Assembly: GCF_000161795.2 (NCBI RefSeq)
Contig: NZ_CP006882.1
Location: 806,001 to 870,000 of the forward strand
Direction: 5' to 3'
From: Synechococcus sp. WH 8109
GTDB taxonomy: Bacteria > Cyanobacteriota > Cyanobacteriia > PCC-6307 > Cyanobiaceae
DNA: 64,000 nt
A program made the translations under genes and the position numbers. Position 1 is the first letter of the stretch. Each line of letters starts with the position of its first letter. Shown here one piece after another: positions 1 to 64,000 of the stretch. The notes under the pieces were generated by a model. The model was not told the DNA's origin, ran no database searches, and saw only the letters and a list, made by a program, of their open reading frames with translations.

Positions 1-155
1 GGGCGACTGAACTGCAGATCCAGGGCCGCGCTGCCGCTTTGCACCTGCTGGGGCACCAGGCGCAGCAGCCGCGGAGGCTTTCGCAACAGCAGTTGTTGCT
101 GCGCCAGAACTGCGGCGCAGGCCATCAGCATCAGCAGCAAGGGCCGCCGTGTCAT
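1..155 (-). CDS. partial membrane-anchored or secreted protein, unknown
   Basis: This is the 5' end of a leftward gene that runs off the window; about 51 codons are visible. Its ATG overlaps the TGA of the upstream gene (ATGA arrangement), so it should be co-transcribed with the TIGR03943 protein and the permease. The start encodes two arginines followed by a hydrophobic stretch rich in Leu, Met and Ala, consistent with a signal peptide or membrane anchor. Too little is present to name a family. Confidence 0.55.
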   Translation of the reverse strand, partial: MTRRPLLLMLMACAAVLAQQQLLLRKPPRLLRLVPQQVQSGSAALDLQFSR

Positions 156-808
156 GGTTCCAGGGGCCGCTCGGGCCTCGCAATCGGCGTGATGTTTTGA
201 GGAATCACGACGGGGATGCGTCGTTCGTTCCGCGTCTGCACGCTCATCGTTCCCTCGATGGCCAACCACTGGTTGGTTTGGGGGATGAACGACTCCGGCC
301 ACTCCACGGCCAGGCCAGCGGGCGTGGCGTCGGCCAGGCAACAGCGCACTGTGAGCCGGGCGATTAGCGGTGGGCCCTGGGGTTGCCTCCAGACAAAACC
401 GCTGATGCGAACAGGATTGCCGGCTACAAGGTCGGGATCGGGCTGGCTGCGCAGCCAGCGCACCCATTCCGTCAGGCTGCGTTGTTCGGGGGGCAGAACA
501 AAGGCCAACTCCGGTGGATCGGGCAGGCCCTGGGGGCGGTTGCTGGCCAGATCGCTGAAGGAGGGACTCGGCGGAAGGACCAGCACCAGCGCAGCCATCA
601 CGCCGCTGAGCAGCCAGGGCCGGTGCCAGCGTTCGTTTTGCTTCTCTTTTTTCAGCAGAAGGGCCACGCCCAGCATCAGCAAGACCAGGCCGGTGACCCC
701 CACCAGGCCATGGAAGACACCGCGTAGCAGCAGATCGAGGCGTCCGCTGTGGAAGCTCCACAACAACGTCAGGCCCCAGAGCAGCAGCAGTGTTCCGCGC
801 TTCAACAC
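152..808 (-). CDS. TIGR03943 family membrane protein (DUF1980)
   Basis: A 218-residue protein with two hydrophobic N-terminal helices (about residues 5-30 and 33-55) and a third near residue 70, then a soluble C-terminal domain containing a double cysteine (RLTVRCC, about residues 150-156). This matches the TIGR03943/DUF1980 family, which pairs with YraQ/UPF0718 permeases. The permease gene lies directly upstream and overlaps by a few bases, so the two form an operon. The substrate of such pairs is not firmly known; metal transport has been proposed from comparative genomics. The family call rests on architecture and context. Confidence 0.75.
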   Translation of the reverse strand: MLKRGTLLLLWGLTLLWSFHSGRLDLLLRGVFHGLVGVTGLVLLMLGVALLLKKEKQNERWHRPWLLSGVMAALVLVLPPSPSFSDLASNRPQGLPDPPELAFVLPPEQRSLTEWVRWLRSQPDPDLVAGNPVRISGFVWRQPQGPPLIARLTVRCCLADATPAGLAVEWPESFIPQTNQWLAIEGTMSVQTRNERRIPVVIPQNITPIARPERPLEP

Positions 809-818
809 GACCGGCCCC

Positions 819-1776
819 TCACAGCAGCCACAGGTTGATCCACTGACCGATTAGCAGCACGCCAAGACTGGCACCTATCGCCGTGATCAGGATCGCCCTT
901 GGCCGCATCAGCACGGTGAACAGGCCTGCGAGTTTGAGATCCACAACGGGCCCCAGCAAGAGGAAGGCCAGCAGGGCTCCTGGGGTGATCTGAGCGGCAA
1001 ACCCCAGCGCAAGAAAGGCATCCACGCTGGAGCAGACCGATAACACCACCGCCAGCAGCATCAAGGCCAGGATCGATGCTGTCGGCGCACCCCCCCACGG
1101 CCAAAAGCCAACTGCGCGGCAGCCAGGTCTGCACCAGGGCCGCAATCACACACCCAAGCACCAGCAGAGCCAGCAGATCGAGAAATTCGCGGCAGCTCTG
1201 GTCCAGCACCTGCCAGGCCTTGAGGCGCCGGCTGCTCAGGGATCGTGGGCTGCTGGGTGATCCGCCGATCACACCACTGCTGCGCTGCAGCAGCCCCAGG
1301 TTGCTGAGGGGCTGGCTCATGCGGCGTTCCTCCAGAAGCGCAGTGGCCAGGAGCTGCGTTTCGGGCAGTTGCACCAGCGACAAACTCAGCAGAATCGCCA
1401 GCAGGAAGGCCCCCAGCGGCCGGGCCACCAGCAGCCAGGGCTGATCAGGAAACGCGGCCCAGGTGCTGGCCAGGACGATGGGATTCAGCACCGGAGCTGC
1501 AAACAGAAAGCCGAACGCCGTACCCATCGGTGCACCGCTGGCCAGCAGACGGCGGGCGACGGGAACGTTGCCGCATTCGCAGGCCGGAAGGGCAAAGCCC
1601 ATCAGTGCCCCGATGATCGGAGCCAGCAAAGGATTCTTCGGGAGCCGCTCGATCCAGGCACCCGGTGGCACCACCCATCGGGCCAGCCCTGCGATGGCAA
1701 CGCCGAGCAGCAGAAATGGAACGGCTTCCAGCAGTAACCCCTGAAAGATCGCCCAGGCCGTGGCGAGCTTGTCCAA
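819..1776 (-). CDS. permease, YraQ/UPF0718 (DUF318) family, frameshifted
   Basis: The first about 230 residues show several membrane helices and the family motif PACECGNVPVARRLL. Reading then leaves frame in a run of seven C (1090-1096; G on the coding strand). The rest of the protein, from GAPTASILALML to the C-terminus GQWINLWLL, continues in another frame down to 819. With six bases in the run the two parts join cleanly as AVGGAPTASI. As written, the frame instead runs on to 802 through non-membrane sequence. The 3' part is otherwise intact, so this is either a sequencing/assembly error, a very recent mutation or a phase-variable tract. The gene sits in an operon with the TIGR03943 protein. 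Confidence 0.8.
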
Positions 1777-1895
1777 GCGTTCGGGCGGCAGTTGCCTTTC
1801 AACGTTCTCAGTTCAGCTTGCCCATCGGGGGGCGTTGACATGGTTTGTTGATCGGCTTGCGCGGCAGGCTGGGATGACGTTGGCCAGGGCCTGAG

Positions 1896-4800
1896 ATGGG
1901 GTGGTGCTTCTGGATTGATCGCGGTGGCACCTTCACCGATCTGATCGGTCGTGATTCAGAAGGCCAGCTGCACGTGCGCAAGGTGCTCTCGGAGCAGGCC
2001 GGTGCTGGAGACCCTGCGGTGTCGGCCATGGAAGCGATGTTGGCGTCGGCTTCTCCACCCGTGGAGCTGGGGGACGTCGACGACGTGCGCCTCGGCACCA
2101 CCGTGGCCACCAATGCGTTGCTGGAGGGGGCTGGTGCTCCGCTGCTGTTGCTCACCAATGCCGGGCTGAGGGATCAGCTGTGGATCGGCGATCAACATCG
2201 CGAAGATCTGTTCGCTCTTGAGCAGCCCCAGCGCCCCTTTCTGGCGCAAACGGTGCTGGAGCTGGCCGGTCGGCTCGATGCCCGGGGTGAGGAGGTTGAG
2301 CCCCTGGTGCTGGATCAGCTGCTGCGGCGGCGTCTCGAGGAGCTGCGCTGTTCCGGCCTGGACGTCGCCGTGGTGGCGTTGTTGCATGCCCAGCGCAACC
2401 CAGCCCATGAGCAGCGCTGCGCTGCATTGCTGCGGGAACTTGGTTTTCGCACCGTGGTCTGCTCCCATCAGGTGAGTGTGATGCCCCGCCTGGTGCCGCG
2501 GGGGCAGACATCCTTGGTGGAAGGCGCCGTGCGTCCGGTGCTTGATGGCTACCTGCAGCAGGTGCAGGGGGCGTTGGGTGCCGCCACACCACTGCGGGTG
2601 ATGACCTCCAGCGGAGCTTTGCAGGCTCCAGACAGGCTGCAGGCCAAAGACACCATCCTTTCGGGTCCGGCGGCGGGGATGGTTGGTGCGATCGCCGCGG
2701 CGCGGATGGCTGGCTTTGACGGGGTGCCGGTGCTGGGCTTCGACATGGGGGGCACGTCGACGGATGTGTTCTGCGTGGCTTGCGCCGATGCACAGGCCTT
2801 GCGGCAAGTGAAGGAGCAGACCGAGATCGCAGGCCTGCAGTTGCTGGCCCCTCGCCTGCCGATTGAAACCGTGGCGGCCGGTGGCGGATCAGTGCTGGAG
2901 CTGCAGGGGGAGCGGCTGCGGGTGGGGCCCCGCTCCGCCGGAGCACAACCGGGCCCGGCCTGTTATCGCGCCGGCGGACCGCTCACCATCACCGACGCCA
3001 ACCTGCTGCTGGGGAGGCTTCAGGTGGACCGCTTCCCGGCGGTGTTCGGCCCGTCCGGGGATCTTCCACCGGATGTTGAGGTGGTGCGGCATTGCTTCGC
3101 CGAGCTTGCGGCAGCTCTGGGGCAGACCCCGGAGCGGGTGGCATCTGGGGCGTTGCAACTGGCGGTGGAAACCATGGCTGCTGCGATCCGACGGGTGTCG
3201 CTGCATCGCGGTGAGGACATTCGCGGCGGGGTGTTGGTGGCCTACGGGGGAGCTGGTGGTCAGCACGCCTGTCGCCTGGCAGATGAACTTGCGCTGAACA
3301 CAGTGTTGTTGCATCCCATGGCCGGCGTTCTCTCCGCCTTTGGAATGGGTCAGGCCCGCCAGCGCTGCCGGCGGCAGGTGCATCTCGGTGCTGCCCTCTC
3401 GCCTGATCTGTTGGTGGCTTTGCAGGATCAAGTTGAGCGGCTGAAGGGTGAAGCGCAGGAGACCTTGCGTCGCCAGGGGGATCGCGCTGATGCCGATGCG
3501 GGGGAGCCGGAGGTCTGGGTCAGCCTTGCCCTGCGTTATCCCTCTACCGAGCAGACCCTGGTGCTCACCTGGTTCGCCCAGCAAGGCGTTGATGCCGTGA
3601 TCTCGGCTTTCAAGGCGAGCCATCAGCAACGCTACGGCTACTGCATTGATGCCGATCAGGCTTTGATCGTCGAACAGCTCAATGTTGAGGTCACAGCACC
3701 CCAACAGTTCGATGCCACAACCGCAGCTAAAGCAACAGCCGCAGCTGAGATGGCCGAACCAACGCGAGAGGTGCAGACATCGCCGCAGGTGTCGATGCAC
3801 CTGGAGTCGAGCGGCTGGACGCAGGTGCAGTTGCTAAACCGCAGTGCCCTGGCGCCGGATCAGCGGATTGCAGGTCCGGCCCTGATCGCCGAAGCCACTG
3901 GCTGCACTGTGCTGGAGCCGGGCTGGCAGGCCCGGGTGGCGGAGGGGGGCACGCTGTTGCTGGAGCGCTCGCATCCCGCAGACGGATCACCGCTGCTGGC
4001 ACAGGCCAGTGACCATGACCCATTGCAGGCGGAACTGTTTCGCCACCGCTTCATGGCGATCGCTGAACAGATGGGTGAACGGCTGCGGCAGAGCAGTCGC
4101 TCCGTGAACATCCGCGAGCGCCTGGATTTCTCCTGTGCGTTGTTCGATGCCACGGGTGCCCTGGTGGCCAATGCCCCCCACATTCCGGTGCACCTCGGAT
4201 CGATGGGTGACAGCGTTCGCGACCTGTTGGCCCAGGTGGCGAATGGTGATGTCGCACCGCTGCAGCCCGACGACACGCTGCTCAGCAACGACCCTTTCCA
4301 TGGCGGCACCCACTTGCCCGACATCACTGCCATCTCGCCGGTGTTCTGCAATGGGGATCAGCCCAGCTTCTTTGTTGCCAGCCGTGGCCATCACGCCGAT
4401 GTGGGTGGCATTGCTCCCGGGTCGATGCCGTCCTTCAGTCGCACCATTGCCGATGAGGGGCTGCTGCTGCGTAACCAGCTGTTCGTGCGCCATGGCCGGG
4501 TTCATGCCGCTGATTTGGAAGCGGTGTGGAGCGGCATGGCGACGCCGCCCCGCAACCCTCCGGAACTGCTGGCCGACCTGCAGGCGCAGGTGGCGGCCAA
4601 TCAGGCGGGAGTTGTGGCGCTGCAATCCCTCGTTGAGCGAGAGGGTCAGGCCCTGGTGCAACGGCAGATGACCCTGCTGCAGCAGGACGCAGCCCGCAGT
4701 GTTCAACGGCTGCTGTTGCGCTTGACGGACGCCCGACATCAGTTGGCCCTGGATGACGGCTCCTACCTGGTGGTGCAGGTGTGCCTTGATTCCAACCGCC

Positions 4801-5549
4801 AACGGTTGCGTTTGGATTTCAGCGGAACATCTCCGCAACGACCGGGCAATTTCAATGCCCCCCTGGCGGTGACGCGGGCGGCTGTGCTGTACGTGATCCG
4901 TTGTCTCCTCGATAGCGACATCCCCTTGAACGAGGGCTGTTTCGCGCCGCTCGATCTGGTGGTCCCGGAGGGCTGTCTTTTGAATCCGCAGCCCCCCGCC
5001 GCTGTGGTGGCCGGCAACGTGGAGGTGTCTCAGGCCCTCTGCAATCTGTTGTTTGCGGCCTTCGGCGCGCAGGCGGCCGGCCAGGGAACGATGAACAACG
5101 TCAGCTTCGGCAATGGCCGTTGCCAGTACTACGAAACAGTGGCCGGTGGTGGCGGCGCTGGTGAGGGCTTTGCCGGATCGGTGGGGCTGCAATTGCACAT
5201 GACCAATTCAAGGCTGACGGATCCCGAGGTGCTGGAGAGCCGTTATCCGGTGCGCTTGGAATCCTTTGCGGTGCGCTCCGGCAGTGGCGGCCAGGGTCGG
5301 TGGCCCGGGGGCGACGGCTTGGAGCGCACGATCCGTTTCCTCGAGCCGATGAGTGTGTCGCTGATCAGTGGCTCGCGGCAGGTTGCCCCGTTCGGTCTCA
5401 ACGGTGGGGCCAGTGGTGCCTGTGGCGAGAACTTGCGGCTGGATCGTGAGGGGGTGGCCCATCCCCTACCCGGTGCTGTGCAGCTGGAGCTTCAGGCGGG
5501 CGAGGCCATTCGCATGCTCACCCCAGGGGGAGGCGGCATGGGACGTTGA
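1896..5549 (+). CDS. 5-oxoprolinase / hydantoinase, fused A and B subunits
   Basis: A 1217-residue protein that fuses the HyuA-like ATP-binding half (about residues 1-680) and the HyuB-like half (about 700-1217), as in ATP-dependent 5-oxoprolinase, which opens 5-oxo-L-proline to L-glutamate. The N-terminus shows the actin-like phosphate motif DRGGTFTDLIG; a second motif, FDMGGTSTD, lies near residue 280, and GGG-rich segments close the HyuB half (TPGGGGMG). The length is slightly below the ~1250-1290 residues of eukaryotic and proteobacterial enzymes. It stands alone, divergent from the permease operon. Hydantoinase or acetophenone carboxylase specificity cannot be excluded, but the fusion favours 5-oxoprolinase. 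Confidence 0.88.
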   Translation: MGWCFWIDRGGTFTDLIGRDSEGQLHVRKVLSEQAGAGDPAVSAMEAMLASASPPVELGDVDDVRLGTTVATNALLEGAGAPLLLLTNAGLRDQLWIGDQHREDLFALEQPQRPFLAQTVLELAGRLDARGEEVEPLVLDQLLRRRLEELRCSGLDVAVVALLHAQRNPAHEQRCAALLRELGFRTVVCSHQVSVMPRLVPRGQTSLVEGAVRPVLDGYLQQVQGALGAATPLRVMTSSGALQAPDRLQAKDTILSGPAAGMVGAIAAARMAGFDGVPVLGFDMGGTSTDVFCVACADAQALRQVKEQTEIAGLQLLAPRLPIETVAAGGGSVLELQGERLRVGPRSAGAQPGPACYRAGGPLTITDANLLLGRLQVDRFPAVFGPSGDLPPDVEVVRHCFAELAAALGQTPERVASGALQLAVETMAAAIRRVSLHRGEDIRGGVLVAYGGAGGQHACRLADELALNTVLLHPMAGVLSAFGMGQARQRCRRQVHLGAALSPDLLVALQDQVERLKGEAQETLRRQGDRADADAGEPEVWVSLALRYPSTEQTLVLTWFAQQGVDAVISAFKASHQQRYGYCIDADQALIVEQLNVEVTAPQQFDATTAAKATAAAEMAEPTREVQTSPQVSMHLESSGWTQVQLLNRSALAPDQRIAGPALIAEATGCTVLEPGWQARVAEGGTLLLERSHPADGSPLLAQASDHDPLQAELFRHRFMAIAEQMGERLRQSSRSVNIRERLDFSCALFDATGALVANAPHIPVHLGSMGDSVRDLLAQVANGDVAPLQPDDTLLSNDPFHGGTHLPDITAISPVFCNGDQPSFFVASRGHHADVGGIAPGSMPSFSRTIADEGLLLRNQLFVRHGRVHAADLEAVWSGMATPPRNPPELLADLQAQVAANQAGVVALQSLVEREGQALVQRQMTLLQQDAARSVQRLLLRLTDARHQLALDDGSYLVVQVCLDSNRQRLRLDFSGTSPQRPGNFNAPLAVTRAAVLYVIRCLLDSDIPLNEGCFAPLDLVVPEGCLLNPQPPAAVVAGNVEVSQALCNLLFAAFGAQAAGQGTMNNVSFGNGRCQYYETVAGGGGAGEGFAGSVGLQLHMTNSRLTDPEVLESRYPVRLESFAVRSGSGGQGRWPGGDGLERTIRFLEPMSVSLISGSRQVAPFGLNGGASGACGENLRLDREGVAHPLPGAVQLELQAGEAIRMLTPGGGGMGR

Positions 5550-5573
5550 GGGGGGATGCCTTCAGGTGGTGTG

Positions 5574-5858
5574 ATGCCGATGCGATCACAGGGTTGGTGG
5601 TTGAGCGTGCTGCTGGGCTGCAGCCTCAACTGGGCTGCCCATGCCAGAAGCCTCGACCAGCGGGTGTTCCAGTTGCAGCTGGTGATGGATCAGATCCGTC
5701 TGGCCCGTTCCGTGGGGGATCGCGTTGGAGTTTGCGTTGAATCCCGCCGGGCCAACAATTTTGTGCTCGATCTTCTTCCGGCCCTGCAATTGCACCGTCC
5801 TGGCCTCAATCACGCTGGCTTGCAGGACAAGATCCTCTTGGGATTTGATCAGTGTTGA
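5574..5858 (+). CDS. small exported protein, hypothetical
   Basis: About 94 residues from the second ATG. An N-terminal hydrophobic segment (WWLSVLLGCSLNWAAHA) ends in an AXA-like signal peptidase site. The mature part has one cysteine early (GVCVES) and ends in a cysteine. An upstream ATG at 5556 is in frame but sits almost on top of a G-rich stretch. No family recognised. Confidence 0.5.
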   Translation: MPMRSQGWWLSVLLGCSLNWAAHARSLDQRVFQLQLVMDQIRLARSVGDRVGVCVESRRANNFVLDLLPALQLHRPGLNHAGLQDKILLGFDQC

Positions 5859-5964
5859 TCCCTTTCTAGTGATCGGCTTTGGTGCTGCTGTTTGAAAACC
5901 AGCATGACGACCCATTGTCGATCGGCATCTGCGGATTCAATCTGAATGCAGCAAAGCTGATGGC

Positions 5965-6270
5965 ATGGGTTTGCTTCAAACGATCCAGGGACGGTTGCTT
6001 CAGTACGACTCACCGTCGCGGCAGTTGCAACAGGTCCACTTCGACGCAGCCAGGCGTCTGGCCCAGGCTCAATTTAAGCTGGCTGATGCCGAATTAAGCC
6101 AACGCCTCTGGCAGGACGTGGCTGATCGTGATCTCGATGTTGATCGGATCCTGAATCTTCTCTATGGCTGCTGGTTCCAGGATGATCCCGCGGCGCTGCG
6201 TGCTGCCGACGCTGAGTTTCAGGCTCGCCGCGAGCGGGAGTTGATCCCAGGGGTGTTCGAACACTGCTGA
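5965..6270 (+). CDS. small hypothetical protein
   Basis: 101 residues, hydrophilic and likely alpha-helical, with repeated Ala-Gln-Leu-rich segments (HFDAARRLAQAQFKLADAEL) and a conserved-looking LLYGCWFQDDPAALRAADAEF motif. It precedes rsmE by 80 bases in the same direction. No named family recognised. Confidence 0.6.
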   Translation: MGLLQTIQGRLLQYDSPSRQLQQVHFDAARRLAQAQFKLADAELSQRLWQDVADRDLDVDRILNLLYGCWFQDDPAALRAADAEFQARRERELIPGVFEHC

Positions 6271-6351
6271 GGATTGTGGGCCGCGGGGATGGTTGTGCTG
6301 AACTGACGGATCTATTAGTGGCGGAGTGCTGTTGATCCCAGAGATCCAGCC

Positions 6352-7056
6352 ATGAACATCGTCGTTCTCAACCGTTCGGATTGGCTGGATGAGCGGAAGG
6401 TTCGTCTTGTGGATCGCCGGGCGGATCACATCCGTTCAGTGCTTCGTGCAGCAGTGGGCGACAACATCCGGGTCGGTGAGCTGAATGGCGATCTGGGCCA
6501 GGGCCGCATCTGCGTGCTGGATGAAGATGCCGTGGTGCTGGAGGTGGACCTCAACCAGCCACCGCCGCCCCGCCATCGGTTCGACATTGTTCTGGCCTTG
6601 CCGAGGCCCAAGGTGCTGCGCCGTCTGTTCCGCACCGTGGCCGAGTACGGCGTGGCCAACCTTCACCTAATCAACTGCGCCCGGGTTGAAAAGAGCTATT
6701 GGCAGTCGCCTTTGCTCGCACCCGAGAAGGTAAACGATGCGCTGCTTGCTGGGATGGAGCGCGCCAGCGACACGGTGGCGCCCCGGGTGCATCAGCACTG
6801 GCGCTTTCGACCCTTTGTCGAAGACCAACTCAAGGATCTCTGTGCCGGACGGCCCTGCTGGATGGCCCAGATGGGGGCCGCCCTCCCGTTGCGCGAAACC
6901 CCTGCTGGGGCTGCCGTAGTGATGGTGGGGCCGGAGGGCGGTTTTGTGCCGTTTGAACTGGAGTTGGCCCAGGCGGTAATCGCCCAGCCCGTGCATCTGG
7001 GATCACGCACCTTGAGCGTCGACACGGCTCTCACCACCGCTCTGGCCCAGGGATGA
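6352..7056 (+). CDS. rsmE: 16S rRNA (uracil1498-N3)-methyltransferase RsmE
   Basis: 234 residues of the RsmE/SPOUT family. An N-terminal PUA-like domain (about 1-75, with the RADHIRSVLR signature) is followed by the knotted SPOUT methyltransferase domain. The SAM-binding region shows MVGPEGGFVPFELELA (about 190-205) and the end shows HLGSRTLSVDTALTTAL, matching the family's LGSRILRTETA motif. It methylates U1498 of 16S rRNA in the cytoplasm. The C-terminus is slightly short for the family. Confidence 0.93.
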   Translation: MNIVVLNRSDWLDERKVRLVDRRADHIRSVLRAAVGDNIRVGELNGDLGQGRICVLDEDAVVLEVDLNQPPPPRHRFDIVLALPRPKVLRRLFRTVAEYGVANLHLINCARVEKSYWQSPLLAPEKVNDALLAGMERASDTVAPRVHQHWRFRPFVEDQLKDLCAGRPCWMAQMGAALPLRETPAGAAVVMVGPEGGFVPFELELAQAVIAQPVHLGSRTLSVDTALTTALAQG

Positions 7057-7090
7057 TGGTGATAGGTGTGTTGCTTTAACAGCGAAGGCA

Positions 7091-7399
7091 ATGAACGATT
7101 TGGCTGGATTGCAAGCTCTTGTGGAGGACGTCGGGTCCGGCAACGTCATCGATGCCGAGCTGCTCGATGGATGTCCAGTGGAAGCCCACGAACTCGATGA
7201 AATGGATGCATCCCAGGCCGCGCAGGTCGCCGCCCATTGCTTCGGCTTGCTCTTCGATCACAGGGTGGAGCAGCTGGAGGGGATCGAAGCGGATCTCGAT
7301 GCAGGCCTGTGGACCGGCACCGTTGATGGCTTCGGATTTCAGATCAGCCGCGATGACGTCGGCGATCTTGTCCTCGATTTCTCGAGTCAGCAGGCGTGA
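7091..7399 (+). CDS. small acidic hypothetical protein
   Basis: 102 residues, strongly acidic, no membrane segment. Its stop overlaps the GTG start of the next gene (GTGA), so the two are translationally coupled. It starts 34 bases after rsmE ends. No family recognised; it resembles conserved small cyanobacterial proteins. Confidence 0.65.
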   Translation: MNDLAGLQALVEDVGSGNVIDAELLDGCPVEAHELDEMDASQAAQVAAHCFGLLFDHRVEQLEGIEADLDAGLWTGTVDGFGFQISRDDVGDLVLDFSSQQA

Positions 7400-7647
7400 C
7401 AGTTGATGAGCTGCGCAGCGATCTGACGGCCCGGCTTGGTGAGCAGGTGGAGCAGGTGTTCACCCGGGATGGAGCCCCTGTTGACGACATCACCGAGCTC
7501 TATCAGCCGTCTCCGGCTGGTTTTGGCGGCCAGCTGCGACTGAAACGGAGCGGCCGCCGCCTGGCCTGGGAGCTCTGGCTTGAGGATGGAGATCGTTGGA
7601 ATTTTCACTCCACCGACCTTGCCGATGCACCGCCACAGGCCGAGTAA
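7396..7647 (+). CDS. small hypothetical protein
   Basis: 83 residues from a GTG start that overlaps the previous stop codon. Composition suggests a compact beta-rich fold (KRSGRRLAWELWLEDGDRW). Coupled to the preceding acidic protein; function unknown. Confidence 0.62.
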   Translation: MTVDELRSDLTARLGEQVEQVFTRDGAPVDDITELYQPSPAGFGGQLRLKRSGRRLAWELWLEDGDRWNFHSTDLADAPPQAE

Positions 7648-7677
7648 GCCTCGAACTGACGCTTTGAGTAGGCGCCG

Positions 7678-7812
7678 GTAGGGTGGTGTGCTGGTTTCAG
7701 CGGGGAGCAGCCGCTGGAGGAAACGGGGAAAGAGCAGTGAAAATCTGCCGCTGTCCCGCAGCTGTGAAACGTCGGCCCTCCGCCTACGTCAGTCAGAACG
7801 CCCGCCAGATCA
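7678..7812 (+). promoter_or_regulatory. cobalamin (AdoCbl-type) riboswitch
   Basis: The leader of the hupE gene contains the cobalamin riboswitch core: the segment GTGAAAATCTGCCGCTGTCC at 7737-7756, followed by CGCAGCTGTGAAAC, and the B12 box AGTCAGAACGCCCGCC at 7791-7806, close to the consensus AGYCAGRARACCTGCC. It ends about 20 bases before the TTG start, so control at translation or early termination is plausible. Confidence 0.88.
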
Positions 7813-7831
7813 AACCGACGAGGATCGACTT

Positions 7832-8464
7832 TTGAATTCTTTGCCACTGGCCCTGCGCAGGCCTCTTCAGATCGCAGGCCCTTCGTTTCTGGCGGTTCTT
7901 CTTCTGGCCAGTCCGGCGTTCGCCCACCATCCTTTTGGCATGGGCGACAGCGCTGCTCTCAGCCCACTGCAGGGATTGCTCAGTGGAATTGGTCACCCGC
8001 TGTTGGGTCCTGACCATCTTCTGTTTCTAATGGCCATCGCCTTCATCGGCCTGCAAAGACCTCGCGCCTGGGTGATTCCTCTGTTGGCTGCTGGCCTGGG
8101 CGGCAGTGTTCTGTCGCAGTTCATCCCCCTGCCGGAGACCATGGCTCCCTGGGCGGAGGCCATGGTCTCCCTCAGCCTGGTGGTGGAGGGTTTGATGGCT
8201 CTCACCGTGGCTTCCACCCGTTGGTTGCTGCCGCTGGTGGCCCTGCACGGTTTTCTGCTCGGCAGCACCATTGTTGGAGCGGAACCCACCCCGCTGTTCA
8301 CCTATTTCCTGGGTCTGCTGATTGGCCAAGGCGCGCTGCTGGTGGTTGTGAGCAACTGGTCCAAGACCCTGGTTGAGCGCCTCGGCTCCCAGGGGCAACG
8401 GCTTGGTGCCGGCATCTGGATGGGCATCGGTATGGCCTTTGTTTGGGTAGCCCTGATCGACTGA
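7832..8464 (+). CDS. hupE: HupE/UreJ family transporter, predicted cobalt uptake
   Basis: About 210 residues from TTG at 7832, chosen because AGGA precedes it and it gives a complete signal peptide (LAVLLLASPAFA) followed by the HupE/UreJ hallmark HHPFGMGD. Family motifs GLLSGIGHPLLGPDHLLF and several membrane helices follow. HupE/UreJ proteins move nickel or cobalt. Here the cobalamin riboswitch directly upstream argues for cobalt feeding B12 synthesis, as proposed for other B12-controlled HupE genes. The open frame extends further upstream through the riboswitch but cannot be coding there. Confidence 0.88.
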   Translation: MNSLPLALRRPLQIAGPSFLAVLLLASPAFAHHPFGMGDSAALSPLQGLLSGIGHPLLGPDHLLFLMAIAFIGLQRPRAWVIPLLAAGLGGSVLSQFIPLPETMAPWAEAMVSLSLVVEGLMALTVASTRWLLPLVALHGFLLGSTIVGAEPTPLFTYFLGLLIGQGALLVVVSNWSKTLVERLGSQGQRLGAGIWMGIGMAFVWVALID

Positions 8465-8493
8465 TCACGAGCACGCCTTTTCACAGCTTCTGA

Positions 8494-8521
8494 CCCCAGG
8501 GATCACCTCTGGGTTTTTTTT
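8494..8521 (+). terminator. rho-independent terminator after hupE
   Basis: CCCAG and CTGGG arms flank a 9-base loop and are followed by a run of eight T. It sits 30-55 bases after the hupE stop and just before the porin start. Confidence 0.7.
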
Positions 8522-8533
8522 CTCTTCACAGTC

Positions 8534-10105
8534 ATGAAGTTTGTCCAGCAACTGCTGGTGGCTCCCGCAACCCTTGGCCTGATAGCCCCTTTGGCTGTTG
8601 TCAAAAGCCCAGCAGCTAATGCCGCCGAGCTGAACATCAACGGCGTTTCTGATTACGCGGCTTCCGTTGATCAGGTCACCAGTGTCACCCAATTCTCTGA
8701 CGTCTACCCCACCGACTGGGCCTATCAGGCACTGGCTGGTTTGGTTGAGACCTACGGCTGCGTGGCCGGTTACCCCAACGGCACCTTCCGTGGCAACCGG
8801 GCCATGACCCGCTACGAAGCGGCTGCCCTGCTGAACGCTTGCCTCGACCGCGTCACCGAAGTGACCGACGAGCTGCGTCGCCTGATGGCTGAGTTCGAAA
8901 CCGAGCTGGCCATCCTTAAGGGTCGTGTTGACGGCCTCGAGGCCCGCGTTGGAGAACTGGAAGCAATCCAGTTCTCCACCACCACCAAGCTCTCTGGCTT
9001 GGCGACTTTTGTTGTCGGAGCGAATCGCTTCAAGGGTTCAGCGAACCCACTTCGCGCAGATAGCAATGCCGAGTTCGGTGGAACTGTTTTCAATGTCGAC
9101 CTGCAGTTGGCTCTGGAGACCTCCTTCAGTGGTAAAGATCAGCTGACCACCGTTCTGCGTGCTGGCAACTTCGACGGTGACGACAATGTATTCGGCAGTG
9201 GAGGGCGGTCGGGTCTGGCCACCCTGGAAACCGCGTTCCAGGAGGGTGAGGAACCGAATCAACTGGTGATCGACAAACTTTTCTATTCCTTCCCGTTGGG
9301 GGATGAGATCACCATCACCACCGGCCCGATTGTTGGCCAGGAAGACATGCTCGCGATCTGGCCGAGCGTCTATCCCAGTGATCCGATCCTCGATGTGCTC
9401 ACGGTGAATGGAGCGCCGGGGGCATACAACAAAAACAAAGGTGCGGGCGTTGGCATCAGCTGGGCAGCGGAAAGCGGAGCCCGCGCGTCGGCCAACTATG
9501 TGGCAGCCAATGGTGCATCAAGCGACACCCGCCTCGGTGGCTTCGACACCGACGAGGCGGGCGGCACCGGCACCCTCCAGTTGGGTTGGGAGGGTGAGAA
9601 CTGGGGTGTTGCTGCCCTGTATTCCAAAGTCCAGAACGGTAAAGACCTGATCGTGTATGTCTCGCCCTTCGTGAGGGATCGCTTCAGTGATCTGGGCGTG
9701 ACTCACGCCTATGCCCTGGGTGCTTTCTGGCAGCCACTGGAGAGCGGCTGGCTTCCATCGCTGTCGCTCGGTTGGGGCATCAATCAGTCCGACACCCAGC
9801 GCAAAGGCCAGGTGAGAACCAGTCAGTCCTGGAGGGCTGGGCTGCAGTGGAACGATGTGTTGGCGGCGGGGAACAACGCCGGAATGGCTGTGGGCCAGCC
9901 CGTTTTTGCGACCGATCTTCGTGGTGGCGACACCCCTGCTGATGGTCAGTTCATCTGGGAGTGGTGGTATCAGTTCCAAGTGACCGACAACATCAGCATC
10001 ACCCCGGCGCTGTTCTATCTGTCGCGACCGATGGGTGAGCTCACACCGGAGGGTTCAACCTTCCAGCAACTGGGCGGCCTGATCAAAACGATATTTGTGT
10101 TCTGA
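8534..10105 (+). CDS. S-layer-homology porin (OprB/Som type, iron-uptake-porin-like)
   Basis: 523 residues: signal peptide ending near ANAAE; an SLH domain at about 55-105 (FSDVYPTDWAYQAL, GYPNGTFRG); a coiled linker (about 110-150, ELRRLMAEFETELAILKGRV); then an OprB-type beta-barrel that ends in a C-terminal aromatic residue (KTIFVF), typical of outer-membrane proteins. The SLH part anchors it to peptidoglycan. Its barrel differs from that of the second porin at 24466-25995, while the N-terminal coding DNA is almost identical. It starts 13 bases after the hupE terminator. Substrate is unknown; the neighbourhood suggests metals. Confidence 0.9.
   Translation: MKFVQQLLVAPATLGLIAPLAVVKSPAANAAELNINGVSDYAASVDQVTSVTQFSDVYPTDWAYQALAGLVETYGCVAGYPNGTFRGNRAMTRYEAAALLNACLDRVTEVTDELRRLMAEFETELAILKGRVDGLEARVGELEAIQFSTTTKLSGLATFVVGANRFKGSANPLRADSNAEFGGTVFNVDLQLALETSFSGKDQLTTVLRAGNFDGDDNVFGSGGRSGLATLETAFQEGEEPNQLVIDKLFYSFPLGDEITITTGPIVGQEDMLAIWPSVYPSDPILDVLTVNGAPGAYNKNKGAGVGISWAAESGARASANYVAANGASSDTRLGGFDTDEAGGTGTLQLGWEGENWGVAALYSKVQNGKDLIVYVSPFVRDRFSDLGVTHAYALGAFWQPLESGWLPSLSLGWGINQSDTQRKGQVRTSQSWRAGLQWNDVLAAGNNAGMAVGQPVFATDLRGGDTPADGQFIWEWWYQFQVTDNISITPALFYLSRPMGELTPEGSTFQQLGGLIKTIFVF
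8618..8992 (+). repeat. 375-bp inverted repeat, porin copy 1
   Basis: Matches 25558-25932 on the other strand with 7 mismatches by hand alignment and no gaps. It covers the SLH and coiled-linker coding part of the first porin. Outside the repeat the two porins diverge strongly. Confidence 0.92.
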
Positions 10106-10244
10106 TCCGAGGGGTCTTTCGCTTGATTCGAGGTCAACCGAGGCTGACTCCTGCCATCGGTTTGTTGATCTGCGCCCTCTTACCGTTTTCATGCGTGGGG
10201 CTGCTGTGGTGGATATTTGCCTTAATGACGAAACCAATAAAGAA

Positions 10245-10271
10245 ACCCCCCATCTCAATGAGATGAGGGGT
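10245..10271 (-). terminator. terminator downstream of isiA
   Basis: Arms CCCCCCATCTC and GAGATGAGGGG flank a short AAT loop. On the leftward strand the hairpin is followed by a T-rich stretch (TTTCTTTATT), which fits termination of the isiA transcript. Confidence 0.7.
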
Positions 10272-10292
10272 AAATCAGAAAAGGCAGATTAA

Positions 10293-11330
10293 TCAGGCAC
10301 TGACCTTGGAATTTCCCATGTTTTCAAGCGCTTCAGAAACACGCTTGAAGTTAAAGCCCATACCGCGTAAGGCATGCCAAAAATGTCCTTGAAGGAAAAA
10401 GAATGCAAGGTAGAAGTGCGTATTGGCCAGCCAAGCTCGGGCTGAGTGGTCACTACCTTCAAGAGCAGTTGTGTCGCTGAAGTAGGGAGAGAAGCCGAAG
10501 TTCAATTTCAATGGATCGCCATACAACTCAACGGGGTAAATTGTTGTGTTTTGAGCACACCAAATGGCGGTCACAAATCCCATCAGAGCTACACCAGCAA
10601 GCGAGTAAGACAGGATCGATTCGCCGTTGTAGATCAAGATCTTTTTGAAGGGTCCGAAAGGGCTGGAGATGATATGCCAAACACCACCAATCGTGAGAAT
10701 GAAAGCCAAAACAGCATGGCCACCCATCACGTCTTCAAGACTACTGATAGAGAGAAAATTAGCCTGATAACCCCACACCATGCTGAGGTCAATATTTGGT
10801 TCAACCCGTCGAACAGCTCCGATGGCGCTGTCGTAAATTCCATGGCGCTTTGCCCATTCAACGAAGGCAATGGCTCCGAGGCCAAGAAAAATCAGGTGAT
10901 GCCCCAGGATGAACGTGAGCTTTTTGCTATCACTCCATTCAAAGTGAAACTTTTGGGCGCGGCCTTCAGCTTCTGAAAGGTCCTTGGGCGCTCGAAGTGT
11001 ATGCCAGATTCCAGCTGCTCCAAGAACAGCGGATGAAACCAGATGGAATGCTGCGATCGCGATGAGGGGTTGTTGGTCAACGATTACAGAGCTTTCCCCT
11101 ACGCCGAAGCCAAGGCCGGCGAGATGTGGAATCAAAATCAGCCCTTGTTCTCCCATTGGCAGTGTTCCGTCATAACGGGCCAACTCAAACAAGGTGAATG
11201 CACCTGCCCAAAACATGATTAAACCTGCATGGGCAGCGTGGGCTGCAATGAAAGAACCGCTGCGCTTCGCGACTCCTGCATTTCCAGCCCACCAGTCATA
11301 ACTGACTGATGAACTTCCGTAAGACTGCAT
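10293..11330 (-). CDS. isiA: iron-stress chlorophyll-binding protein IsiA (CP43')
   Basis: 345 residues from ATG at 11330 (an in-frame TTG two codons earlier is less likely). The six-helix CP43-like core without the large lumenal loop identifies the IsiA/Pcb family: start MQSYG..YDWWAGNA, then FWAGAFTLFELARYD, MGEQGLILIPHLA, GHHLIFLG and SYSLAGVALMGFVTAIWCA. Histidines in helices bind chlorophyll a. IsiA forms antenna rings around photosystem I when iron is short. The nearby flavodoxin, ferredoxin, FutA and ferritin genes fit iron-stress use and favour IsiA over a constitutive Pcb. I found no clear Fur box immediately upstream. Confidence 0.9.
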   Translation of the reverse strand: MQSYGSSSVSYDWWAGNAGVAKRSGSFIAAHAAHAGLIMFWAGAFTLFELARYDGTLPMGEQGLILIPHLAGLGFGVGESSVIVDQQPLIAIAAFHLVSSAVLGAAGIWHTLRAPKDLSEAEGRAQKFHFEWSDSKKLTFILGHHLIFLGLGAIAFVEWAKRHGIYDSAIGAVRRVEPNIDLSMVWGYQANFLSISSLEDVMGGHAVLAFILTIGGVWHIISSPFGPFKKILIYNGESILSYSLAGVALMGFVTAIWCAQNTTIYPVELYGDPLKLNFGFSPYFSDTTALEGSDHSARAWLANTHFYLAFFFLQGHFWHALRGMGFNFKRVSEALENMGNSKVSA

Positions 11331-11903
11331 TTTCAAAAGGATGCGGCATGAAAAACATAATGAGTGCTGTCTATCGAATAAATCTGCTTTTACATAGCTT
11401 TGCAGGGGTAAGTCATATTTAACCGTTCAAAGAGTCATTTGATTTAAGAATTTTTTGTTCAATCTTTTGGGTAATTAATTTGGAACATTTGATTCTTTGG
11501 ATTGAAAGCTATGAGCTGCTTGATAAAAATTCTTTGCTCTGGCAAGCTGGCCAATTTGATGTCTGATTGCAGCCAATTGAGCGCAGAAGTTGTATCAAAT
11601 ATACCCGCCTAAGCAATGCAGTGCTCTCTAGATTGTGCTTGAGTTTGCATGATTTGCAGGTTTGGGCAAGACATGCTTCAGCTACACATCTCTAGTTCTT
11701 TAAAGATCTACTGTCAAAAAAAATCTACCTCCCGAAATTCCTAACGAGAAATAGATCACTTTGATTTTGTCGAAACCCGTCCAAGGTCGACAATTCAATT
11801 ATCCTGCTGTGTATTCCCTTGAGTGTTGGAAACTTAGCAAGCGAATGTTAGATCCTGAACATCTTTCAAGTCAAATGATCAAGGATCAGAGTGGCTGTCT
11901 TCC
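11331..11903. other. AT-rich intergenic region upstream of isiA
   Basis: About 570 bases with no convincing gene on either strand. It should hold the isiA promoter, and its right end is the 3' side of the leftward phosphatase gene. No palindrome matching a Fur box was seen. Confidence 0.5.
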
Positions 11904-12602
11904 TCAGTGTGTTGCCCACTCAGAAGGCAACACACTACCGATGATCTTGAAGCTTTTTCCCCCATCGGGCTGGAGGATAAATGCGATTCCTTGCGGTTCA
12001 GGATAAATTCCTGTTGCGGCCTCAAAAGGATCATCATGTCCGATAATGATTGTGTTGGTTCCTGGTAGAGGTGGGCGTGTTAATAAAGGCATGGCATTCT
12101 TTTTCATCAGTGCAATGTGATCTTCGGTGTAATCTTTATAAGGTAAAAAATTTAATCGGGAGTCTTTTTGGGTCCATTCCCCAAATGCGAGGTTTGCTGT
12201 TTTCCATGACCTGCAATACTCACTAACAATAATTTCACCGATTGGGATTCCTTTTGAAGCAAACGCCACGCCAATTTCGTGGGACTCTTTGATGCCCTGA
12301 GTGCTCAGCTTTCTCTGAGAACTACAATCATCGAGGCTCATCAGAGGATCAGCTTGGTCTGCGTAATCCCTCTCCGTGGTTGCATGACGAAAATAAATGA
12401 CATAGCCTCCATCCTTGATGGAATCCAGCAACATTGATTTCTCACTACTCGGTTCTGAAGTTAGGCCAATGACTTGTGTTTTAGTGTTTTGGTCCGCTGG
12501 GTTTTCAGCCTGACCACCATTGGAGGAGGAACCAGTTTCTCCATTCAGACTGCATGCACTCAAAAGTAATCCAGTGAACAATGAAATAAGAATTTTAGGC
12601 AC
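11904..12602 (-). CDS. histidine phosphatase family lipoprotein
   Basis: 232 residues. The N-terminus carries a lipobox (LLLSAC, Cys17), so the protein is probably lipid-anchored. The catalytic motif FRHATTERDYADQADP contains the RHxT core of histidine phosphatases; the second conserved histidine lies in IIIGHDDPFEAATG (about 192-205). A Ser/Gly-rich linker follows the lipid anchor. It resembles SixA/Ais-like periplasmic phosphatases rather than phosphoglycerate mutase. Substrate unknown. Confidence 0.82.
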   Translation of the reverse strand: MPKILISLFTGLLLSACSLNGETGSSSNGGQAENPADQNTKTQVIGLTSEPSSEKSMLLDSIKDGGYVIYFRHATTERDYADQADPLMSLDDCSSQRKLSTQGIKESHEIGVAFASKGIPIGEIIVSEYCRSWKTANLAFGEWTQKDSRLNFLPYKDYTEDHIALMKKNAMPLLTRPPLPGTNTIIIGHDDPFEAATGIYPEPQGIAFILQPDGGKSFKIIGSVLPSEWATH

Positions 12603-12699
12603 GAGATCGGTGGTTGAGATGCTTATTTGTCTTTCAGTGAATCTATAGTTTTGTCGACACCTTTTTCTTTTTCAGGAGTTGAAGGCATTGCTTTGGTTG

Positions 12700-12834
12700 C
12701 TACTTTTTTGGTTTGAGTTTGCTCGCATCCAGTCGTTTTTCGCCAAATGCTTTGTAGAGAAGCAGAATCAAGCTGCTTGTTAGTGGAATTGATGTGATTC
12801 CACCTACAGAAATTTCGAATCCTGATAAGGACAT
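12700..12834 (-). CDS. 44-residue membrane peptide, possibly frameshifted
   Basis: Starts MSLSGFEISVGG, has one hydrophobic segment (IPLTSSLILLLYKAF) and ends in a lysine-rich tail with stop TAG. The stop lies just after an A6 run. With one more A the frame would continue through MPSTPEKEKGVDKTIDSLKDK to a stop about 80 bases further on, giving about 71 residues. No clear ribosome binding site. Confidence 0.45.
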   Translation of the reverse strand: MSLSGFEISVGGITSIPLTSSLILLLYKAFGEKRLDASKLKPKK

Positions 12835-12884
12835 GGGAAAACTAAACAATCTCAAAAATAAACGTTTAATTTATGATCGTGTGG

Positions 12885-13052
12885 TTACGTTGACCTTAAA
12901 ACACGTTGACGCTCAATGACATTTTGAACTGTGGTCCGATGGGCTTCTGCAATTGCATCAACAAGGCCTATCGGCCATTCCGTTCCGCAGCGGATTTGTG
13001 CTTCTAATACCGATGCATCAAGTTTTGAAAACCGGGATGTTTTTTGAGACAT
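12885..13052 (-). CDS. 55-residue hypothetical protein
   Basis: ATG to TAA, 55 residues, charged and helical. The C-terminal half (AEAHRTTVQNVIERQRVL) could form a helix pair. No family recognised. It precedes the 44-residue membrane peptide in the same direction. Confidence 0.5.
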   Translation of the reverse strand: MSQKTSRFSKLDASVLEAQIRCGTEWPIGLVDAIAEAHRTTVQNVIERQRVLRST

Positions 13053-13136
13053 TGTGTTGATGGTGAGAAGTAGAAAACATCAACGCCAGTTATTGATGGG
13101 CAAAGATAAGACCAATCAACTGTTCTGGTTTGGTTA

Positions 13137-13209
13137 AAGCGAGACTCTGGCTCTTGAACCTGGAGGGAAGAAGAGTCAGATGACGCCCAATGAAACTGAC
13201 ATCATCAGA
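13137..13209 (+). repeat. diverged copy A of the multi-hairpin element
   Basis: Keeps the order of the family found at 14.2-16.1 kb: a GACTCTGGCTC-type left arm, AAGAGTCAG right arm, then CGCCCAATGA with a weak second stem (ATGA/TCAT). Degraded compared with the other copies. The rest of 13053-13489 shows no gene. Confidence 0.45.
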
Positions 13210-13489
13210 ATCATTGTTTGAACAGCTCCGGCTGAAGTGAACTGTCCTATCTAATTATCGCGTTGTGAACTGGCTCTTGTCTTTCACATGCTGCAGTAGC
13301 ACGTTTTAATTGATGCACACCCGTGTAAGTGATGCTATTTTTGAAAAAGTCTAAAGTTTGTAATTAATGGGAAGATGACGATCTATAGCATTACAGTACC
13401 TTGATTATCCCGTAAAAGTGTGCTTTCTGACTATGTCACCGTATTCATCGGTCGCAAGATAGTGCTAATGAATGTTTGCTCTTTTCTAC

Positions 13490-13696
13490 TTATTTGTGGC
13501 CTTGCTCTTTTGCTTTAAGTATTTGATTCTCGAGCCGCTCTTTCACCAATTGTCTGAAATCACAATAATCTATATCTTTCGTGTTTTTGTCGAGCATTAT
13601 TTCCTGCGCTTCTCTCATTAAATACTCGTAAGTGGTAGTGTCAGTCGTTCTGTTGGCGAGGTCAATGATGTGCGCGAAGGCCTCAATGTTGGTCAC
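13490..13696 (-). CDS. 68-residue hypothetical protein
   Basis: Soluble, helical, acidic and lysine-rich (EYLMREAQEIMLDKNTKD, VKERLENQILKAKEQ). Starts with ATG; no signal peptide or known motif. AT-rich codon use matches the island. Confidence 0.55.
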   Translation of the reverse strand: MTNIEAFAHIIDLANRTTDTTTYEYLMREAQEIMLDKNTKDIDYCDFRQLVKERLENQILKAKEQGHK

Positions 13697-13864
13697 GAAT
13701 AGATTGCTGCTTTGTGTAAGCTAGCTACTGCTGGGATCAATTTCTGCCCCAAATTCTACTGATCGATGTTGGTATTGATTGATTTGTGATGCCTCAGTGA
13801 TCTGTTTCGTTCGTTGCTCTACATCTGGTTCTTGCTTTTGGTATTTCTGGCATAAAATGATTTT

Positions 13865-13883
13865 CTCAAGTAATGGACTTGAG
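13865..13883. repeat. perfect 7-5-7 inverted repeat
   Basis: CTCAAGT and ACTTGAG flank AATGG. It lies between the L33 gene and the 68-residue gene in otherwise empty AT-rich DNA and could be an operator. There is no T-run that would make it a terminator. Confidence 0.4.
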
Positions 13884-13976
13884 CATGTTTAGATCTAACA
13901 TTTTAGATAACTAAATTTTGCTTTTGAAGCGGTCTCATTTGTTGAGCAACGTCTTTGAGTATTAAATATTTATCTC

Positions 13977-14177
13977 TTATTTTATCTCGCGATGAAGTGT
14001 CATCCTGTTGAGTTGAGGGCAGAATTTCATCAATTCGAGCCTTTCAGGATTGTTTCTTCGGTTTTTAGTTGTTGTATAGCGAGAGACTCCAGGGCTGCGT
14101 TTTTCAGCAGCAGTCGCTGTTCTGCATTCGGTGCATTCCAGTGTGACAACGATGCGAACGCCTTTGCTTTTGGCCAT
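13977..14177 (-). CDS. rpmG: 50S ribosomal protein L33, zinc-ribbon-deficient form
   Basis: 66 residues with the L33 signature [13 protein letters not shown], then [16 protein letters not shown] and the closing THLREIK-like end (TLHREIK). Normal zinc-binding L33 has two CxxC pairs. Here the first pair (CTEC) is kept but the second is broken: FCPQLN has one Cys and Leu where the partner Cys should be. L33 normally sits beside rpsR; this copy is isolated in the metal-stress island, so it may be a second, zinc-sparing paralogue. Whether a normal rpmG exists elsewhere cannot be seen. Confidence 0.9.
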
Positions 14178-14202
14178 AATGTTTCATTCCATTTCTAGGA
14201 GC

Positions 14203-14306
14203 AAGCAACTGGACTGACCCCCCTGGTTGAGTAGAGGAGCCAGTTGTAACCCCAGTGCGATGACCCGGATTAGTCATCGGATGAAGGTGCCTCGCGAGAA
14301 CCTTCA
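14203..14306 (+). repeat. multi-hairpin element, copy B
   Basis: Same architecture as the other copies but with different bases: outer stem CAACTGG/CCAGTTG (14206-14212, 14240-14246), second stem CGATGAC/GTCATCG (14258-14264, 14273-14279), third stem AAGGT/ACCTT with a GCGA-containing loop. It lies just upstream of the leftward L33 gene. A further, very degraded relative may lie at about 14390-14450. Confidence 0.6.
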
Positions 14307-14593
14307 AATGCATATTGGCTGGGTTTTCTCAGAGTGCGCGTACAAACCATCTAATTTCACCCGTCAAATGAATCGATGATTGGTTTCTTCTCCTCTGTGC
14401 CTTTAGTCTCGCCGCCTGTCCACTTATAGGAGAGGAGTCAGTAGTGTGAACAGACTGAGATAGCTCTGGATACAACCATTCATGCAGATGTTATGCGTGG
14501 ATTTGTCTGACTAGTCTCAATCCATTTCACGGCTCACGCCAGATGATGTTAATTTGCCTGTCAAATCAGCTTTGACATTTTTGGAATGAAATA

Positions 14594-14690
14594 ACGCTGA
14601 TCTGGCTCCCCGCATCGTCAGAGAGGGAGTCAGTGGTGTTATCAGCGCCCAATGGTGATTGCCCCCACCATTGGTTGGAGGTTTCCTGCG
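14594..14690 (+). repeat. multi-hairpin element, copy D
   Basis: Outer stem CGCTGAT (14595-14601) / ATCAGCG (14641-14647); inner stem CTGGCTCCC (14602-14610) / GGGAGTCAG (14625-14633); second hairpin CCAATGGT (14649-14656) / ACCATTGG (14667-14674); then the GGAGGT segment. Confidence 0.75.
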
Positions 14691-14860
14691 ACGGAAAATC
14701 CACGATCACTATGGATTGATATATGGATTCTGCTGATCAAGATGATGCTGACCGGTGAATCAAATGAGCCTTTGGAAGGTTGTTGGGGGCAAAATGTTGA
14801 ACCGACTCGTTCCCCTCAAAAGAAATGTCAGCCGGTTGCTCTCTGTCTAGACGGTAGAAA

Positions 14861-14951
14861 TGCTGTTCTGACTCCCCCGGTTGAGAAGAAGAGTCAGCTG
14901 ACACTTATCGCCCAATGGTCATCACTCCATTGGATGGTGGAGGTCCTCCAA
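14861..14951 (+). repeat. multi-hairpin element, copy E
   Basis: Inner stem CTGACTC/GAGTCAG, second hairpin CCAATGG/CCATTGG, third hairpin GGAGG/CCTCC. The outer stem is weak in this copy. It begins the first of two ~560-bp duplicated units (14861-15420 and 15421-15983). Confidence 0.72.
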
Positions 14952-14987
14952 AGTGACAATCTCACCGACCATGGCTACTGCTTGTTC

Positions 14988-15254
14988 TTAAGAACAGATA
15001 GCTGGGATCCTATGAGCCGCGCAAATGTGCACAGTTGTTGACCAAAACACTGGACGAGTTGTGTTCACTGGTTGATCTTCCGGGGCTGGAGCTTTAATCC
15101 TGTTGTCTATCCGCAAAGGCGAAAACAGCAGAAGGTTTCCGGCAACCAGCCCTGCTGTGACAACAATCGCAGCAACTACTTCAAGCATCTCAGTGGTTTT
15201 GTTTTGCGAGGTCAAGTCACCCGTCAAACGCTGAACTGACTCCCCGTCAGCCAA
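14988..15254 (-). CDS. small membrane protein, paralogue 1
   Basis: Up to 88 codons from a TTG. The core GESVQRLTGDL, then LLLFSPLR after a hydrophobic helix (VVAAIVVTAGLVAGN), is shared with the ORF at 15654-15869, with mostly conservative changes (I/V, F/Y, L/M, T/S). The C-terminus differs because of a one-base indel relative to the other copy. The start overlaps hairpin copy F on the other strand. Start and expression are uncertain. Confidence 0.42.
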   Translation of the reverse strand: MADGESVQRLTGDLTSQNKTTEMLEVVAAIVVTAGLVAGNLLLFSPLRIDNRIKAPAPEDQPVNTTRPVFWSTTVHICAAHRIPAICS

Positions 15255-15330
15255 GAAAGGGAGTCAGCTTTTCTGGACAGCGCCCAATGGTCCCTACAAA
15301 AACCATGGGATGGAGGTCTTGTGGACTCCT
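15227..15330 (+). repeat. multi-hairpin element, copy F
   Basis: Outer stem CGCTG/CAGCG, inner stem CTGACTCCC/GGGAGTCAG, second hairpin CCCAATGGT/ACCAT-GGG, then GGAG/CTCC. The reverse strand of its 5' part is read as the start of the small membrane ORF. Confidence 0.75.
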
Positions 15331-15420
15331 AAGACAGAATCACCGCGTCGGGTGCACACCGCGATACAGATGAGGCGATAGCAGTGCCAAATGAGTCGTC
15401 ACAATGTTTTGGGAAGTCAA

Positions 15421-15518
15421 AACGCTGAACTGACTCCCCCGGTTGCGAAAGGGAGAGTCAGTACGGTTATCAGCGCCCAATGGTCATGCAGTTGCCATTG
15501 GATGGAGGTGAGCCTCCG
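15421..15518 (+). repeat. multi-hairpin element, copy G
   Basis: Outer stem GCTGA/TCAGC, inner stem GACTCCC with a shifted GGGAGAGTC partner, second hairpin CCAATGG/CCATTGG, third hairpin GGAGG/CCTCC. It begins the second ~560-bp duplicated unit. Confidence 0.77.
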
Positions 15519-15653
15519 AAACCACAATCTCACCGTCCATTGCTACTGACTGCTCTTAAGAGCGTTTGGCAGTGATCAAATGAGCCTCGCCAACGTCCAC
15601 AACTGTTCACAAGAACACTGGACGAGCTGCTGTCCCAGGTTGAGTTGGAGGGC

Positions 15654-15869
15654 CTAGAGCTTTATCCGGTTGTCCACCTGCAAAGGTGAATACAGCAAAA
15701 GGTTTCCGGCAACCAGCCCTGCTGTGCCGACAATCGCGGCGACCAATTCCAGCAACTCCGAGATTTTGTTTTGCGTGTTCAAGTCACCCGTCAAACGCTG
15801 AACTGACTCCCCGCTCGCCAGAGAGGGAGTCAGGTCGCTCCAGCGCCCAATGGCAAGGGTTAAAGCCAT
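15654..15869 (-). CDS. small membrane protein, paralogue 2
   Basis: Read from ATG at 15869 it has 71 residues; the part shared with paralogue 1 starts near 15818. A hydrophobic helix (LLELVAAIVGTAGLVAGNLL) is followed by SPLQVDNRIKL and a stop. A shorter form from TTG at 15794 (TGDLNTQNK) is possible. No known family; not a high-light-inducible protein, since the ExxNGR motif is absent. Confidence 0.42.
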   Translation of the reverse strand: MALTLAIGRWSDLTPSLASGESVQRLTGDLNTQNKISELLELVAAIVGTAGLVAGNLLLYSPLQVDNRIKL

Positions 15870-15893
15870 TGGATGGAGGTTTGGGGACTCCTT
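15793..15893 (+). repeat. multi-hairpin element, copy H
   Basis: Outer stem CGCTG/CAGCG, inner stem CTGACTCCC/GGGAGTCAG, second hairpin CCAATGGC/GCCATTGG (GGT/ACC in other copies has become GGC/GCC, a compensated change), then GGAG/CTCC. Confidence 0.77.
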
Positions 15894-15983
15894 AGACACA
15901 ATCACCCCTGTTGGGAATGAGACGCGATACAGATGAGTTGGTGGCAATGGCTAAATGAGTCACCCGAATGTTGTCGCAAGCCA

Positions 15984-16087
15984 AATCGCTGATCGAGCCC
16001 CCCGCTTGTGAAGAGCATTCAGACCCTGAACAAGCGCCCAACGGTCAATGGAGGAACCACTTAGTGGGGTACTCGAGGTTCCGTGAC
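15984..16087 (+). repeat. multi-hairpin element, copy I
   Basis: Last and more diverged copy of the array: CGCT/AGCG outer stem, GAGCC left arm, then the conserved GCGCCCAACGGT segment and a GAGGAACC/GGTTCC hairpin. Confidence 0.6.
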
Positions 16088-16609
16088 AATGATTTCACTT
16101 GTGATTGGCTGATCGCTGTGTTGATGAGGAGATGATGGCGACCCTCTGAGAGGTGGCAAGGTAGCGGTTGGTGACACCACCCACCCCTCTTTTCTGAGGG
16201 CAATTCAGTAGTGGTTATGGGTTGGTTCGTTGATGGGATTGACCAGTGTGCTGTTCATACACCTGATGACTCTCGAATAGCCAAGAGGTGGCTCTCCTTC
16301 GTGGACCCCAGCAGCATCAGCCGTTCCTTGACTTGCTTTTATCTGTACCGTCCAAATGCTGAGCTTTTTCCCATTGCAGCAGCCGGGGGAGGCTGATCAC
16401 AACAAAAGCTGCGTTCCTTGTGTTTTGATAAGGAAATACAGCGGAAACGCTCAATAAGAACGCCTCAGCGTTGTAAGCGATCCATTGGTCACTCAGTTAG
16501 CGAGGTGTACTGGGCCATATCCACATCGAGCCGATGCTTCGAATTCAGGGCGATGCTCAGCTGCTCCGCTCACTTCTTCTGAGTACGGATGGAGTTGGCC
16601 TGCAGCGTA
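16088..16609. other. intergenic region between hairpin array and Crp gene
   Basis: About 520 bases without a convincing gene. A 61-codon rightward frame at 16211-16396 exists but has no ribosome binding site and no recognisable content. Confidence 0.45.
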
Positions 16610-16695
16610 TTGAGAAAGAATCTCAATTTGAGGGTCTTATTGAGAATGACTTGCAATATCGACAAGGAGTCTGTACTGTTGCGAGTAATTCTCAA
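16610..16695 (+). promoter_or_regulatory. three Fur-box-like operators and promoter of the Crp gene
   Basis: Three 17-base sites match the pattern TTGAGA-N5-TCTCAA: TTGAGAAAGAATCTCAA (16610-16626, both arms perfect), TTGAGAATGACTTGCAA (16640-16656) and TTGCGAGTAATTCTCAA (16679-16695, one arm mismatch). A sigma-70-like promoter fits between them: -35 TTGCAA at 16651-16656, 17-base spacer, -10 TACTGT at 16674-16679. Sites 2 and 3 would therefore cover the promoter, the usual layout for iron-dependent repression by Fur. Confidence 0.68.
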
Positions 16696-16707
16696 TCGCG
16701 ATAGTTC

Positions 16708-17310
16708 GTGACGACGTCTGCCTACCGTTTCTTGCCGGATGATCCAGCGGCACCTTTGTCGATGCCAAGGCTTCAAACCGTTCTGCTGGACCCTGCCGGT
16801 CGAGACCAGGCCACCGTTCTGGAAGTGTTGGAGGGTGTCTGCCGGGTGTATTGCCCTTGTGAGGAAACCGAGGGAATGACCTTGGCGTTTTTGCAGTCAG
16901 GCGACAGGCTTCGCACTGATCGCATGTGCAGTGACGGGGCCTGTGTTGAGGCACTCACGGCGCTTAAGTTTCGTCGTGATTCCGTCTCCACGGACGAATT
17001 CGGCATTGACGCAGTCAATGAGTGGACCTTGCAGCTCCTAAGAGTCCGTCATTTGGGTCAGGCTGAACAGCGGCTTCACGCTCTTCTGGCCCTCCTGGTC
17101 AACCGGCTTGGACTTCGTTGCAGCGATGCCTATCAGCTTCCCTTCCGTCTTACCCATGATCGTTTTGGTGAGTTGATTGGTGCTACCCGGGTGACGACAA
17201 CCCGTCTTCTCTCGAAATGGCGTCAAGCCGACATGATCGCCATGTCGTCTGGTGATGTCACGATGCGTATTGCACCTGACCTCATCAACTCTTCACCACT
17301 CCAATTTTGA
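16708..17310 (+). CDS. Crp/Fnr family transcriptional regulator
   Basis: 200 residues from GTG: a short cyclic-nucleotide-binding-like domain (about 20-95) lacking clear cAMP-binding residues, a dimer helix (about 100-135) and a C-terminal winged helix (LTHDRFGELIGATRVTTTRL, about 150-170). This shape is common for iron- or nitrogen-related regulators in picocyanobacteria. The leader is about 20 bases without a good ribosome site. Fur-box-like operators sit on its promoter, so it is probably made in iron shortage and may control the neighbouring island genes. Confidence 0.85.
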   Translation: MTTSAYRFLPDDPAAPLSMPRLQTVLLDPAGRDQATVLEVLEGVCRVYCPCEETEGMTLAFLQSGDRLRTDRMCSDGACVEALTALKFRRDSVSTDEFGIDAVNEWTLQLLRVRHLGQAEQRLHALLALLVNRLGLRCSDAYQLPFRLTHDRFGELIGATRVTTTRLLSKWRQADMIAMSSGDVTMRIAPDLINSSPLQF

Positions 17311-17597
17311 AGATCGTGAATTCCTTTGGTGTTCTTGGCGATCTCTGCAGAGAGGCTGAATGGATGCGGATGCGAATTCAATGTGCGAGTCGTTCAATAC
17401 AGCATTGTCAGCATCCTCAGCTTAAAGACCGCCTCGTTGCAGAAATATCTTTTTACCGTACGAGATGTTTGGCTATGAAAGACTCTTTGGTTGTGATTAG
17501 TCATTCTCTTGATTCTCAGTCCACACAGAAATGTTTGCTGGAAGAATTACTGTCTCGTTGCCTGTTAACAGCTCAACTCACATATCACCTTTCTTGA
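17307..17597 (+). CDS. small hypothetical protein coupled to Crp gene
   Basis: 96 residues from TTG overlapping the Crp stop codon (or from GTG at 17316). Soluble and helical with six cysteines (for example FYRTRCLAM, LSRCLL). No family recognised. The overlap suggests translation together with the regulator. Confidence 0.55.
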   Translation: MKIVNSFGVLGDLCREAEWMRMRIQCASRSIQHCQHPQLKDRLVAEISFYRTRCLAMKDSLVVISHSLDSQSTQKCLLEELLSRCLLTAQLTYHLS

Positions 17598-17899
17598 ACT
17601 GATTCTCTAGTGTTTCTAGGCTGCCTTAACGGTTGTCCAATAGAATATTTATTGCCTAGAGTGTACGTAGTTTGGAAAGTTTTTTGTCATTCATTGTTGC
17701 GTATCTTTTGATGATCTTGTTGATTTGTTAGCTTTCTTCTCAAAAAGAATCGAATGAGGATTTCTTTTGATGAATTTTCCGAGAGTGTATCATTTTTGCT
17801 TTTATTTGCTTTAATGCAGTCTTGCTTAAGATCGAGTCAAAAGAATCATTTGACTGATCGCCGTTCAAAATATTATTTAAAGTTTGGCATTGGTCTTCA

Positions 17900-18064
17900 A
17901 TGTTCGACATGCTTGTTGGATCAGCCATACTCGAAGAATTCATTGACCATATTGAACAGGATGACTTGGTTCGTCTCCGTTGGCTCAAACGTATCCGTGA
18001 GACAGGATTTGATCAGGCATTATCGGAGTATCGTGAGTCTTTGAATCGCCTTAGACAGTCTTAG
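17900..18064 (+). CDS. 54-residue hypothetical protein
   Basis: Starts MFDMLVGSAILEEFIDHIEQ and continues as a charged helical peptide (RWLKRIRETG, YRESLNRLRQS). Its composition is more protein-like than the longer frames on either strand across 17740-18044. No ribosome site is obvious. It lies 128 bases before flavodoxin; 17598-17899 holds nothing recognisable. Confidence 0.5.
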   Translation: MFDMLVGSAILEEFIDHIEQDDLVRLRWLKRIRETGFDQALSEYRESLNRLRQS

Positions 18065-18191
18065 ATAAGAATTTGTCTGGCAGAACGAGGTGGATGAGGT
18101 GTCTGGATGTAACTGATTTCACCTGCAGTTGAAACAAGCGTTAATTCGGGAGAGCGATGATTTGCGATTCTTGATTGGTGATTTCTTTTGC

Positions 18192-18701
18192 ATGACTTTC
18201 ACTATTTTTTTTGCCACATCTACTGGTAAAACTGAGGATGTGGCTGATCGACTCAAGGAGCTTCTTCCTGGAACAGAAGCGAAGGATGTTGACAACATCG
18301 ACTCAATTGATGAGTTGGTTGCAGCTGAGTCGTTAATTTGTTGTGTTCCAACCTGGAATACAGGCGCTGATGAAGCACGGTCAGGAACAGCCTGGGATGA
18401 TCTGGTTCAGGAAATTCCTGACAAGGATTTTGCCGGTAAATCAGTCGCAATCGTAGGCCTTGGTGACTCCTCCGGTTATTCGGATTTTTTCTGTGATGCC
18501 ATGGAGGAACTGTATACGGCTTTTCTTCAATCTGGTGCCAAGTTGATTGGTAAGGTTTCCACAGAAGGGTATACCTATGATGACTCAAAGAGCATTATTG
18601 ATGGTAAGTTCTGCGGACTTGCAATCGATGAAGACAATGAGTCTGAATTGACAGATCAACGTTTGCAGGCCTGGGTTCAGCAAATAAACGCTGAGGCCTG
18701 A
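18192..18701 (+). CDS. isiB: flavodoxin (long-chain)
   Basis: 169 residues from ATG at 18192, the usual long-chain flavodoxin length. The phosphate-binding loop ATSTGKTEDVAD (about 8-19) is followed by the FMN-stacking loop PTWNTGADEAR (about 54-64) and the GLGDSSGYSDFFCDAM segment (about 94-109). Flavodoxin replaces ferredoxin as electron carrier after photosystem I when iron is limiting. The open frame extends upstream but lacks family sequence there. Confidence 0.95.
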   Translation: MTFTIFFATSTGKTEDVADRLKELLPGTEAKDVDNIDSIDELVAAESLICCVPTWNTGADEARSGTAWDDLVQEIPDKDFAGKSVAIVGLGDSSGYSDFFCDAMEELYTAFLQSGAKLIGKVSTEGYTYDDSKSIIDGKFCGLAIDEDNESELTDQRLQAWVQQINAEA

Positions 18702-18725
18702 ACGTAATTTATTACTGAACTGTAG

Positions 18726-18748
18726 GCGCCCGAGAGGGCGCTTTTTTT
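18726..18748. terminator. terminator of flavodoxin, shared by convergent gene
   Basis: Perfect GCGCCC/GGGCGC stem with a GAGA loop (18726-18741), followed by seven T. The convergent flavoprotein gene ends within the T-run. Confidence 0.9.
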
Positions 18749-19706
18749 ATCGATGCACCCAATCCACCCGGACGTCCTTCCGTTGATTCAAATACTTGTC
18801 AATTGCCATCGCTGCAATGCATCCATCAGAGCAAGCAACAACAGCCTGTTTAAAGGGTGTATTGCGGATATCGCCGATTGCCCAGACTCCTTCGAGATTT
18901 GTCATCATGTCGCTGGACACTCGAACTCCACCATTTGGGTTGACCGGTACCTGTGCTTGTAGATAATCGGTGATGGGCAGAGAACCTGTGGAGTAGACGA
19001 AAGCACCTTGAACTTGGATTATCTGCTCTTCACGACCTCCAGATGATTGAACTTTGATAGCATTTACTCCCTGGTCATCTCCTTGTATGGAGGTGAGCCT
19101 AGTGCGCTTCCAGTGCTTCACATTTTTAGAATTGAGAAGGATTTCTACTGCCGGAGAATTTGCGTTTGGCTTATTATTGGTAATCCAATGTACTATTGAT
19201 GCAAATTTTGTGAGTACAAGTGCCTCATCAATGGCTTCATGATTTGATCCATAGACAGCTACTTCTTGATTTTTATAAAAAGCTCCATCACAAGTTGCAC
19301 AATAACTGACCCCTTTACCAAGAAACTCGTTCTCACCGGGAAGTGTTGATGCTCTACCCATTGCACCTGTTGCAAGAACCAATGTTTTGCCTACAAATGT
19401 TCCCTCTGGTGTATATACAGTCTTCTCTGAATCAGTCATGCTGATTCCATAAACTTGAGCCTGCTTGTATTCCGCTCCATAGTTAATTGCTTGAACTCTC
19501 ATTGTTTTTAATAATTCCTCACCTGATGTGTCTCCTTCTACACCCGGATAGTTTGCAATTTTGTGAGTGATAGCAAGTGCACCAACAGCTGGATTTTTGT
19601 CAAGGATAATTGTCGATAGATTTGACCTTGCTGTATACAATGCACAAGAACAACCCGCTGGTCCTCCACCAATGATGATGACGTCAAAGATATTCATTTG
19701 ATTCAT
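18747..19706 (-). CDS. thioredoxin-reductase-like FAD protein with CATC redox site
   Basis: 319 residues with the thioredoxin reductase fold. The FAD motif IIGGGPAGCSCALYTAR is at about 11-27, the redox pair CATC at 136-139, and the C-terminal FAD motif GVWAIGDI follows. The NADPH domain is altered: the usual GGGxSAxEEA is YGSNHEAIDEA (152-162), and the HRRxxxR motif that binds the NADP phosphate is absent (IVHWITNNK). This pattern resembles the deeply rooted or ferredoxin-linked reductases known in some cyanobacteria and clostridia. A ferredoxin and a flavodoxin gene are nearby. The hydrolase gene ends 3 bases upstream. Confidence 0.85.
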   Translation of the reverse strand: MNQMNIFDVIIIGGGPAGCSCALYTARSNLSTIILDKNPAVGALAITHKIANYPGVEGDTSGEELLKTMRVQAINYGAEYKQAQVYGISMTDSEKTVYTPEGTFVGKTLVLATGAMGRASTLPGENEFLGKGVSYCATCDGAFYKNQEVAVYGSNHEAIDEALVLTKFASIVHWITNNKPNANSPAVEILLNSKNVKHWKRTRLTSIQGDDQGVNAIKVQSSGGREEQIIQVQGAFVYSTGSLPITDYLQAQVPVNPNGGVRVSSDMMTNLEGVWAIGDIRNTPFKQAVVACSDGCIAAMAIDKYLNQRKDVRVDWVHR

Positions 19707-19709
19707 GAG

Positions 19710-20471
19710 TTAGTATTTACTAATACTCAGATTTTTGCAGCTATTAGGGAATTGGTTCTGATGTTGCTCAGGTACCATCCTGACAAATGATTCGATCATT
19801 TTTGCAGTTAGACCCCACTCTGTAAATGGGAAGAAATGGCGTCCGTTAGAAATTTTTTGGTAGCAGTCTCCAGGTTTTAGGCAGTGTCTCCATCTGATAT
19901 CACTCTGCTCATCAACAACAAAGTCTTTTTCACCATTAATCACCAGTATTGGAACCTCAGCTTTGTTTAGATTCGTGATTGGTTGGCTATTGACAATAGA
20001 TCCATATACTAAATCATTGTCCAAACATTTTGCTAACAGTCGCGCCATGATATTGACCACTTTTTCAGTATTTCTATCGACCAATAGTCGGCCTAGATGA
20101 CTTAAAATATGAAATCTTGAGCAGGGTAATTGTCTCCGCATACTCTGATAATGACTAGTCCATTGATTTGTCGAGTGAGTATCTACTGATAGCACGGAAA
20201 CTGATGATATGTTGTTGGGATATTTTTGAGCAAATAAATATGCAATTGTACCGCTTATACCGTGGCCTACAAGATGAACTGGATTTAAAGAGTTTTCTAT
20301 CGTGTGTCTCATTAGGCTGTGGACGACTTCAACATCACATGATTCATCAAGATCATGTTCGAATGACCATCTTTTGACTTCAAAATGTTGACCCAAGCTT
20401 TGCGCTGTTCGCTTGAAAAGGCAATACAGTGATGGCTGGAGATCAATCCAAAGTATCTGACTGGTGCTCAT
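19710..20471 (-). CDS. alpha/beta hydrolase
   Basis: 253 residues. The nucleophile elbow GHGISG gives the catalytic Ser, VINGEKDFVVDE supplies the acid region, and NGRHFFPFTEW the histidine. Cytoplasmic; no signal peptide. It is the upstream gene of an operon with the thioredoxin-reductase-like protein. Substrate unknown. Confidence 0.82.
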   Translation of the reverse strand: MSTSQILWIDLQPSLYCLFKRTAQSLGQHFEVKRWSFEHDLDESCDVEVVHSLMRHTIENSLNPVHLVGHGISGTIAYLFAQKYPNNISSVSVLSVDTHSTNQWTSHYQSMRRQLPCSRFHILSHLGRLLVDRNTEKVVNIMARLLAKCLDNDLVYGSIVNSQPITNLNKAEVPILVINGEKDFVVDEQSDIRWRHCLKPGDCYQKISNGRHFFPFTEWGLTAKMIESFVRMVPEQHQNQFPNSCKNLSISKY

Positions 20472-20562
20472 CTGATTTTATTTTTCTTATTTTCTGATGC
20501 TTTTGATTATGTTTTCTCTCAGAGAAGACGACTGGCTGTATTCTTTATCACATCCAGGCTGA

Positions 20563-20772
20563 TCAAGCTTTCACCTTTGATTCAGAAGAAAGCACAACCT
20601 TTCCGTGCCTTACTTGTTCTTTGATCCTTTTAATCAATTTTTTTTCGATTGGATCGGCCTTTGACTCGTAACTCAGCATGTTCTGATAGGTTCTGTCGCT
20701 TATTTTGTTGAAACAGGACGCATTTAGATACTGATCAACCAGATCAATTTCTCTTCCTCTTTGCGTATTCAT
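20563..20772 (-). CDS. small basic hypothetical protein
   Basis: 69 residues from ATG at 20772 (MNTQRGREIDLVDQYLNASC). In-frame TTG/GTG codons at 20803-20808 would lengthen it and overlap the ferredoxin stop. Lysine-rich, helical, no motif. Translational coupling with ferredoxin is possible. Confidence 0.55.
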   Translation of the reverse strand: MNTQRGREIDLVDQYLNASCFNKISDRTYQNMLSYESKADPIEKKLIKRIKEQVRHGKVVLSSESKVKA

Positions 20773-20801
20773 TTTGAGACGTTTCTTTCTTTTTACTATT
20801 C

Positions 20802-21095
20802 TCACCAAAGCTCTTCTTCGCAGTCAGTCTTTACGATCAAATTTGATGTTGCATAAGCTACGCATAGAAGTGAGTAGCCGTCTTCAATTTGTTCATCATC
20901 GAGAAAACTTTGATCAGATTGATCAACTGTTCCTTCGATGATCTTCCCTACACAAGTGCTGCATGCTCCAGCTCTGCATGAATAACTCATATCAATTCCA
21001 GCCTGCTCTGCTGCCTCTAGAACGTATTCATCATCAGGACATTCGAAGTGTTTGACTCCATCCGGCATTCTTAATTCGACCTTGAATGAGGTCAT
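20802..21095 (-). CDS. [2Fe-2S] plant-type ferredoxin
   Basis: 97 residues from ATG at 21095 (the frame opens further up but family sequence starts at MTSFKVEL). The cluster ligands are in [10 protein letters not shown] plus the distal Cys in SLLCVAYA, the CX4CX2C...C pattern of PetF-type ferredoxins. It is more divergent and placed in the island rather than a housekeeping locus, so it may serve a special partner such as the nearby reductase. Confidence 0.93.
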
Positions 21096-21300
21096 CACTC
21101 CAATTAAAATCATACAATAACTTCAATTAGTCTCCTCTGCTCGTATATGTATCTCGCTTGCGCATCATTGGATACGTTCCAGATTGATGTTAGCTATTTA
21201 CCAGTCTTACTTATATAATGTTAGCTGGCAACATTCAATTGTTGTTGAACTGACCTGCGTGCTTTAATTTATATTACCCCTCAAAGTAAGGGCTTATGCC

Positions 21301-21504
21301 ATGAATTCAAACTTACCCTCAAGAGTTTCACACTATTTAGGATCTCCGAATGGTTGGCGTAAAAAACGACTGAAGATTGCAATGGCATTAAGAAGCCAAG
21401 GCTGGTCGCATCGGCTTATTTCTGAATACTTGGAAGTGTCGCCGAAATCGTTAATGCGGGATATAAAATGTTTCGTAATCGACCCACAAGGGCTAAATAT
21501 GTGA
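21301..21504 (+). CDS. small helix-turn-helix-like protein
   Basis: 67 residues, basic. The segment RSQGWSHRLISEYLEVSPKS has the spacing of a helix-turn-helix, so DNA binding is plausible. It stands alone between ferredoxin and ferritin. No family assigned. Confidence 0.55.
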   Translation: MNSNLPSRVSHYLGSPNGWRKKRLKIAMALRSQGWSHRLISEYLEVSPKSLMRDIKCFVIDPQGLNM

Positions 21505-21551
21505 CATCAGAAAGTTGATGTGTGTTAATCAACGTTCTTGTCGTGAGTGAA

Positions 21552-22136
21552 TTAACCCTGAAGAGATGCAGGTTTGTTATTTCCTTGGTCTAGCTCGTTG
21601 TCGATGAGCAATAAAGCCGCTGCTTGATTATCTGCAAACTTCACCCGTCCAAGAAGGTGCGCAAATTCGTGTTCTGACTGGGTTTGCATTTCCACCATCG
21701 GGTCGAGAAACACCGTGGTACGCGTATCGCTCACTCTCTCTGCCATTGAATACAGCTGTTGCAACGAAGCTGTGACGTCAACCTCCATTTGAAATGCGGT
21801 TGCCATCACATCTACAGGGGATGCCCAGTTCTGCAAGGGAGCATCGACCACTTGTAGTGCAACGCTTTGCCCTCGAGCAATGATGTATTCCGCGAATTTT
21901 GCAGCATGCTCATGCTCGCTGTTGGATTCGTCTCGGAAGAATCGGGAAAATCCCCTCAACTCTCGTTCGGCAAACCAGATTGCTGCAGCGAAATAAGAGG
22001 CATGGGCTTGCCTCTCCATGTTGAGGTGGGCTTGGATCGCGCTTAGAAGATCAGAGTCAATCGCTTCTGCAATTGCACGACCTGATGGTCCGCAAGCGAT
22101 AGATGAAGCGGAGATCGAATTGTTTGTGCTCAGCAT
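21552..22136 (-). CDS. ferritin
   Basis: 194 residues, four-helix ferritin. Ferroxidase-site residues are visible in NMERQAHASY (Glu), SNSEHEHAAKFAEYI (ExxH) and MQTQSEHEFAHLL. It lacks the methionine haem ligand pattern of bacterioferritin and is longer than Dps. It stores iron as ferric mineral and protects from Fe(II)/oxygen chemistry. A Fur/Zur-type palindrome lies about 80 bases upstream of the start. Confidence 0.93.
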   Translation of the reverse strand: MLSTNNSISASSIACGPSGRAIAEAIDSDLLSAIQAHLNMERQAHASYFAAAIWFAERELRGFSRFFRDESNSEHEHAAKFAEYIIARGQSVALQVVDAPLQNWASPVDVMATAFQMEVDVTASLQQLYSMAERVSDTRTTVFLDPMVEMQTQSEHEFAHLLGRVKFADNQAAALLLIDNELDQGNNKPASLQG

Positions 22137-22215
22137 TTTTTACTTGTTGATGTCCAAATGATACGCATATGCAAGTCAAATTGCTCGCAAGGTGTGTTAT
22201 TTGCACCAAGTTAAA

Positions 22216-22230
22216 TGAGAGTCATTATCA
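22216..22230 (-). promoter_or_regulatory. Fur/Zur-type box upstream of ferritin
   Basis: TGAGAGTCATTATCA matches the 7-1-7 pattern TGATAATNATTATCA at 12 of 14 defined positions. It lies 80 bases upstream of the leftward ferritin start and 50 bases after the futA stop. Which of Fur, Zur or PerR binds cannot be told from sequence. Confidence 0.5.
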
Positions 22231-22280
22231 AAAGCATCTGAAATCTTGAATTTTTTCGGTCGTTTGTTGAGTTCTTTGGT

Positions 22281-23285
22281 TTAACGCCATCCAGCATCTG
22301 CCATCACTTTGATTGCGGTTTTCTGAGTTGCGCCTAAAGCACTAATAGAAACATTGTCTGGGGTAAATTTTCCAAATGCTTTTAATTCTTTCGATGTACC
22401 AAGATTTTTCAGTGGATATTCGAAGGTTGGGCCTGCAATGAGTCGACTACCTTTTGGTGACGAAATGAACTCAATAAATTGGATCGCCTCTGTTTTATTT
22501 TTGGCCGACTTTGCGACTCCTGCGGCACTTATGTTCACATGGGCTGGATTTGGCATAACTAATTTAATGTTCGATGTTACTTTCTGATCGTTCTTTCCGC
22601 TCGCACCTGCCTGCATTCGTGCTAGATAATAATGATTGACAAGTCCAACACCACATTTGCCTTGTCCAACCGCACGAATTAGTGATACATCACCACCGAA
22701 ATACGGCTGGCTTACATTATCGACCATCCCTTCAACCCAAGCCGAAGCAGCAGTTTGACCATTCATTATGATTTGGTCGGCTACAAGTGACTGGCTGTAG
22801 ACGTTTTTCCTTTTACGCAGACAGAGTTTTCCTTTAAGAACTGGATTTGCAAGATCGGAATAGGTCTTAATCGTATTTGGATTAACGATATTGGGATTTA
22901 CAATGATCGATCTTACGCGCCTCGTGAAACCAAACCATCGATTTGATGGATCCCGATAGCGTGAAGGAACATTCGACTGGAGTTCCTGCGAGGACACGGG
23001 CTGCAGAAGACCAGCTTCTGCAGCATTGTTTATCCTCGCTGCATCAACCAAAATGATCACATCAGCTTTTGAATTTTCTCCCTCTCGTTTTAGACGTTCA
23101 ACTAGCGATATCCCTGTGGCCTCAATAAGTCTTACTTTGATTCCAGTTTCTTCACTGAATTGTTTGTAGGCAGCACGATCAGTGTTGTAATGCCGGCCTG
23201 AGTACACCCTTACTTCCTTTGCCTCCACTGAAGGCAGGACAGCAATTGTTGCCACCATACCCATCGCTGCAAAGAACCTACACAT
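22281..23285 (-). CDS. futA: iron(III) ABC transporter substrate-binding protein (FutA/IdiA type)
   Basis: 334 residues from ATG at 23285, which gives a proper signal peptide (MCRFFAAMGMVATIAVLPSVEAKE). The mature start EVRVYSGRHYNTDRAAY is typical of FutA/FbpA proteins, with His/Tyr metal ligands (GRHYNTD; VNHYYLARM later). It binds ferric iron in the periplasm. The FutB/FutC permease and ATPase genes are not next to it. An in-frame start 78 bases upstream is unlikely. Confidence 0.92.
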   Translation of the reverse strand: MCRFFAAMGMVATIAVLPSVEAKEVRVYSGRHYNTDRAAYKQFSEETGIKVRLIEATGISLVERLKREGENSKADVIILVDAARINNAAEAGLLQPVSSQELQSNVPSRYRDPSNRWFGFTRRVRSIIVNPNIVNPNTIKTYSDLANPVLKGKLCLRKRKNVYSQSLVADQIIMNGQTAASAWVEGMVDNVSQPYFGGDVSLIRAVGQGKCGVGLVNHYYLARMQAGASGKNDQKVTSNIKLVMPNPAHVNISAAGVAKSAKNKTEAIQFIEFISSPKGSRLIAGPTFEYPLKNLGTSKELKAFGKFTPDNVSISALGATQKTAIKVMADAGWR

Positions 23286-23400
23286 GCTTCTAGATATAAT
23301 TCCTCTTATATTACTCCAGTGACTCCAGTCTTCATCTGCTTTTGACGTACCATTCTGTAGCATTTGGTGAAGGCTTTTTGTTCTTGAAATTCCCTGATCG

Positions 23401-24069
23401 ATGGACTTTCTGACGCATTCTCTTTTGCCTCTTCCTGTAGTTCGCGACTTTCAGCAACGCCTCTGTGCTCGCGACCTACCCTGGCGAGATGGCCGATTGA
23501 CTGCCGGGGATCAGGCTGCATTGGTGAAGACTAATCATCAGCTCGATCCAAATGCTGAGCTCACTATTTTGATTACCAACTGCATCACTAAAGCATTAAC
23601 GAGTGATCCCTTGGTCAAGAGTTTTTCACTTGTACGGAAGGTTCACAGTTTGTTGATTTCTAGGTCCAATGTCGGAGATTCTTATGGATGGCATGTTGAT
23701 AATCCTTTTTCCCGCCATGGTCGCCGTGATTTGTCTTTCACCTGCTTTCTGAGCGATGAAGATACCTACGAGGGTGGATCTTTATTGACCCAAACAGGCG
23801 GTGAGGAAACGAAGGAATTTCGATTGCCACCTGGGCAAATTGTTCTCTATCCTTCTTCCACCCTTCATTGTGTTAAACCCGTTGTCAGCGGTGTTCGATA
23901 TGTATGTGTCGGCTGGATCGAAAGCTATGTCAAGGCGCCAGAAGACCGCTCAATTCTATTCAATATCGATGCTGGCGCTCGTGGTTTATTGGCTCGCCAT
24001 GGCCGATCGGATGAACTTGATCTGATCTTTCAAAGCTATACGAACGCTGTCCGACGCTTGTCGAACTGA
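23401..24069 (+). CDS. piuC: Fe(II)/2-oxoglutarate dioxygenase, PiuC/PKHD type
   Basis: 222 residues. Iron ligands lie in GWHVDNPF (HxD) and STLHCVKPV (distal His); the 2-oxoglutarate Arg is in SGVRYVCVGWIES. This is the PiuC/PKHD-type hydroxylase family, commonly linked to iron-uptake receptors or porins. It diverges from futA, and a shared regulatory region of ~115 bases lies between them. Confidence 0.9.
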   Translation: MDFLTHSLLPLPVVRDFQQRLCARDLPWRDGRLTAGDQAALVKTNHQLDPNAELTILITNCITKALTSDPLVKSFSLVRKVHSLLISRSNVGDSYGWHVDNPFSRHGRRDLSFTCFLSDEDTYEGGSLLTQTGGEETKEFRLPPGQIVLYPSSTLHCVKPVVSGVRYVCVGWIESYVKAPEDRSILFNIDAGARGLLARHGRSDELDLIFQSYTNAVRRLSN

Positions 24070-24149
24070 TTTGTAGCTTTTGATATGGTCACCGCTGGTA
24101 TTTTGTGGCTGTATCTTCATTACAATTGGATTAGTTGAGCTTCATCCAA

Positions 24150-24374
24150 ATGACAAAGCCTTCTGCTATCTCAGTTTTCGTTGCTGCGACGTCGCTTCTT
24201 GTTGCATCTGCACCAGCTCTGCACGCCCAGGATGCGGGTGGCCTTAAGGAATGGACCACAGATCAAGGTGTTGATGAGGAAAGTGTATTGGATTCTGACG
24301 CCGCTGCCTTGAAGAAAAAGGCAGAGCAAGAGGATATCTGTGTTCCTATTGGGGAAGGTGAGAACTGCTGGTAA
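24150..24374 (+). CDS. small exported protein with CVPIGEGENCW end
   Basis: 74 residues from ATG at 24150. Signal peptide with cleavage after LHAQ-like sequence (ALHA-QDAGG), then an acidic mature part with two cysteines near the C-terminus (ICVPIGEGENCW) that could form a disulfide. Similar small exported proteins occur in marine Synechococcus; function unknown. Confidence 0.62.
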   Translation: MTKPSAISVFVAATSLLVASAPALHAQDAGGLKEWTTDQGVDEESVLDSDAAALKKKAEQEDICVPIGEGENCW

Positions 24375-24427
24375 CTATTGCTGTTTCAATTCTAGGGGGC
24401 AATCCCCTCTCTTTATCCAAGAAAAAA

Positions 24428-24447
24428 GCGCCCCGAGGGGCGCTTTT
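24428..24447. terminator. bidirectional terminator between small exported protein and porin
   Basis: GCGCCCC/GGGGCGC stem flanked by an A-run on the left and TTTT on the right, so it can stop transcripts from both convergent genes. Confidence 0.88.
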
Positions 24448-24465
24448 GTTTTGACCAGTAGTTGA

Positions 24466-25995
24466 TCAGAACTTGAAGGTGGTTTTAACCAATGCGCCAA
24501 GTGTGTCAGATCCATCCACTGATGCATTTCCATCAGCATCCTGAACCCAGAACACTGCGGGAGTTACCGTAACGTTGTCACTGACCTGGTAATCGTAATA
24601 AGCCTCGAAAGCGAAGTTCTCGTCATCGGGGCTGCTGTCACCTTTCATTGATGTTGCGTAGCTTGAATATGAACCGAAGCCCACCCCAAGCTTGTTGCCG
24701 TCAACGAAAGCGTTCTTCCAGTTAAGGCCGACCATCCAGCCGAAACTTTCCTCAACTTGACCATCGGCTTTTGCGTCATTGAAGCCGAAGTCAATACCTG
24801 CACTGATTGTCGGTACGATGCCGGTTTCCTCCGGTGACCAATAGCCTCGGACACCAAAGGCATTCAGAGCGGCATCATCCTTGTTAACGGCAGGAGTTGA
24901 GTAACCTTCCGCGGGATCAGATCCACCACTGCCATGTTTGTGGGCATAGAGGCCGGAGATGTACCACTTCCTGTTTCCATAACCAACTTGGCTCAGGAAC
25001 AGGCCGTCGGTGTCCTCACCGAACATACCTTTCTTGGAGCTGGAATCAGCACCTTCGTTGCCGTCAGCAACGTAACTTGCAGCTGCATTCCATGCTGCTT
25101 CGCCGGGAGCAACATTCTGACGCCATTGGATACCTGCACCCTGTCCGGTACTTGCACCCATAAGAATTCCATAACCCCCAAGCTTCATTGCTTTGAGGAT
25201 GGGCTTGTAGCGAGTTGGTGTTTCCACCATGTAGTAGTTCTCTACAAGTGCACCTACGGTGACTTTGAACTCTTCACCAACTGGGAAGGTATACCAAAGT
25301 TTGTCGATCTTCAGCGCATTGGTACCTGATTTGGCATCAGACAGGTAGGTGTTGTCGTTTGTCCAAACATTGGACATATTCCCCGTCCTAATACGGGTGT
25401 ACAGCAGATCTTTACCTGTAAAGGTTGTGTTCAGGTTGAGGGTGTAGCGGTACGACATGGTTGTCGCATCGTCTTCGCATGCACCAGCTTTTGCAGCGTT
25501 GCAGGCGTCGCGATCGTCATAGCTGACGGCACCAAGGAAGAAGTCAGCTTGTCCTTTGAGCTTGGTGGTGGTGGAGAACTGGGTTGCTTCCAGTTCGCCA
25601 ACGCGGGCCTCGAGGCCGTCAACGCGACCCTTAAGGATGGCCAGCTCGGTTTCGAACTCAGCCATCAGGCGACGCAGCTCGTCGGTCACTTCGGTGACGC
25701 GGTCGAGGCAAGCGTTCAGCAGGGCAGCCGCTTCGTAGCGGGTCATGGCCCGGTTGCCACGGAAGGTGCCGTTGGGGTAACCGGCGACGCAGCCGTAGGT
25801 CTCAACCAAACCTGCCAGTGCCTGATAGGCCCAGTCGGTGGGGTAGACGTCAGAGAATTGGGTGACGCTGGTGACCTGATCAGCGGAAGCCGCGTAATCA
25901 GAAACGCCGTTGATGTTCAGCTCGGCGGCATTGACGCCGGTGGCCAGAAGGCCAAGGGCGGCGGGAGCCACCAGCAGTTGCTGGAAAAGCTTCAT
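24466..25995 (-). CDS. S-layer-homology porin (OprB/Som type), second copy
   Basis: 509 residues from ATG at 25995, with signal peptide (LLVAPAALGLLATGVNAAE), SLH domain, coiled linker and OprB-type barrel ending VKTTFKF. The N-terminal third matches the porin at 8534 almost base for base, while the barrel differs, suggesting a different solute. Its end faces the bidirectional terminator. Confidence 0.9.
   Translation of the reverse strand: MKLFQQLLVAPAALGLLATGVNAAELNINGVSDYAASADQVTSVTQFSDVYPTDWAYQALAGLVETYGCVAGYPNGTFRGNRAMTRYEAAALLNACLDRVTEVTDELRRLMAEFETELAILKGRVDGLEARVGELEATQFSTTTKLKGQADFFLGAVSYDDRDACNAAKAGACEDDATTMSYRYTLNLNTTFTGKDLLYTRIRTGNMSNVWTNDNTYLSDAKSGTNALKIDKLWYTFPVGEEFKVTVGALVENYYMVETPTRYKPILKAMKLGGYGILMGASTGQGAGIQWRQNVAPGEAAWNAAASYVADGNEGADSSSKKGMFGEDTDGLFLSQVGYGNRKWYISGLYAHKHGSGGSDPAEGYSTPAVNKDDAALNAFGVRGYWSPEETGIVPTISAGIDFGFNDAKADGQVEESFGWMVGLNWKNAFVDGNKLGVGFGSYSSYATSMKGDSSPDDENFAFEAYYDYQVSDNVTVTPAVFWVQDADGNASVDGSDTLGALVKTTFKF
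25558..25932 (-). repeat. 375-bp inverted repeat, porin copy 2
   Basis: Reverse-complement partner of 8618-8992: seven mismatches, no gaps, by hand alignment. The two copies bracket the metal-stress island in opposite orientation. Confidence 0.92.
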
Positions 25996-26373
25996 TGAAT
26001 TCCTCACACAGGAAAGCCCTATAAGGGCAGACATATGTTGCCTTTTCGCTGTGTCGCCTGTTACTCGTTTACTGCAATCAAAGGTTACTTTTTATACATC
26101 TTAAAGTTTCTTTGATACGCGCTATGCCTCGTCTTCCAATTCAGAAAAGTCCTTTTCCAGGTTGACCTGGATCAGATGACTTGCCTTTATGTGCTTTTTG
26201 TTACTCGCCCTGTCTGGATCTATTGGCGCTGATGACGGTATCGTTGATGTCATTGATTATCTAGGGTCTTGGCCGAATCTTCTGAAAACCGACATTCAGT
26301 AAATAAGAAAAAAGGTTGCAAGAAATCCAAGTGTTCGAATTGGAAAGGAGGGGCCTGTCGTTGTGGGCGTTAA
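25996..26373. other. intergenic region with porin promoter
   Basis: About 380 AT-rich bases between the porin and the second Crp gene. No gene and no clear Fur box seen. Confidence 0.45.
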
Positions 26374-26949
26374 TCAATCTACAGGCAAAATTATCTGTCC
26401 TTTTAGTTCATCAATATAAATTTGTTGGGACTTCCTTAGATTGCTAATAGTCCTGGATACGGTTGATCTCGTGGATCCAACGATTTCAGCAATGCGTGCA
26501 TGAGACAATGTGTGCTCCAGTAGTAGGCCTTCTGATGTTCTTTTTCCTAGTCTTGTCATTAGTAATCTAAAAAATTTAATCAGTCGGTTTTCTAGATTTT
26601 TCTCGTGCCTCATGATGTGAAGTTGAATGATCCAGTTCATGATTGTATCGCTGGTGTCGGATTCTGTCTTGCTTATTGATCCAACCGTATATGTTGTGTC
26701 TGTTATGGCTTCTATAAAGAGTTCTAGGTTTTCTGGATAGTGGAATCTGCAAATATCCGCTCTGCATGTAAAAGCTAAAGTTATGTCTTCTGCGTTCTTG
26801 GATTGGTTGGCCGCAATCCTTATTACGCCACTCTTTACCGTTATTTCTATATCTTCTCCGGTTTGAGTTCTTTCTAGTGAAATTCTTTCAGACGAATTCA
26901 GGGATATTGGTCTCCTTGCCTTGTCTCGATGGTGGCGTTCAGTCGTCAT
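26374..26949 (-). CDS. Crp/Fnr family transcriptional regulator, second copy
   Basis: 191 residues from ATG at 26949 (a GTG at 26979 is possible). The N-terminal sensor domain is diverged; a long dimer helix region (NWIIQLHIMRHEKNLENRL) precedes the winged helix TLSHARIAEIVGSTRSTVSR. It is only distantly similar to the Crp protein at 16708. It stands next to the porin and could regulate it. Confidence 0.83.
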   Translation of the reverse strand: MTTERHHRDKARRPISLNSSERISLERTQTGEDIEITVKSGVIRIAANQSKNAEDITLAFTCRADICRFHYPENLELFIEAITDTTYTVGSISKTESDTSDTIMNWIIQLHIMRHEKNLENRLIKFFRLLMTRLGKRTSEGLLLEHTLSHARIAEIVGSTRSTVSRTISNLRKSQQIYIDELKGQIILPVD

Positions 26950-27054
26950 TGACGCGTTAGCTTGTTCTTTTTGATACACCGGTTTGTGCTCAATTTTTCT
27001 ATTGGGCTTTCTGGGCTATGTATTAACAGGGATTCGGTATCTCAGGCGTATTTA

Positions 27055-27201
27055 ATGACACTCATAGCACGATGTGGCTTGCTGCTTTTGTCTGCTCTTG
27101 TGATATTTGCTTTCTTCGAGGTGAGATATGGCACATTGCGTCGGCGCGATAAAGAGGCTGTATCTGTTAATTGCCTACCCACAGAGTATTTTCGGGCTTA
27201 G
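27055..27201 (+). CDS. 48-residue membrane peptide, tentative
   Basis: ATG, then one strongly hydrophobic helix (CGLLLLSALVIFAFFEV) and a basic tail. No ribosome site or family; kept because of the clean single-helix pattern. The stretch 27202-27522 shows nothing. Confidence 0.33.
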   Translation: MTLIARCGLLLLSALVIFAFFEVRYGTLRRRDKEAVSVNCLPTEYFRA

Positions 27202-27522
27202 CATTCTGGAGTGATTCCATGTGCTCTTCAGTTAGGGCTTGCGCTGCCTGGTCGTGGCCTATGAGTGAAAGGTGGGATGCACGTCGGTAGCACCATGTAT
27301 TGATTTCTCGCAGCGTCTTGCTTCTGAGGTGATAATTTTTGTTCATTTGCTTTGGGTGCTGCTCTCGCTATTTTTCTGCTTCCTGATTGCTACGTGGCGG
27401 AATTAATTGCTTTTGTTTGTGCTATTTGGTATGTTGCGCTGTGATTGTTGACCTTTCTCTTACTATTCTTCTTTATTGTTGTTGCCGGAAGTGGCTCTTT
27501 GCTCATGAATCGCTGAGTGTTG

Positions 27523-27537
27523 TGAGAATTATTATCA
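27523..27537 (+). promoter_or_regulatory. Zur/Fur-type box upstream of metallothionein
   Basis: TGAGAATTATTATCA matches TGATAATNATTATCA at 13 of 14 defined positions. It lies 90 bases upstream of the metallothionein start. Zur has been reported to activate a metallothionein gene in marine Synechococcus, so activation as well as repression should be considered. Confidence 0.62.
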
Positions 27538-27626
27538 ATCTTTCCGCATGAATTGTGTGTGGAGATGGTGTGTTTGTTCTGTGGGCATCTTTTTCGGCCC
27601 ATACAACAGTGAGTTGATTTGTTGTG

Positions 27627-27797
27627 ATGGCTGCCGCTGCGCCCTGTGCCTGTCCGCGTTGTACCTGTGAGGTGCAATCGTCCCAAGCCCTTGTTCGTGA
27701 TGGCCAGAGTTTCTGTTCAGATGCCTGTGCCACCGGTCATCCCAACCATGAGCCCTGTCATGGCAGTGGCTCCTGCGGCTGCGCCTGCGCGGAGTGA
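27627..27797 (+). CDS. smtA: bacterial metallothionein (SmtA/BmtA)
   Basis: 56 residues, the same length as SmtA of freshwater Synechococcus. Cysteines are arranged CACPRCTC near the start, FCSDAC in the middle and SCGCAC at the end, with histidines in TGHPNHEPCH. This is the zinc-finger-containing bacterial metallothionein fold (GATA/YCSxAC element), which holds about four Zn ions. A Zur/Fur-type box is upstream. A longer frame overlapping it is a shadow. Confidence 0.93.
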   Translation: MAAAAPCACPRCTCEVQSSQALVRDGQSFCSDACATGHPNHEPCHGSGSCGCACAE

Positions 27798-27813
27798 GGC
27801 GGTCGGGTTGATT

Positions 27814-28098
27814 TCAACTCCCTGTCATGCGGGCAGGCCTGAGCAGCATCGTCAGCCCAGACACGGTCACAACAATGGTGAGAGTTCCCAGCAGGATTGG
27901 GTACACGGGCTGGAGATTGAGCCAGCCGAACTGTCCTTTGTGCAGCTTGAGCAGCCAGAAAGCATCAATGTTCTGCTCTAGCAGCAGGCTGTAAAGGGAT
28001 CCGGTTCCTGCTGTGATCAGCAGTGGTGCTGCGGCGATCGGCACCAGCCAGCGATGGATGCGCCGCGCCTGCCGGCTGGTTGTTCTGGAAGCTTTCAT
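27814..28098 (-). CDS. small PepSY-associated-type membrane protein
   Basis: 94 residues: RRIHRWLVPIAAAPLLITAG gives the first helix, starting with the R(K)xHRW motif seen in PepSY-associated TM proteins; a second helix lies in YPILLGTLTIVVTVSGL. The ATG overlaps the stop of the upstream DUF3721 gene (ATGA). It may support metal-linked redox at the membrane; this is inference only. Confidence 0.68.
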   Translation of the reverse strand: MKASRTTSRQARRIHRWLVPIAAAPLLITAGTGSLYSLLLEQNIDAFWLLKLHKGQFGWLNLQPVYPILLGTLTIVVTVSGLTMLLRPARMTGS

Positions 28099-28316
28099 TG
28101 CTTGCGCAGCTGTTGGTGGAGTTTCCGTTCATCAGTGCAAGGCATCCAGCGTCCGTTGTTCTCATGAACGCTGATGCAACCGATTTCAGCTGCCCGCTGC
28201 AGGGCTTCGCCTTCGGTGGCGTAGAGCCCCTTGCCGTGGGCCATCCCTGGCGTTGTATTCACCAACACGGCCAAAACGCCGAAGCTAATAGCCGATAACG
28301 GTTGGATAGCGTGCAT
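28095..28316 (-). CDS. DUF3721 domain protein, exported
   Basis: 73 residues: signal peptide (SFGVLAVLVNTTPGMA), then the DUF3721 pattern GLYATEGEALQRAAEIGC and NNGRWMPC with two conserved cysteines. Common in marine cyanobacteria; function unknown. Operon with the PepSY-type protein and probably the upstream 85-residue gene. Confidence 0.78.
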   Translation of the reverse strand: MHAIQPLSAISFGVLAVLVNTTPGMAHGKGLYATEGEALQRAAEIGCISVHENNGRWMPCTDERKLHQQLRKQ

Positions 28317-28320
28317 CGGT

Positions 28321-28578
28321 TCAGAAGCCTTCGCAGTGCTCGACTGCTTTGAGGTAATTCATCTTGCCGGCAGCTGTGCCTCCCTTTGGATTGATGCTGG
28401 CCCGCAGGTCAATCTGTGCGTCGATGCAGCGGTTGTAGCGATGGGTTTTGACGGCTTGCGGGATCAGCAGAACCGTGATGCTGAGCAAGCTGAGACTGCT
28501 GACGGCTGCCAGTACGGGGTAGGTGTGGGCTCGCACCATCTCGCGAGCCGTGAGCTTTTGTTGGCTGTGGTCGACCAT
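28321..28578 (-). CDS. small membrane protein, hypothetical
   Basis: 85 residues from ATG at 28578: one transmembrane helix (VLAAVSSLSLLSITVLLIP) and a soluble tail with two cysteines. It ends four bases before the DUF3721 start. The frame continues upstream, but that sequence is not protein-like. Confidence 0.65.
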   Translation of the reverse strand: MVDHSQQKLTAREMVRAHTYPVLAAVSSLSLLSITVLLIPQAVKTHRYNRCIDAQIDLRASINPKGGTAAGKMNYLKAVEHCEGF

Positions 28579-28677
28579 GCGTCGCGGTTGATTGGTCCCA
28601 GCTTGGCGGGCGTTGGTATCGCTTGCTATGGCGCTCCCTCCTTCTCTCGCTAGGGTCGTCGGACACGGTTTTGATGT

Positions 28678-28947
28678 ATGCAGGCCTTGGAGTTCCTCGC
28701 CCTTGTGCTGGTGAACTTGGCTCTGACGGTTTATCTGGTTGAAAAGGGGGCCAAGTTCCTGAAAGAGAAGCGCCGCCTCAAGCGCCTTGTCAACCAGCAT
28801 CCCGAAATGAAGGGGGTGCATCCTGATGAGGATGGCCTCTTTGTGTTTGAGAGCGATGATTCGCTCAAGGTGCTCGTGCTGGAGAACGATCAGCCCGGTT
28901 CTGATGAGCCCTTCTACGTCACAGAAGAGGATCTCGAAGAGGACTGA
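28678..28947 (+). CDS. small membrane-anchored acidic protein
   Basis: 89 residues: N-terminal helix (FLALVLVNLALTVYLV), basic stretch (KEKRRLKRL), then an acidic soluble domain ending TEEDLEED. Conserved-looking but unnamed. The next gene starts 8 bases later in the same direction. Confidence 0.7.
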   Translation: MQALEFLALVLVNLALTVYLVEKGAKFLKEKRRLKRLVNQHPEMKGVHPDEDGLFVFESDDSLKVLVLENDQPGSDEPFYVTEEDLEED

Positions 28948-28955
28948 ATCGATTG

Positions 28956-29132
28956 GTGCAGGAATGGAACGATGAGTTCATCACCCAGGCTCAGCATGAG
29001 CTTAAGGAAATGATGGCTGACTGGAAATATGACTACGGCGTGAGTGATCGCGAATGCTCGGCCATGTTGCTTTGGATGCTGATCAAGCTCAATCCCGACG
29101 CCAAGATCGACGGAGGCTTGCTTGATCGCTGA
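28956..29132 (+). CDS. 58-residue hypothetical protein
   Basis: GTG start, 58 residues (MQEWNDEFITQAQ, then KYDYGVSDRECSAMLLWMLI). Soluble with an amphipathic helix. Probably co-transcribed with the preceding gene. Confidence 0.6.
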   Translation: MQEWNDEFITQAQHELKEMMADWKYDYGVSDRECSAMLLWMLIKLNPDAKIDGGLLDR

Positions 29133-29235
29133 TGCGACCGTTCGCTAGGTGCAATCACCGATGCTGTTTGGTTCCATGGGATACAGAATCAACAGGTAAC
29201 CCCTACTCAGAACAGGGGGAAACTGCATCGAACAG

Positions 29236-29264
29236 GGGAGGGATTAGGGAACCCTTCCTTTTTT
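29236..29264 (+). terminator. terminator after the small-protein operon
   Basis: An imperfect stem of GGGAGGG with CCCTTCC is followed by six T. Confidence 0.55.
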
Positions 29265-29316
29265 GTGGACTCCCTTTGTAGTGTTTGCCTCGGCCCTACA
29301 TCTGGGGTGCGGCCAC

Positions 29317-29341
29317 AAAAAAGCCCGCCAAAGTGGCGGGC
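29317..29341 (-). terminator. leftward terminator hairpin
   Basis: GCCCGCCA/TGGCGGGC stem; on the leftward strand it is followed by six T. Confidence 0.7.
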
Positions 29342-29364
29342 CGGGTGATGGGGTCTCTTAATAT

Positions 29365-29552
29365 AACGAGCATGGCCACTACATGCAGTGTTGATGTGTG
29401 ATCAAGGGGCTCTGCATAAGTGATGTTGTTCCCCCTAGATCTGGAGCCTGATGAGTATCATCCTGCTAACGCATCAAGATCTGGTGCTGTGAGCCGGGTG
29501 ATGGGGATTGCTCAGGCTCGATGAATCGCTCCACGATTGGGGCGATTTTTTT
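29365..29552 (+). ncRNA. candidate small RNA ending in a terminator
   Basis: A -10-like TAATAT at 29361-29366 is followed by about 180 bases with no frame and by a terminator (AATCGC...GGCGATT with seven T, 29523-29552). The 14-base segment GCCGGGTGATGGGG occurs both at the start (about 29340) and at 29494. This could be a small RNA; no family could be assigned and no -35 box is clear. Confidence 0.35.
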
Positions 29553-29553
29553 G

Positions 29554-29688
29554 TTATCGACGTGAGCGGTGGTTGTGTTCCACTTCAGCTACGTTGCGAC
29601 TCAGGTAGAGAGCGTTGCTGAGCCCCATCACAACCGTGCATCCGGCTGGTCCGCAGACCCGATACAAGTTATTGCCGATCGATTCCAC
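29554..29688 (-). CDS. 44-residue hypothetical protein
   Basis: GTG start, TAA stop: MESIGNNLYRVCGPAGCTVV, then a neutral stretch and a histidine/arginine-rich tail. Protein-like composition, no family. Confidence 0.45.
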   Translation of the reverse strand: MESIGNNLYRVCGPAGCTVVMGLSNALYLSRNVAEVEHNHRSRR

Positions 29689-29918
29689 GGTTCAATTGCC
29701 TTGAACTGAGTAGGGCAAACGAAGGATTTCGGCCATGGAATCACGCTTGAAACTTCAGCCGTCCTACGAGTCCATAATTGGACCGGGCTGCGACAACCGA
29801 TACGGGTTTGATTTTCTTTGCGCCTCTCGGTATTCCTTGAGAATTGCGCTCGTTGTTTCTTGATGATTCAGGTGCTTGGGAAATGGCTGGCCTTGAGTCG
29901 CTCGAGGTGATCGCGCAC

Positions 29919-30155
29919 CTACAGATCCGGCATGCGCTTCCCCCGTTGTGTCAGGTTCTGCCGATGGGCATAAAGCTCTTTCCATCCCATCAGCGGTTCG
30001 ATCAGCAGATCGCGCAATTGAGCTTTGGCGGTTGTGTTGGTCATCGTCTTGGATTTTTCCGTCTCGTGCTCCATCAGCATCGGTAAAACCTGAGGGCCAC
30101 ACATCACCCACTCGAGGGGTTGTGGGGTGGTGATCCAAAACGATGTCTCCCCCAT
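29919..30155 (-). CDS. small hypothetical protein
   Basis: 78 residues from ATG at 30155 (MGETSFWITTPQPLEWVM). Soluble; the C-terminal part is basic (YAHRQNLTQRGKRMPDL). No known motif. Upstream codons of the open frame overlap the divergent gene and are unlikely to be used. Confidence 0.48.
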   Translation of the reverse strand: MGETSFWITTPQPLEWVMCGPQVLPMLMEHETEKSKTMTNTTAKAQLRDLLIEPLMGWKELYAHRQNLTQRGKRMPDL

Positions 30156-30212
30156 CTGAGGGGGACGTCGTCTGATGAATCCTCTTAACGTGGCATGTCT
30201 CCTGGGGTTCCG

Positions 30213-30632
30213 ATGAAGGTTCTGCAATCTGTTCTGGCATTGCTGCTGGTGCTGGTGATGGGTTGTGCAACAACCTCAACGGTCTCTGCGGCAACGATTG
30301 AGGAGGCGGCTAGTGGAGATCTGATTGCCACGCTGGAAAAGGCGCGGGATGTTCGCGAACAGGCTGACATCAAGATTCGGGAAAACCTCAAATTGATGGC
30401 GTCGAGTTGTCTGTATATGAGTGATTCGTTGAAAGAGTTGATGGCTCTGGAGAATCAGTTTGAAGACCGCCAGATCGAAGATTTCACCGTGGGAATGGCG
30501 GACGCGGTTGAGCTTGAATTGCTCGATGAGGAGTCACGCAAGATCAAAGCGCTCTACCGCAGATCCCATTGTGATGATCCGATCATCCTTCGTGAGCAAC
30601 TGCGGCAGGCCGATGAGAAGCGCAAGGCCTGA
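30213..30632 (+). CDS. exported or lipoprotein-like hypothetical protein
   Basis: 139 residues. The signal region LALLLVLVMGCATTSTVSA contains a possible lipobox (VMGC) as well as an AXA site. The mature part is helical and acidic with two cysteines. Function unknown. Confidence 0.65.
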   Translation: MKVLQSVLALLLVLVMGCATTSTVSAATIEEAASGDLIATLEKARDVREQADIKIRENLKLMASSCLYMSDSLKELMALENQFEDRQIEDFTVGMADAVELELLDEESRKIKALYRRSHCDDPIILREQLRQADEKRKA

Positions 30633-30641
30633 ATCAGCAGC

Positions 30642-30679
30642 AGACCCCCGGTCCCTATGACGGAGGGGGCCGGGGGTCT
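30642..30679 (+). terminator. strong hairpin after exported protein gene
   Basis: Perfect AGACCCCCGG/CCGGGGGTCT arms 18 bases apart, ten bases after the stop. There is no T-run, so termination is likely but not certain. Confidence 0.6.
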
Positions 30680-31164
30680 GTGTCTGAACGTTCTGTTCAG
30701 GGTTTGTGTGGCCGTCCCGTTCCGGTGAACAGGCGGCCTAACTCGCTCGTTTGTGCATGACTCAATCCATCAGATGTTGCTGAAGGAAGGTTGAAGCGTC
30801 TGGCTTATGGCGCCTGGGGCCATGTTCCAAGGGGTCGGGTGAAGGGAGCTCCTTAGGGCACCTGGCACGGTGCAGATGGAGTGCCGATCGCCCAGGCCTT
30901 TCGCACAAGGCCTGTCGAAGGGCGCACCCAACAAGAGGTGTGAAAACTGTTGGAGCAGGGGCCTGAAAGTCAGCTTGCTTCTGACGTCTGCTCGGTTGGA
31001 CCGTCGTCTCGCATGGACGCCTCCGATCTCGATGCAGACAGTCTTGGGGCTGGGCTAGGCCCTGGCAATCAGCACGAACACGCATTGCCTTTCAGGGCAG
31101 AACCAGCTGAAAGTGGGGCTGGCGTGGCTGCGATCTGATTAGCCTGGGCCACCACGCGTCGCTG
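30680..31164. other. intergenic region without clear gene
   Basis: About 480 GC-rich bases. Frames exist on both strands but are Arg/Pro-rich shadows without start signals. Confidence 0.45.
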
Positions 31165-31329
31165 ATGACGATTCCCTTCGGCACGCCAGAGCCTTCGGAC
31201 GGACTGCTCAACAAGTCGGTGTCGTCCACCCGACTGCGCGCCTGGTTGAACAACCGCCTGCGCCAGCTCGCGGTGGGGCAGCGGATTCAGGATGCGCGGG
31301 CCTTACGAAGCGAATTCCTGGTGGATTGA
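31165..31329 (+). CDS. 54-residue hypothetical protein
   Basis: ATG to TGA: begins MTIPFGTPEPSDGLLN, then a basic helix (RLRAWLNNRLRQLAVGQR). Convergent with the acetyltransferase gene. Function unknown. Confidence 0.58.
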   Translation: MTIPFGTPEPSDGLLNKSVSSTRLRAWLNNRLRQLAVGQRIQDARALRSEFLVD

Positions 31330-31340
31330 TCGTTCAGTGA

Positions 31341-32216
31341 TCAACCCAGCTCGAGGCATGCCAGGCCGTATACGTTGCGGTCATGCCCCCTGGGGATCAC
31401 GCCCTTGTACATCCGTACCGTTGACGTCATGGGTTTGAAGCCCCTGGCGCTGAGGATGGTCTTGGCGCTCGGGTTGTGGCCGGGGGTGTCGATCAGCACC
31501 ACACCGTTGTGGTGGTCCAGGGCGTTGTTGAGCAACAGCGAGGCCATGCCGGGGTCTTCGGCGAGCCATGGCCCCACCCGCCATCCCTCGCCGATCGGCA
31601 GCAGGCAAGGGCGAATTCGCACGTAGCCATGGCATTCGCCCTCGGCATCTCTCGCTGCGAACACATCTCCGGCTCTATGGCGGAGCCATAGTTCAAGGAA
31701 GTGGGGCCTTGGGCTGATCTCATGGCGTTCGTCGTAGCGCTGAATCGCCTCCAGCGACACCTCGTGCAAGGGCACGACGGCAACGTCGCTGCGCTGGCTC
31801 GGGCTTGAATCGAGTGATGCCTCGCTGCGGAACAGCATCTGCCGGCGTGTGGTGATGCAGTCCTTCTGAAATCCATCTCGTTCGTAGAAGTCCACCATCT
31901 GCACCGCGGCCTCCAGGCCGATGCACTGCACGCCGCCGAGGGTTTTTAAGGCGTGATGCCAGAGCTGACGACCGATCCCTTGGCCTCGATGCTCCGGCTT
32001 CACCACAAACAGGCCAATGAAGGCATAGTCAGGGTTGTAGGTGACCGCCGCGATGCAGCCCACCGGTGTGTTGTCTTGCCAAGCGAGCCAGACCCCCTGG
32101 CGATCGGTGTTGGCGTAGATCTCGATGTCGCCGATTCCTGGAGCGAAATCCTGCTCACGGGCCAAGGCCGTGAGTGTGTCGAGGTCGGCGGGGGTGAAGG
32201 GTCTGATCTCCAGCAT
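31341..32216 (-). CDS. GNAT family N-acetyltransferase, two-domain
   Basis: 291 residues. The N-terminal GNAT domain has the acetyl-CoA loop EHRGQGIGRQLWHHAL (about 75-90). The C-terminal half (from about 145) resembles the DUF/GNAT-like second domain seen in ~290-residue acetyltransferases (ARGFKPMTSTVRMYKG). Substrate unknown. Confidence 0.88.
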   Translation of the reverse strand: MLEIRPFTPADLDTLTALAREQDFAPGIGDIEIYANTDRQGVWLAWQDNTPVGCIAAVTYNPDYAFIGLFVVKPEHRGQGIGRQLWHHALKTLGGVQCIGLEAAVQMVDFYERDGFQKDCITTRRQMLFRSEASLDSSPSQRSDVAVVPLHEVSLEAIQRYDERHEISPRPHFLELWLRHRAGDVFAARDAEGECHGYVRIRPCLLPIGEGWRVGPWLAEDPGMASLLLNNALDHHNGVVLIDTPGHNPSAKTILSARGFKPMTSTVRMYKGVIPRGHDRNVYGLACLELG

Positions 32217-32383
32217 CGAGCTCGGCCCATCCCGACCCTGCTGAAGTCCGTCTTACCGCCTTTCACGGCTGATCTCCATCCCTGGATCAGCTCATCCTCT
32301 GGTGGCGCATGAATGTTCTTTGTGAACAGTTGCTCTCTAGGGTGCTTGTCACGACTCCCCTGCCCCTGCGGGCTATTGATCCC

Positions 32384-32776
32384 ATGATTGCTTCGAAGCT
32401 GTTCGATTTCCTCGGCCGGGTGCTGATGGCGGCCGTGTTCGTGAATGCCCTGCCGGCCAAGTTCACCAACTTTGCTGAAACCGCAGGCTTCATCGCCTCC
32501 AAGGGCATCCCCGAACCCCTGGCCTCTCTGCTACTAACGGCGGCGATCGTGGTGCTGATCGCCGGATCGATCCTGCTGGTGTTCGGCAGCAACACGGTGC
32601 TGGGGGCCTCGATGCTGCTGCTGTTCCTGGTGCCCACCACGCTGATCTTCCACACCTTCCCTGTGGACAGTGGCTTTGCGATGAACCTGGCCCTGATAGG
32701 GGCGCTGATCCTGGCCATCACCCGCGCCTGCGGCAATGCTGTGCCCAGCTTCACGCACCTGCGCTCCAAGGGTTGA
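32384..32776 (+). CDS. DoxX family membrane protein
   Basis: 130 residues from ATG at 32384, four membrane helices. Start FLGRVLMAAVFVNALPAKF and the GFIASKGIPEP segment match DoxX. The role is unclear in general for this family. Confidence 0.82.
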   Translation: MIASKLFDFLGRVLMAAVFVNALPAKFTNFAETAGFIASKGIPEPLASLLLTAAIVVLIAGSILLVFGSNTVLGASMLLLFLVPTTLIFHTFPVDSGFAMNLALIGALILAITRACGNAVPSFTHLRSKG

Positions 32777-32792
32777 TCGCCGGCTGGCTGGC

Positions 32793-34619
32793 TCAGGGCA
32801 GGGCCAGGGCCATGCCTTCGCGGCGCGGATCAGCGGCCCCCTGCCAGCCACCACCGATTTTTTGAATCAGAGCGGTGCCGCTGCCAATGCTCTGACGCCG
32901 CGGGCTTGCTTCGCTTTTGAGCTGCTGCAGAGGAAACGGCCAGGGCAGCGGCGGATCGCTTTCCAGCACCAGTGTTGTGCCTCGGCGCGAGAGATGGGGA
33001 AGGCCCACCGCCCGCGCCGTCGGTTCGTCCCAAGCAAATGACGCCAGCAGCACTCGGCTGAGCAGATGGGGAATGCTGCGGCCGCCGGGGCTGCCGAGGG
33101 CCAGCACTGGCTCGCCGTTGCGGAACACCAGCGTCGGTGCCATCGATGACATCGGCCGCCGTCCAGGCAGTCGGCGGTTGGCGACCGGTTTGCCGCCAAG
33201 GCTGGGTTTGAAGGCGAAATCGGTGAGCTGATTGTTCATCACCATGCCTCCTATCAGGTGTCGACTCCCAAAGATCGTCTCCACCGAGGAGGTGTAGGAG
33301 GCGATGTTGCCGCTGGCATCCACGATCGTGATCTGGCTGGTGCCCTGTTCGATGCCCCGACTCGGCCTGCCGTAGGGATAACGATCGATGCCTGGTGGTA
33401 GTCCCGGCAATGGCCTTGAGCCGTTTGCGCGCTGCATAGCTCTTGCCCGGCTGGCGATGTAGGCCGGATCCAGCAGGGCTGCGCTGGGCACCGCTCCGTC
33501 AATGGGGTCATGCACCCAGTAGAGGCGGTCCGCATCAGCCCAGGCCTGGGCGCGGGCCAGCTGCCGCCAAACCTGCGGCTCACCTGCGCTGGAGCTGGCC
33601 AGGTTGGTGCTCTGGTTCAGCAGCGCCAGGGTTTGCAGCAGCGCCAAGCCGCCGCTGCTGGGGGGCGGCATTGTGCAGATCCGGTGCTGGAGCTGCTGGC
33701 TGCAGAGAGGGGGGCGCCGGACCACGGTATAGCTGCTCAGATCGGCGGAGCTCCATCCCCGAAAGTTCGGCTCGCCGGCCTGCAGGGCATTGATCCCGCC
33801 CAGGATCTGCTGCGCGAGAGGCCCTTGATAAAAGGCTTGGCCTCCTTCCCTGGCCAACAGCCTCAGGGTGCGTGCCAGGGAAGGGTTACGGAAAGGTTGA
33901 TCCACTGCTGGTGGCTGGCCGCCGGGCAGGTAGAGCGCTTGAAAGTCAGGGCTGTGGGCCACGCCAAAACGCTGGGCCAGGCGGATGGAGCGCAACAGTC
34001 GCGGGCTAGGTAGAAAACCAGCGCTGGCCAGGCGGATCGCCGGTTGCAGGGTTTGTGCCCAGGGCAGACGGCCGTAGTTTTGATGTCCCTCCCAGAGCAG
34101 GGCCACGGTGCCGGGAATGCCAATGGCGTTGGCTTGGCTGGTGGCCTGACGCCAGGGGAGGGGATCCCCCGCGGCGTCGAGCAGGTCGGTGGGGCGGCTA
34201 CGTTCGGGTGCCACTTCACGGCCATCCAGCACTGCAAGCTGGCGTTGCTTGGAATGCCAGTACAGCAGAAAACCGCCACCCGCCAGGCCGGAGCTTTGGG
34301 GTTCCACCACCGCCAGCACCGCCTGGGCTGTGACTAGTGCATCGATGGCGCTCCCGCCGTTCTTCAGCGCAACCAGAGCCGCCTTGCTGGCGAGGGGATT
34401 TGCGGTGACCACCACGGCGGATCCGTGGGCGGTGGAGATGCCCTTGCGGCCGGGATCGGTGGATTCCGGATCGTCGCGGCTGATCGGGGCTGCCGCTGCG
34501 GGGAGGGTGCTCCAAAGGCTCAGCGCCAGCAGCAACGCTTTGAGCTGAGGGAGCACGGCGTTGGATCGGCTGGTTTCAGTCTTGTGGCTGGTGAGGCGGA
34601 TTGCTGGCCTTCCCATCAA
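32793..34619 (-). CDS. ggt: gamma-glutamyltransferase
   Basis: 608 residues. The signal peptide (LKALLLALSLWSTLPAAAA) places it in the periplasm. The family start HGSAVVVTANPLASKAAL and ALVTAQAVLAVVEPQSSGLAGG are followed by the autoprocessing threonine in GTSQITIVD (about residue 400), where the proenzyme is cut into two subunits. It hydrolyses or transfers the gamma-glutamyl group of glutathione. The product, after cyclisation, is the substrate of the 5-oxoprolinase at 1896. Confidence 0.92.
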   Translation of the reverse strand: MMGRPAIRLTSHKTETSRSNAVLPQLKALLLALSLWSTLPAAAAPISRDDPESTDPGRKGISTAHGSAVVVTANPLASKAALVALKNGGSAIDALVTAQAVLAVVEPQSSGLAGGGFLLYWHSKQRQLAVLDGREVAPERSRPTDLLDAAGDPLPWRQATSQANAIGIPGTVALLWEGHQNYGRLPWAQTLQPAIRLASAGFLPSPRLLRSIRLAQRFGVAHSPDFQALYLPGGQPPAVDQPFRNPSLARTLRLLAREGGQAFYQGPLAQQILGGINALQAGEPNFRGWSSADLSSYTVVRRPPLCSQQLQHRICTMPPPSSGGLALLQTLALLNQSTNLASSSAGEPQVWRQLARAQAWADADRLYWVHDPIDGAVPSAALLDPAYIASRARAMQRANGSRPLPGLPPGIDRYPYGRPSRGIEQGTSQITIVDASGNIASYTSSVETIFGSRHLIGGMVMNNQLTDFAFKPSLGGKPVANRRLPGRRPMSSMAPTLVFRNGEPVLALGSPGGRSIPHLLSRVLLASFAWDEPTARAVGLPHLSRRGTTLVLESDPPLPWPFPLQQLKSEASPRRQSIGSGTALIQKIGGGWQGAADPRREGMALALP

Positions 34620-34966
34620 AAAAAGAGCCGGCCCCTCAGCCCGCTCCTGCTTGACGCATTGAAGGCACCACAGCCTTCACCTCAAGACTGGATCAGCAGA
34701 GGGCCGTTCGAGATGCGATCGAAGCGTTTCTCAGGGAATTCTCAGGAGGCGGAATAGGCATACTGCTCAATGAGAATCTTTCCCGCATGGCCAATGGTCA
34801 TGCCGGCGCGAGCACCACTGCAAACGCTTCTGGAGGGAACAAAGAGCAGGTTCGCTCGCCTGCTCCTCTCCTCTCGCCTGTTAGCGAGAAGCGGCCGTTC
34901 AATAGGAAGGGATGTATCCGCAGGCCCACCTACGGGATACATCACTCACCCAAACAGAATTTACCC

Positions 34967-35002
34967 AAAAAAAGGTTCCCGAAGAGCCCACTCCTCGGGA
35001 AC
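34967..35002 (-). terminator. leftward terminator hairpin
   Basis: GTTCCCGA/TCGGGAAC stem; on the leftward strand it is followed by seven T. It points to a short leftward transcript from about 35.1 kb. The remaining intergenic DNA 34620-34966 has half-sites like AATGAGAATC (about 34770) but no clear gene. Confidence 0.75.
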
Positions 35003-35050
35003 GACTCGTGCATGCGAGGAGAACTTAATGCTGCGCAATCTCCCTTAACA

Positions 35051-35110
35051 ATGAGTAATTGTGCTCAGTGCGATATAGCTGGGTCTTGCCTTGATTGTGC
35101 TGGCGGTTGA
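35051..35110 (+). CDS. 19-residue CxxC micropeptide, tentative
   Basis: Reads MSNCAQCDIAGSCLDCAGG: two CxxC pairs in 19 residues, a plausible metal-binding knuckle. On the opposite strand a 34-codon frame ending in SLLREIAQH competes for the same DNA, and the terminator at 34967 favours that strand. Low confidence. Confidence 0.28.
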   Translation: MSNCAQCDIAGSCLDCAGG

Positions 35111-35138
35111 TCCTCTTGGTGCTTCCCAAGTAGCCAAT

Positions 35139-35163
35139 AAAAAACCCCTGCTTGCTGCAGGGG
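35139..35163 (-). terminator. terminator of the 59-residue membrane protein gene
   Basis: CCCCTGC/GCAGGGG stem; on the leftward strand it is followed by six T. It lies 30 bases after the stop at 35194. Confidence 0.85.
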
Positions 35164-35193
35164 CTCCATAGCGTTTTGTCGTGTCTGATCGGC

Positions 35194-35373
35194 TCAGAGG
35201 CCGAGGAATTTGGCCGGAATTCCATCCAGGCTGTTATTGCCCATCATTTGGAAGATAACGTTGATCAGCATTCCTCCGATGTGGAAGGCTCCCACCAGAG
35301 CCAGGCCTCTCCAGAGTTTTTCGGCTGCTGCTGGGGGCTGATTGTTGGCCCAGGTGCCGGATCCGTCGGTCAT
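35194..35373 (-). CDS. 59-residue membrane protein
   Basis: Starts MTDGSGTWANNQPP, has one hydrophobic segment (GLALVGAFHIGGMLINVIF), ends PAKFLGL. The good terminator downstream supports it as a real gene. Layout resembles small thylakoid proteins, but no known motif. Confidence 0.68.
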   Translation of the reverse strand: MTDGSGTWANNQPPAAAEKLWRGLALVGAFHIGGMLINVIFQMMGNNSLDGIPAKFLGL

Positions 35374-35443
35374 CGGTTGATCGCAACTTCAATCACGTTG
35401 GCGAAAGAGCTTGCAGGGGTCCAGCAGTCGTCACTGAGATTCA

Positions 35444-35755
35444 TCAGCGCACCGGCGGTGGACAGCGCCGCCAGCCTGTTTTAAGCATCGTGTTCCAGGC
35501 TTCGATGGCGTTGTGCCGCAGCATCCGACGCCGGGTCTGGGGTACCGGCGGTCTGGGCGGGATCCAGCTGTAGGTGCGCACCGCCACCCACTGGGCATGA
35601 ACGGTGGATGCATCTGGCTTGAACTGCACCACCTTCTGCTGCTCTGCACTCACAAGCCAGCCTTCTCCACCGGGCTGTTCTGGTGGTTCGTGGGTGGCGC
35701 GGTAACGGGGCAAGGGGTGGGGCGACGACAAACAGAAGACAGCTCTGCAAACCAT
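35444..35755 (-). CDS. DUF1651 domain protein
   Basis: 103 residues in the open frame; the domain starts at GEGWLVSAEQQKVVQFKPD and ends HNAIEAWNTMLKTGWRR. The N-terminal 30 residues are not family-like, so a GTG at the LVSAE segment may be the true start. A paralogue lies at 54334-54546. DUF1651 is a small family of marine picocyanobacteria, function unknown. Confidence 0.7.
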   Translation of the reverse strand: MVCRAVFCLSSPHPLPRYRATHEPPEQPGGEGWLVSAEQQKVVQFKPDASTVHAQWVAVRTYSWIPPRPPVPQTRRRMLRHNAIEAWNTMLKTGWRRCPPPVR

Positions 35756-36175
35756 CTGCTGCCGAGGCGAAGCCCCAAGCTCAGGATGGCGAATTCGCTG
35801 CTTGGCTGGGGAGGGCAGACTGAGCAGGATGCGGCTGAGGTTTCAAGTGCGCTCGCGAGTCCGACGAAATATCGATGGATGAGTTGTTGTCCTCGAGGAA
35901 AAGAAGCTCGTCTCAGTCAAAACGAGGCTTGAGAGAAGCTTCTGGTGGCCTTGGCTTGCGACCACGGTCCAACCAAGGCAGGTCACCTTTGCATGGGTCG
36001 ATGCATCGATCGAGGTCTTGGGGAAAGATGTTGAGCAATTTTTTGTTTCTCTAAGAAAAAACATGAAGTTTTTTCGTTGATTGGTAAGCAAGGATTCGAA
36101 GTTAAACGCATTGGTTCAAAAAGTTATTGGTGCTTCATCCTTTTCTCGCATACATTCTGGCAAATTCAGAGAGCA

Positions 36176-36463
36176 ATGCCCTGCCGTCAGGTTGATGATT
36201 TCTCCCAGAAAATTGCTTCAGACTTTGCCGCAGCCTGCAGGACTGATGAGGAGAGTGAAGATTGTTTTGGCACTGCCTACAACTACGGTCGCGACCATGT
36301 GACCCGTCTGACGCACGAGATCATTCGACTTCAGCGGGATAGTGGTTTATCACGAAAAGAAATCGTTGACTCGATTAAAGATCTGGCCAGTCATATGAAT
36401 GCACTCTCTTATGTGTTTCTTGTGGCGGCCGATGTTGCCGAGAAAGCCCTGGATCATGATTGA
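36176..36463 (+). CDS. small hypothetical protein
   Basis: 95 residues from ATG at 36176. Helical (THEIIRLQRDSGLSRKEIVD), two cysteines. Its stop overlaps the next gene's start by 8 bases. The 420 bases before it hold no convincing gene. Confidence 0.6.
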   Translation: MPCRQVDDFSQKIASDFAAACRTDEESEDCFGTAYNYGRDHVTRLTHEIIRLQRDSGLSRKEIVDSIKDLASHMNALSYVFLVAADVAEKALDHD

Positions 36464-36707
36464 TCCTGAGGAAGCGCCCGCACAGCAAGAGTCAGGTGAA
36501 GATCCTCCTTGTTACGCCCCTCGGGGCGATTTTCTGATCGGTCTTGCTCAGGAAGCGCTTTCCCTCACCAGGAGACGGAAGCTTGAGAAGGAGATCGCCG
36601 TGATCAAATCAGCGCTGAAGGGCCAAGACGACAAGCCAACAAGCCGTCGCGCCGAGCAACTCAAAACACGTCTTGACAAGCTCAGGGATGAACTAAACAG
36701 CACCTAA
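36456..36707 (+). CDS. small coiled-coil-like hypothetical protein
   Basis: 83 residues, translationally coupled to the preceding gene. N-terminal Pro/Glu-rich tail, then a lysine/leucine-rich helix (RRRKLEKEIAVIKSALKG, LKTRLDKLRDEL) likely to form a coiled coil. Confidence 0.6.
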   Translation: MIDPEEAPAQQESGEDPPCYAPRGDFLIGLAQEALSLTRRRKLEKEIAVIKSALKGQDDKPTSRRAEQLKTRLDKLRDELNST

Positions 36708-36752
36708 TAGGCATGTCTGGCATAACTCGTGGGATTCTTTCCGCCAGGTTGC

Positions 36753-37142
36753 TCATACCCTGCTGTATCCGAGCTTGGTTTCAAAGATCTTGAGGGGCAG
36801 TCCAAACGACTCCATCAGCTGCCGGCAGTCATCGCCCACCGTGCCGTAAACCTCAACGCTGAAGCCATCACCAAGCTCCGCATGCTTCTGCAAATACTCC
36901 TGAACAGGAGGGTTGGAGACATGGGCACTGAATGCCTTGTCGTTTACGTAGACCTCTGACCAAACGAACGCTTGGGGATCGTCCGGGTCTTGATCAAAGG
37001 TGTGGTGAATCATGCCTGGCTCAGATGCTTCAACGGCTTCGTCGGTGATGCGAGCCAGCTCCAGGTACTGGTCAACACAACCGGGTTTGACGTGGATTCG
37101 CGCCAGCAACATGAACGGGGTGGATTTGTCGAAGCTGGCCAT
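36753..37142 (-). CDS. antibiotic biosynthesis monooxygenase (ABM) domain protein
   Basis: 129 residues, dimeric alpha/beta-barrel type. ARIHVKPGCVDQYLELAR and GMIHHTFDQDPDDPQAFVW match the ABM pattern. Many members are quinone oxidases or haem-related; the substrate here is unknown. Confidence 0.8.
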   Translation of the reverse strand: MASFDKSTPFMLLARIHVKPGCVDQYLELARITDEAVEASEPGMIHHTFDQDPDDPQAFVWSEVYVNDKAFSAHVSNPPVQEYLQKHAELGDGFSVEVYGTVGDDCRQLMESFGLPLKIFETKLGYSRV

Positions 37143-37253
37143 TGGATCTCAGGCGGTGCTCAAGTGTTCCATGGATCAGGGTGAAAAACCCCTGGAGGCG
37201 CCCTCTCCAGGGGAAGCCAGGCATGTGTTCAAGTCACGAACCGATGGAAACGA

Positions 37254-37487
37254 TCAGGCGGCTAGAGGCTGTTGTTTCAGCGACAAGCGACCGCTAGCCA
37301 TCGAGTTATGAACCAGGTCTTTGGCGTAGCGGCGGCCTGCTTGTTGTGCTTCTCGAACGCTTCTGTAATTGCCGACAAAGTCGTATTCCTTTCCATCAAC
37401 CGTTGCCGCAACCGCATAGAGCTTGTCAGTAACCTTGCTCACAGACCACCGCAAAAAGCAGGCCGGGGAGTTCTTCTGACTCTGCAT
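37254..37487 (-). CDS. small hypothetical protein
   Basis: 77 residues. The start at 37487 (MQSQKNSPACF) was chosen because GGAGG lies 5 bases upstream; the frame opens earlier. Contains VDGKEYDFVGNYRSVREAQQ. Function unknown. Confidence 0.62.
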   Translation of the reverse strand: MQSQKNSPACFLRWSVSKVTDKLYAVAATVDGKEYDFVGNYRSVREAQQAGRRYAKDLVHNSMASGRLSLKQQPLAA

Positions 37488-37523
37488 ACTGTCCTCCATG
37501 AAATAACGGGATGACTTAAGCAC

Positions 37524-38226
37524 TTGCTTGTTTGTTGCATCTTAAAGCTTTAAATATCGCAAATAGGTAATTATATTTCTTTCACGATTTGGTCGTCAGG
37601 GCCTTATCAAATTGATTGATGCGAAGAGCTACGGCCGGCGTTTTCGAGCAGCTCCCTCTGCCGCGATGGCTGACCTTCAACCAAGCTGCGACTTAACGAT
37701 GTGGAGCCACGGAACCGCGAGGAGAAACAGGTTCTCCCCGAGCGATGCGGATTCCGCATCAATACGTTCGCCACGTCACATTGATTTGCGCCTGATGCAC
37801 TGAATGTCTAAAGCTTTCAGGCCTTTGAGGCACAAAAAAGTTTCCCCGCTGATCGCTCTCAATGGGGAAACTCTTCTGCCAGCACCAGGGTCGCTCTCCC
37901 CGTGCTGCTCAGCACCACATCTGGTGTGCAGGCAACTGAGGGTTCAATGATGAGGCCAATCAGCAGGCTTGTCTGGGAATTTCTGAAGATGTGCTGATCC
38001 GCCAAAAATTTCGGTAGATGCGGGCGACGGTTGCGACTGATACGGACGACCTAAATGCTCGATAGGCCTCGGAAGAACGCCTGGATTCGCTATGCAAACG
38101 GACCCAGCAGTTGCCGCTGAAATGGGTCCGCGTCCCGGGCTAGGTGCATGAGACCAGGACGCATCACACATAAGCCATTGGAGCCAGTCGATTCAGCGAA
38201 ATCCGCTACTCAAATGGCTCCATTCT
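37524..38226. other. long intergenic region with leftward terminator
   Basis: About 700 bases without a convincing gene. At 37834-37871 a GTTTCCCC/GGGGAAAC hairpin is followed, on the leftward strand, by six T, so a leftward transcript should end here; its source between 37.9 and 38.2 kb is not evident. Confidence 0.5.
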
Positions 38227-38427
38227 TCAGGCGGGCGCTTTGTGGAAATTGGTTGAATAGGGGAAGCGGTAGCCAAGCTCCATCTCCTCCAGCTGCTCTT
38301 CGGCGAGGTAGAGGCTGCGCGTGAAGAAGCACACGTTCTCGCTGTCGCACACCAGAAATTTTCCGGCTTCGATTTTTTGGATTGATGAACCGCGCGGAGT
38401 CTGTGCGATCAAGTCTGCTTGAGCCAT
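38227..38427 (-). CDS. small protein of the GKxLVC type
   Basis: 66 residues from ATG at 38427 (MAQADL). The segment GSSIQKIEAGKFLVCDSENV parallels GSTIDAIGDGKYLVCNPAYC of the protein at 57156, so the two are members of one small family. Function unknown. Confidence 0.62.
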   Translation of the reverse strand: MAQADLIAQTPRGSSIQKIEAGKFLVCDSENVCFFTRSLYLAEEQLEEMELGYRFPYSTNFHKAPA

Positions 38428-38542
38428 GGAGCGTGCTGGCAAATCACCAATGTCATGGCTTCCATCGTTTTCGTTTGGTCGTTACAACGCTCACACTTCA
38501 ACAATGTCATTTGTGCCGACTTCTTGGTAACAACAGATACTC

Positions 38543-39112
38543 GTGTTAAGCGTTAAAAAGAATCTGTCGCGCCATCTCAGAAATGGGCTATTCACGGTCT
38601 CGTTTGACAACGATGCGATGAAGTGGCTGCTCTCGAAACTCGGTTTACTAAAGCAGGACAAAAACACCCAGTCTCTGAAGGAAGACCTATCGTTTTTTAA
38701 GACCTCGCTCCAGGCCAATGCCATTGCATGCCAATGGCTTCTGAGGGAGCAAACTCGGCTCTTGCTGAGGCAAAGCAAGGGGGCAGCATTAATGATCAGA
38801 ATCAGGGATGCATCCGGTGATGGCACTGTTGCTAGCAAGTTTGTGGAGCTCAGCCTCAAGGCAACGCAAGCACAGATTGAAGCCCCATCTGCGAGCGGTC
38901 AGATGCTTCTTGAGCTTGGTTATCGCACGGTTGGTGGTGACTTCATCACGCTTGAGTATTCCTTCATTGATCTAGGCCCCAAAAAAATTGAGCAGCCAGA
39001 GTTGACCAATTGGTTCAGCAATGAATCGGACAATATTCACCAAGATATGTACGACTTAGCGACCAAAGGCAGAACCCTTGGTGGATCTGAAGTCATGCCT
39101 CTCGGCCGGTGA
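38543..39112 (+). CDS. hypothetical protein, 164-189 residues
   Basis: The frame opens with GTG at 38543; ATG at 38618 (MKWLLSKLGLLKQD) gives 164 residues. Soluble and mixed alpha/beta, with VELSLKATQAQIEAPSASGQ and LGGSEVMPLGR at the end. No family recognised. The overlapping leftward frame looks like its shadow. Confidence 0.55.
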   Translation: MLSVKKNLSRHLRNGLFTVSFDNDAMKWLLSKLGLLKQDKNTQSLKEDLSFFKTSLQANAIACQWLLREQTRLLLRQSKGAALMIRIRDASGDGTVASKFVELSLKATQAQIEAPSASGQMLLELGYRTVGGDFITLEYSFIDLGPKKIEQPELTNWFSNESDNIHQDMYDLATKGRTLGGSEVMPLGR

Positions 39113-39896
39113 TACTGATTGCAGCGGCGTGGCTGTTGATCCAGGCCAACGGATGATGAGGAGACGGGGTTTGTTCTGCTCTAACCGTTTTATCAGCGCC
39201 ACAATATTGCGGTAAGTAATTTGTGCAGTCTCAACGGATCATTGGCGCTACCCGGTTTTTTCACCTAAGCCATGGTGGAACCGGAAGGTGCAGATAAAGG
39301 CTCCTTCTTCCCAATGGTTGTTCCGTTGACCATTGGGCGCTGGTCACTGCACTGACTCTCTTCTGGCGATGCAAGGAGTCAGACCAGCGTTGTTTGAGGC
39401 TCCATTGTTCAAGAAAGCCAGTTCAGCAGTGGCTTTGGCGGTCCACACGGGCCGCTTTTTGATGTCAAAACGCTAAATATCACTTTTGATGCGCAAGATG
39501 ATGCCCAAAATGCCCCCACATGAGCAAGTGTTGCCCGAGGTGAATACATTGGCTGTAAAGCGTTGCCTGAATACCGAATCAAAAATACATTTGTATTCAA
39601 CTAGTAGCTATGGGCAAGATATTTTGCTTCACCTGAATGGCTTTATGAAGGAATTGCTTGGTACGGCGAGACTGTCTGATAGTCAGAACCAGCAGAGCTC
39701 AACGCCATGTCTGCATAGGGTGGCAGTCGTTAAAGGAGTGAGATCCCCCCGTGGCAAGACGGGTTGTTGATGGCTTGTGCAGATGAACTTGTCTATTGAC
39801 TCGCCAGTGCTTGGAAGACCAGAGCCGCAAAAAGCGACCAAAGCACGGTGCTTGCGAAGCGGTGCTCCAAGGCCAACCGACGGGACGTGCTCCTCA
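39113..39896. other. intergenic region, possibly decayed coding DNA
   Basis: About 780 bases. Apart from the inverted hairpin element at 39300-39395, frames are short and switch between strands. A 25-residue leftward membrane peptide (MEFALLALFTCSLASVIA...) could be encoded at 39897-39974, just beyond this stretch, but cannot be supported further. Confidence 0.4.
39300..39395 (-). repeat. multi-hairpin element, solo copy J
   Basis: Read leftward: outer stem CGCTGGTC/GACCAGCG (39382-39389 with 39338-39345), inner stem CTGACTC/GAGTCAG, then GCGCCCAATGGT and hairpin CCCAATGGT/ACCATTGGG. It lies 23 kb from the array, in opposite orientation. Its outer stem differs from GCTGA/TCAGC on both sides, so pairing is preserved. 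Confidence 0.75.
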
Positions 39897-40471
39897 TCAG
39901 TAGGTTCCGCGGAAAACCGTTGCGATAACTGAAGCAAGCGAGCAAGTAAACAATGCAAGCAGTGCGAACTCCATGAAGGTTGTGTTGTGGCCTGCTTCTG
40001 TAATGCCCCTGGTTGAAGCAGTGCTGTCGTAGCGGTCGGCACCAGAAAGCCCAGATAAGCGCTTCTACCCGTAGCGGCGAGGAAACCCTGTCTTTTTCTT
40101 GGGTTGCTGACCACACCCATCGTTTGTCGTGATGGCGACAACCTGTCGCTGAGCCTCACGTCATCATTTGAACGCTTCTTCGGTGAAGGGGCGATGCGTC
40201 AAAAGCGGGGGTGCTTAGGGAACACCTCCATTTTTTTGCAGTTCGTAAACGATTCCCAAGGCACCCCTGATTGATTGAAGAGGGTGTTGATGGAACGCCA
40301 GCACCTTCGACGCATTCGTCCCTTTGTTGATGGGGCGGCATTACTTGCCGCTTTTTTTGCCTATGGGCGACCGAACCATGACCGGTGTCCACGACCTGTA
40401 TTGACGGTTCCCCCTCTCCCCATCATGAGTTTTCCGGACAAGAGTGAAGTGGTCGTCAAACGAGGGACACG

Positions 40472-40506
40472 GGCCTCTGGAGGTGAGATCTCCAGAGGCC
40501 TTTTTG
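40472..40506 (+). terminator. rho-independent terminator
   Basis: GGCCTCTGGAG/CTCCAGAGGCC, perfect 11-bp stem, then five T. No convincing gene lies directly upstream (39975-40471); a small transcript is possible. Confidence 0.8.
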
Positions 40507-40610
40507 TGTTCCCCTCTGCTATTAGTGGGGAATGTTTACCCCAGAGATCCGGCCCAACCAATAGGTGCTAGTTCAGTCAAATACGTTCAATTTGTTGCAC
40601 GAATTGCTGG

Positions 40611-40811
40611 CTATGCAGCAATGTCTTGATCGATATAGTTCAGAAAATGAATCACTTTTCTTTCCTTCTTCTCTTGCAAAGCTTCTTTAGCAAGAGTCAG
40701 CAGCTGATTCTCTCGGGCTTTGATGGCGGTTCTCCACCTTTTGGGTTTGGGATTGGTCACACGGAAGGGCCCTGAGAGAGGAGGTGTCCTTGGAGGCACA
40801 AGTTTTTTCAA
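40611..40811 (-). CDS. small basic hypothetical protein
   Basis: 66 residues, Pro-rich start (VPPRTPPLSGPF) and a lysine-rich helix (LAKEALQEKKERKVIHFL). No known family. Confidence 0.58.
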   Translation of the reverse strand: MKKLVPPRTPPLSGPFRVTNPKPKRWRTAIKARENQLLTLAKEALQEKKERKVIHFLNYIDQDIAA

Positions 40812-41083
40812 GCCGCACGACGTTAATGGTCACAAGTGAAAACCTCCCAGATGCGTGATGGTTGTTGATGTAGGTTCATTTAGATACCGTTTATATGTAT
40901 CAAGCTGAACTCGGAGTTTGGCTGCGTCAACTCAAGAAATCGCTTCAAACCTAAAACCATTTCTCGACTCCCCTAGAGGGGAACCGCATGGGAGCAGCGC
41001 TAACGGCAAAGCCCTGGAGTATTCGATGCTCAGTTGAAACGAGGGACGACCTGAGCCAAAACACGTTTGTTGCAGCAACTCAG

Positions 41084-41272
41084 ATGGCTTCCAGCACTGA
41101 GCAACGCAAAGCTGAGACCACGAGATCCACTCGCATTGCAGCTGGACTCATCCTCGGGTTGGCTTGTTTCGCTGCGGTGCTCACCGGTGGGATCTTTGTT
41201 GGGCAAACCATCGGTAAGGCGTTGAGCACGCTCCAGACCATCGCCCCAGTTCAGGTGGACCCTCTTCGCTGA
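41084..41272 (+). CDS. 62-residue single-helix membrane protein
   Basis: From ATG at 41084 (MASSTEQRKAETTRS): one transmembrane helix (AAGLILGLACFAAVLTGGIFVG) and a short tail. The open frame starts at 40988, which would add 32 residues. Confidence 0.6.
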   Translation: MASSTEQRKAETTRSTRIAAGLILGLACFAAVLTGGIFVGQTIGKALSTLQTIAPVQVDPLR

Positions 41273-41286
41273 GGTGTTGGAGCCGA

Positions 41287-41460
41287 TCAGGCTTCAACGT
41301 CAACCTTGTCATCTACGTTTTGATTGGCCTCAACTGAGGTGGCTTCGTCTGACTTGCTTCGAGGGCAGTCACCTGCGTTGGCGGCGCCAATAAAAACAAC
41401 AACCGCCGTGATCGCGACGATCAAGGAGCCGCCTACAAAAGGGAGTTTCGGGCCTTTCAC
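41287..41460 (-). CDS. 57-residue membrane protein
   Basis: GTG start: MKGPKLPFVGG, then helix SLIVAITAVVVFIGAANA and an acidic tail. The reading frame upstream also looks coding (GSPDLRHTPG) but has no ATG, so the start is uncertain. Confidence 0.55.
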   Translation of the reverse strand: MKGPKLPFVGGSLIVAITAVVVFIGAANAGDCPRSKSDEATSVEANQNVDDKVDVEA

Positions 41461-41557
41461 GCCAGGTGTGTGCCGGAGGTCTGGTGACCCTAGTGCTAGA
41501 TACAGACGTGGCAGGCGATATGCGTGGCACGGTCAGTTGTCACCAATGTGGTGACCT

Positions 41558-41683
41558 CTATTGATCCTTGTTTTCTTTGTATCTGGGCAGGTCGGTCGGC
41601 TGAGCCAGCACGTAAACGACGGCAGCTGTGATCAACACGGTGAACACGATGAGAGAGGTGATGGCTGCTGAATAGTCGTTCAC
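41558..41683 (-). CDS. 41-residue membrane peptide
   Basis: GTG start: MNDYSAAITSL, helix LIVFTVLITAAVVYVLA, hydrophilic end LPRYKENKDQ. The pattern is that of small thylakoid or cell-membrane subunits. It lies upstream of, and in the same direction as, the 57-residue membrane protein. Confidence 0.52.
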   Translation of the reverse strand: MNDYSAAITSLIVFTVLITAAVVYVLAQPTDLPRYKENKDQ

Positions 41684-41732
41684 TGGAGTCTCTCGACAAA
41701 AAAAGGTTAGGGCTGACTCTTTGCTGGATGCG

Positions 41733-41993
41733 TCAATTACCCGAAAGGGCCTGGCTGTGGATCGTGGTCATCGTGTTGTTCAGATCACCCACATCCCGAA
41801 GCCCTTCAACACTGAACCAGGGGGCGTTCTCCCAGCTGAAGCCTTCACCAAAGGTGTTGTCTGGTGCCGTGACGTACCAGTGACAGTCCACATCCGGCGT
41901 ATCAACGGAGCACTGCGACCAGTCCGGCTGCCACTGAGGCACCTGAACCCACATCACTGTTGCAAACACCAGGGAGAACAAAGCTTTGAACAT
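41733..41993 (-). CDS. small exported protein
   Basis: 86 residues: signal peptide (FKALFSLVFATVMWVQV), mature part with two cysteines (QCSVDTPDVDC) likely disulfide-bonded and many Trp. Function unknown. Confidence 0.65.
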   Translation of the reverse strand: MFKALFSLVFATVMWVQVPQWQPDWSQCSVDTPDVDCHWYVTAPDNTFGEGFSWENAPWFSVEGLRDVGDLNNTMTTIHSQALSGN

Positions 41994-42390
41994 CTGCCCG
42001 GAGGTTGCTTAGCTAAACTTTACATGAATTGGTCTCAGGGTTGGAAGTGTCGACTGTATTGCGGATCACGCCCTGAAGGCTCAAGCAATAACGGGCTTTG
42101 GTATTCAGTGACTCGATTTCAACCGGTCGATCGGGGATACAACCGAGTTCCCGTGCTGTGCGTTCGAGGGCACACCGGTGGCGGAATCGCATTCCCTCAC
42201 CGCTCGACGCGGTGTGATTCCGTCGTGTGCATCCAAATGTGATCGACGTTCAAGGCGAAAGAGCAACTTTGAAGAGTGTTTACGCCAGGCTTCTCGTCAT
42301 CAACTGAAGACGTGATCCCGAAGCTGGCATGTCGATCGAGGGCAAGCGGCCGCTGCCTCATCAGGCTGCGTGTCCTCTGTGCTCCAAACG

Positions 42391-42606
42391 ATGTACTGCG
42401 TTGAGCGAAGCGATGGGCCCGACTCATGGGTCCAAGAACAGTGCTTCAAGACTGAGTTCAAGGCATTCGTAAATGCACGAGCCAAATCGCTTGCTTTCAC
42501 GAACGTGTATCGCGTTATCTATCAAAGCCCTGGACTCTCAGGCGAAGTGGTGAGGGTTGCGAAAGGAAAGGCTCTTTTGAATTCCGATGACCGGCTGGTT
42601 GGTTAG
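42391..42606 (+). CDS. small hypothetical protein
   Basis: 71 residues from ATG at 42391 (MYCVERSDGPDSW). Mixed alpha/beta, two cysteines. The stretch 41994-42390 before it contains only weak frames. Confidence 0.5.
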   Translation: MYCVERSDGPDSWVQEQCFKTEFKAFVNARAKSLAFTNVYRVIYQSPGLSGEVVRVAKGKALLNSDDRLVG

Positions 42607-42621
42607 CCGTTCAGCTCCTGC

Positions 42622-42933
42622 TCATCGCAGCCAGGGCGATTGCGTCACCTCCAGAGTGTATTCACCCGTGCGGGTGAAACTCATCGGGATGGAGTTGATG
42701 CGGATGTAGGTCTCCCCCTGCTCGGCAGCCAGAAAGCTGAACTCATGTTCAGCGCTATTCACCAAAATGTTGCCGCTCTGCTGCATGAAGTCACAGCGGA
42801 AGGTCTCCACGGTGGTGATAGGGCCGTCGTAGCTGAGCAGTCGGCACGTTGAAGCAACGATCTCAGCGCTTGCCGGAATGGCGGTGGTGACGGCGAGGCC
42901 TGCTGCAGCGAGGCTGGTTCGAATCCAAATCAT
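42622..42933 (-). CDS. exported hypothetical protein
   Basis: 103 residues from ATG at 42933: signal peptide (RTSLAAAGLAVTTAIPASAE), two cysteines in the mature part (STCRLL, FRCDFM). A GGTTCGAATCC inside it resembles a tRNA T-loop but is coding. Confidence 0.65.
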   Translation of the reverse strand: MIWIRTSLAAAGLAVTTAIPASAEIVASTCRLLSYDGPITTVETFRCDFMQQSGNILVNSAEHEFSFLAAEQGETYIRINSIPMSFTRTGEYTLEVTQSPWLR

Positions 42934-43131
42934 CGGAGCACCGCGCAGTGCATTGCGTTCGATTCGTATTCCCACTCTGCTGCCTCAATCCTTGCCAGGC
43001 CGGCGATGTTGGGTCACTCGTCAGATTCTCTTAAGTATTGCGGGGCGCGCCTGCAACTGATCTGCGCGATAGTTGAGCCACGCGAAAGGGCCGTGAGACC
43101 ACGACGCGAGATCTGAATAAGAGGAAACTCA

Positions 43132-43296
43132 ATGAGCAGGAGAGGTATCCATCCCCTCTTAATGGGCATGGACAAACCCGAACGAAAACCCGTTGAGCCT
43201 TCTAAGGCGAACAATCTATCCGGCAACGAATCTGCTCAACGCAAGCGGTTCATCCGCTCTGAGGAGGAAGATACAGGTAACCGCAAGGCTGCCTGA
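43132..43296 (+). CDS. 54-residue hydrophilic protein
   Basis: ATG preceded by GAGGA. MSRRGIHPLLMGMDKPERKP, then a basic/acidic tail (FIRSEEEDTGNRKAA). Followed by a terminator. Confidence 0.52.
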   Translation: MSRRGIHPLLMGMDKPERKPVEPSKANNLSGNESAQRKRFIRSEEEDTGNRKAA

Positions 43297-43356
43297 TCAA
43301 CCATGGATCAAGTGGTCAGAGTGCGGGTGAGTTCATATATCTGCGCATCCCGTTAA

Positions 43357-43388
43357 CCGTTCTTCTCCTGGGAAGAGCGGTTTCTCTT
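43357..43388 (+). terminator. terminator after the 54-residue gene
   Basis: CCGTTCTTC/GAAGAGCGG stem (one G-T pair) followed by a T-rich tail. Confidence 0.7.
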
Positions 43389-43465
43389 TATGTAAAGGAA
43401 TGGGTTAAGTACCTATTGATTCTGGACGGGAGAGGAGTAGAGATAATTCAGCGACAAGGAGAGAG

Positions 43466-43645
43466 ATGGTCACGATCTGTTCAGGTTTTTTCGATCTATG
43501 CATTCCCCTCAATGCATTTGACAAGACTCAGCCAGCCCAGGCTGATCAACTCAAGCAAGCGATGAAATTTCAGCACGATCTGTATTGGGAAGAACGTTGC
43601 GGCACGTCCCCCACTGCGCCTGGCTGCAAGATCTACGAAGACTGA
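43466..43645 (+). CDS. 59-residue hypothetical protein
   Basis: A strong AAGGAGAG precedes the ATG. MVTICSGFFDLCIPLNAFD, then a helical part and two cysteines near the end (ERCGTSPTAPGCKIYED). A TTCTCCCTGC/GCAGGGAGAA hairpin at 43749-43780, before phoH, may end this transcript. Confidence 0.62.
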   Translation: MVTICSGFFDLCIPLNAFDKTQPAQADQLKQAMKFQHDLYWEERCGTSPTAPGCKIYED

Positions 43646-43860
43646 GCCCAACACGTCTCAGTTGATGTCATCAAGGCAATTCAATCGATTCTCTTTGGTT
43701 CAAGAAACAACCCCTGGCTAACCTGCTTGGTTTTGTTCTTGCAATCTGCTTTCTCCCTGCGTCTTACCTGCAGGGAGAAGAGATTCTGCTTTGGTGATTT
43801 TGCAGGTCACGACCTTGTTGGCCTTTTTAGAGCCAATTGATCCATCAATGGTGAGATTCA

Positions 43861-45249
43861 ATGAAAGAAAAAATTGTTGTTATCGATACGAATGTGCTGC
43901 TACACGATCCTGAGGCGCCGCACCGCTTTGGTGATCTAAGGGTTGTGATCCCCATGCAAGTGGTTGAAGAAATCGATCGCTTCAAGAAAGATCATTCCGA
44001 AAAAGGCCGAAATGCTCGGCGTATTTCAAGGCTCTTGGATTCCTACCGAGCTCGCGGAAGCCTTGCCGATGGCGTACCGATTGAGGGAACGAACCACGGC
44101 ATGCTGCAGGTGGTGTTCTGTCAGGCCCAAGCCCTCCATGACCTACCGGCAGAGTTGCAGGGGGGCGGTGGTGACAACAACATCCTTGCGGTGGCCCTCG
44201 AGCAGATGCGTTGCAGTGGCCTGAAACAGGCGCCCGAGGTCCTGCTGATCAGCAAAGACATCAACCTGCGAATCAAGGCTGATGCGGTGGGCCTGCAGGC
44301 CGAGGACTACGTCAACGACAACGTCTCGATCGACGACCTATACACAGGGTTTCGTGAACTCAGTACCGATGCGGAGACAATTCAGACCCTGCATGGCGAG
44401 GATCAACTCCCTTTGGAAGCTGTCGCCGATCCCGAGGTGCAGCATCTTCAGGCCAATGAAGGGGTGGTGCTGGTGGATCAGCACAACGACAGCCACACCC
44501 TGCTTGCTCGGCATCAAGGCAACACCAACATCATCAAGCCGTTGCACTGGCTCCATCGCGCCCATTTGGGACGCATCAAAGCCAGAAATCGCGAGCAAAG
44601 CTTTGCGCTGGATCTGCTGCTCGATCCCTCCGTTGCTCTGGTGACTCTGGTGGGCAAGGCCGGCACAGGCAAAACGCTGCTGGCCATCGCCGCGGGTTTG
44701 CACCAGGTGGCCGACACCCATCACTATGCCCGCTTGTTGGTGACGCGCCCACCGATCTCCCTTGGCAAAGACATCGGCTACCTGCCCGGCACGCTGGAGG
44801 AGAAACTCGGCCCCTGGATGAAGCCGATCATCGACAACATCGATTTCATCACCGGTTCGTCTCCCGGCGAGGAGGCTGAGCAGACGAAGAAACAGCGGCA
44901 CCGCGAACCACGCAACGCTTGGGCCGACCTGCAAGGCATGGGCTTGCTTGAGGTTGAAGCCATCAACACCATCCGCGGCCGATCGATTCCCAATCAGTTC
45001 CTGGTGGTGGATGAGGCGCAGAACCTGACGCCCCTGGAAGTGAAGACGATCGTGACGCGGGTGGGTGAAGGAACCAAAGTTGTCTTCACCGGTGATCCAT
45101 ATCAAATCGACAATCCCTATGTGGATGCCGAAAGCAACGGGCTCACCTGGCTGGTGGAAAAGCTCAAAGGCCAGCCCCTGGTGGGACACATGACCCTCAC
45201 CAAAGGAGAGCGCAGTGAACTGGCTGAACTGGCCGCCAACATCCTCTGA
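43861..45249 (+). CDS. PhoH-like ATPase with N-terminal PIN domain
   Basis: 462 residues. PIN domain at about 1-135 (VIDTNVLLHDP, EEIDRF, DNNILAVA give the acidic metal site); PhoH ATPase from about 230, Walker A GKAGTGKTLLAIAAG and Walker B FLVVDEAQNLTP. PIN-PhoH proteins act as RNA helicase/RNases. LOG-family gene follows 58 bases later. Confidence 0.93.
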   Translation: MKEKIVVIDTNVLLHDPEAPHRFGDLRVVIPMQVVEEIDRFKKDHSEKGRNARRISRLLDSYRARGSLADGVPIEGTNHGMLQVVFCQAQALHDLPAELQGGGGDNNILAVALEQMRCSGLKQAPEVLLISKDINLRIKADAVGLQAEDYVNDNVSIDDLYTGFRELSTDAETIQTLHGEDQLPLEAVADPEVQHLQANEGVVLVDQHNDSHTLLARHQGNTNIIKPLHWLHRAHLGRIKARNREQSFALDLLLDPSVALVTLVGKAGTGKTLLAIAAGLHQVADTHHYARLLVTRPPISLGKDIGYLPGTLEEKLGPWMKPIIDNIDFITGSSPGEEAEQTKKQRHREPRNAWADLQGMGLLEVEAINTIRGRSIPNQFLVVDEAQNLTPLEVKTIVTRVGEGTKVVFTGDPYQIDNPYVDAESNGLTWLVEKLKGQPLVGHMTLTKGERSELAELAANIL

Positions 45250-45306
45250 TGCAAGTCGACATCGCCGATACCGACGACATCGCTAACACCCACGACTGTT
45301 GAACCG

Positions 45307-46191
45307 ATGACTCAATTTCAAGGCACTTCAAGCCCTGAGCAAACCAATCTGGATGCGATCCTGAAGTCCCCCACCTACAGAATTGGCCATGAAGATCCCG
45401 ACTTGCTGAACAGCAATGCCATGCGCGGTGTGCGCATGCTGCTTGAAATCACCAAGCCGGATCTGCAACTGGAAACAGCCGGGATCGAATCGACGATCAT
45501 TGTTTTTGGAGGCGCCAGGATCGTAGATAAAGACACTGCTGCCGCGAAGCTGGCGCAAGCAGAGCAACGGCTCAGCGCAACTCCAGGCTCATCGTCTTTG
45601 AAGAGACAAGTTGTCCACGCCAAACAGCTCGTGGACTTGTCCCATTTTTACGATGCAGCTCGAGAATTTGCCGCATTGGCCTCCCAGCATGGTCAGGCGG
45701 ATAAAGGGCAAAGCCATGGATGCGCATCCCATGTGATCGTGACCGGTGGCGGACCGGGAATCATGGAAGCCGCCAATAGAGGTGCATTTGAGGCCGGCTG
45801 CCGTTCCATTGGGCTGAATATCACCCTTCCGTTTGAACAACATCCCAATCACTTCATTACCCCTGATCTCTGCTTCAAGTTCAACTACTTCTCACTGCGT
45901 AAATTCCATTTTGTGATGCGCTCGATTGGAGCCATTCTTTTCCCGGGCGGCTTTGGCACGCTCGATGAACTGTTTGAGCTGCTCACCCTGCGGCAAGTCG
46001 GCACCAAAGGCAGCATGCCCATTGTTCTGTTCGGAACAGAGTTCTGGAGGAGGCTAGTGGACTTTAATTACCTCGCTGAGATGGGCTTGATTTCAGATGA
46101 CGACCTTGATCTGATTCATTTCTCGGATTCAGCGGAAGAGGCATGGGACTTCATCCGCAACCGAACGCGGGCTGAGACTGAGGCGAGCTGA
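45307..46191 (+). CDS. LOG family protein (TIGR00730-like)
   Basis: 294 residues. Rossmann start IIVFGGARIVD, then VTGGGPGIMEAANRGAFEAG and the hallmark PGGFGTLDELFE. Such proteins are cytokinin-activating nucleotide phosphoribohydrolases or nucleotide pyrophosphorylases. The ~60-residue N-terminal extension is typical of the longer cyanobacterial form. Confidence 0.88.
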   Translation: MTQFQGTSSPEQTNLDAILKSPTYRIGHEDPDLLNSNAMRGVRMLLEITKPDLQLETAGIESTIIVFGGARIVDKDTAAAKLAQAEQRLSATPGSSSLKRQVVHAKQLVDLSHFYDAAREFAALASQHGQADKGQSHGCASHVIVTGGGPGIMEAANRGAFEAGCRSIGLNITLPFEQHPNHFITPDLCFKFNYFSLRKFHFVMRSIGAILFPGGFGTLDELFELLTLRQVGTKGSMPIVLFGTEFWRRLVDFNYLAEMGLISDDDLDLIHFSDSAEEAWDFIRNRTRAETEAS

Positions 46192-46208
46192 ACAGGCAAG
46201 CTGCCCGA

Positions 46209-46376
46209 TCAAGGTGAGGGTTGATTGTGCCGGCGCAGTTTCTTGAGCTGATCATCAATTTGAAACCGCAGCTGTCGGAGGCTTTCAACATTGATTTGGT
46301 GTTCGCCGGAACTCCAGTGCTGCGGGTTGGCGACACGAATCTCCAGTTCGCGGAGGCGGGAGCGATCAGTTTGCAT
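46209..46376 (-). CDS. 55-residue hypothetical protein
   Basis: ATG to TGA: MQTDRSRLRELEIRVANPQH, then VESLRQLRFQIDDQLKKLRR, a clear amphipathic helical protein. It is preferred over the rightward 67-codon frame on the same DNA, which is its shadow. Confidence 0.6.
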   Translation of the reverse strand: MQTDRSRLRELEIRVANPQHWSSGEHQINVESLRQLRFQIDDQLKKLRRHNQPSP

Positions 46377-46480
46377 GAGGAACTCCACGGCCGGATCAAG
46401 TCTGTTGCCGCTGCTCCTACCTAGACATGAGTTTTTCTACTGGGTAAGGGAAAAGTACTGATTTCCTGCTGAACAAAGGC

Positions 46481-46657
46481 TTAGATGGAACCCGATTCGA
46501 GCAGGTGGTCCATCAAGGCCGCATAGAGCTGGGTCTTCATGTTCAACAGGCAGGCCTGTTCGTTGGCGTCACCGCCGGGCCAGTTGTCGTGAGCTTCAGC
46601 TACGACGCGGTGTAGAAGACGCAGAACATCTCTCTCCAACGTAATGGTGGTGATCAT
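46481..46657 (-). CDS. 58-residue hypothetical protein
   Basis: ATG at 46657 preceded by GGAAGG. MITTITLERDVLRLLHRVV, helical, acidic C-terminus. Second of three adjacent leftward small genes. Confidence 0.6.
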   Translation of the reverse strand: MITTITLERDVLRLLHRVVAEAHDNWPGGDANEQACLLNMKTQLYAALMDHLLESGSI

Positions 46658-46699
46658 TTGGTTGCCTTCCATTGGCGCTAAGAGCGAGAGGAGCTGATT

Positions 46700-46879
46700 T
46701 CAGAGGCCCTGGGACTGCTGGCGCACAATCCAGGCCGACGCAGCTTGCTGTTGCTTCCATGCCACTAACAGCTCTTTGGCAATGCTGCGTAGGGCTGCAA
46801 GGTCATCCGAGTTGTCGATCTCGCGTGAGAATTTTTCGACTTCAAATTTCTGGCCCAGAGTCAACGCGATTGGTTCCAT
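46700..46879 (-). CDS. NblA-like small protein, tentative
   Basis: 59 residues from ATG at 46879: MEPIALTLGQKFEVEKFSRE then LRSIAKELLVAWKQQQAASA. Size, the PIxLTLxQxF start and the two-helix pattern recall NblA, the adaptor for phycobilisome breakdown; similarity is weak and some phage and cyanobacterial relatives have unknown roles. Confidence 0.5.
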   Translation of the reverse strand: MEPIALTLGQKFEVEKFSREIDNSDDLAALRSIAKELLVAWKQQQAASAWIVRQQSQGL

Positions 46880-47020
46880 TGGCTTGTGGCTTTGTGAGCG
46901 GAACGTACCCGAGAACTTTTGTTGCTGCAAATCAAAAACGTAGTACTTGCAACCGATTTAAGGAAAGAATGCTCATCTCAATGCATTGCTGTCATTACAG
47001 AACATTTCTGAATGCCTCTG

Positions 47021-47277
47021 ATCACTCGGATCGCAAAGGCTTATGGCCTTAGAAAGCATGTATAGGGCTGGAGCTGATGCATTTCTCCTTGGAAAAACAT
47101 TTGGAATTGTCTAGAAGTGTAGCTGTTGTGTCAGACAAAAATCAGGGCGTAGCTCTTGCTCTGATGGGTGTTGCTCTCACCATGTTGGCCACGGATCTTC
47201 TTGCCCATGAGTTGAAGGCTTCAGCCTTGCCGTCCTCCAGGGCTTAATTTGGAGAAAATACATCCCATCTTCATTTC
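47021..47277 (+). repeat. 257-bp tandem repeat, intact unit
   Basis: First of two adjacent units sharing ATCACT-GGATCG, GCTTA...TTAGAAA, GGAGCTGATxCATTTCT and CCCATGAGTTGAAGGC segments. It contains the intact 56-residue ORF. Confidence 0.75.
47077..47247 (+). CDS. 56-residue membrane peptide
   Basis: MHFSLEKHLELSRSVAVVSD, then one hydrophobic segment (GVALALMGVALTMLATDLLA) and a short end (ELKASALPSSRA). The neighbouring repeat unit holds a decayed version, which implies this frame was once selected. Confidence 0.55.
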   Translation: MHFSLEKHLELSRSVAVVSDKNQGVALALMGVALTMLATDLLAHELKASALPSSRA

Positions 47278-47533
47278 ATCACTTGGATCGGAAGCGCTTA
47301 AGACGTTAGAAAACAAGCATCGGCTTGGAGCTGATACATTTCTTCTGGGAAGGACGCCTAGAATTAAATAGGAATATAGTTGTTGACTTGGCAAAATCAT
47401 GCCATATCACTTGCGCTTATAGGTATGGCTCTCATTCACCATGCTGGCTGTGGATTTTCCGGCCCATGAGTTGAAGGCCTCAGTCTTGCCGTCCTCCAGA
47501 ACTTGATTCAGAGAAAGTCCATCTCGTCTTCAT
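47278..47533 (+). pseudogene. second tandem unit with decayed 56-residue ORF
   Basis: The start codon is ATA in place of ATG, and the reading frame is broken by indels, while the 3' end (CCCATGAGTTGAAGGCCTCA, then the shared CTTGCCGTCCTCCAG) is well conserved. The stretch 47534-47803 holds nothing recognisable. Confidence 0.65.
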
Positions 47534-47803
47534 TATTGTCGTCTTCTCGGGATTGAATCCATAGGGCTGAGAGCGGGAAGATGAAGCAGCTGGCAACTAG
47601 GAATTCCATTGGCTTTGGAATTTGATGAATCAATAATCAGGTGAATTCCAGCGACAAGCTGTATCAACCGCTGTCGTTTTTTTTGAATTTGGTTGCCGAT
47701 CGATCCGTTTGATCATGTTAAGTGTTTTTGCTTAATCAGCCCAGACTGATCAAGGTGACTCCGGCTACAAAAAGTAGAACAGATAACACAAGCAAGCCGC
47801 TGT

Positions 47804-48031
47804 TCATCGGTTGCTGGCGCGTTTGATTGATTCCATCCCCAGGCGTGCCGCGCGGCGCCCCAGCCCCACCGCTGCCTGGGCGGTGCTTTTGATCACATCC
47901 TTGGCGGTGCTGCGAACCCGGAGGGGACTTCGTTGCATGGCATCTGGCCAGGACCCCTCTGGCCAGCGCGGCACGCGGCGGCCAACACGGTCACCGAGTT
48001 GAAGCAGGGATCGACGCAGCCGGCTGGCCAC
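47804..48031 (-). CDS. small arginine-rich hypothetical protein
   Basis: 75 residues from GTG: strongly basic, with RVGRRVPRWPEGSWPDAMQ and a helical alanine-rich end. Could bind nucleic acid or membranes; no family. Confidence 0.45.
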   Translation of the reverse strand: MASRLRRSLLQLGDRVGRRVPRWPEGSWPDAMQRSPLRVRSTAKDVIKSTAQAAVGLGRRAARLGMESIKRASNR

Positions 48032-48228
48032 AGATTTGAAGCAACAGCATCAATTTGCTGGCTCCTTATTAATGCTGTTGTGCCAATTGACACGAAGGTG
48101 GCTTGGCGCCTAGGCGATTGCTTTGCATCCCCCAGTTGAGGGACATAACTACCCACATGGCTCCCCTAACTGAGGGATGTGGAATGCATTTCCTTGTTGC
48201 TGAGTAAAAGAGCGCGCCGCCGGTTGTG

Positions 48229-48414
48229 ATGTCCTCTCTGTATGACCTGATTCATCAGCGCAAGGGCGAGCTGCAGACCGAAACGGTGCAGGTGGTCGAT
48301 GCCGTCCAGGCCTGGCGCCTGGAACGTGAGCGCTATTCCCTCTGCATCCGTGGCGTTGTACGTCGGGATGGGGGGCGTGATGGCTCTGCAGCTGAGCCAT
48401 CCAAACGCCGCTAG
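48229..48414 (+). CDS. 61-residue hypothetical protein
   Basis: ATG at 48229: MSSLYDLIHQRKGELQTETV, soluble and basic at the end. No family recognised. Confidence 0.55.
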   Translation: MSSLYDLIHQRKGELQTETVQVVDAVQAWRLERERYSLCIRGVVRRDGGRDGSAAEPSKRR

Positions 48415-48517
48415 AGGAAGTGCATCCGAACTGCTTGGTATGGAGCTGCGGCTCTAGTCGCGCGTCTTGCATGAAGCCATCGAAGCGACGGCGTAGTTTT
48501 GCAAGACCCAGGGTGTG

Positions 48518-49130
48518 ATGGCCTGTTGCGGTGATCGCCTCACCCTCACTTGCCTTTGCTCGGCGAAGCCGATCCGCCGTACCGTGGTCGGCGCAGCAAC
48601 ACCTAAGAGGAAGCCTTTTAGCTGGTGCTGCGCCACAAGCCGAGCCTGCTGATCTGCAGCTCGGATCTGGAGACTGGTTACGGCATGAACCTGCTGCGTT
48701 GGGTGCAGGCGGAGCTGCCCACCTGTCAGCTGTTGATCGTGCTGGTACGCGAAACCCAGGCCGTGGTGCAGGAGGCGATGCAGGCCTACACCGATGCGGT
48801 GATCTTCAAATCAAGCCTCGGCACCGGCAAGGGTGATTTCGTTCAAGCCTTCCAAACCCTGTCTGAAGGTGGCGTGTATCTCCCTGAGGAGATTCGCCAG
48901 CTCGGTGCGGCTCAGGCTCCGAACTCGACCTGCCGCCGTTGATTGAAGAGCTCACTGAGCGGGAACTGGAGGTGGTGCCTGGTCGGTGGTGGCCCGCGGC
49001 CTCACCAACCAGGGCATCGGCAACAGCCTCGGCATCTCGGTGGAAACGGCGAAGACAAGTAGGTGCCGCGGATCGCACCCTATTGGCGGTGATGGCGTTG
49101 CTCTACGGCCTGGTCGATCCCCTCGGCTGA
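48518..49130 (+). pseudogene. decayed LuxR-family response regulator
   Basis: Pieces of one protein lie in different frames: MACCGDRLTLTCLCSAKPIRR; then EEAF-stop-LVLRHKPSLLICSSD; then a receiver-like middle to about 48925; then LTERELEVV and LTNQGIGNSLGISVETAKT, the LuxR helix-turn-helix, in shifted frames. A TAG lies at about 48620 where Gln is expected, and at least three frameshifts separate the parts. Confidence 0.8.
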
Positions 49131-49224
49131 TTCCTGCGGGGTAATCCAGTTCGGTGATGACGGTCGTGATCTCGCTTCGGTTGCCAACGCTTGATCCATG
49201 GGGTTTCGCCGTTGCTTTTTTGTG

Positions 49225-49458
49225 ATGTCCGAGGAAACCACCAACCAGCAGTCCTGCGGCGGCAAAAAGAGGGCTATGCACTCCTTTTGCCTGGTTCAGA
49301 TCTCCGCCAACGTGGTGTCTGCCGTGTCGTTGGCGGCCATCGCCTCTGGCTTGTGCGCCGTGAAGCAGGAGGGCCGCCTGTTCAACGGCTGCGATGAAAC
49401 TGTTGTGGCTGAGGGCCGCTCTCATGCTGAAGCCGTTCGCTATTGCAATGGCGGCTGA
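49225..49458 (+). CDS. small cysteine-containing hypothetical protein
   Basis: 77 residues from ATG at 49225 (MSEETTNQQSCGGKKRAMHS), with a hydrophobic middle (ANVVSAVSLAAIASGLCAV) and further cysteines (FNGCDET, RYCNGG). Function unknown. Confidence 0.58.
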   Translation: MSEETTNQQSCGGKKRAMHSFCLVQISANVVSAVSLAAIASGLCAVKQEGRLFNGCDETVVAEGRSHAEAVRYCNGG

Positions 49459-49476
49459 GATTCAAAACCAACCCTT

Positions 49477-49504
49477 CCCAAGGGTTGTGGCCAACACCCT
49501 TGGG
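49477..49504 (+). terminator. strong hairpin after small protein gene
   Basis: CCCAAGGGT/ACCCTTGGG perfect arms 19 bases after the stop. No T-run follows. Confidence 0.55.
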
Positions 49505-49657
49505 TGAGCCTGCGTTCTGACCGAGATCAGGCTTTCGTTTTGGCCTGAAGCAATCAATGCCTATTGCTGCTGCAACGCAGCTTTTAACTATTACTAAGTT
49601 CATCTCCATAGATGAAGCGATCGCCATATCTTTGGTCTGATTTCACTGTTTTCTCGG

Positions 49658-50530
49658 ATGCCAGCCCTGAAGTACAAGCGGGATTTCACCCACGAACAGC
49701 GGGTGTCATTCGCATTTGCGAACTCCGTGGATGCAGCCAAAAGTGCCAGCTCCAACAAAGGCAAGGCGGCATCTACACCTGCTGAGTACAAGCAAAACCA
49801 GTGCGCCGCTATGGGCATTGGTATGGGCCCCCGGATCCACGAGGAGTGCCCCTTCTCGGCGATCAACCACTCCTATGCCTCAACGGGCAGCCAGGCTCTG
49901 GAAGCTGCCATCACCGCTGGGTACAAGCAGGTGTTTGGAAACATCGGTATTTCCGACAACCAGCGTCTCGTCTCATTGGAGGCTTTCCTCTGTGACGGCC
50001 GCATAAACGTGCAGGGCTTCATGGCAGGCCTGGTGAAATCTGAGCTGTACAAGCAGAAGTTTTTCCACGCCGTGTCTCCCATGCGCGGTATCGAGCTCAC
50101 CACCAAGCACCTGCTGGGGCGCCCTCCGATCAATCAGAAGGAAGTGAGTGCTGGCATTCAGCTGATCGCTGAAGAGGGTTTCGACGCTTTCGTTGACAGC
50201 CTGGTTCGTTCGGAGGAGTACCTGGAAACCTTCGGAACCGACACGGTTCCCTATCTGCGTGGTTTCAAGTCGGAAGCACGTGCTTCCTGCTCCACCTTTG
50301 TTGGTATGGCTGAAATCACTCCGGCCAATGCCAGCTCTGAAAACGCCATGTACACCGGCCCTTCCCTGGTGAAGCGTTTCACCAGGGATCTCGGTTCCTT
50401 CGCTGCTGCTCCTGTCTATTCAGACGACAGCGATCGTGGTGGTTTCTCCTACACGAACGCCGTAAGCAACCCCCGCAACGCTGCTTACCGCCGCATGTAT
50501 GGCGGCAAGTTCAACTACGGCCGCTTCTGA
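49658..50530 (+). CDS. phycobilisome linker polypeptide, phycoerythrin-associated type
   Basis: 290 residues with one PBS-linker domain (about 40-190): QALEAAITAGYKQVFGNIG, LCDGRINVQGFMAGLVKSE, SPMRGIELTTKHLLGR, LVRSEEYLETFG. The C-terminal ~80 residues (tail GGKFNYGRF) resemble rod linkers that join phycoerythrin hexamers (MpeC/MpeE group) in marine Synechococcus. Which member cannot be told. It stands outside the usual rod gene cluster. Confidence 0.9.
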   Translation: MPALKYKRDFTHEQRVSFAFANSVDAAKSASSNKGKAASTPAEYKQNQCAAMGIGMGPRIHEECPFSAINHSYASTGSQALEAAITAGYKQVFGNIGISDNQRLVSLEAFLCDGRINVQGFMAGLVKSELYKQKFFHAVSPMRGIELTTKHLLGRPPINQKEVSAGIQLIAEEGFDAFVDSLVRSEEYLETFGTDTVPYLRGFKSEARASCSTFVGMAEITPANASSENAMYTGPSLVKRFTRDLGSFAAAPVYSDDSDRGGFSYTNAVSNPRNAAYRRMYGGKFNYGRF

Positions 50531-50567
50531 TTCATTGCTGCCTGCATTGACGAGTTGAGTTGTAAGG

Positions 50568-50595
50568 GCAGGAGGGGCAACCCTCCTGCTTTTTT
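50568..50595 (+). terminator. terminator of the linker gene
   Basis: GCAGGAGGG/CCCTCCTGC with GCAA loop, followed by six T. Confidence 0.93.
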
Positions 50596-50692
50596 GCGAG
50601 AGCCTCATTTTTGGCACGGCATTTGCGTAAGTATTTATGCTTATTGCAAATGACTCTTGCTTTTGTAAAGTTTCGACGTTTTAATTTAGTCG

Positions 50693-50932
50693 ATGCATTA
50701 CTTCGGGCTATTGGTGCACGAAAGCGGTAAAGTGACGCCTCTCTTTGGTGCTGAAATCCTCGAAGTTGCTGTCTCCAAATTCTTTGAGAGCTGTCTTAGA
50801 GCGGGATACAAGCCGATTGATGTTCACTTGCGGCTGATCAAATCGGCGTCGCCAAAATTTCCAGCCGAGATCTGTCTGGATAAAAATCTGCTGGTGTCGG
50901 CTTACAACCTTCAGGTAGAAAATTATCAATAG
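50693..50932 (+). CDS. small hypothetical protein
   Basis: 79 residues (MHYFGLLVHESGKVTPLFG). Soluble, no signal peptide. Function unknown. Confidence 0.6.
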   Translation: MHYFGLLVHESGKVTPLFGAEILEVAVSKFFESCLRAGYKPIDVHLRLIKSASPKFPAEICLDKNLLVSAYNLQVENYQ

Positions 50933-50940
50933 CGTGCTCG

Positions 50941-51612
50941 TTGCTTTGGCTGCGTCTTGGCGACGGCAATGACATCTTGGGGTTTACCCCCGCTTGTTGC
51001 TTTGTGGCCAGCCCCGCCGACGCCGACGCCAACCTCAAGCGGGCCCTTGAGCAGCTCAACGAGAACGAGGCGGCCGTGGCCGAGGCGATCAACGAAGCCC
51101 GCGCCGAGCACGCCCGCATTCAATCGCCCCTCGCCGGTTCCGTCCTGCTGGAACGCATTGATCAGCTGGCCACTCAGCGCTCTCTCGACAGTCAGGACGC
51201 TGCGATCCTCTGCCACTGGCCCGATGCCGCCTCCATCGGCCAGGCCTGGTTTGAGCTCAAACACCCGCGCAAGTGCGTGCCCAGTCCAATGCTCGTGCTT
51301 GATGCCTACCTCGTTGGCGCTCCGCCGTTTCTGAGCAAGGCCCAGCGGGATCTGGTTGGCGATTGGTACCGCAGCAAGGTGAGTGCCAATCCCGAGTACA
51401 CCGATGCCGTCACCGGCGCGGCCAAGGCCTTCGTGCTGATCGGTGATCTCAACGCCAGCGCCGCCGGCATGGCCTGGCAGACGATCATTCCCGACCTGCT
51501 CGAGCAAGGGCATGATCTGGAGTTCAACGTCACCAAGGAGCAGGTGGCGGCGGCGGCAGCCCGTTGGATTGTTGCGGTGGCCGACACCTTCACTCCACCA
51601 TCGCTGGATTGA
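50941..51612 (+). CDS. hypothetical protein, helical
   Basis: 223 residues from TTG; the first ~22 residues may not be translated. A helical N-terminal part (LKRALEQLNENEAAVAEAIN) and an alpha/beta remainder (IIPDLLEQGHDLEFNV). No family recognised. It heads a run of three co-directional small genes. Confidence 0.58.
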   Translation: MLWLRLGDGNDILGFTPACCFVASPADADANLKRALEQLNENEAAVAEAINEARAEHARIQSPLAGSVLLERIDQLATQRSLDSQDAAILCHWPDAASIGQAWFELKHPRKCVPSPMLVLDAYLVGAPPFLSKAQRDLVGDWYRSKVSANPEYTDAVTGAAKAFVLIGDLNASAAGMAWQTIIPDLLEQGHDLEFNVTKEQVAAAAARWIVAVADTFTPPSLD

Positions 51613-51624
51613 CGCTAGCGATCG

Positions 51625-51849
51625 ATGGCTCTGCAGCTGGTTTCCGCCGACTACCTCCACGGGGACGGCATCACCTACCGGATCCGCCGCGACAGCCTTG
51701 AGCAGGACTTCACCATTGAGGAGAAGCGCGACGGCACTTGGGTGGATTGCGGTCTGGATCAGGCGGTGAAGGATGTGAATTTCGCAGAGTTCAAGCGCCT
51801 CGGCCTGTTGATTAAGAAAGTGATGGATGCTGATCAGTGGCTGGCCTGA
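51625..51849 (+). CDS. small hypothetical protein
   Basis: 74 residues, beta-rich start (LVSADYLHGDGITYRIRRDS). Twelve bases after the previous gene, so likely one transcript. Confidence 0.62.
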   Translation: MALQLVSADYLHGDGITYRIRRDSLEQDFTIEEKRDGTWVDCGLDQAVKDVNFAEFKRLGLLIKKVMDADQWLA

Positions 51850-51914
51850 GCGGTCCTAAATCGCAGCTGATGGCCGGCCGCGCCAGGATGTAACGAATTC
51901 GTTACACGTTGCTC

Positions 51915-52175
51915 ATGACCGTTGGAGAAATCTTTCTGGAGAGCCTCTCCACCGGGGTGATCACCGAGCACGAGGTGAACTGGCTGGCCTCCCACCAGAC
52001 CAGCTTTGATCGGCCGGAGGAGGCCGCTGCCATCCGCCTTGGCCGCCTGATGGACCAAGGCCAGATCAATCTCGGCTGCCGCTTGCCGAAGCCGATGCTG
52101 CGCCACCAGGAGGTGTTGGTGGACTGGATCGAACCCCTCGGCCGTCGCCGTCACAGTCACCGCGCGCTGGCCTGA
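51915..52175 (+). CDS. small hypothetical protein
   Basis: 86 residues from ATG at 51915 (MTVGEIFLESLSTGVITEHE). Its end overlaps the convergent P450 gene by 19 bases. Conserved-looking helical protein of marine cyanobacteria, function unknown. Confidence 0.6.
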   Translation: MTVGEIFLESLSTGVITEHEVNWLASHQTSFDRPEEAAAIRLGRLMDQGQINLGCRLPKPMLRHQEVLVDWIEPLGRRRHSHRALA

Positions 52176-53395
52176 ACCAGCAGACCGTCCTTGGGTGTGG
52201 GGCTGGGGATCAGCTGCAATGCCAGATCCTGATCCGGTTGCAGCTGCAGCTCCACTGCCAGCAGCAGCCCCGCCGCCATCAGGTGGATCTCCAGTTCCGC
52301 CAAGGCCTTGCCCAGGCAGACCCGTTCGCCGCCGCCGAAGGGCAGCAGCGTCTGCTCGAACGAGCCATCCAGGTGGCGTTGCGGCCGGAATGCCGCCAAA
52401 TCGTCGTCATCGCTGGCCGACGTCGGGCTCAGCACCACCTGAATCACGCTGCCTTCTGGAATAGTCAGACCCGCCAGTTCGATCGGCGCCAGGCTGCGCC
52501 GGAAGAAGCCTCCTACTGGAGGCGTCAGCCGCATTACCTCCAGCACTGTCGCGTCCAACCGCGGTGATGCCGCCTCGCTTGCCAACCCATCGCGCAACCA
52601 GCGCTCCACCTCCGGGTTGAGCAGCAGCGCTCGGAACAGGCAGCTCAGCGATGAGGCCGTTGTCTCGTAGCCGGCGAACAGCAACAGCAGCAGCTGTTCG
52701 GCCAGGTCGTCATCGTCCAGTGGAATGCCGGCTTCATCTAAGCCGCCGCTCAGCAGATCAAGCCCTCCTTGGTTGGTCCCCGCCTGGAGAACGCCCTTGA
52801 TCCGCTTCAGCAGCCGTTGGCGTGCCGCCATTGCTTTGGCGAAGGGGGTGCCGGGAATCGCCAGGGGAATCGAGAACAGGGCCCGGGTCCAGATCTCGAA
52901 GTCGGCGAATAGGGAATCACGGCTAGCGCCATCCAGCCCCAGCACCGTGGTGGCGATCACCGCAAAGGCGAAGCGGCGCATCCGTGCCGCCAGCGGCAGC
53001 GGTGTGTTGGTTGTGATCAGCTCCTGGCAGAGCTCGACCACCAACTGCTCGATCGACGGGGTGTAGCGCGCCAGTGCTGCGCTCGAGAACAGTTGCCCCA
53101 CCACCCGGCGGCGGGCTTTGTGCCCCGGCCCACTGCGGTTGGCCAGTGATTGGCTGCCCAGCAGTTGCCGCACGCTTTCGGGCCACCAGACCTGCAAGGC
53201 ATCCCCCTGCCCCAGCAGGTCGCCGATGGCCCGTTCGCCGCGGATGAACACCATGCGCTGGGCCAGCAGCTTGGTTTCGAACACATCGCCGTGGGTCTCA
53301 AAGCGCCGCTGGGCGAAATCCGCCTGGGTGAAGAAGGCCAGGGTTTCCCCCAGTCCGCTCACGGCGCCCGTGCTGGGCAGGGTGGGGGTGGCCAT
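52157..53395 (-). CDS. cytochrome P450
   Basis: 412 residues. I-helix region LLLLFAGYETTASSLSC (A/G-G-x-E/D-T-T), ExxR in LEVMRLTPP, and the haem loop LPFGGGERVCLGKALAELE with the cysteine ligand. Soluble bacterial form. The substrate cannot be predicted; retinoid or carotenoid-type compounds are used by some cyanobacterial P450s. Confidence 0.94.
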   Translation of the reverse strand: MATPTLPSTGAVSGLGETLAFFTQADFAQRRFETHGDVFETKLLAQRMVFIRGERAIGDLLGQGDALQVWWPESVRQLLGSQSLANRSGPGHKARRRVVGQLFSSAALARYTPSIEQLVVELCQELITTNTPLPLAARMRRFAFAVIATTVLGLDGASRDSLFADFEIWTRALFSIPLAIPGTPFAKAMAARQRLLKRIKGVLQAGTNQGGLDLLSGGLDEAGIPLDDDDLAEQLLLLLFAGYETTASSLSCLFRALLLNPEVERWLRDGLASEAASPRLDATVLEVMRLTPPVGGFFRRSLAPIELAGLTIPEGSVIQVVLSPTSASDDDDLAAFRPQRHLDGSFEQTLLPFGGGERVCLGKALAELEIHLMAAGLLLAVELQLQPDQDLALQLIPSPTPKDGLLVQASAR

Positions 53396-53456
53396 CGCGG
53401 CTCGGCGTGAGCTGCCGTTCTAGGGCTGACAGTGCTGCAGGCGCTGGCTATCCCAA

Positions 53457-53735
53457 ATGGTGTGCTGCGCCTTCTCCGTGGAACTCAATTCTCTGGTGTT
53501 TGTGCTGATCGCTCATCTGATCAGCGCTGGCCTTTCGAAAACCGTTGCCGCCCAGAAGGCGCGCAACAGCAACCGCTGGGCTGTTGCGGGGTTTCTCTTC
53601 GGTCCGTTGGGTCTGATCGCCGCCGTGGGCATGCCGGATCGTCATCAGATCGTTTATCTCCGCTACCTGGCTGAGCAGCAGGGTTACCAACCCCGCCACG
53701 CCTGTGGTGGTCAGAAGAGCGAGACCGACGCCTGA
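53457..53735 (+). CDS. small membrane protein
   Basis: 92 residues, two hydrophobic helices (SLVFVLIAHLISAGLS; AVAGFLFGPLGLIAAVGMPD). The RWxxAGFLFGPLGL pattern occurs in many small unnamed inner-membrane proteins. Confidence 0.62.
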   Translation: MVCCAFSVELNSLVFVLIAHLISAGLSKTVAAQKARNSNRWAVAGFLFGPLGLIAAVGMPDRHQIVYLRYLAEQQGYQPRHACGGQKSETDA

Positions 53736-53753
53736 GCCTTCACCTGAACCAGC

Positions 53754-54209
53754 TCAGCGGCAGCGCTTAAAACGAACAATGCTGCGGGTGAGGCCTTTCT
53801 CAGGCCAGTTGGGCATCACCCGCCAGGGGGTGTGAACCGTGAGAACGTCGCCGTCGATCGCGAAAAAGCGGGTCTGTTCCGTGCCCACCCATTCCGGGTT
53901 CCAAGCCACATCCACCTGGGTGATCCAGCGGTCACCCTCGAGCCGGTAGATGCCGGTGTAGGCGATCATGCTGCTCAGCAAGGCCGATCGCTCCTCGGCG
54001 TTGCTGCCCGGTTGGCGACCCTCTGCCGAGAGCATGAAGGAGAGACGCCCCTCCGCCGTGAAGATCACATAGCCGCTGGGGTTGTCCCCCATCGGTGCGA
54101 AGGTGTTGCCGTTGGCTTGTTCCTCAACGTCGTAGCTCAACAATTGCCACGCGCCATGCACGTTGGTGGAACTGATGGCTTGGGCGGGCTGAACCGAACT
54201 GACGCTCAC
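53754..54209 (-). CDS. lipocalin-like domain protein
   Basis: About 151 residues from GTG at 54209 (a TTG at 54287 is possible). GAWQLLSYDVEEQANG, then SGYVIFTAEGRLSFMLSAEG and AYTGIYRLEGDRWITQVDVA match the lipocalin-like (DUF) family of small beta-barrels that may bind hydrophobic ligands. Confidence 0.78.
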   Translation of the reverse strand: MSVSSVQPAQAISSTNVHGAWQLLSYDVEEQANGNTFAPMGDNPSGYVIFTAEGRLSFMLSAEGRQPGSNAEERSALLSSMIAYTGIYRLEGDRWITQVDVAWNPEWVGTEQTRFFAIDGDVLTVHTPWRVMPNWPEKGLTRSIVRFKRCR

Positions 54210-54333
54210 AACTGGATCTGTTCCTGAGCGGCAACCTATCGATCGTGATCTGGCTTTGACGGCCTGAAGCGAGGTATTGCTGCGCAATTAATGCCATTGA
54301 TTGCCGAACCAGTAGCAACAACAACGAAAGTGA

Positions 54334-54546
54334 TCAGCGGATCGGAGCGTTGCAGGGCCGCCAGCCCCGTTTCAACATCACGCTCCAGGTGTCGATCGCG
54401 TTCTGATGCGGAACGCGGTGATGGATGAAGGGTTCCGGTGGTCGGGGCGGGTTGTAGTGATACGTCCTGATCGAGACCCAGGTCATGGTTTTTGAGTTCA
54501 GTTCAGGCTTGAAATGCACCACCCGCTTTTGGGTTGTGTTCACCAA
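54334..54546 (-). CDS. DUF1651 domain protein, paralogue
   Basis: 70 residues from a TTG/GTG: the family core GWLVNT, VVHFKPELNSKTMTWVSIRT, HQNAIDTWSVMLKRGWR. No ATG exists between the upstream stop and the domain. Paralogue of the protein at 35444. Confidence 0.68.
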   Translation of the reverse strand: MVNTTQKRVVHFKPELNSKTMTWVSIRTYHYNPPRPPEPFIHHRVPHQNAIDTWSVMLKRGWRPCNAPIR

Positions 54547-54756
54547 CCATCCCCCTCCAACCTGGTGAGGTTGTGCTGGGGATTGGTCATTTCAACCCAT
54601 TGTCAAGCCCAACGCTTTGATGATGAGGGCTGTGTCAAACCACCGATACATGCTGATTTTTTGTTTTCACAGCAAATCAACTGAATTCAATGCTTTTTTC
54701 CCCTTGTGACCAGCACAATATTTGTTCTAATAGAGAAGTCACGACCTCACAGACCC

Positions 54757-55122
54757 ATGCTTACCGGAGCTGAATTGCTCAACCGCGTCAAGGAACTTGG
54801 TGATTGCGCCAAAACAGATCTGGCCAGAGGTTGTGGTTACGTCGTCAAAAAGAAAGACGGCTCTGAACAGGTGAAATTCACCGCGTTCTACGAGGCTCTC
54901 CTGGAAGCCAAAGGCCTTTCGTTCTCCACCGGTGGATCCGGTGTGGGCAAAGGTGGCCGCAAGCTGTCCTACAAAGCTGTGGTTCAGGGCAACGGCAATC
55001 TGTTGATCGGTAAGGCCTACACCGCTCTACTGGAACTGCAGCCCGGCGATGAATATGAGATCAAGCTTGGACGAAAGCAGATCCGCTTGATTCCCGTTGG
55101 CGGATCCGAAGAAGAGGATTGA
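54757..55122 (+). CDS. cyanobacterial AbrB-type regulator
   Basis: 121 residues from ATG at 54757 (MLTGAELLNRVKELGD). A conserved N-terminal domain is followed by the C-terminal AbrB-like DNA-binding part (LLIGKAYTALLELQPGDEYEIKLGRK). Cyanobacterial AbrB proteins act in nitrogen, carbon and redox control. A terminator follows. Confidence 0.88.
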   Translation: MLTGAELLNRVKELGDCAKTDLARGCGYVVKKKDGSEQVKFTAFYEALLEAKGLSFSTGGSGVGKGGRKLSYKAVVQGNGNLLIGKAYTALLELQPGDEYEIKLGRKQIRLIPVGGSEEED

Positions 55123-55149
55123 TCTCTGGTTCAGCAGCAACACCACTCT

Positions 55150-55186
55150 CCCCGCGGTTCCCTTAGGTTCCACGGGGAATTTTTTG
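55150..55186 (+). terminator. terminator after abrB
   Basis: CCCCG...CGGGG stem with an inner pairing region, then AATTTTTT. Confidence 0.65.
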
Positions 55187-55192
55187 GCTCCG

Positions 55193-55384
55193 ATGCCCTA
55201 TCAACCCACCAAGGAGCATCTCGACCATCAGATTCCAGACGCGTTTAAGAGCATCAACAGCGTGATGCGTCAGCTGAAGCAGGACATCGGTATGGATGAC
55301 CGCTACATCGCCCTGATGCTTGATGCGCTCTCGCGGGAGTATTCCGCCAAGCAGCCGACCCGAGATGGCTTCGGCTTCCGCTAA
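55193..55384 (+). CDS. 63-residue hypothetical protein
   Basis: ATG at 55193: MPYQPTKEHLDHQIPDAFKS, helical, C-terminal TRDGFGFR. The frame opens inside abrB, but the start right after the terminator is more likely. Confidence 0.6.
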   Translation: MPYQPTKEHLDHQIPDAFKSINSVMRQLKQDIGMDDRYIALMLDALSREYSAKQPTRDGFGFR

Positions 55385-55432
55385 TTACCAAGCTGTTGCT
55401 ATCAACCGGTAGAACTGCGTCTCCCACCACCC

Positions 55433-55600
55433 ATGAAACGACTCCTGCTCGTTCACAACCTGGTGCACGGTCAGATCGTTGTGCATGAACTGGATAACAA
55501 GGATTTCGCCCTGGAGCTGGTGGAGGGCGATCCGGAGACCGACGATCATGGCGAGATGGACGTGGAGAGTCGCTTTTTCATCCGCGTTGACAACGAATGA
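55433..55600 (+). CDS. 55-residue hypothetical protein
   Basis: MKRLLLVHNLVHGQIVVHEL then an acidic part (DPETDDHGEMDVE) and FFIRVDNE. A compact beta-type peptide, function unknown. Confidence 0.55.
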   Translation: MKRLLLVHNLVHGQIVVHELDNKDFALELVEGDPETDDHGEMDVESRFFIRVDNE

Positions 55601-55708
55601 GCTCGAGTTGACCTCAATGCCGACGCACGTCCGGTGCGCAGCTCAGCACAGAGCTGATCGCTGGGGCTGGATCAGCGCTATTTCGAAGAAATCCGTGGGT
55701 GGAAGGTG

Positions 55709-55891
55709 ATGGCAACGCGCTACGTGCTTCGGACGGGGGAGGTCATCCACTCCAACCGCAACCCCGAAGAGCTTGACGTCTACTGCTACCGAACCGGCGC
55801 CGACGACCATACATGTCTGCTGCTCTCTGATCAATCCGAAGCAGATTTCCTGCTTCGCTACGGATCTGACGAGTTGAACCTGGCCTATTGA
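55709..55891 (+). CDS. 60-residue hypothetical protein
   Basis: MATRYVLRTGEVIHSNRNPE, then YCYRTGADDHTCLLL with two cysteines. No family recognised. Confidence 0.55.
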   Translation: MATRYVLRTGEVIHSNRNPEELDVYCYRTGADDHTCLLLSDQSEADFLLRYGSDELNLAY

Positions 55892-55937
55892 CGCCGCTCG
55901 GATCGTGGCCTGAATGGGTGGGCATCAAGGCAACGCC

Positions 55938-56087
55938 ATGGACGACGTCAGGCTGCAACAGCTGCTTCAGGAGGCCGAAGAGCATCTCCGTGCCCGCAGC
56001 TGCCGCCAGCGCTACGAACGCGCCGTGGTCCGTCTGCCCGACAGCCGCCGGGGCATCTGGTTCGGTGATGACAAACGTGCGGCTTAA
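55938..56087 (+). CDS. 49-residue hypothetical protein
   Basis: MDDVRLQQLLQEAEEHLRAR, helical then basic (RYERAVVRLPDSRRG). No family recognised. Confidence 0.52.
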   Translation: MDDVRLQQLLQEAEEHLRARSCRQRYERAVVRLPDSRRGIWFGDDKRAA

Positions 56088-56135
56088 GGCGCGCCGTTGA
56101 CTAGAAGGGCTGGCTCCAGGGGGGCGTGCAGCAAC

Positions 56136-56471
56136 TCAAAAATTGAAGCGATACATTCGGCCTCCACCTGCGAGATCGAGAGCAACAAGACCATCAGATC
56201 GAGCCGTCTCCGCTCCTCTGCGGATATGGGGTCCATCGGAGCGCATCAGTTCTGAGGCCATGGCGTAGGCCGTGAGCGCTTGATCGGCCGTAAGCACCTT
56301 GGCGGCTTCTTTCGTAAGCGCCTTGGTGCCTCGCTCCAGGCGCATGGCCAGCACCGCGTCCATCAGCAGCACCACCTCGTTTTCACTCATCCGGCAGTAG
56401 GGCTCGCGGTAGTCAAAGGCATGCCGGAATGCCCTGGCCCCAGCCCGGCTGAGGGTGTCGTCCAATGACAC
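56136..56471 (-). CDS. hypothetical protein
   Basis: 111 residues, helical. EVVLLMDAVLAMRLERGTKA and VLTADQALTAYAMASELMRS. No membrane segment; function unknown. Confidence 0.6.
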   Translation of the reverse strand: MSLDDTLSRAGARAFRHAFDYREPYCRMSENEVVLLMDAVLAMRLERGTKALTKEAAKVLTADQALTAYAMASELMRSDGPHIRRGAETARSDGLVALDLAGGGRMYRFNF

Positions 56472-56623
56472 CGCGGTGAGGCCGACGGCCGCAAAAGCAG
56501 TGACGACATTTATTGGGAATGGCGCAAGCGTTGCTCAACTGTCAACGAATGGTCCCAATCTCTGTTGTTAAAAGCGCAACAGCACTATGCAGATGTGTCC
56601 TTGCACCTAGTCGGCCTTTCGCA

Positions 56624-56785
56624 TCATTCCGGCAGGCGCTCCACGGCCACATGCATGAACCGCTTCACCATGTCGATCGGCCAGCCTTCCCGCTGCAGGT
56701 CCTCAGCGATCTGGTCGATCTGAAAGCCGATCTCTTCGGCAACCAGCTCTTCCAGCAGCTGGTTCGAATGTTGCGTGGTGGTCAT
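56624..56785 (-). CDS. 53-residue hypothetical protein
   Basis: MTTTQHSNQLLEELVAEEIG, then EGWPIDMVKRFMHVAVERLP. Helical and soluble. Confidence 0.55.
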   Translation of the reverse strand: MTTTQHSNQLLEELVAEEIGFQIDQIAEDLQREGWPIDMVKRFMHVAVERLPE

Positions 56786-56919
56786 GGGCTGACAGCACTG
56801 CATAGGGCCTAACCCACCTCAGCTGTGTTTCGCCACCTTGATTGCTGCCCATTGATTGCGGCGAATTGATTTCGTCGCTTTCGGTTGCAGGCTTGCGGCG
56901 CTCTTGCCAGCTTGAAGGC

Positions 56920-57072
56920 ATGAAACAGGCTTCCCTGCTCCGGCGCATCGGCACTTACCTGCTCGGCTTGGTGGATGAGTACTGGGCCATGCGTCGTCCC
57001 TGGCAGTACGGCGCCAAGCAGCCCCAATGCGGGCTGCGGTGCGATGGCGATCACTGCGAACCAGTCGACTGA
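56920..57072 (+). CDS. 50-residue hypothetical protein
   Basis: MKQASLLRRIGTYLLGLVDE, then RRPWQYGAKQPQCGLRCDGD with three cysteines in the end. Possible metal site; no family. Confidence 0.52.
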   Translation: MKQASLLRRIGTYLLGLVDEYWAMRRPWQYGAKQPQCGLRCDGDHCEPVD

Positions 57073-57155
57073 CTCAGCCCAGCGCACAATGCGCGTTTAC
57101 ACGGGTTGCCGCTCCTCCATGTCCCCACAACAGTGAGGGAAGCAAAGGAGATGAG

Positions 57156-57317
57156 ATGGAGTTCAAAAGCCGCATTTTCGCCACCTCGCGTGGGTCCACT
57201 ATCGACGCCATCGGCGACGGCAAGTACCTGGTGTGCAATCCGGCCTATTGCTTCATGGTGCATGGCCTGCGCCAGGCCCATGAGGCCTTGCAACGTCAGG
57301 AAAAGCCCGCCCTCTGA
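57156..57317 (+). CDS. 53-residue protein of the GKxLVC type
   Basis: Start chosen from AAGGAG six bases upstream. MEFKSRIFATSRGSTIDAIG, GKYLVCNPAYCFMV. Related to the protein at 38227. Confidence 0.62.
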   Translation: MEFKSRIFATSRGSTIDAIGDGKYLVCNPAYCFMVHGLRQAHEALQRQEKPAL

Positions 57318-57320
57318 GCC

Positions 57321-57497
57321 ATGGCTGAATACCGAATTCACTGCAAGCACTGCGGCTATGAGGGGCAGGCCAACTCCCGTTGGATCCCCTTCGTGCAGGT
57401 GGAGAAGCGGGGGCAGGATTGCCCCCATTGCGGTCGCCCCACCCTGCTGGAGCCCTGGTGCAGGCTGCGGGCTGAGACGTCCATGCCCGACTACTGA
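57321..57497 (+). CDS. 58-residue zinc-ribbon protein
   Basis: Starts 3 bases after the previous gene. Two CxxC pairs (IHCKHCGYEG and DCPHCGRPT) give a zinc ribbon. Function unknown. Confidence 0.65.
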   Translation: MAEYRIHCKHCGYEGQANSRWIPFVQVEKRGQDCPHCGRPTLLEPWCRLRAETSMPDY

Positions 57498-57640
57498 AAG
57501 CTCTGCCAGCTGCTGGTGAGCCACTGGGGAGCCACGCTCCACCAGATGGCCGTGGCCACAAAAATGGCGGTGAGCCCAATCAGGCTGGTGATCAGCTCCT
57601 CCTGCCGCCTGTCGGAGCGAAGTTTCCTGGCTTTGCCCAC
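57491..57640 (-). CDS. 49-residue membrane peptide
   Basis: GTG start: MGKARKLRSDRRQEELITS, then one helix (LIGLTAIFVATAIWWSVAP). Overlaps the end of the convergent zinc-ribbon gene by 7 bases. Confidence 0.5.
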   Translation of the reverse strand: MGKARKLRSDRRQEELITSLIGLTAIFVATAIWWSVAPQWLTSSWQSFQ

Positions 57641-57748
57641 GGTTGTCCTTGGATGCTTCCCTCGGTGTAGAGCCGAGGCTCTGCATTGGCCATCGGTCAA
57701 AACACCCGGCCGTAGCTCTGGCGATGATGGGTTCAGCGTCAAGGTCAG

Positions 57749-59422
57749 ATGAGCACCGCCACGTTTGCTGAGTTCGCCGAACGGGCCGACTATTCCCTTC
57801 TGGAAGCCCTCACGGCTGACCCTGAGGCCACAGCGGATGGGGACGATCACCGTCCCCGCCAGGTGCTCTCCGGCCACTACGTGCCGGTGACGCCCACCCC
57901 GATCCCAGAGCCTCTATATCTGGCGCACAGCCGCAGCTTGTTCAGCGAGCTTGGTCTCAGCGACGACCTGGCCCAGGACGATCAGTTCTGCCGCATGTTT
58001 TCCGGCGATCTTGGTGTGGCCACCGGTCCGATGCGGCCCTGGGGCTGGGCCACCGGCTACGCCCTCTCGATCTATGGCACTGAGTACACCCAGCAGTGCC
58101 CCTTTGGAAATGGCAATGGCTACGGCGATGGCCGTGCCATGTCGGTGTTCGAGGGGTTGTTTGAAGGTCGCCGCTGGGAGATGCAGCTCAAAGGTGGTGG
58201 ACCCACCCCCTACTGCCGTGGTGCTGATGGTCGCGCCGTGCTCCGCTCCAGCGTGCGTGAATTTCTGGCGCAGGAATTCATGCATGCCCTCGGTGTGCCC
58301 ACCTCCCGCTCGTTGACGCTCTACGTCTCCCATGCCGAGACAGTCCGTCGCCCCTGGTACTCCGAGAACTCACGCTCGATGGACCCGGACGTGATGGTCG
58401 ACAACCCTGCCGCCATCAGTACCCGGGTGGCGCCATCGTTTCTGCGGGTGGGTCAACTGGAGTTGTTCGCCCGCCGTGCCCGCAGTGAGGCCCATCCCCG
58501 GGCGCATCAGGAATTGCACCAGATCGTGGTGCACCTGATCGAACGCAATTACCGCCAGGAGATCGATCCCGGCCTGTCATTCAGCGATCAGGTTGTGCTG
58601 TTGGCGCGCTTGTTCCGTGATCGCCTCACGGCCCTGGTGGCCAACTGGATCCGGGTGGGTTATTGCCAGGGCAACTTCAACAGCGACAACTGCGCCGCCG
58701 GTGGCTTCACCCTCGACTACGGCCCGTTTGGCTTCTGCGAGCTGTTCGATCCGCGCTTTCAGCCCTGGACCGGTGGCGGCGCCCACTTCTGCTTCTTCAA
58801 TCAGCCGGTGGCCGCGCAGGCCAACTACAGAATGTTCTGGAAATCCCTGCGCACGTTGATGGAGGGCAAGGCGGAGGTCCAGGCCCAACTGGATCAGTTG
58901 CTGGAGGATTTCCCCGCTGCCATGCAGGAGGCCATGCAACGGATGTGGAGCAGCAAACTCGGCCTGCCCAGTGCCAACGACGCCCTGGTGCAAGAGCTTT
59001 TGCAGCTCCTGGTGGAGTCCAGCGCCGATTATTCGATGGTGTTCCGCCGCTTGTCGGATCTGCCCGAGCAGATCGGTCCGCTGCAGGACTGTTTCTATCT
59101 GCCCCTTTCGGCACCTCTCGAATGCCAATGGAACGACTGGTTGCTCCGCTGGCGTGCCCAGTGGCCCAGTGGTGTTGCCCCGGCTCTGATCTCCGCTGGT
59201 ATGCGGCGGGTCAATCCGGCGATTACCTGGCGCGAATGGTTGATCGCTCCGGCCTACCAGCAGGCCGGCGAAGGCGACACCTCCCTGATGGCTGAACTGC
59301 AGCAGCTGTTCAGCACGCCCTATGACACCCCTTCCGCCGATTTGGTGGCCCGCTACGACCGCTTGAAACCGCGGGAGTTCTTCAGTGCGGGTGGGGTGTC
59401 CCACTACAGCTGTTCGTCTTGA
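57749..59422 (+). CDS. selO: protein adenylyltransferase SelO (YdiU family)
   Basis: 557 residues, within the ~480-570 family range. Nucleotide-binding core [20 protein letters not shown] and [20 protein letters not shown] (about 150-195); metal/active-site region [20 protein letters not shown] and [14 protein letters not shown] (about 305-345). SelO transfers AMP to protein Ser/Thr/Tyr under oxidative stress. Unlike many SelO proteins it does not end in a selenocysteine position. The DUF924 gene overlaps its stop. Confidence 0.93.
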
Positions 59423-59955
59423 GCGCAGACGACGTTCTGGAGTTCTGGTTTCAGCAGTGCCGTCCCTGGCAGTGGTTTCGTCGCTGCGACAGCTTCGATG
59501 CTCTGGTGCGAGCACGATTCGTGCAGGCCGTTGAGCTCGCCCTCGCTGGAGAGCTGGACCACTGGAGCTGTGGCCCAAGCAGTGGTCTGGCCCTAGTGCT
59601 GCTGCTGGATCAGTTCACCCGTCAGATCTGGCGGGGCCAGGCCCACGCCTTCGCCGGAGATCCTCAGGCTCTGAAGCTGAGCCTGGCAGCGCTGGAGCGG
59701 GGATGGATCGCAGCGGAATCGCAACGACCGCAGCGGCACTTCTGGCTGATGCCTCTTTTGCACAGCGAAGACATCAGCGTTGTGGCTAAAGCCATCCCTT
59801 TGCTGGAGCACTTCGCAGACGTTGCCACCGCCGATGTTGCCCGCCGCCATCTCCTTCAGCTGCAGTGCTTTGGCCGCTATCCCCATCGCAATGCTGCTCT
59901 TGGACGGGTGAGTTCAACGGAGGAAGTGGTGTTTATGCAGCAATCACAACGTTGA
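59419..59955 (+). CDS. DUF924 family protein
   Basis: 178 residues from TTG overlapping the selO stop codon. [15 protein letters not shown] at the start and [20 protein letters not shown] are typical of DUF924, a helical TPR-like family. Coupled translation with selO suggests a shared role. Its last 12 bases overlap the convergent small gene. Confidence 0.85.
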
Positions 59956-60123
59956 TGGTTCCTCGCCTTCATCCTTCATCAGGCGCAGCGCTGCATTCAT
60001 GACGGCAGCTTTCACTGCCCGGCGCTCCAGTCCCTGGCGTTCGAAGTGCCGAACGATGCGTGACAGGTCCCACCAGACGGCCACTTCCACTTCATCCATC
60101 TCATTTGCGACGTGAAGAGTCAT
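59944..60123 (-). CDS. 59-residue hypothetical protein
   Basis: MTLHVANEMDEVEVAVWWDL, then a basic helix (RHFERQGLERRAVKAAVMNA). Convergent with the DUF924 gene. Confidence 0.58.
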   Translation of the reverse strand: MTLHVANEMDEVEVAVWWDLSRIVRHFERQGLERRAVKAAVMNAALRLMKDEGEEPSTL

Positions 60124-60262
60124 GGTTGCGCTGGGTCTTAATTCAGCTGTAGCCCCGTGCCAGCTACGCCTGAGGCGTCTGCGGAATGACTGCTGAATTC
60201 AGTTGCAATTCAGCCTGAACGGTCGTTCGTGGCTATGTAGCAAGTGGTTGCCTCCATTTTCC

Positions 60263-60580
60263 GTGCAGCACTACTTGATCGTTTGGACGTTCCCGACCGT
60301 TGAGGGTGCCTGGGAGTCGTGCCCTGGCTTTGCTGACTACATCAACTCGGGAGCACCGGGAGATGCTTTCGACGGTTTTGCTCTCAAATACCGCGTTTGC
60401 GAACCGATCAGCGGTAGTGGTGTCGCCATTGCCGTTGCCAGTGACATCGGCAAGGTGTGGGCGCATCTCGGGCCCTGGATCAAGGACTTCGGCATTCAGT
60501 TCGAGGTCACTGCCGTGGTGTCCGATGCCGAATTTGCTGCGATGTGGCCGATGGTGGAAGCTGCAGCATCCGTCAGCTAA
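60263..60580 (+). CDS. DUF3303 family protein
   Basis: About 105 residues from GTG at 60263. VQHYLIVWTFPTVEGAWESC is the DUF3303 start; YRVCEPISGSGVAIAVASD follows. Ferredoxin-like fold expected; function unknown. The frame extends 20 codons upstream without family sequence. Confidence 0.72.
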   Translation: MQHYLIVWTFPTVEGAWESCPGFADYINSGAPGDAFDGFALKYRVCEPISGSGVAIAVASDIGKVWAHLGPWIKDFGIQFEVTAVVSDAEFAAMWPMVEAAASVS

Positions 60581-60610
60581 GACGGCTGAGCCTCACACCA
60601 TGGCCCGGCC

Positions 60611-61804
60611 TTGACTCTTGCCCTGCTTGAGCCCCTGCTGTTTCTTTCTGCGGCTGGTTCGGCTGCAGCGGGATTGCTGATCCTTCAGTTGGGGCTGCAA
60701 CGAGTGTTTTCAGTAGCACCGCGCTTGAAACCGGGCCAAGACGTTGCTGCTCCGGACACCTCGCTGACCGTGGTGATCCCCGCCTTCAACGAGGCCCACA
60801 ACATTGAGGCCTGTGTCGCAAGCGTTCTGGCCAATCAGCCCCCTTGCCGGGACTGGTCGGTGGTGGTGGTGGATGACGAGTCCAGCGATGCAACGGTGGA
60901 GAACGCCCTCCGCGCTGGCTCTGCAGCGCCCCACTTCCGCCTGATCCAAGCCGGCCCCAGGCCCGTCAACGAACGCTGGGTGGGCAAGAACTGGGCTTGC
61001 AGCAGGGGCGTTGAACAGCTCTCCAGCGAGTGGCTGTTGTTCATCGATGCCGATGTTCGTCTCAAGCCCGATGCCCTAAAACGGGCCCTGGCTCAGGCCC
61101 TTGATGAGCAGGCTGATCTGCTGAGCCTGGCGCCGCGGTTGAGTTGCGGATGCTTGGCAGAATGGATGGTGCAGCCGATCATGGCCAGCCTGCTGGGCCT
61201 CGGCTTTCCCATCCTCGAAACCAACGACCCGGCATCGCCGGTCGCGTTTGCGGCAGGGCCGTTCATGTTGTTCAAGGCCTCCACCTACGCGCAGATCGGT
61301 GGTCACCGGGCCTTAGCTGGCGAGGTGGTGGAAGATCTGGCCCTCGCCCGCGCCATCAAGGGAGGAGGCCATCGGCTGCGTTATCTCCTGGGGCTTGATG
61401 CGGTCGATCTGAGGATGTACCGCGACCTCGCGGCGCTTTGGGAGGGCTGGACCAAGAACTGGTTTCTGGGCTTGGACCGGGATCCCGTGAAAGCCTTTGG
61501 CGCCGCTTTTGTGGTGGTGTTGATGTTCACCATGCCATGGCTGTTGCTGCCGGCATCGCTCGTGCTGCTATGGCTCCAACCCCTGCTGGCTTCGGCTTGG
61601 TGGTGGTTGATGGGCCTGGCGAGCTTGGCCATCCTTCAACAGCTGCTGCTAAGGCTGTGGACGCGCAGCAACTTTGAGGTGCCCCTCAGCTACTGGTGGC
61701 TGATGGGAGCCGGTGGGTTGCTGGTGGGTGCGATTGGCCCCATCTCGATCTGGCGCACCCGCACGGGACGCGGTTGGACCTGGAAAGGAAGGGCTCTGAA
61801 TTAG
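60611..61804 (+). CDS. glycosyltransferase family 2 membrane protein
   Basis: 397 residues from TTG. N-terminal helix, GT2 catalytic domain (VVIPAFNEAHNIEACVASVL, DDESSD, LFIDADVRL as DxD), acceptor region GEVVEDLALARAIKG, and three to four C-terminal helices. Similar enzymes glycosylate lipids or carotenoids. Marine Synechococcus target unknown. Confidence 0.88.
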   Translation: MTLALLEPLLFLSAAGSAAAGLLILQLGLQRVFSVAPRLKPGQDVAAPDTSLTVVIPAFNEAHNIEACVASVLANQPPCRDWSVVVVDDESSDATVENALRAGSAAPHFRLIQAGPRPVNERWVGKNWACSRGVEQLSSEWLLFIDADVRLKPDALKRALAQALDEQADLLSLAPRLSCGCLAEWMVQPIMASLLGLGFPILETNDPASPVAFAAGPFMLFKASTYAQIGGHRALAGEVVEDLALARAIKGGGHRLRYLLGLDAVDLRMYRDLAALWEGWTKNWFLGLDRDPVKAFGAAFVVVLMFTMPWLLLPASLVLLWLQPLLASAWWWLMGLASLAILQQLLLRLWTRSNFEVPLSYWWLMGAGGLLVGAIGPISIWRTRTGRGWTWKGRALN

Positions 61805-61977
61805 TGATGTCCCTTTTTGCGGGCATCTTCAGCCCGCCGCCGGATTGCCGCATGCCGGAATGCTTTTTCCAGCTTGGTCAATTTGGGTTGTTTGTCTTGC
61901 AGGGCAGCTTCGCCGCGGGCTTTGGCTGCGTTGATGAAATCGTCTGATTTGGTACCGCTGAGTCCACCCATCTCCAT
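61801..61977 (-). CDS. 58-residue basic protein
   Basis: MEMGGLSGTKSDDFINAAKA then a lysine/arginine-rich helix (FRHAAIRRRAEDARKKGHH). Its stop overlaps that of the glycosyltransferase. Function unknown. Confidence 0.55.
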   Translation of the reverse strand: MEMGGLSGTKSDDFINAAKARGEAALQDKQPKLTKLEKAFRHAAIRRRAEDARKKGHH

Positions 61978-62161
61978 GCCTCAACTGAATCAAGCCTGGT
62001 TCCGTTCAGGCTCAATTGGGCTCGAGGCAAAGGCTTTCTATCGAATTCAGCCTTGAACGGAATTGTTTGGTAGTCCTTGATCCCATCGTTGAGCCATCAG
62101 TCCTCAAGGCTGGCATTTGGAGGCTGTGTGCGAATGTAAGCAGTCTTGATCAATTCTTTTT

Positions 62162-62407
62162 TTGACGATCTTTATCGGAAATCTCTCCTGGGACGCTGAG
62201 CGGGAGGATCTCATTCATCTGTTCGGTCAGTACGGCGAAGTGAGCAAATGCTCCTTGCCCCTCGACCGGGAGACGGGCCGCAAGCGTGGTTTCGCTTTTG
62301 TGGACCTCAGCAGCGAAGCCGATGAGCAGTCGGCAATCGACGACCTGCAGAACGTTGAGTGGATGGGTCGCGCCATCTCCGTTCGCAAAGCCGAACCCCG
62401 CCGCTGA
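62162..62407 (+). CDS. RNA-binding protein, single RRM
   Basis: 81 residues from TTG. RNP2 IFIGNLSW at 3-10, RNP1 KRGFAFVDL at about 41-49, no glycine-rich tail. Cyanobacterial Rbp proteins bind single-stranded RNA and are often cold-induced. Confidence 0.92.
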   Translation: MTIFIGNLSWDAEREDLIHLFGQYGEVSKCSLPLDRETGRKRGFAFVDLSSEADEQSAIDDLQNVEWMGRAISVRKAEPRR

Positions 62408-62431
62408 GCTTCACAACAGCTTCGCTTCACC

Positions 62432-62698
62432 TCACTGTCCAAACCCACGGTCGGTTGTGGATGGTGAGGTTTTGTTGTGCGTTGCGTTGGGCTGTGGCTG
62501 TTCTGAGGCCTGCTGTGATGAGGCCCGGTTGAACCGACTATCCAGCCAACGCGAAACGATGTAGATCCCAATGAACATGGGGATGTAGATCTGATACGCA
62601 CTCTGTTGTTCAATCTCGAGCTGATTGACGACGGTGACAGCAGCGGTGCTGAGCACGAGGTAGATCCCGACGCGCCGAAACAGGGGTGATTTGAACAA
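62432..62698 (-). CDS. small membrane protein
   Basis: 88 residues: two hydrophobic segments (IYLVLSTAAVTVVNQL; IYIPMFIGIYIVSRWL) and a Gln/Ser/Pro-rich tail. No family recognised. Confidence 0.62.
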   Translation of the reverse strand: MFKSPLFRRVGIYLVLSTAAVTVVNQLEIEQQSAYQIYIPMFIGIYIVSRWLDSRFNRASSQQASEQPQPNATHNKTSPSTTDRGFGQ

Positions 62699-62809
62699 CG
62701 TTGTGAGAGCTCAAGAGTTTGATCATGTTCACCTGCCGTTGAACTCCATCAACTGGGGGATGTGCCAGACGCGCTTTGCCTGCTGAGGGGGGGGCGCTGC
62801 AACGCTCCG

Positions 62810-62979
62810 ATGCCACCCGCCTATGACCTGATCATTGAGCGTGGGGGCTCAATCGTGGTGGATACCATCGATGCCTGTGACGAAGATGCTGCCTGGCGCG
62901 CTGGCCTGATATGCACATCGAGGCACTGTTGGTCGTGGTCTGCAAGGACGAACACGACCCCGAATCGACGCGGGCTTAG
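62810..62979 (+). pseudogene. small protein gene with probable frameshift
   Basis: MPPAYDLIIERGGSIVVDTI and CDEDAAWRAGL read well in one frame; after about 62908 the protein-like text continues in another frame as DMHIEALLVVVCKDEHDPES up to a TAG at 62979. A single-base indel would join them. The unshifted frame runs to 63010 through Arg/Ser-rich sequence. Confidence 0.45.
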
Positions 62980-63175
62980 TGTTCTATTAAGAGCTGGAGC
63001 GATGTTGTGATCGGTTTGATCGCCTCAGGTTTGTTCCTGGTGTTTCCCTCAATTCCCGGAGCGGATCTGTCCCTGTTCCACCAGCTCAACAGGGAACTCG
63101 GTGCCATCTGTCAGGAGCCACCCGCTCAGGCCATCAGGGTCTGTCGCCTTCATGCCCGCCTGGTGAACGGCTGAG

Positions 63176-63711
63176 TCAGCGCTCGTCCGGCACCACACCA
63201 CAGGCAACCCGTGCACCACCTCCACCGAGGGGGGCTCGTCCCTGTAGGTGTCGCCGCCTGCATGAACAATCAGTGCTTTCCCCTTCAGGTCAGCTGTGCT
63301 GAGCCGTGGCGCCACCACGCTGGTATTGGTCTTGCCGTCGCCATCCACCACCAGCCTGCTGAGATCGCCTCGGTGACCGTTTCCGAAGGGGCCGAGGTGT
63401 TGACCCGTTTCGTCAGGGTCCCAGTGACCTCCGGCAGCCAAGCCGGCAACAGCTTTGCCCTCATCGGTTTCGCCCACTTCACAGCTTCCCGTGCTGTGGA
63501 GATGGAAGCCATGTTCCCCAGGGCTCAGCCCCGCCAGATCGGGATAAATCACCAGGCCCTGGTCGGTGTCTTGCACTGTGACGCTGCCGATCGATTCGCC
63601 AATGCCCATGGCATCAATGCGTTGCAGGGTTACCTCCAGAGCTCCGCACCAGCTTGGAGTGAGCGTGAGCAGGCTGATGAGCAGAACGAGCTGGGCGAGC
63701 AGGAGACGCAT
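63176..63711 (-). CDS. sodC: Cu/Zn superoxide dismutase, frameshifted near C-terminus
   Basis: ATG at 63711, signal peptide (LLAQLVLLISLLTLTPSWCG), then HGFHLHSTGSCEVG (copper ligands and Cys), GGHWDPDETGQHLGPFGNGH (zinc site) and KALIVHAGGDTYRDEP. After EP the frame breaks in a G6 run (63229-63234). The expected end LGGGGARVACGVV reads only in another frame, to a TGA at 63176. As written the frame runs on to 63049 with unrelated sequence and loses the active-site Arg and second disulfide Cys. Confidence 0.85.
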
Positions 63712-63796
63712 CACAGAACAGCGTGTTCTTGAATTGTCGCCCCCGGTTGGTGCCGTCTGCGGTGAAGATGGTGCGTCGTTCAGCTGATGCTTGGTG

Positions 63797-64000
63797 ATGC
63801 GTTGGGAGTACACCCAGTTGCGATTCGTGCCCCGGGGGAAGTCGTGGACCGGGGAAATCGAGGAGCTCTGGCTGGATGATCGCCAGCTGATCTCCAGAAG
63901 TCATCCGCAGCGTGACGTCACCCTGGTGGGCTTGATGAATGAATTGGGAGAGCAGGGTTGGGAATTGGTGACCTACGCCCAACCCTTCACTGGCTACCAC
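63797..64000 (+). CDS. partial DUF4177-like small protein
   Basis: ATG at 63797 and 68 codons to the window edge: MRWEYTQLRFVPRGKSWTGE, then LMNELGEQGWELVTYAQPF, the typical WEY...LxxxGxxGWELV pattern of DUF4177-like proteins. The gene continues outside the window. Confidence 0.65.
   Translation, partial: MRWEYTQLRFVPRGKSWTGEIEELWLDDRQLISRSHPQRDVTLVGLMNELGEQGWELVTYAQPFTGYH

Follow-up and report, generated by a model that had tools for sequence, protein, structure and literature searches.

Prochlorococcus and Synechococcus account for a large share of ocean photosynthesis and are iron-limited in large regions. In Pseudomonas, Fur represses a regulator, PvdS, that switches on iron genes. Proteins of the Crp family recognize even palindromes, and the canonical NtcA box is TGTA-N8-TACA. 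DNase footprints of Anabaena FurA gave the consensus AAATAAATTCTCAATAAAT, with the core ATTCTCAATA, at iron genes that carry several boxes per promoter and with a 7-1-7 reading of the box (PMC4005646). The SynZur regulon of marine Synechococcus consists of eight genes around znuABC and bmtA, with Fur-family palindromes lying over promoter elements and two boxes at bmtA (PMC9337993). In Prochlorococcus MED4 and MIT9313, idiA (futA) and isiB are reported to be iron-responsive (cited in PMC3598940).

Here we analyzed a 64-kb stretch of the Synechococcus sp. WH 8109 genome (the window), in which three Fur-type palindromes precede a gene for a Crp-type regulator that we call CrpF.

16610 to 16626, unstranded: Fur box 1, TTGAGAAAGAATCTCAA, a perfect 6-5-6 palindrome with 12 of 12 arm matches
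16640 to 16656, unstranded: Fur box 2, TTGAGAATGACTTGCAA, 10 of 12 arm matches, its right arm TTGCAA forming the predicted -35
16679 to 16695, unstranded: Fur box 3, TTGCGAGTAATTCTCAA, 11 of 12 arm matches, over the -10 end and the predicted transcription start
16651 to 16679, plus strand: predicted promoter TTGCAA-N17-TACTGT, from the sequence and the conserved layout
16708 to 17310, plus strand: crpF, Crp-type regulator of 200 amino acids, with an NtcA-like helix-turn-helix and invariant C49, C51, C74 and C79

A sequence-only reading of this DNA had placed three palindromes at 16610, 16640 and 16679, with 12, about 10 and 11 of 12 arm matches, and we recovered exactly these positions and counts. 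The window holds five TTGAGA-N5-TCTCAA sites at up to two mismatches, three of them within the 86 bp of the crpF operator, and none of 60 Markov shuffles (mean 2.7 sites per shuffle) had three sites inside 100 bp. Allowing up to two mismatches, pattern-based scans of the whole 2.11-Mb genome gave 57 sites versus 25 for a control with the pattern reversed. A site without mismatches occurs once, and this is box 1. The same reading had set box 2 on the -35 and box 3 on the stretch directly following the -10. This promoter placement (TTGCAA at 16651-16656, 17 bp, TACTGT at 16674-16679) is plausible and its layout is conserved across loci, although the promoter scores below threshold in a sigma-70 consensus scan. 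By eye, the non-coding DNA 5′ of crpF (window 15400-16100) also contains repeated stretches (cgctgaactgactcccc ... cgcccaatgg ... attggatggaggt).

CrpF relatives of at least 60% identity are found in Prochlorococcus, Synechococcus, Cyanobium and Vulcanococcus, and their genes nearly always neighbor ferritin, isiA-like, isiB or futA genes. We compared the operator at 110 homologous loci (97 distinct promoters), many of which are closely related. Box 2 is recognizable at all 110, and box 3 lies 38-40 bp from it, typically 39 bp, at 97; among the compared loci, some Prochlorococcus groups, L070 and L075 for example, have no box 3. Box 1 is retained as its right half (TYKCAA, at -18 to -20 from box 2) at about 81/110 loci, whereas the full palindrome does not extend beyond the clade of the window and a handful of Prochlorococcus. 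Information content per column is about 1.6-2.0 bits in the arms overall (~1.9 in box 2, 1.6-1.7 in box 3), 0.6-1.1 bits in the box centers, 0.4 in the spacer and 0.08 far upstream. In close relatives the center of box 1 varies (AAGAA, AAAGA, AAAGG) with both arms constant. Because the arms are nearly invariant, the spacing is rigid and the centers drift across crpF loci, this three-box element, conserved across ocean and freshwater picocyanobacteria, is, judging from the alignment, a protein operator and no chance match. Unlike the Anabaena FurA promoters, it combines a pair of boxes at a constant 39 bp with, in most cases, a half or full third box upstream. It has stayed on a single regulator gene throughout picocyanobacteria, and in high-GC lineages its arms read TTGCGA/TCGCAA.

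At three loci (L169-L171, in G174, G203 and G147), two Fur-like boxes mark a second promoter, which precedes a conserved short ORF of about 46 amino acids; in L169 the spacing of the boxes is 39 bp. No counterpart to this promoter was found in the window's genome. An sRNA gene was considered at this promoter and rejected, with no Rfam match and a fold that is not unusual (z 0.59); the conserved short ORF fits better.

That crpF encodes a Crp-type regulator, as the sequence-only reading had it, was borne out by an HTH_Crp_2 domain (36.9 bits) and by the beta-roll fold of the structure model (pLDDT 84), whose best PDB matches are NtcA. By sequence and by model fold, NtcA is the closest solved relative; NtcA, and PtrA by profile match, share with CrpF the Crp fold, a short chain and a nearly identical recognition helix (GATRVTTTR in CrpF, family type GSTRVTxTR), from which a CrpF site of the form GTA-N8-TAC is expected. 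However, CrpF falls far below the NtcA and PtrA equivalog cut-offs (34.3 vs 244.95 and 38.6 vs 300 bits, respectively), with the HTH alone matching, and differs from both in its linkage to iron genes and in four cysteines of the sensor half, C49, C51, C74 and C79, which are invariant in 95/95 distinct homologues and spaced unlike those of FNR. The cysteine block, CPCEETEGMTLAFLQ..DQLRTD.LCS.G.CVEA, could hold a metal or an iron-sulphur cluster, or act as a redox switch. We found no earlier description of CrpF in the open-access literature searched. A second Crp-type gene in the island (26374-26979, minus strand) is about 30% identical to CrpF and has a C-x4-C at the matching part of the sensor half.

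Genomes with and without CrpF provide a natural experiment in which iron regulation is directly testable; the gene compared between them was futA.

22281 to 23363, minus strand: futA/idiA, ferric-iron binding protein, without a Fur box, its start codon probably further in
23356 to 23371, unstranded: candidate CrpF site TGTAGCATTTGGTGAA, between futA and piuC

A Fur-motif matrix was trained on crpF promoters only and then applied to futA promoters. It found a Fur-type motif in none of the 25 orthologous futA promoters of CrpF-positive genomes (best score 3.1), whereas all five from CrpF-less genomes contained one (scores 11.2-19.7). Two of the CrpF-less genomes (G024 and G044) have the same two-box layout at exactly 39 bp in the fut promoter, with fur within about 3 kb. 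Two CrpF-positive genomes (G181 and G147) have a second, distant-type futA, and both of these copies carry the Fur motif. The contrast is confounded, because in the CrpF-less genomes futA is always of the distant type (44-51% identity), and an exchanged fut operon may contribute to it alongside rewiring. In CrpF-containing genomes futA appears to sit one step below Fur rather than directly under it; the literature we found offers no explanation for how futA is switched on without a recognizable Fur box in these genomes. The iron response in MED4 and MIT9313 fits such indirect control, with no Fur box at futA in their relatives.

We scanned the futA promoters for CRP-like palindromes with a symmetrised matrix built from ferritin sites. 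At p<=0.05, such a palindrome was present in 22/25 CrpF-positive promoters (~1.3 expected) and in 1/5 CrpF-less promoters, where it overlaps the Fur-type site. Freshwater relatives have strong palindromes such as TGTGACATTTGTCACA and CGTAGCAATTGCTACG roughly 50-90 bp 5′ of the futA start codon, a position that would suit activation. Ferritin carries related sites.

21552 to 22136, minus strand: ftn, ferritin, predicted to be a CrpF target and preceded by a Fur-type box of its own
22215 to 22231, unstranded: Fur/Zur-type box ATGAGAGTCATTATCAA 5′ of ftn
22150 to 22165, minus strand: candidate CrpF site CGTATCATTTGGACAT 5′ of ftn, a weak form of the conserved ftn site

In relatives, sites resembling TGTATCATTTGTTACA occur in the promoters of ferritin genes. 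A perfect TGTA-N8-TACA is found in 8/61 of them compared with 0.5 in shuffles, and 42/61 lie above the 95% shuffle level (3.1 expected), with a matrix that was itself fitted on ferritin. Ferritin, unnamed in the sequence-only reading, is the most consistent partner. Most marine lineages also have a Fur-type box of their own at ferritin, and direct Fur control there may add a second input. In four genomes of genus g5 without a clear CrpF (L146-L149), ferritin lacks a Fur-type box; with an identity of about 50%, these ferritins are possibly not orthologues.

The sequence-only reading had proposed that the regulator could drive island genes without their own Fur boxes, namely isiA, flavodoxin and futA, and that a common site be sought upstream of them.

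18129 to 18701, plus strand: isiB, flavodoxin
17842 to 17857, plus strand: candidate CrpF site AGAATCATTTGACTGA, weak, ahead of a small ORF and isiB
10293 to 11336, minus strand: isiA, CP43-like chlorophyll protein
11431 to 11446 and 11481 to 11496, minus strand: two candidate CrpF sites, weak, 5′ of isiA

For futA, and also for ferritin, this proposal is well supported by the conserved NtcA-like palindrome. The candidate sites at isiA and isiB in the window are weak, and these two genes are leads only as potential CrpF targets. The window has 8 CRP-like sites versus a shuffle mean of 3.65 and maximum of 10, an enrichment that is not significant for the island in one genome, and the pattern was not enriched across the whole of this genome (146 vs 140 for the control). 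The earlier observation holds, and more strongly than the sequence alone could show. Its interpretation is partly supported: it is largely correct on Fur control and on futA, isiA and isiB are unproven, and ferritin was missed. Within isiA and antisense to it lies an IsrR RNA (Rfam RF01419, 10766-10937, plus strand; 58.5 bits, above the gathering score).

The observations as a whole are best explained by a circuit in which the tandem Fur operator represses crpF and CrpF then acts on futA and ferritin, to which we assign a probability of roughly 0.75. The computation itself shows the boxes and how well they are conserved, a Fur motif that changes place between crpF and futA, a CrpF-like palindrome in common, and a helix like that of NtcA. 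When iron is sufficient, Fe-loaded Fur dimers would sit on box 2 (-35) and box 3 (-10 end and start), helped by box 1, and this occupancy would keep crpF off. In iron shortage Fur would leave the operator and CrpF would be made; CrpF would then bind an even palindrome near TGTATCA-N2-TGATACA at the futA and ferritin promoters, and perhaps at isiB and isiA as well. From promoter comparison, the order Fur, CrpF, futA/ferritin is well supported, and within it Fur binding probably represses crpF, and CrpF probably binds its own palindrome and acts as an activator. As in the Pseudomonas cascade, Fur would stand over a second regulator of iron genes; the differences are that this tier is a Crp-type protein and no sigma factor, and that related CrpF-less genomes bear the Fur motif directly on futA. 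The proposed circuit consists of specific named sites and a previously uncharacterised regulator family.

The form of the boxes bears on which protein would bind them. They are odd palindromes in the Fur-family 7-1-7 register TGA..AAT-N-ATT..TCA, with T-7, G-6 and A-3 conserved about a single central base. Box 2 with its flank contains TATTGAGAAT, whose opposite strand reads the FurA core ATTCTCAATA, and this 10-mer is found in 82 of the 97 distinct crpF promoters; within the window, the 9-mer ATTCTCAAT is confined to the crpF operator and the whole 19-mer consensus is matched at 13/19 positions at most. Since this register and consensus match are joined by the same motif on the iron-uptake gene futA, in all five CrpF-less genomes and on both second copies, Fur is the best candidate binder, probably in preference to other Fur-family proteins. 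The earlier proposal of Fur control over a second-tier regulator gains from the same points, from the deep conservation of the operator, and from the recurrence of the motif on futA where the regulator is absent, twice as a 39-bp pair. One could imagine instead that CrpF itself binds TTGMGA-N5-TCKCAA and that the boxes are an autoregulatory operator, as the motif travels with crpF, is found too at the neighboring ferritin gene, and crpF and the adjoining ferritin are mostly gained or lost jointly. However, the motif also lies on futA in the five CrpF-less genomes, so it must be more than a CrpF site, and on this ground we rejected autoregulation through the boxes; moreover, the boxes are odd where Crp-family sites are even, and the recognition helix predicts GTA-N8-TAC. 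We consider this explanation highly improbable. Somewhat less remote, yet still improbable, is binding by another Fur-family protein, be it Zur or a third, PerR-like paralogue. Fur-family genes number two or three in each of the genomes examined, and similar-looking Zur-type boxes are present in the same genome (znuA/znuC at C1:802821, bmtA at 27522). Zur boxes, though, retain an inner AATNATT that is free in the crpF and futA boxes, and the conserved Zur center NTNANAATGATNATCATTNTNAN was not found in the variable centers of the crpF boxes. Furthermore, the direct targets found are iron genes, with fur nearby in G024 and G044, the FurA 10-mer is matched, and the published SynZur regulon is limited to genes around znuABC and bmtA (PMC9337993). 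Zur was set aside as the binder: the best canonical TGAKAATNATTMTCA boxes of this genome are mostly Zur-type (znuA/znuC, bmtA and possibly also a P-loop protein gene at 504188) and differ in their center from the crpF boxes.

A further alternative accepts that Fur represses crpF and assigns futA and ferritin to NtcA or another Crp-type protein acting through TGTA-N8-TACA, with the CrpF targets elsewhere. The perfect form of the palindrome is indeed the canonical NtcA box, NtcA-type HTH matches occur in CrpF-less genomes too, and the island holds its second Crp-type gene. Nevertheless, this alternative is unlikely, given that just one CrpF-less futA promoter reached p<=0.05, and there over a Fur-type site, that variants from freshwater genomes, among them TGTGACATTTGTCACA, do not resemble NtcA sites, and that CrpF nearly always adjoins ferritin, isiA or futA.

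Building on the circuit in which CrpF acts on futA and ferritin, CrpF may, by way of its four invariant cysteines, be an iron, iron-sulphur or redox sensor, such that Fur would set its amount and the cluster state would decide whether it acts on flavodoxin, futA and ferritin; with the rise of the two-tier circuit, the Fur operator would have moved from the fut operon to crpF. We regard this extension as possible, if rather doubtful. If true, picocyanobacteria would read iron twice.

Other elements were detected in the window. A Cyano-2 RNA (37702-37909, minus strand; 171.8 bits) and a cobalamin riboswitch (7675-7823, plus strand; 49.1 bits) both score above their gathering scores. A bmtA-like, cysteine-rich metallothionein ORF of 57 amino acids (27624-27797, plus strand) has the Zur-type box GTGAGAATTATTATCAA about 90 bp 5′ of it (27522-27538), and this box, together with that of znuC/znuA at C1:802821, agrees with the SynZur regulon.
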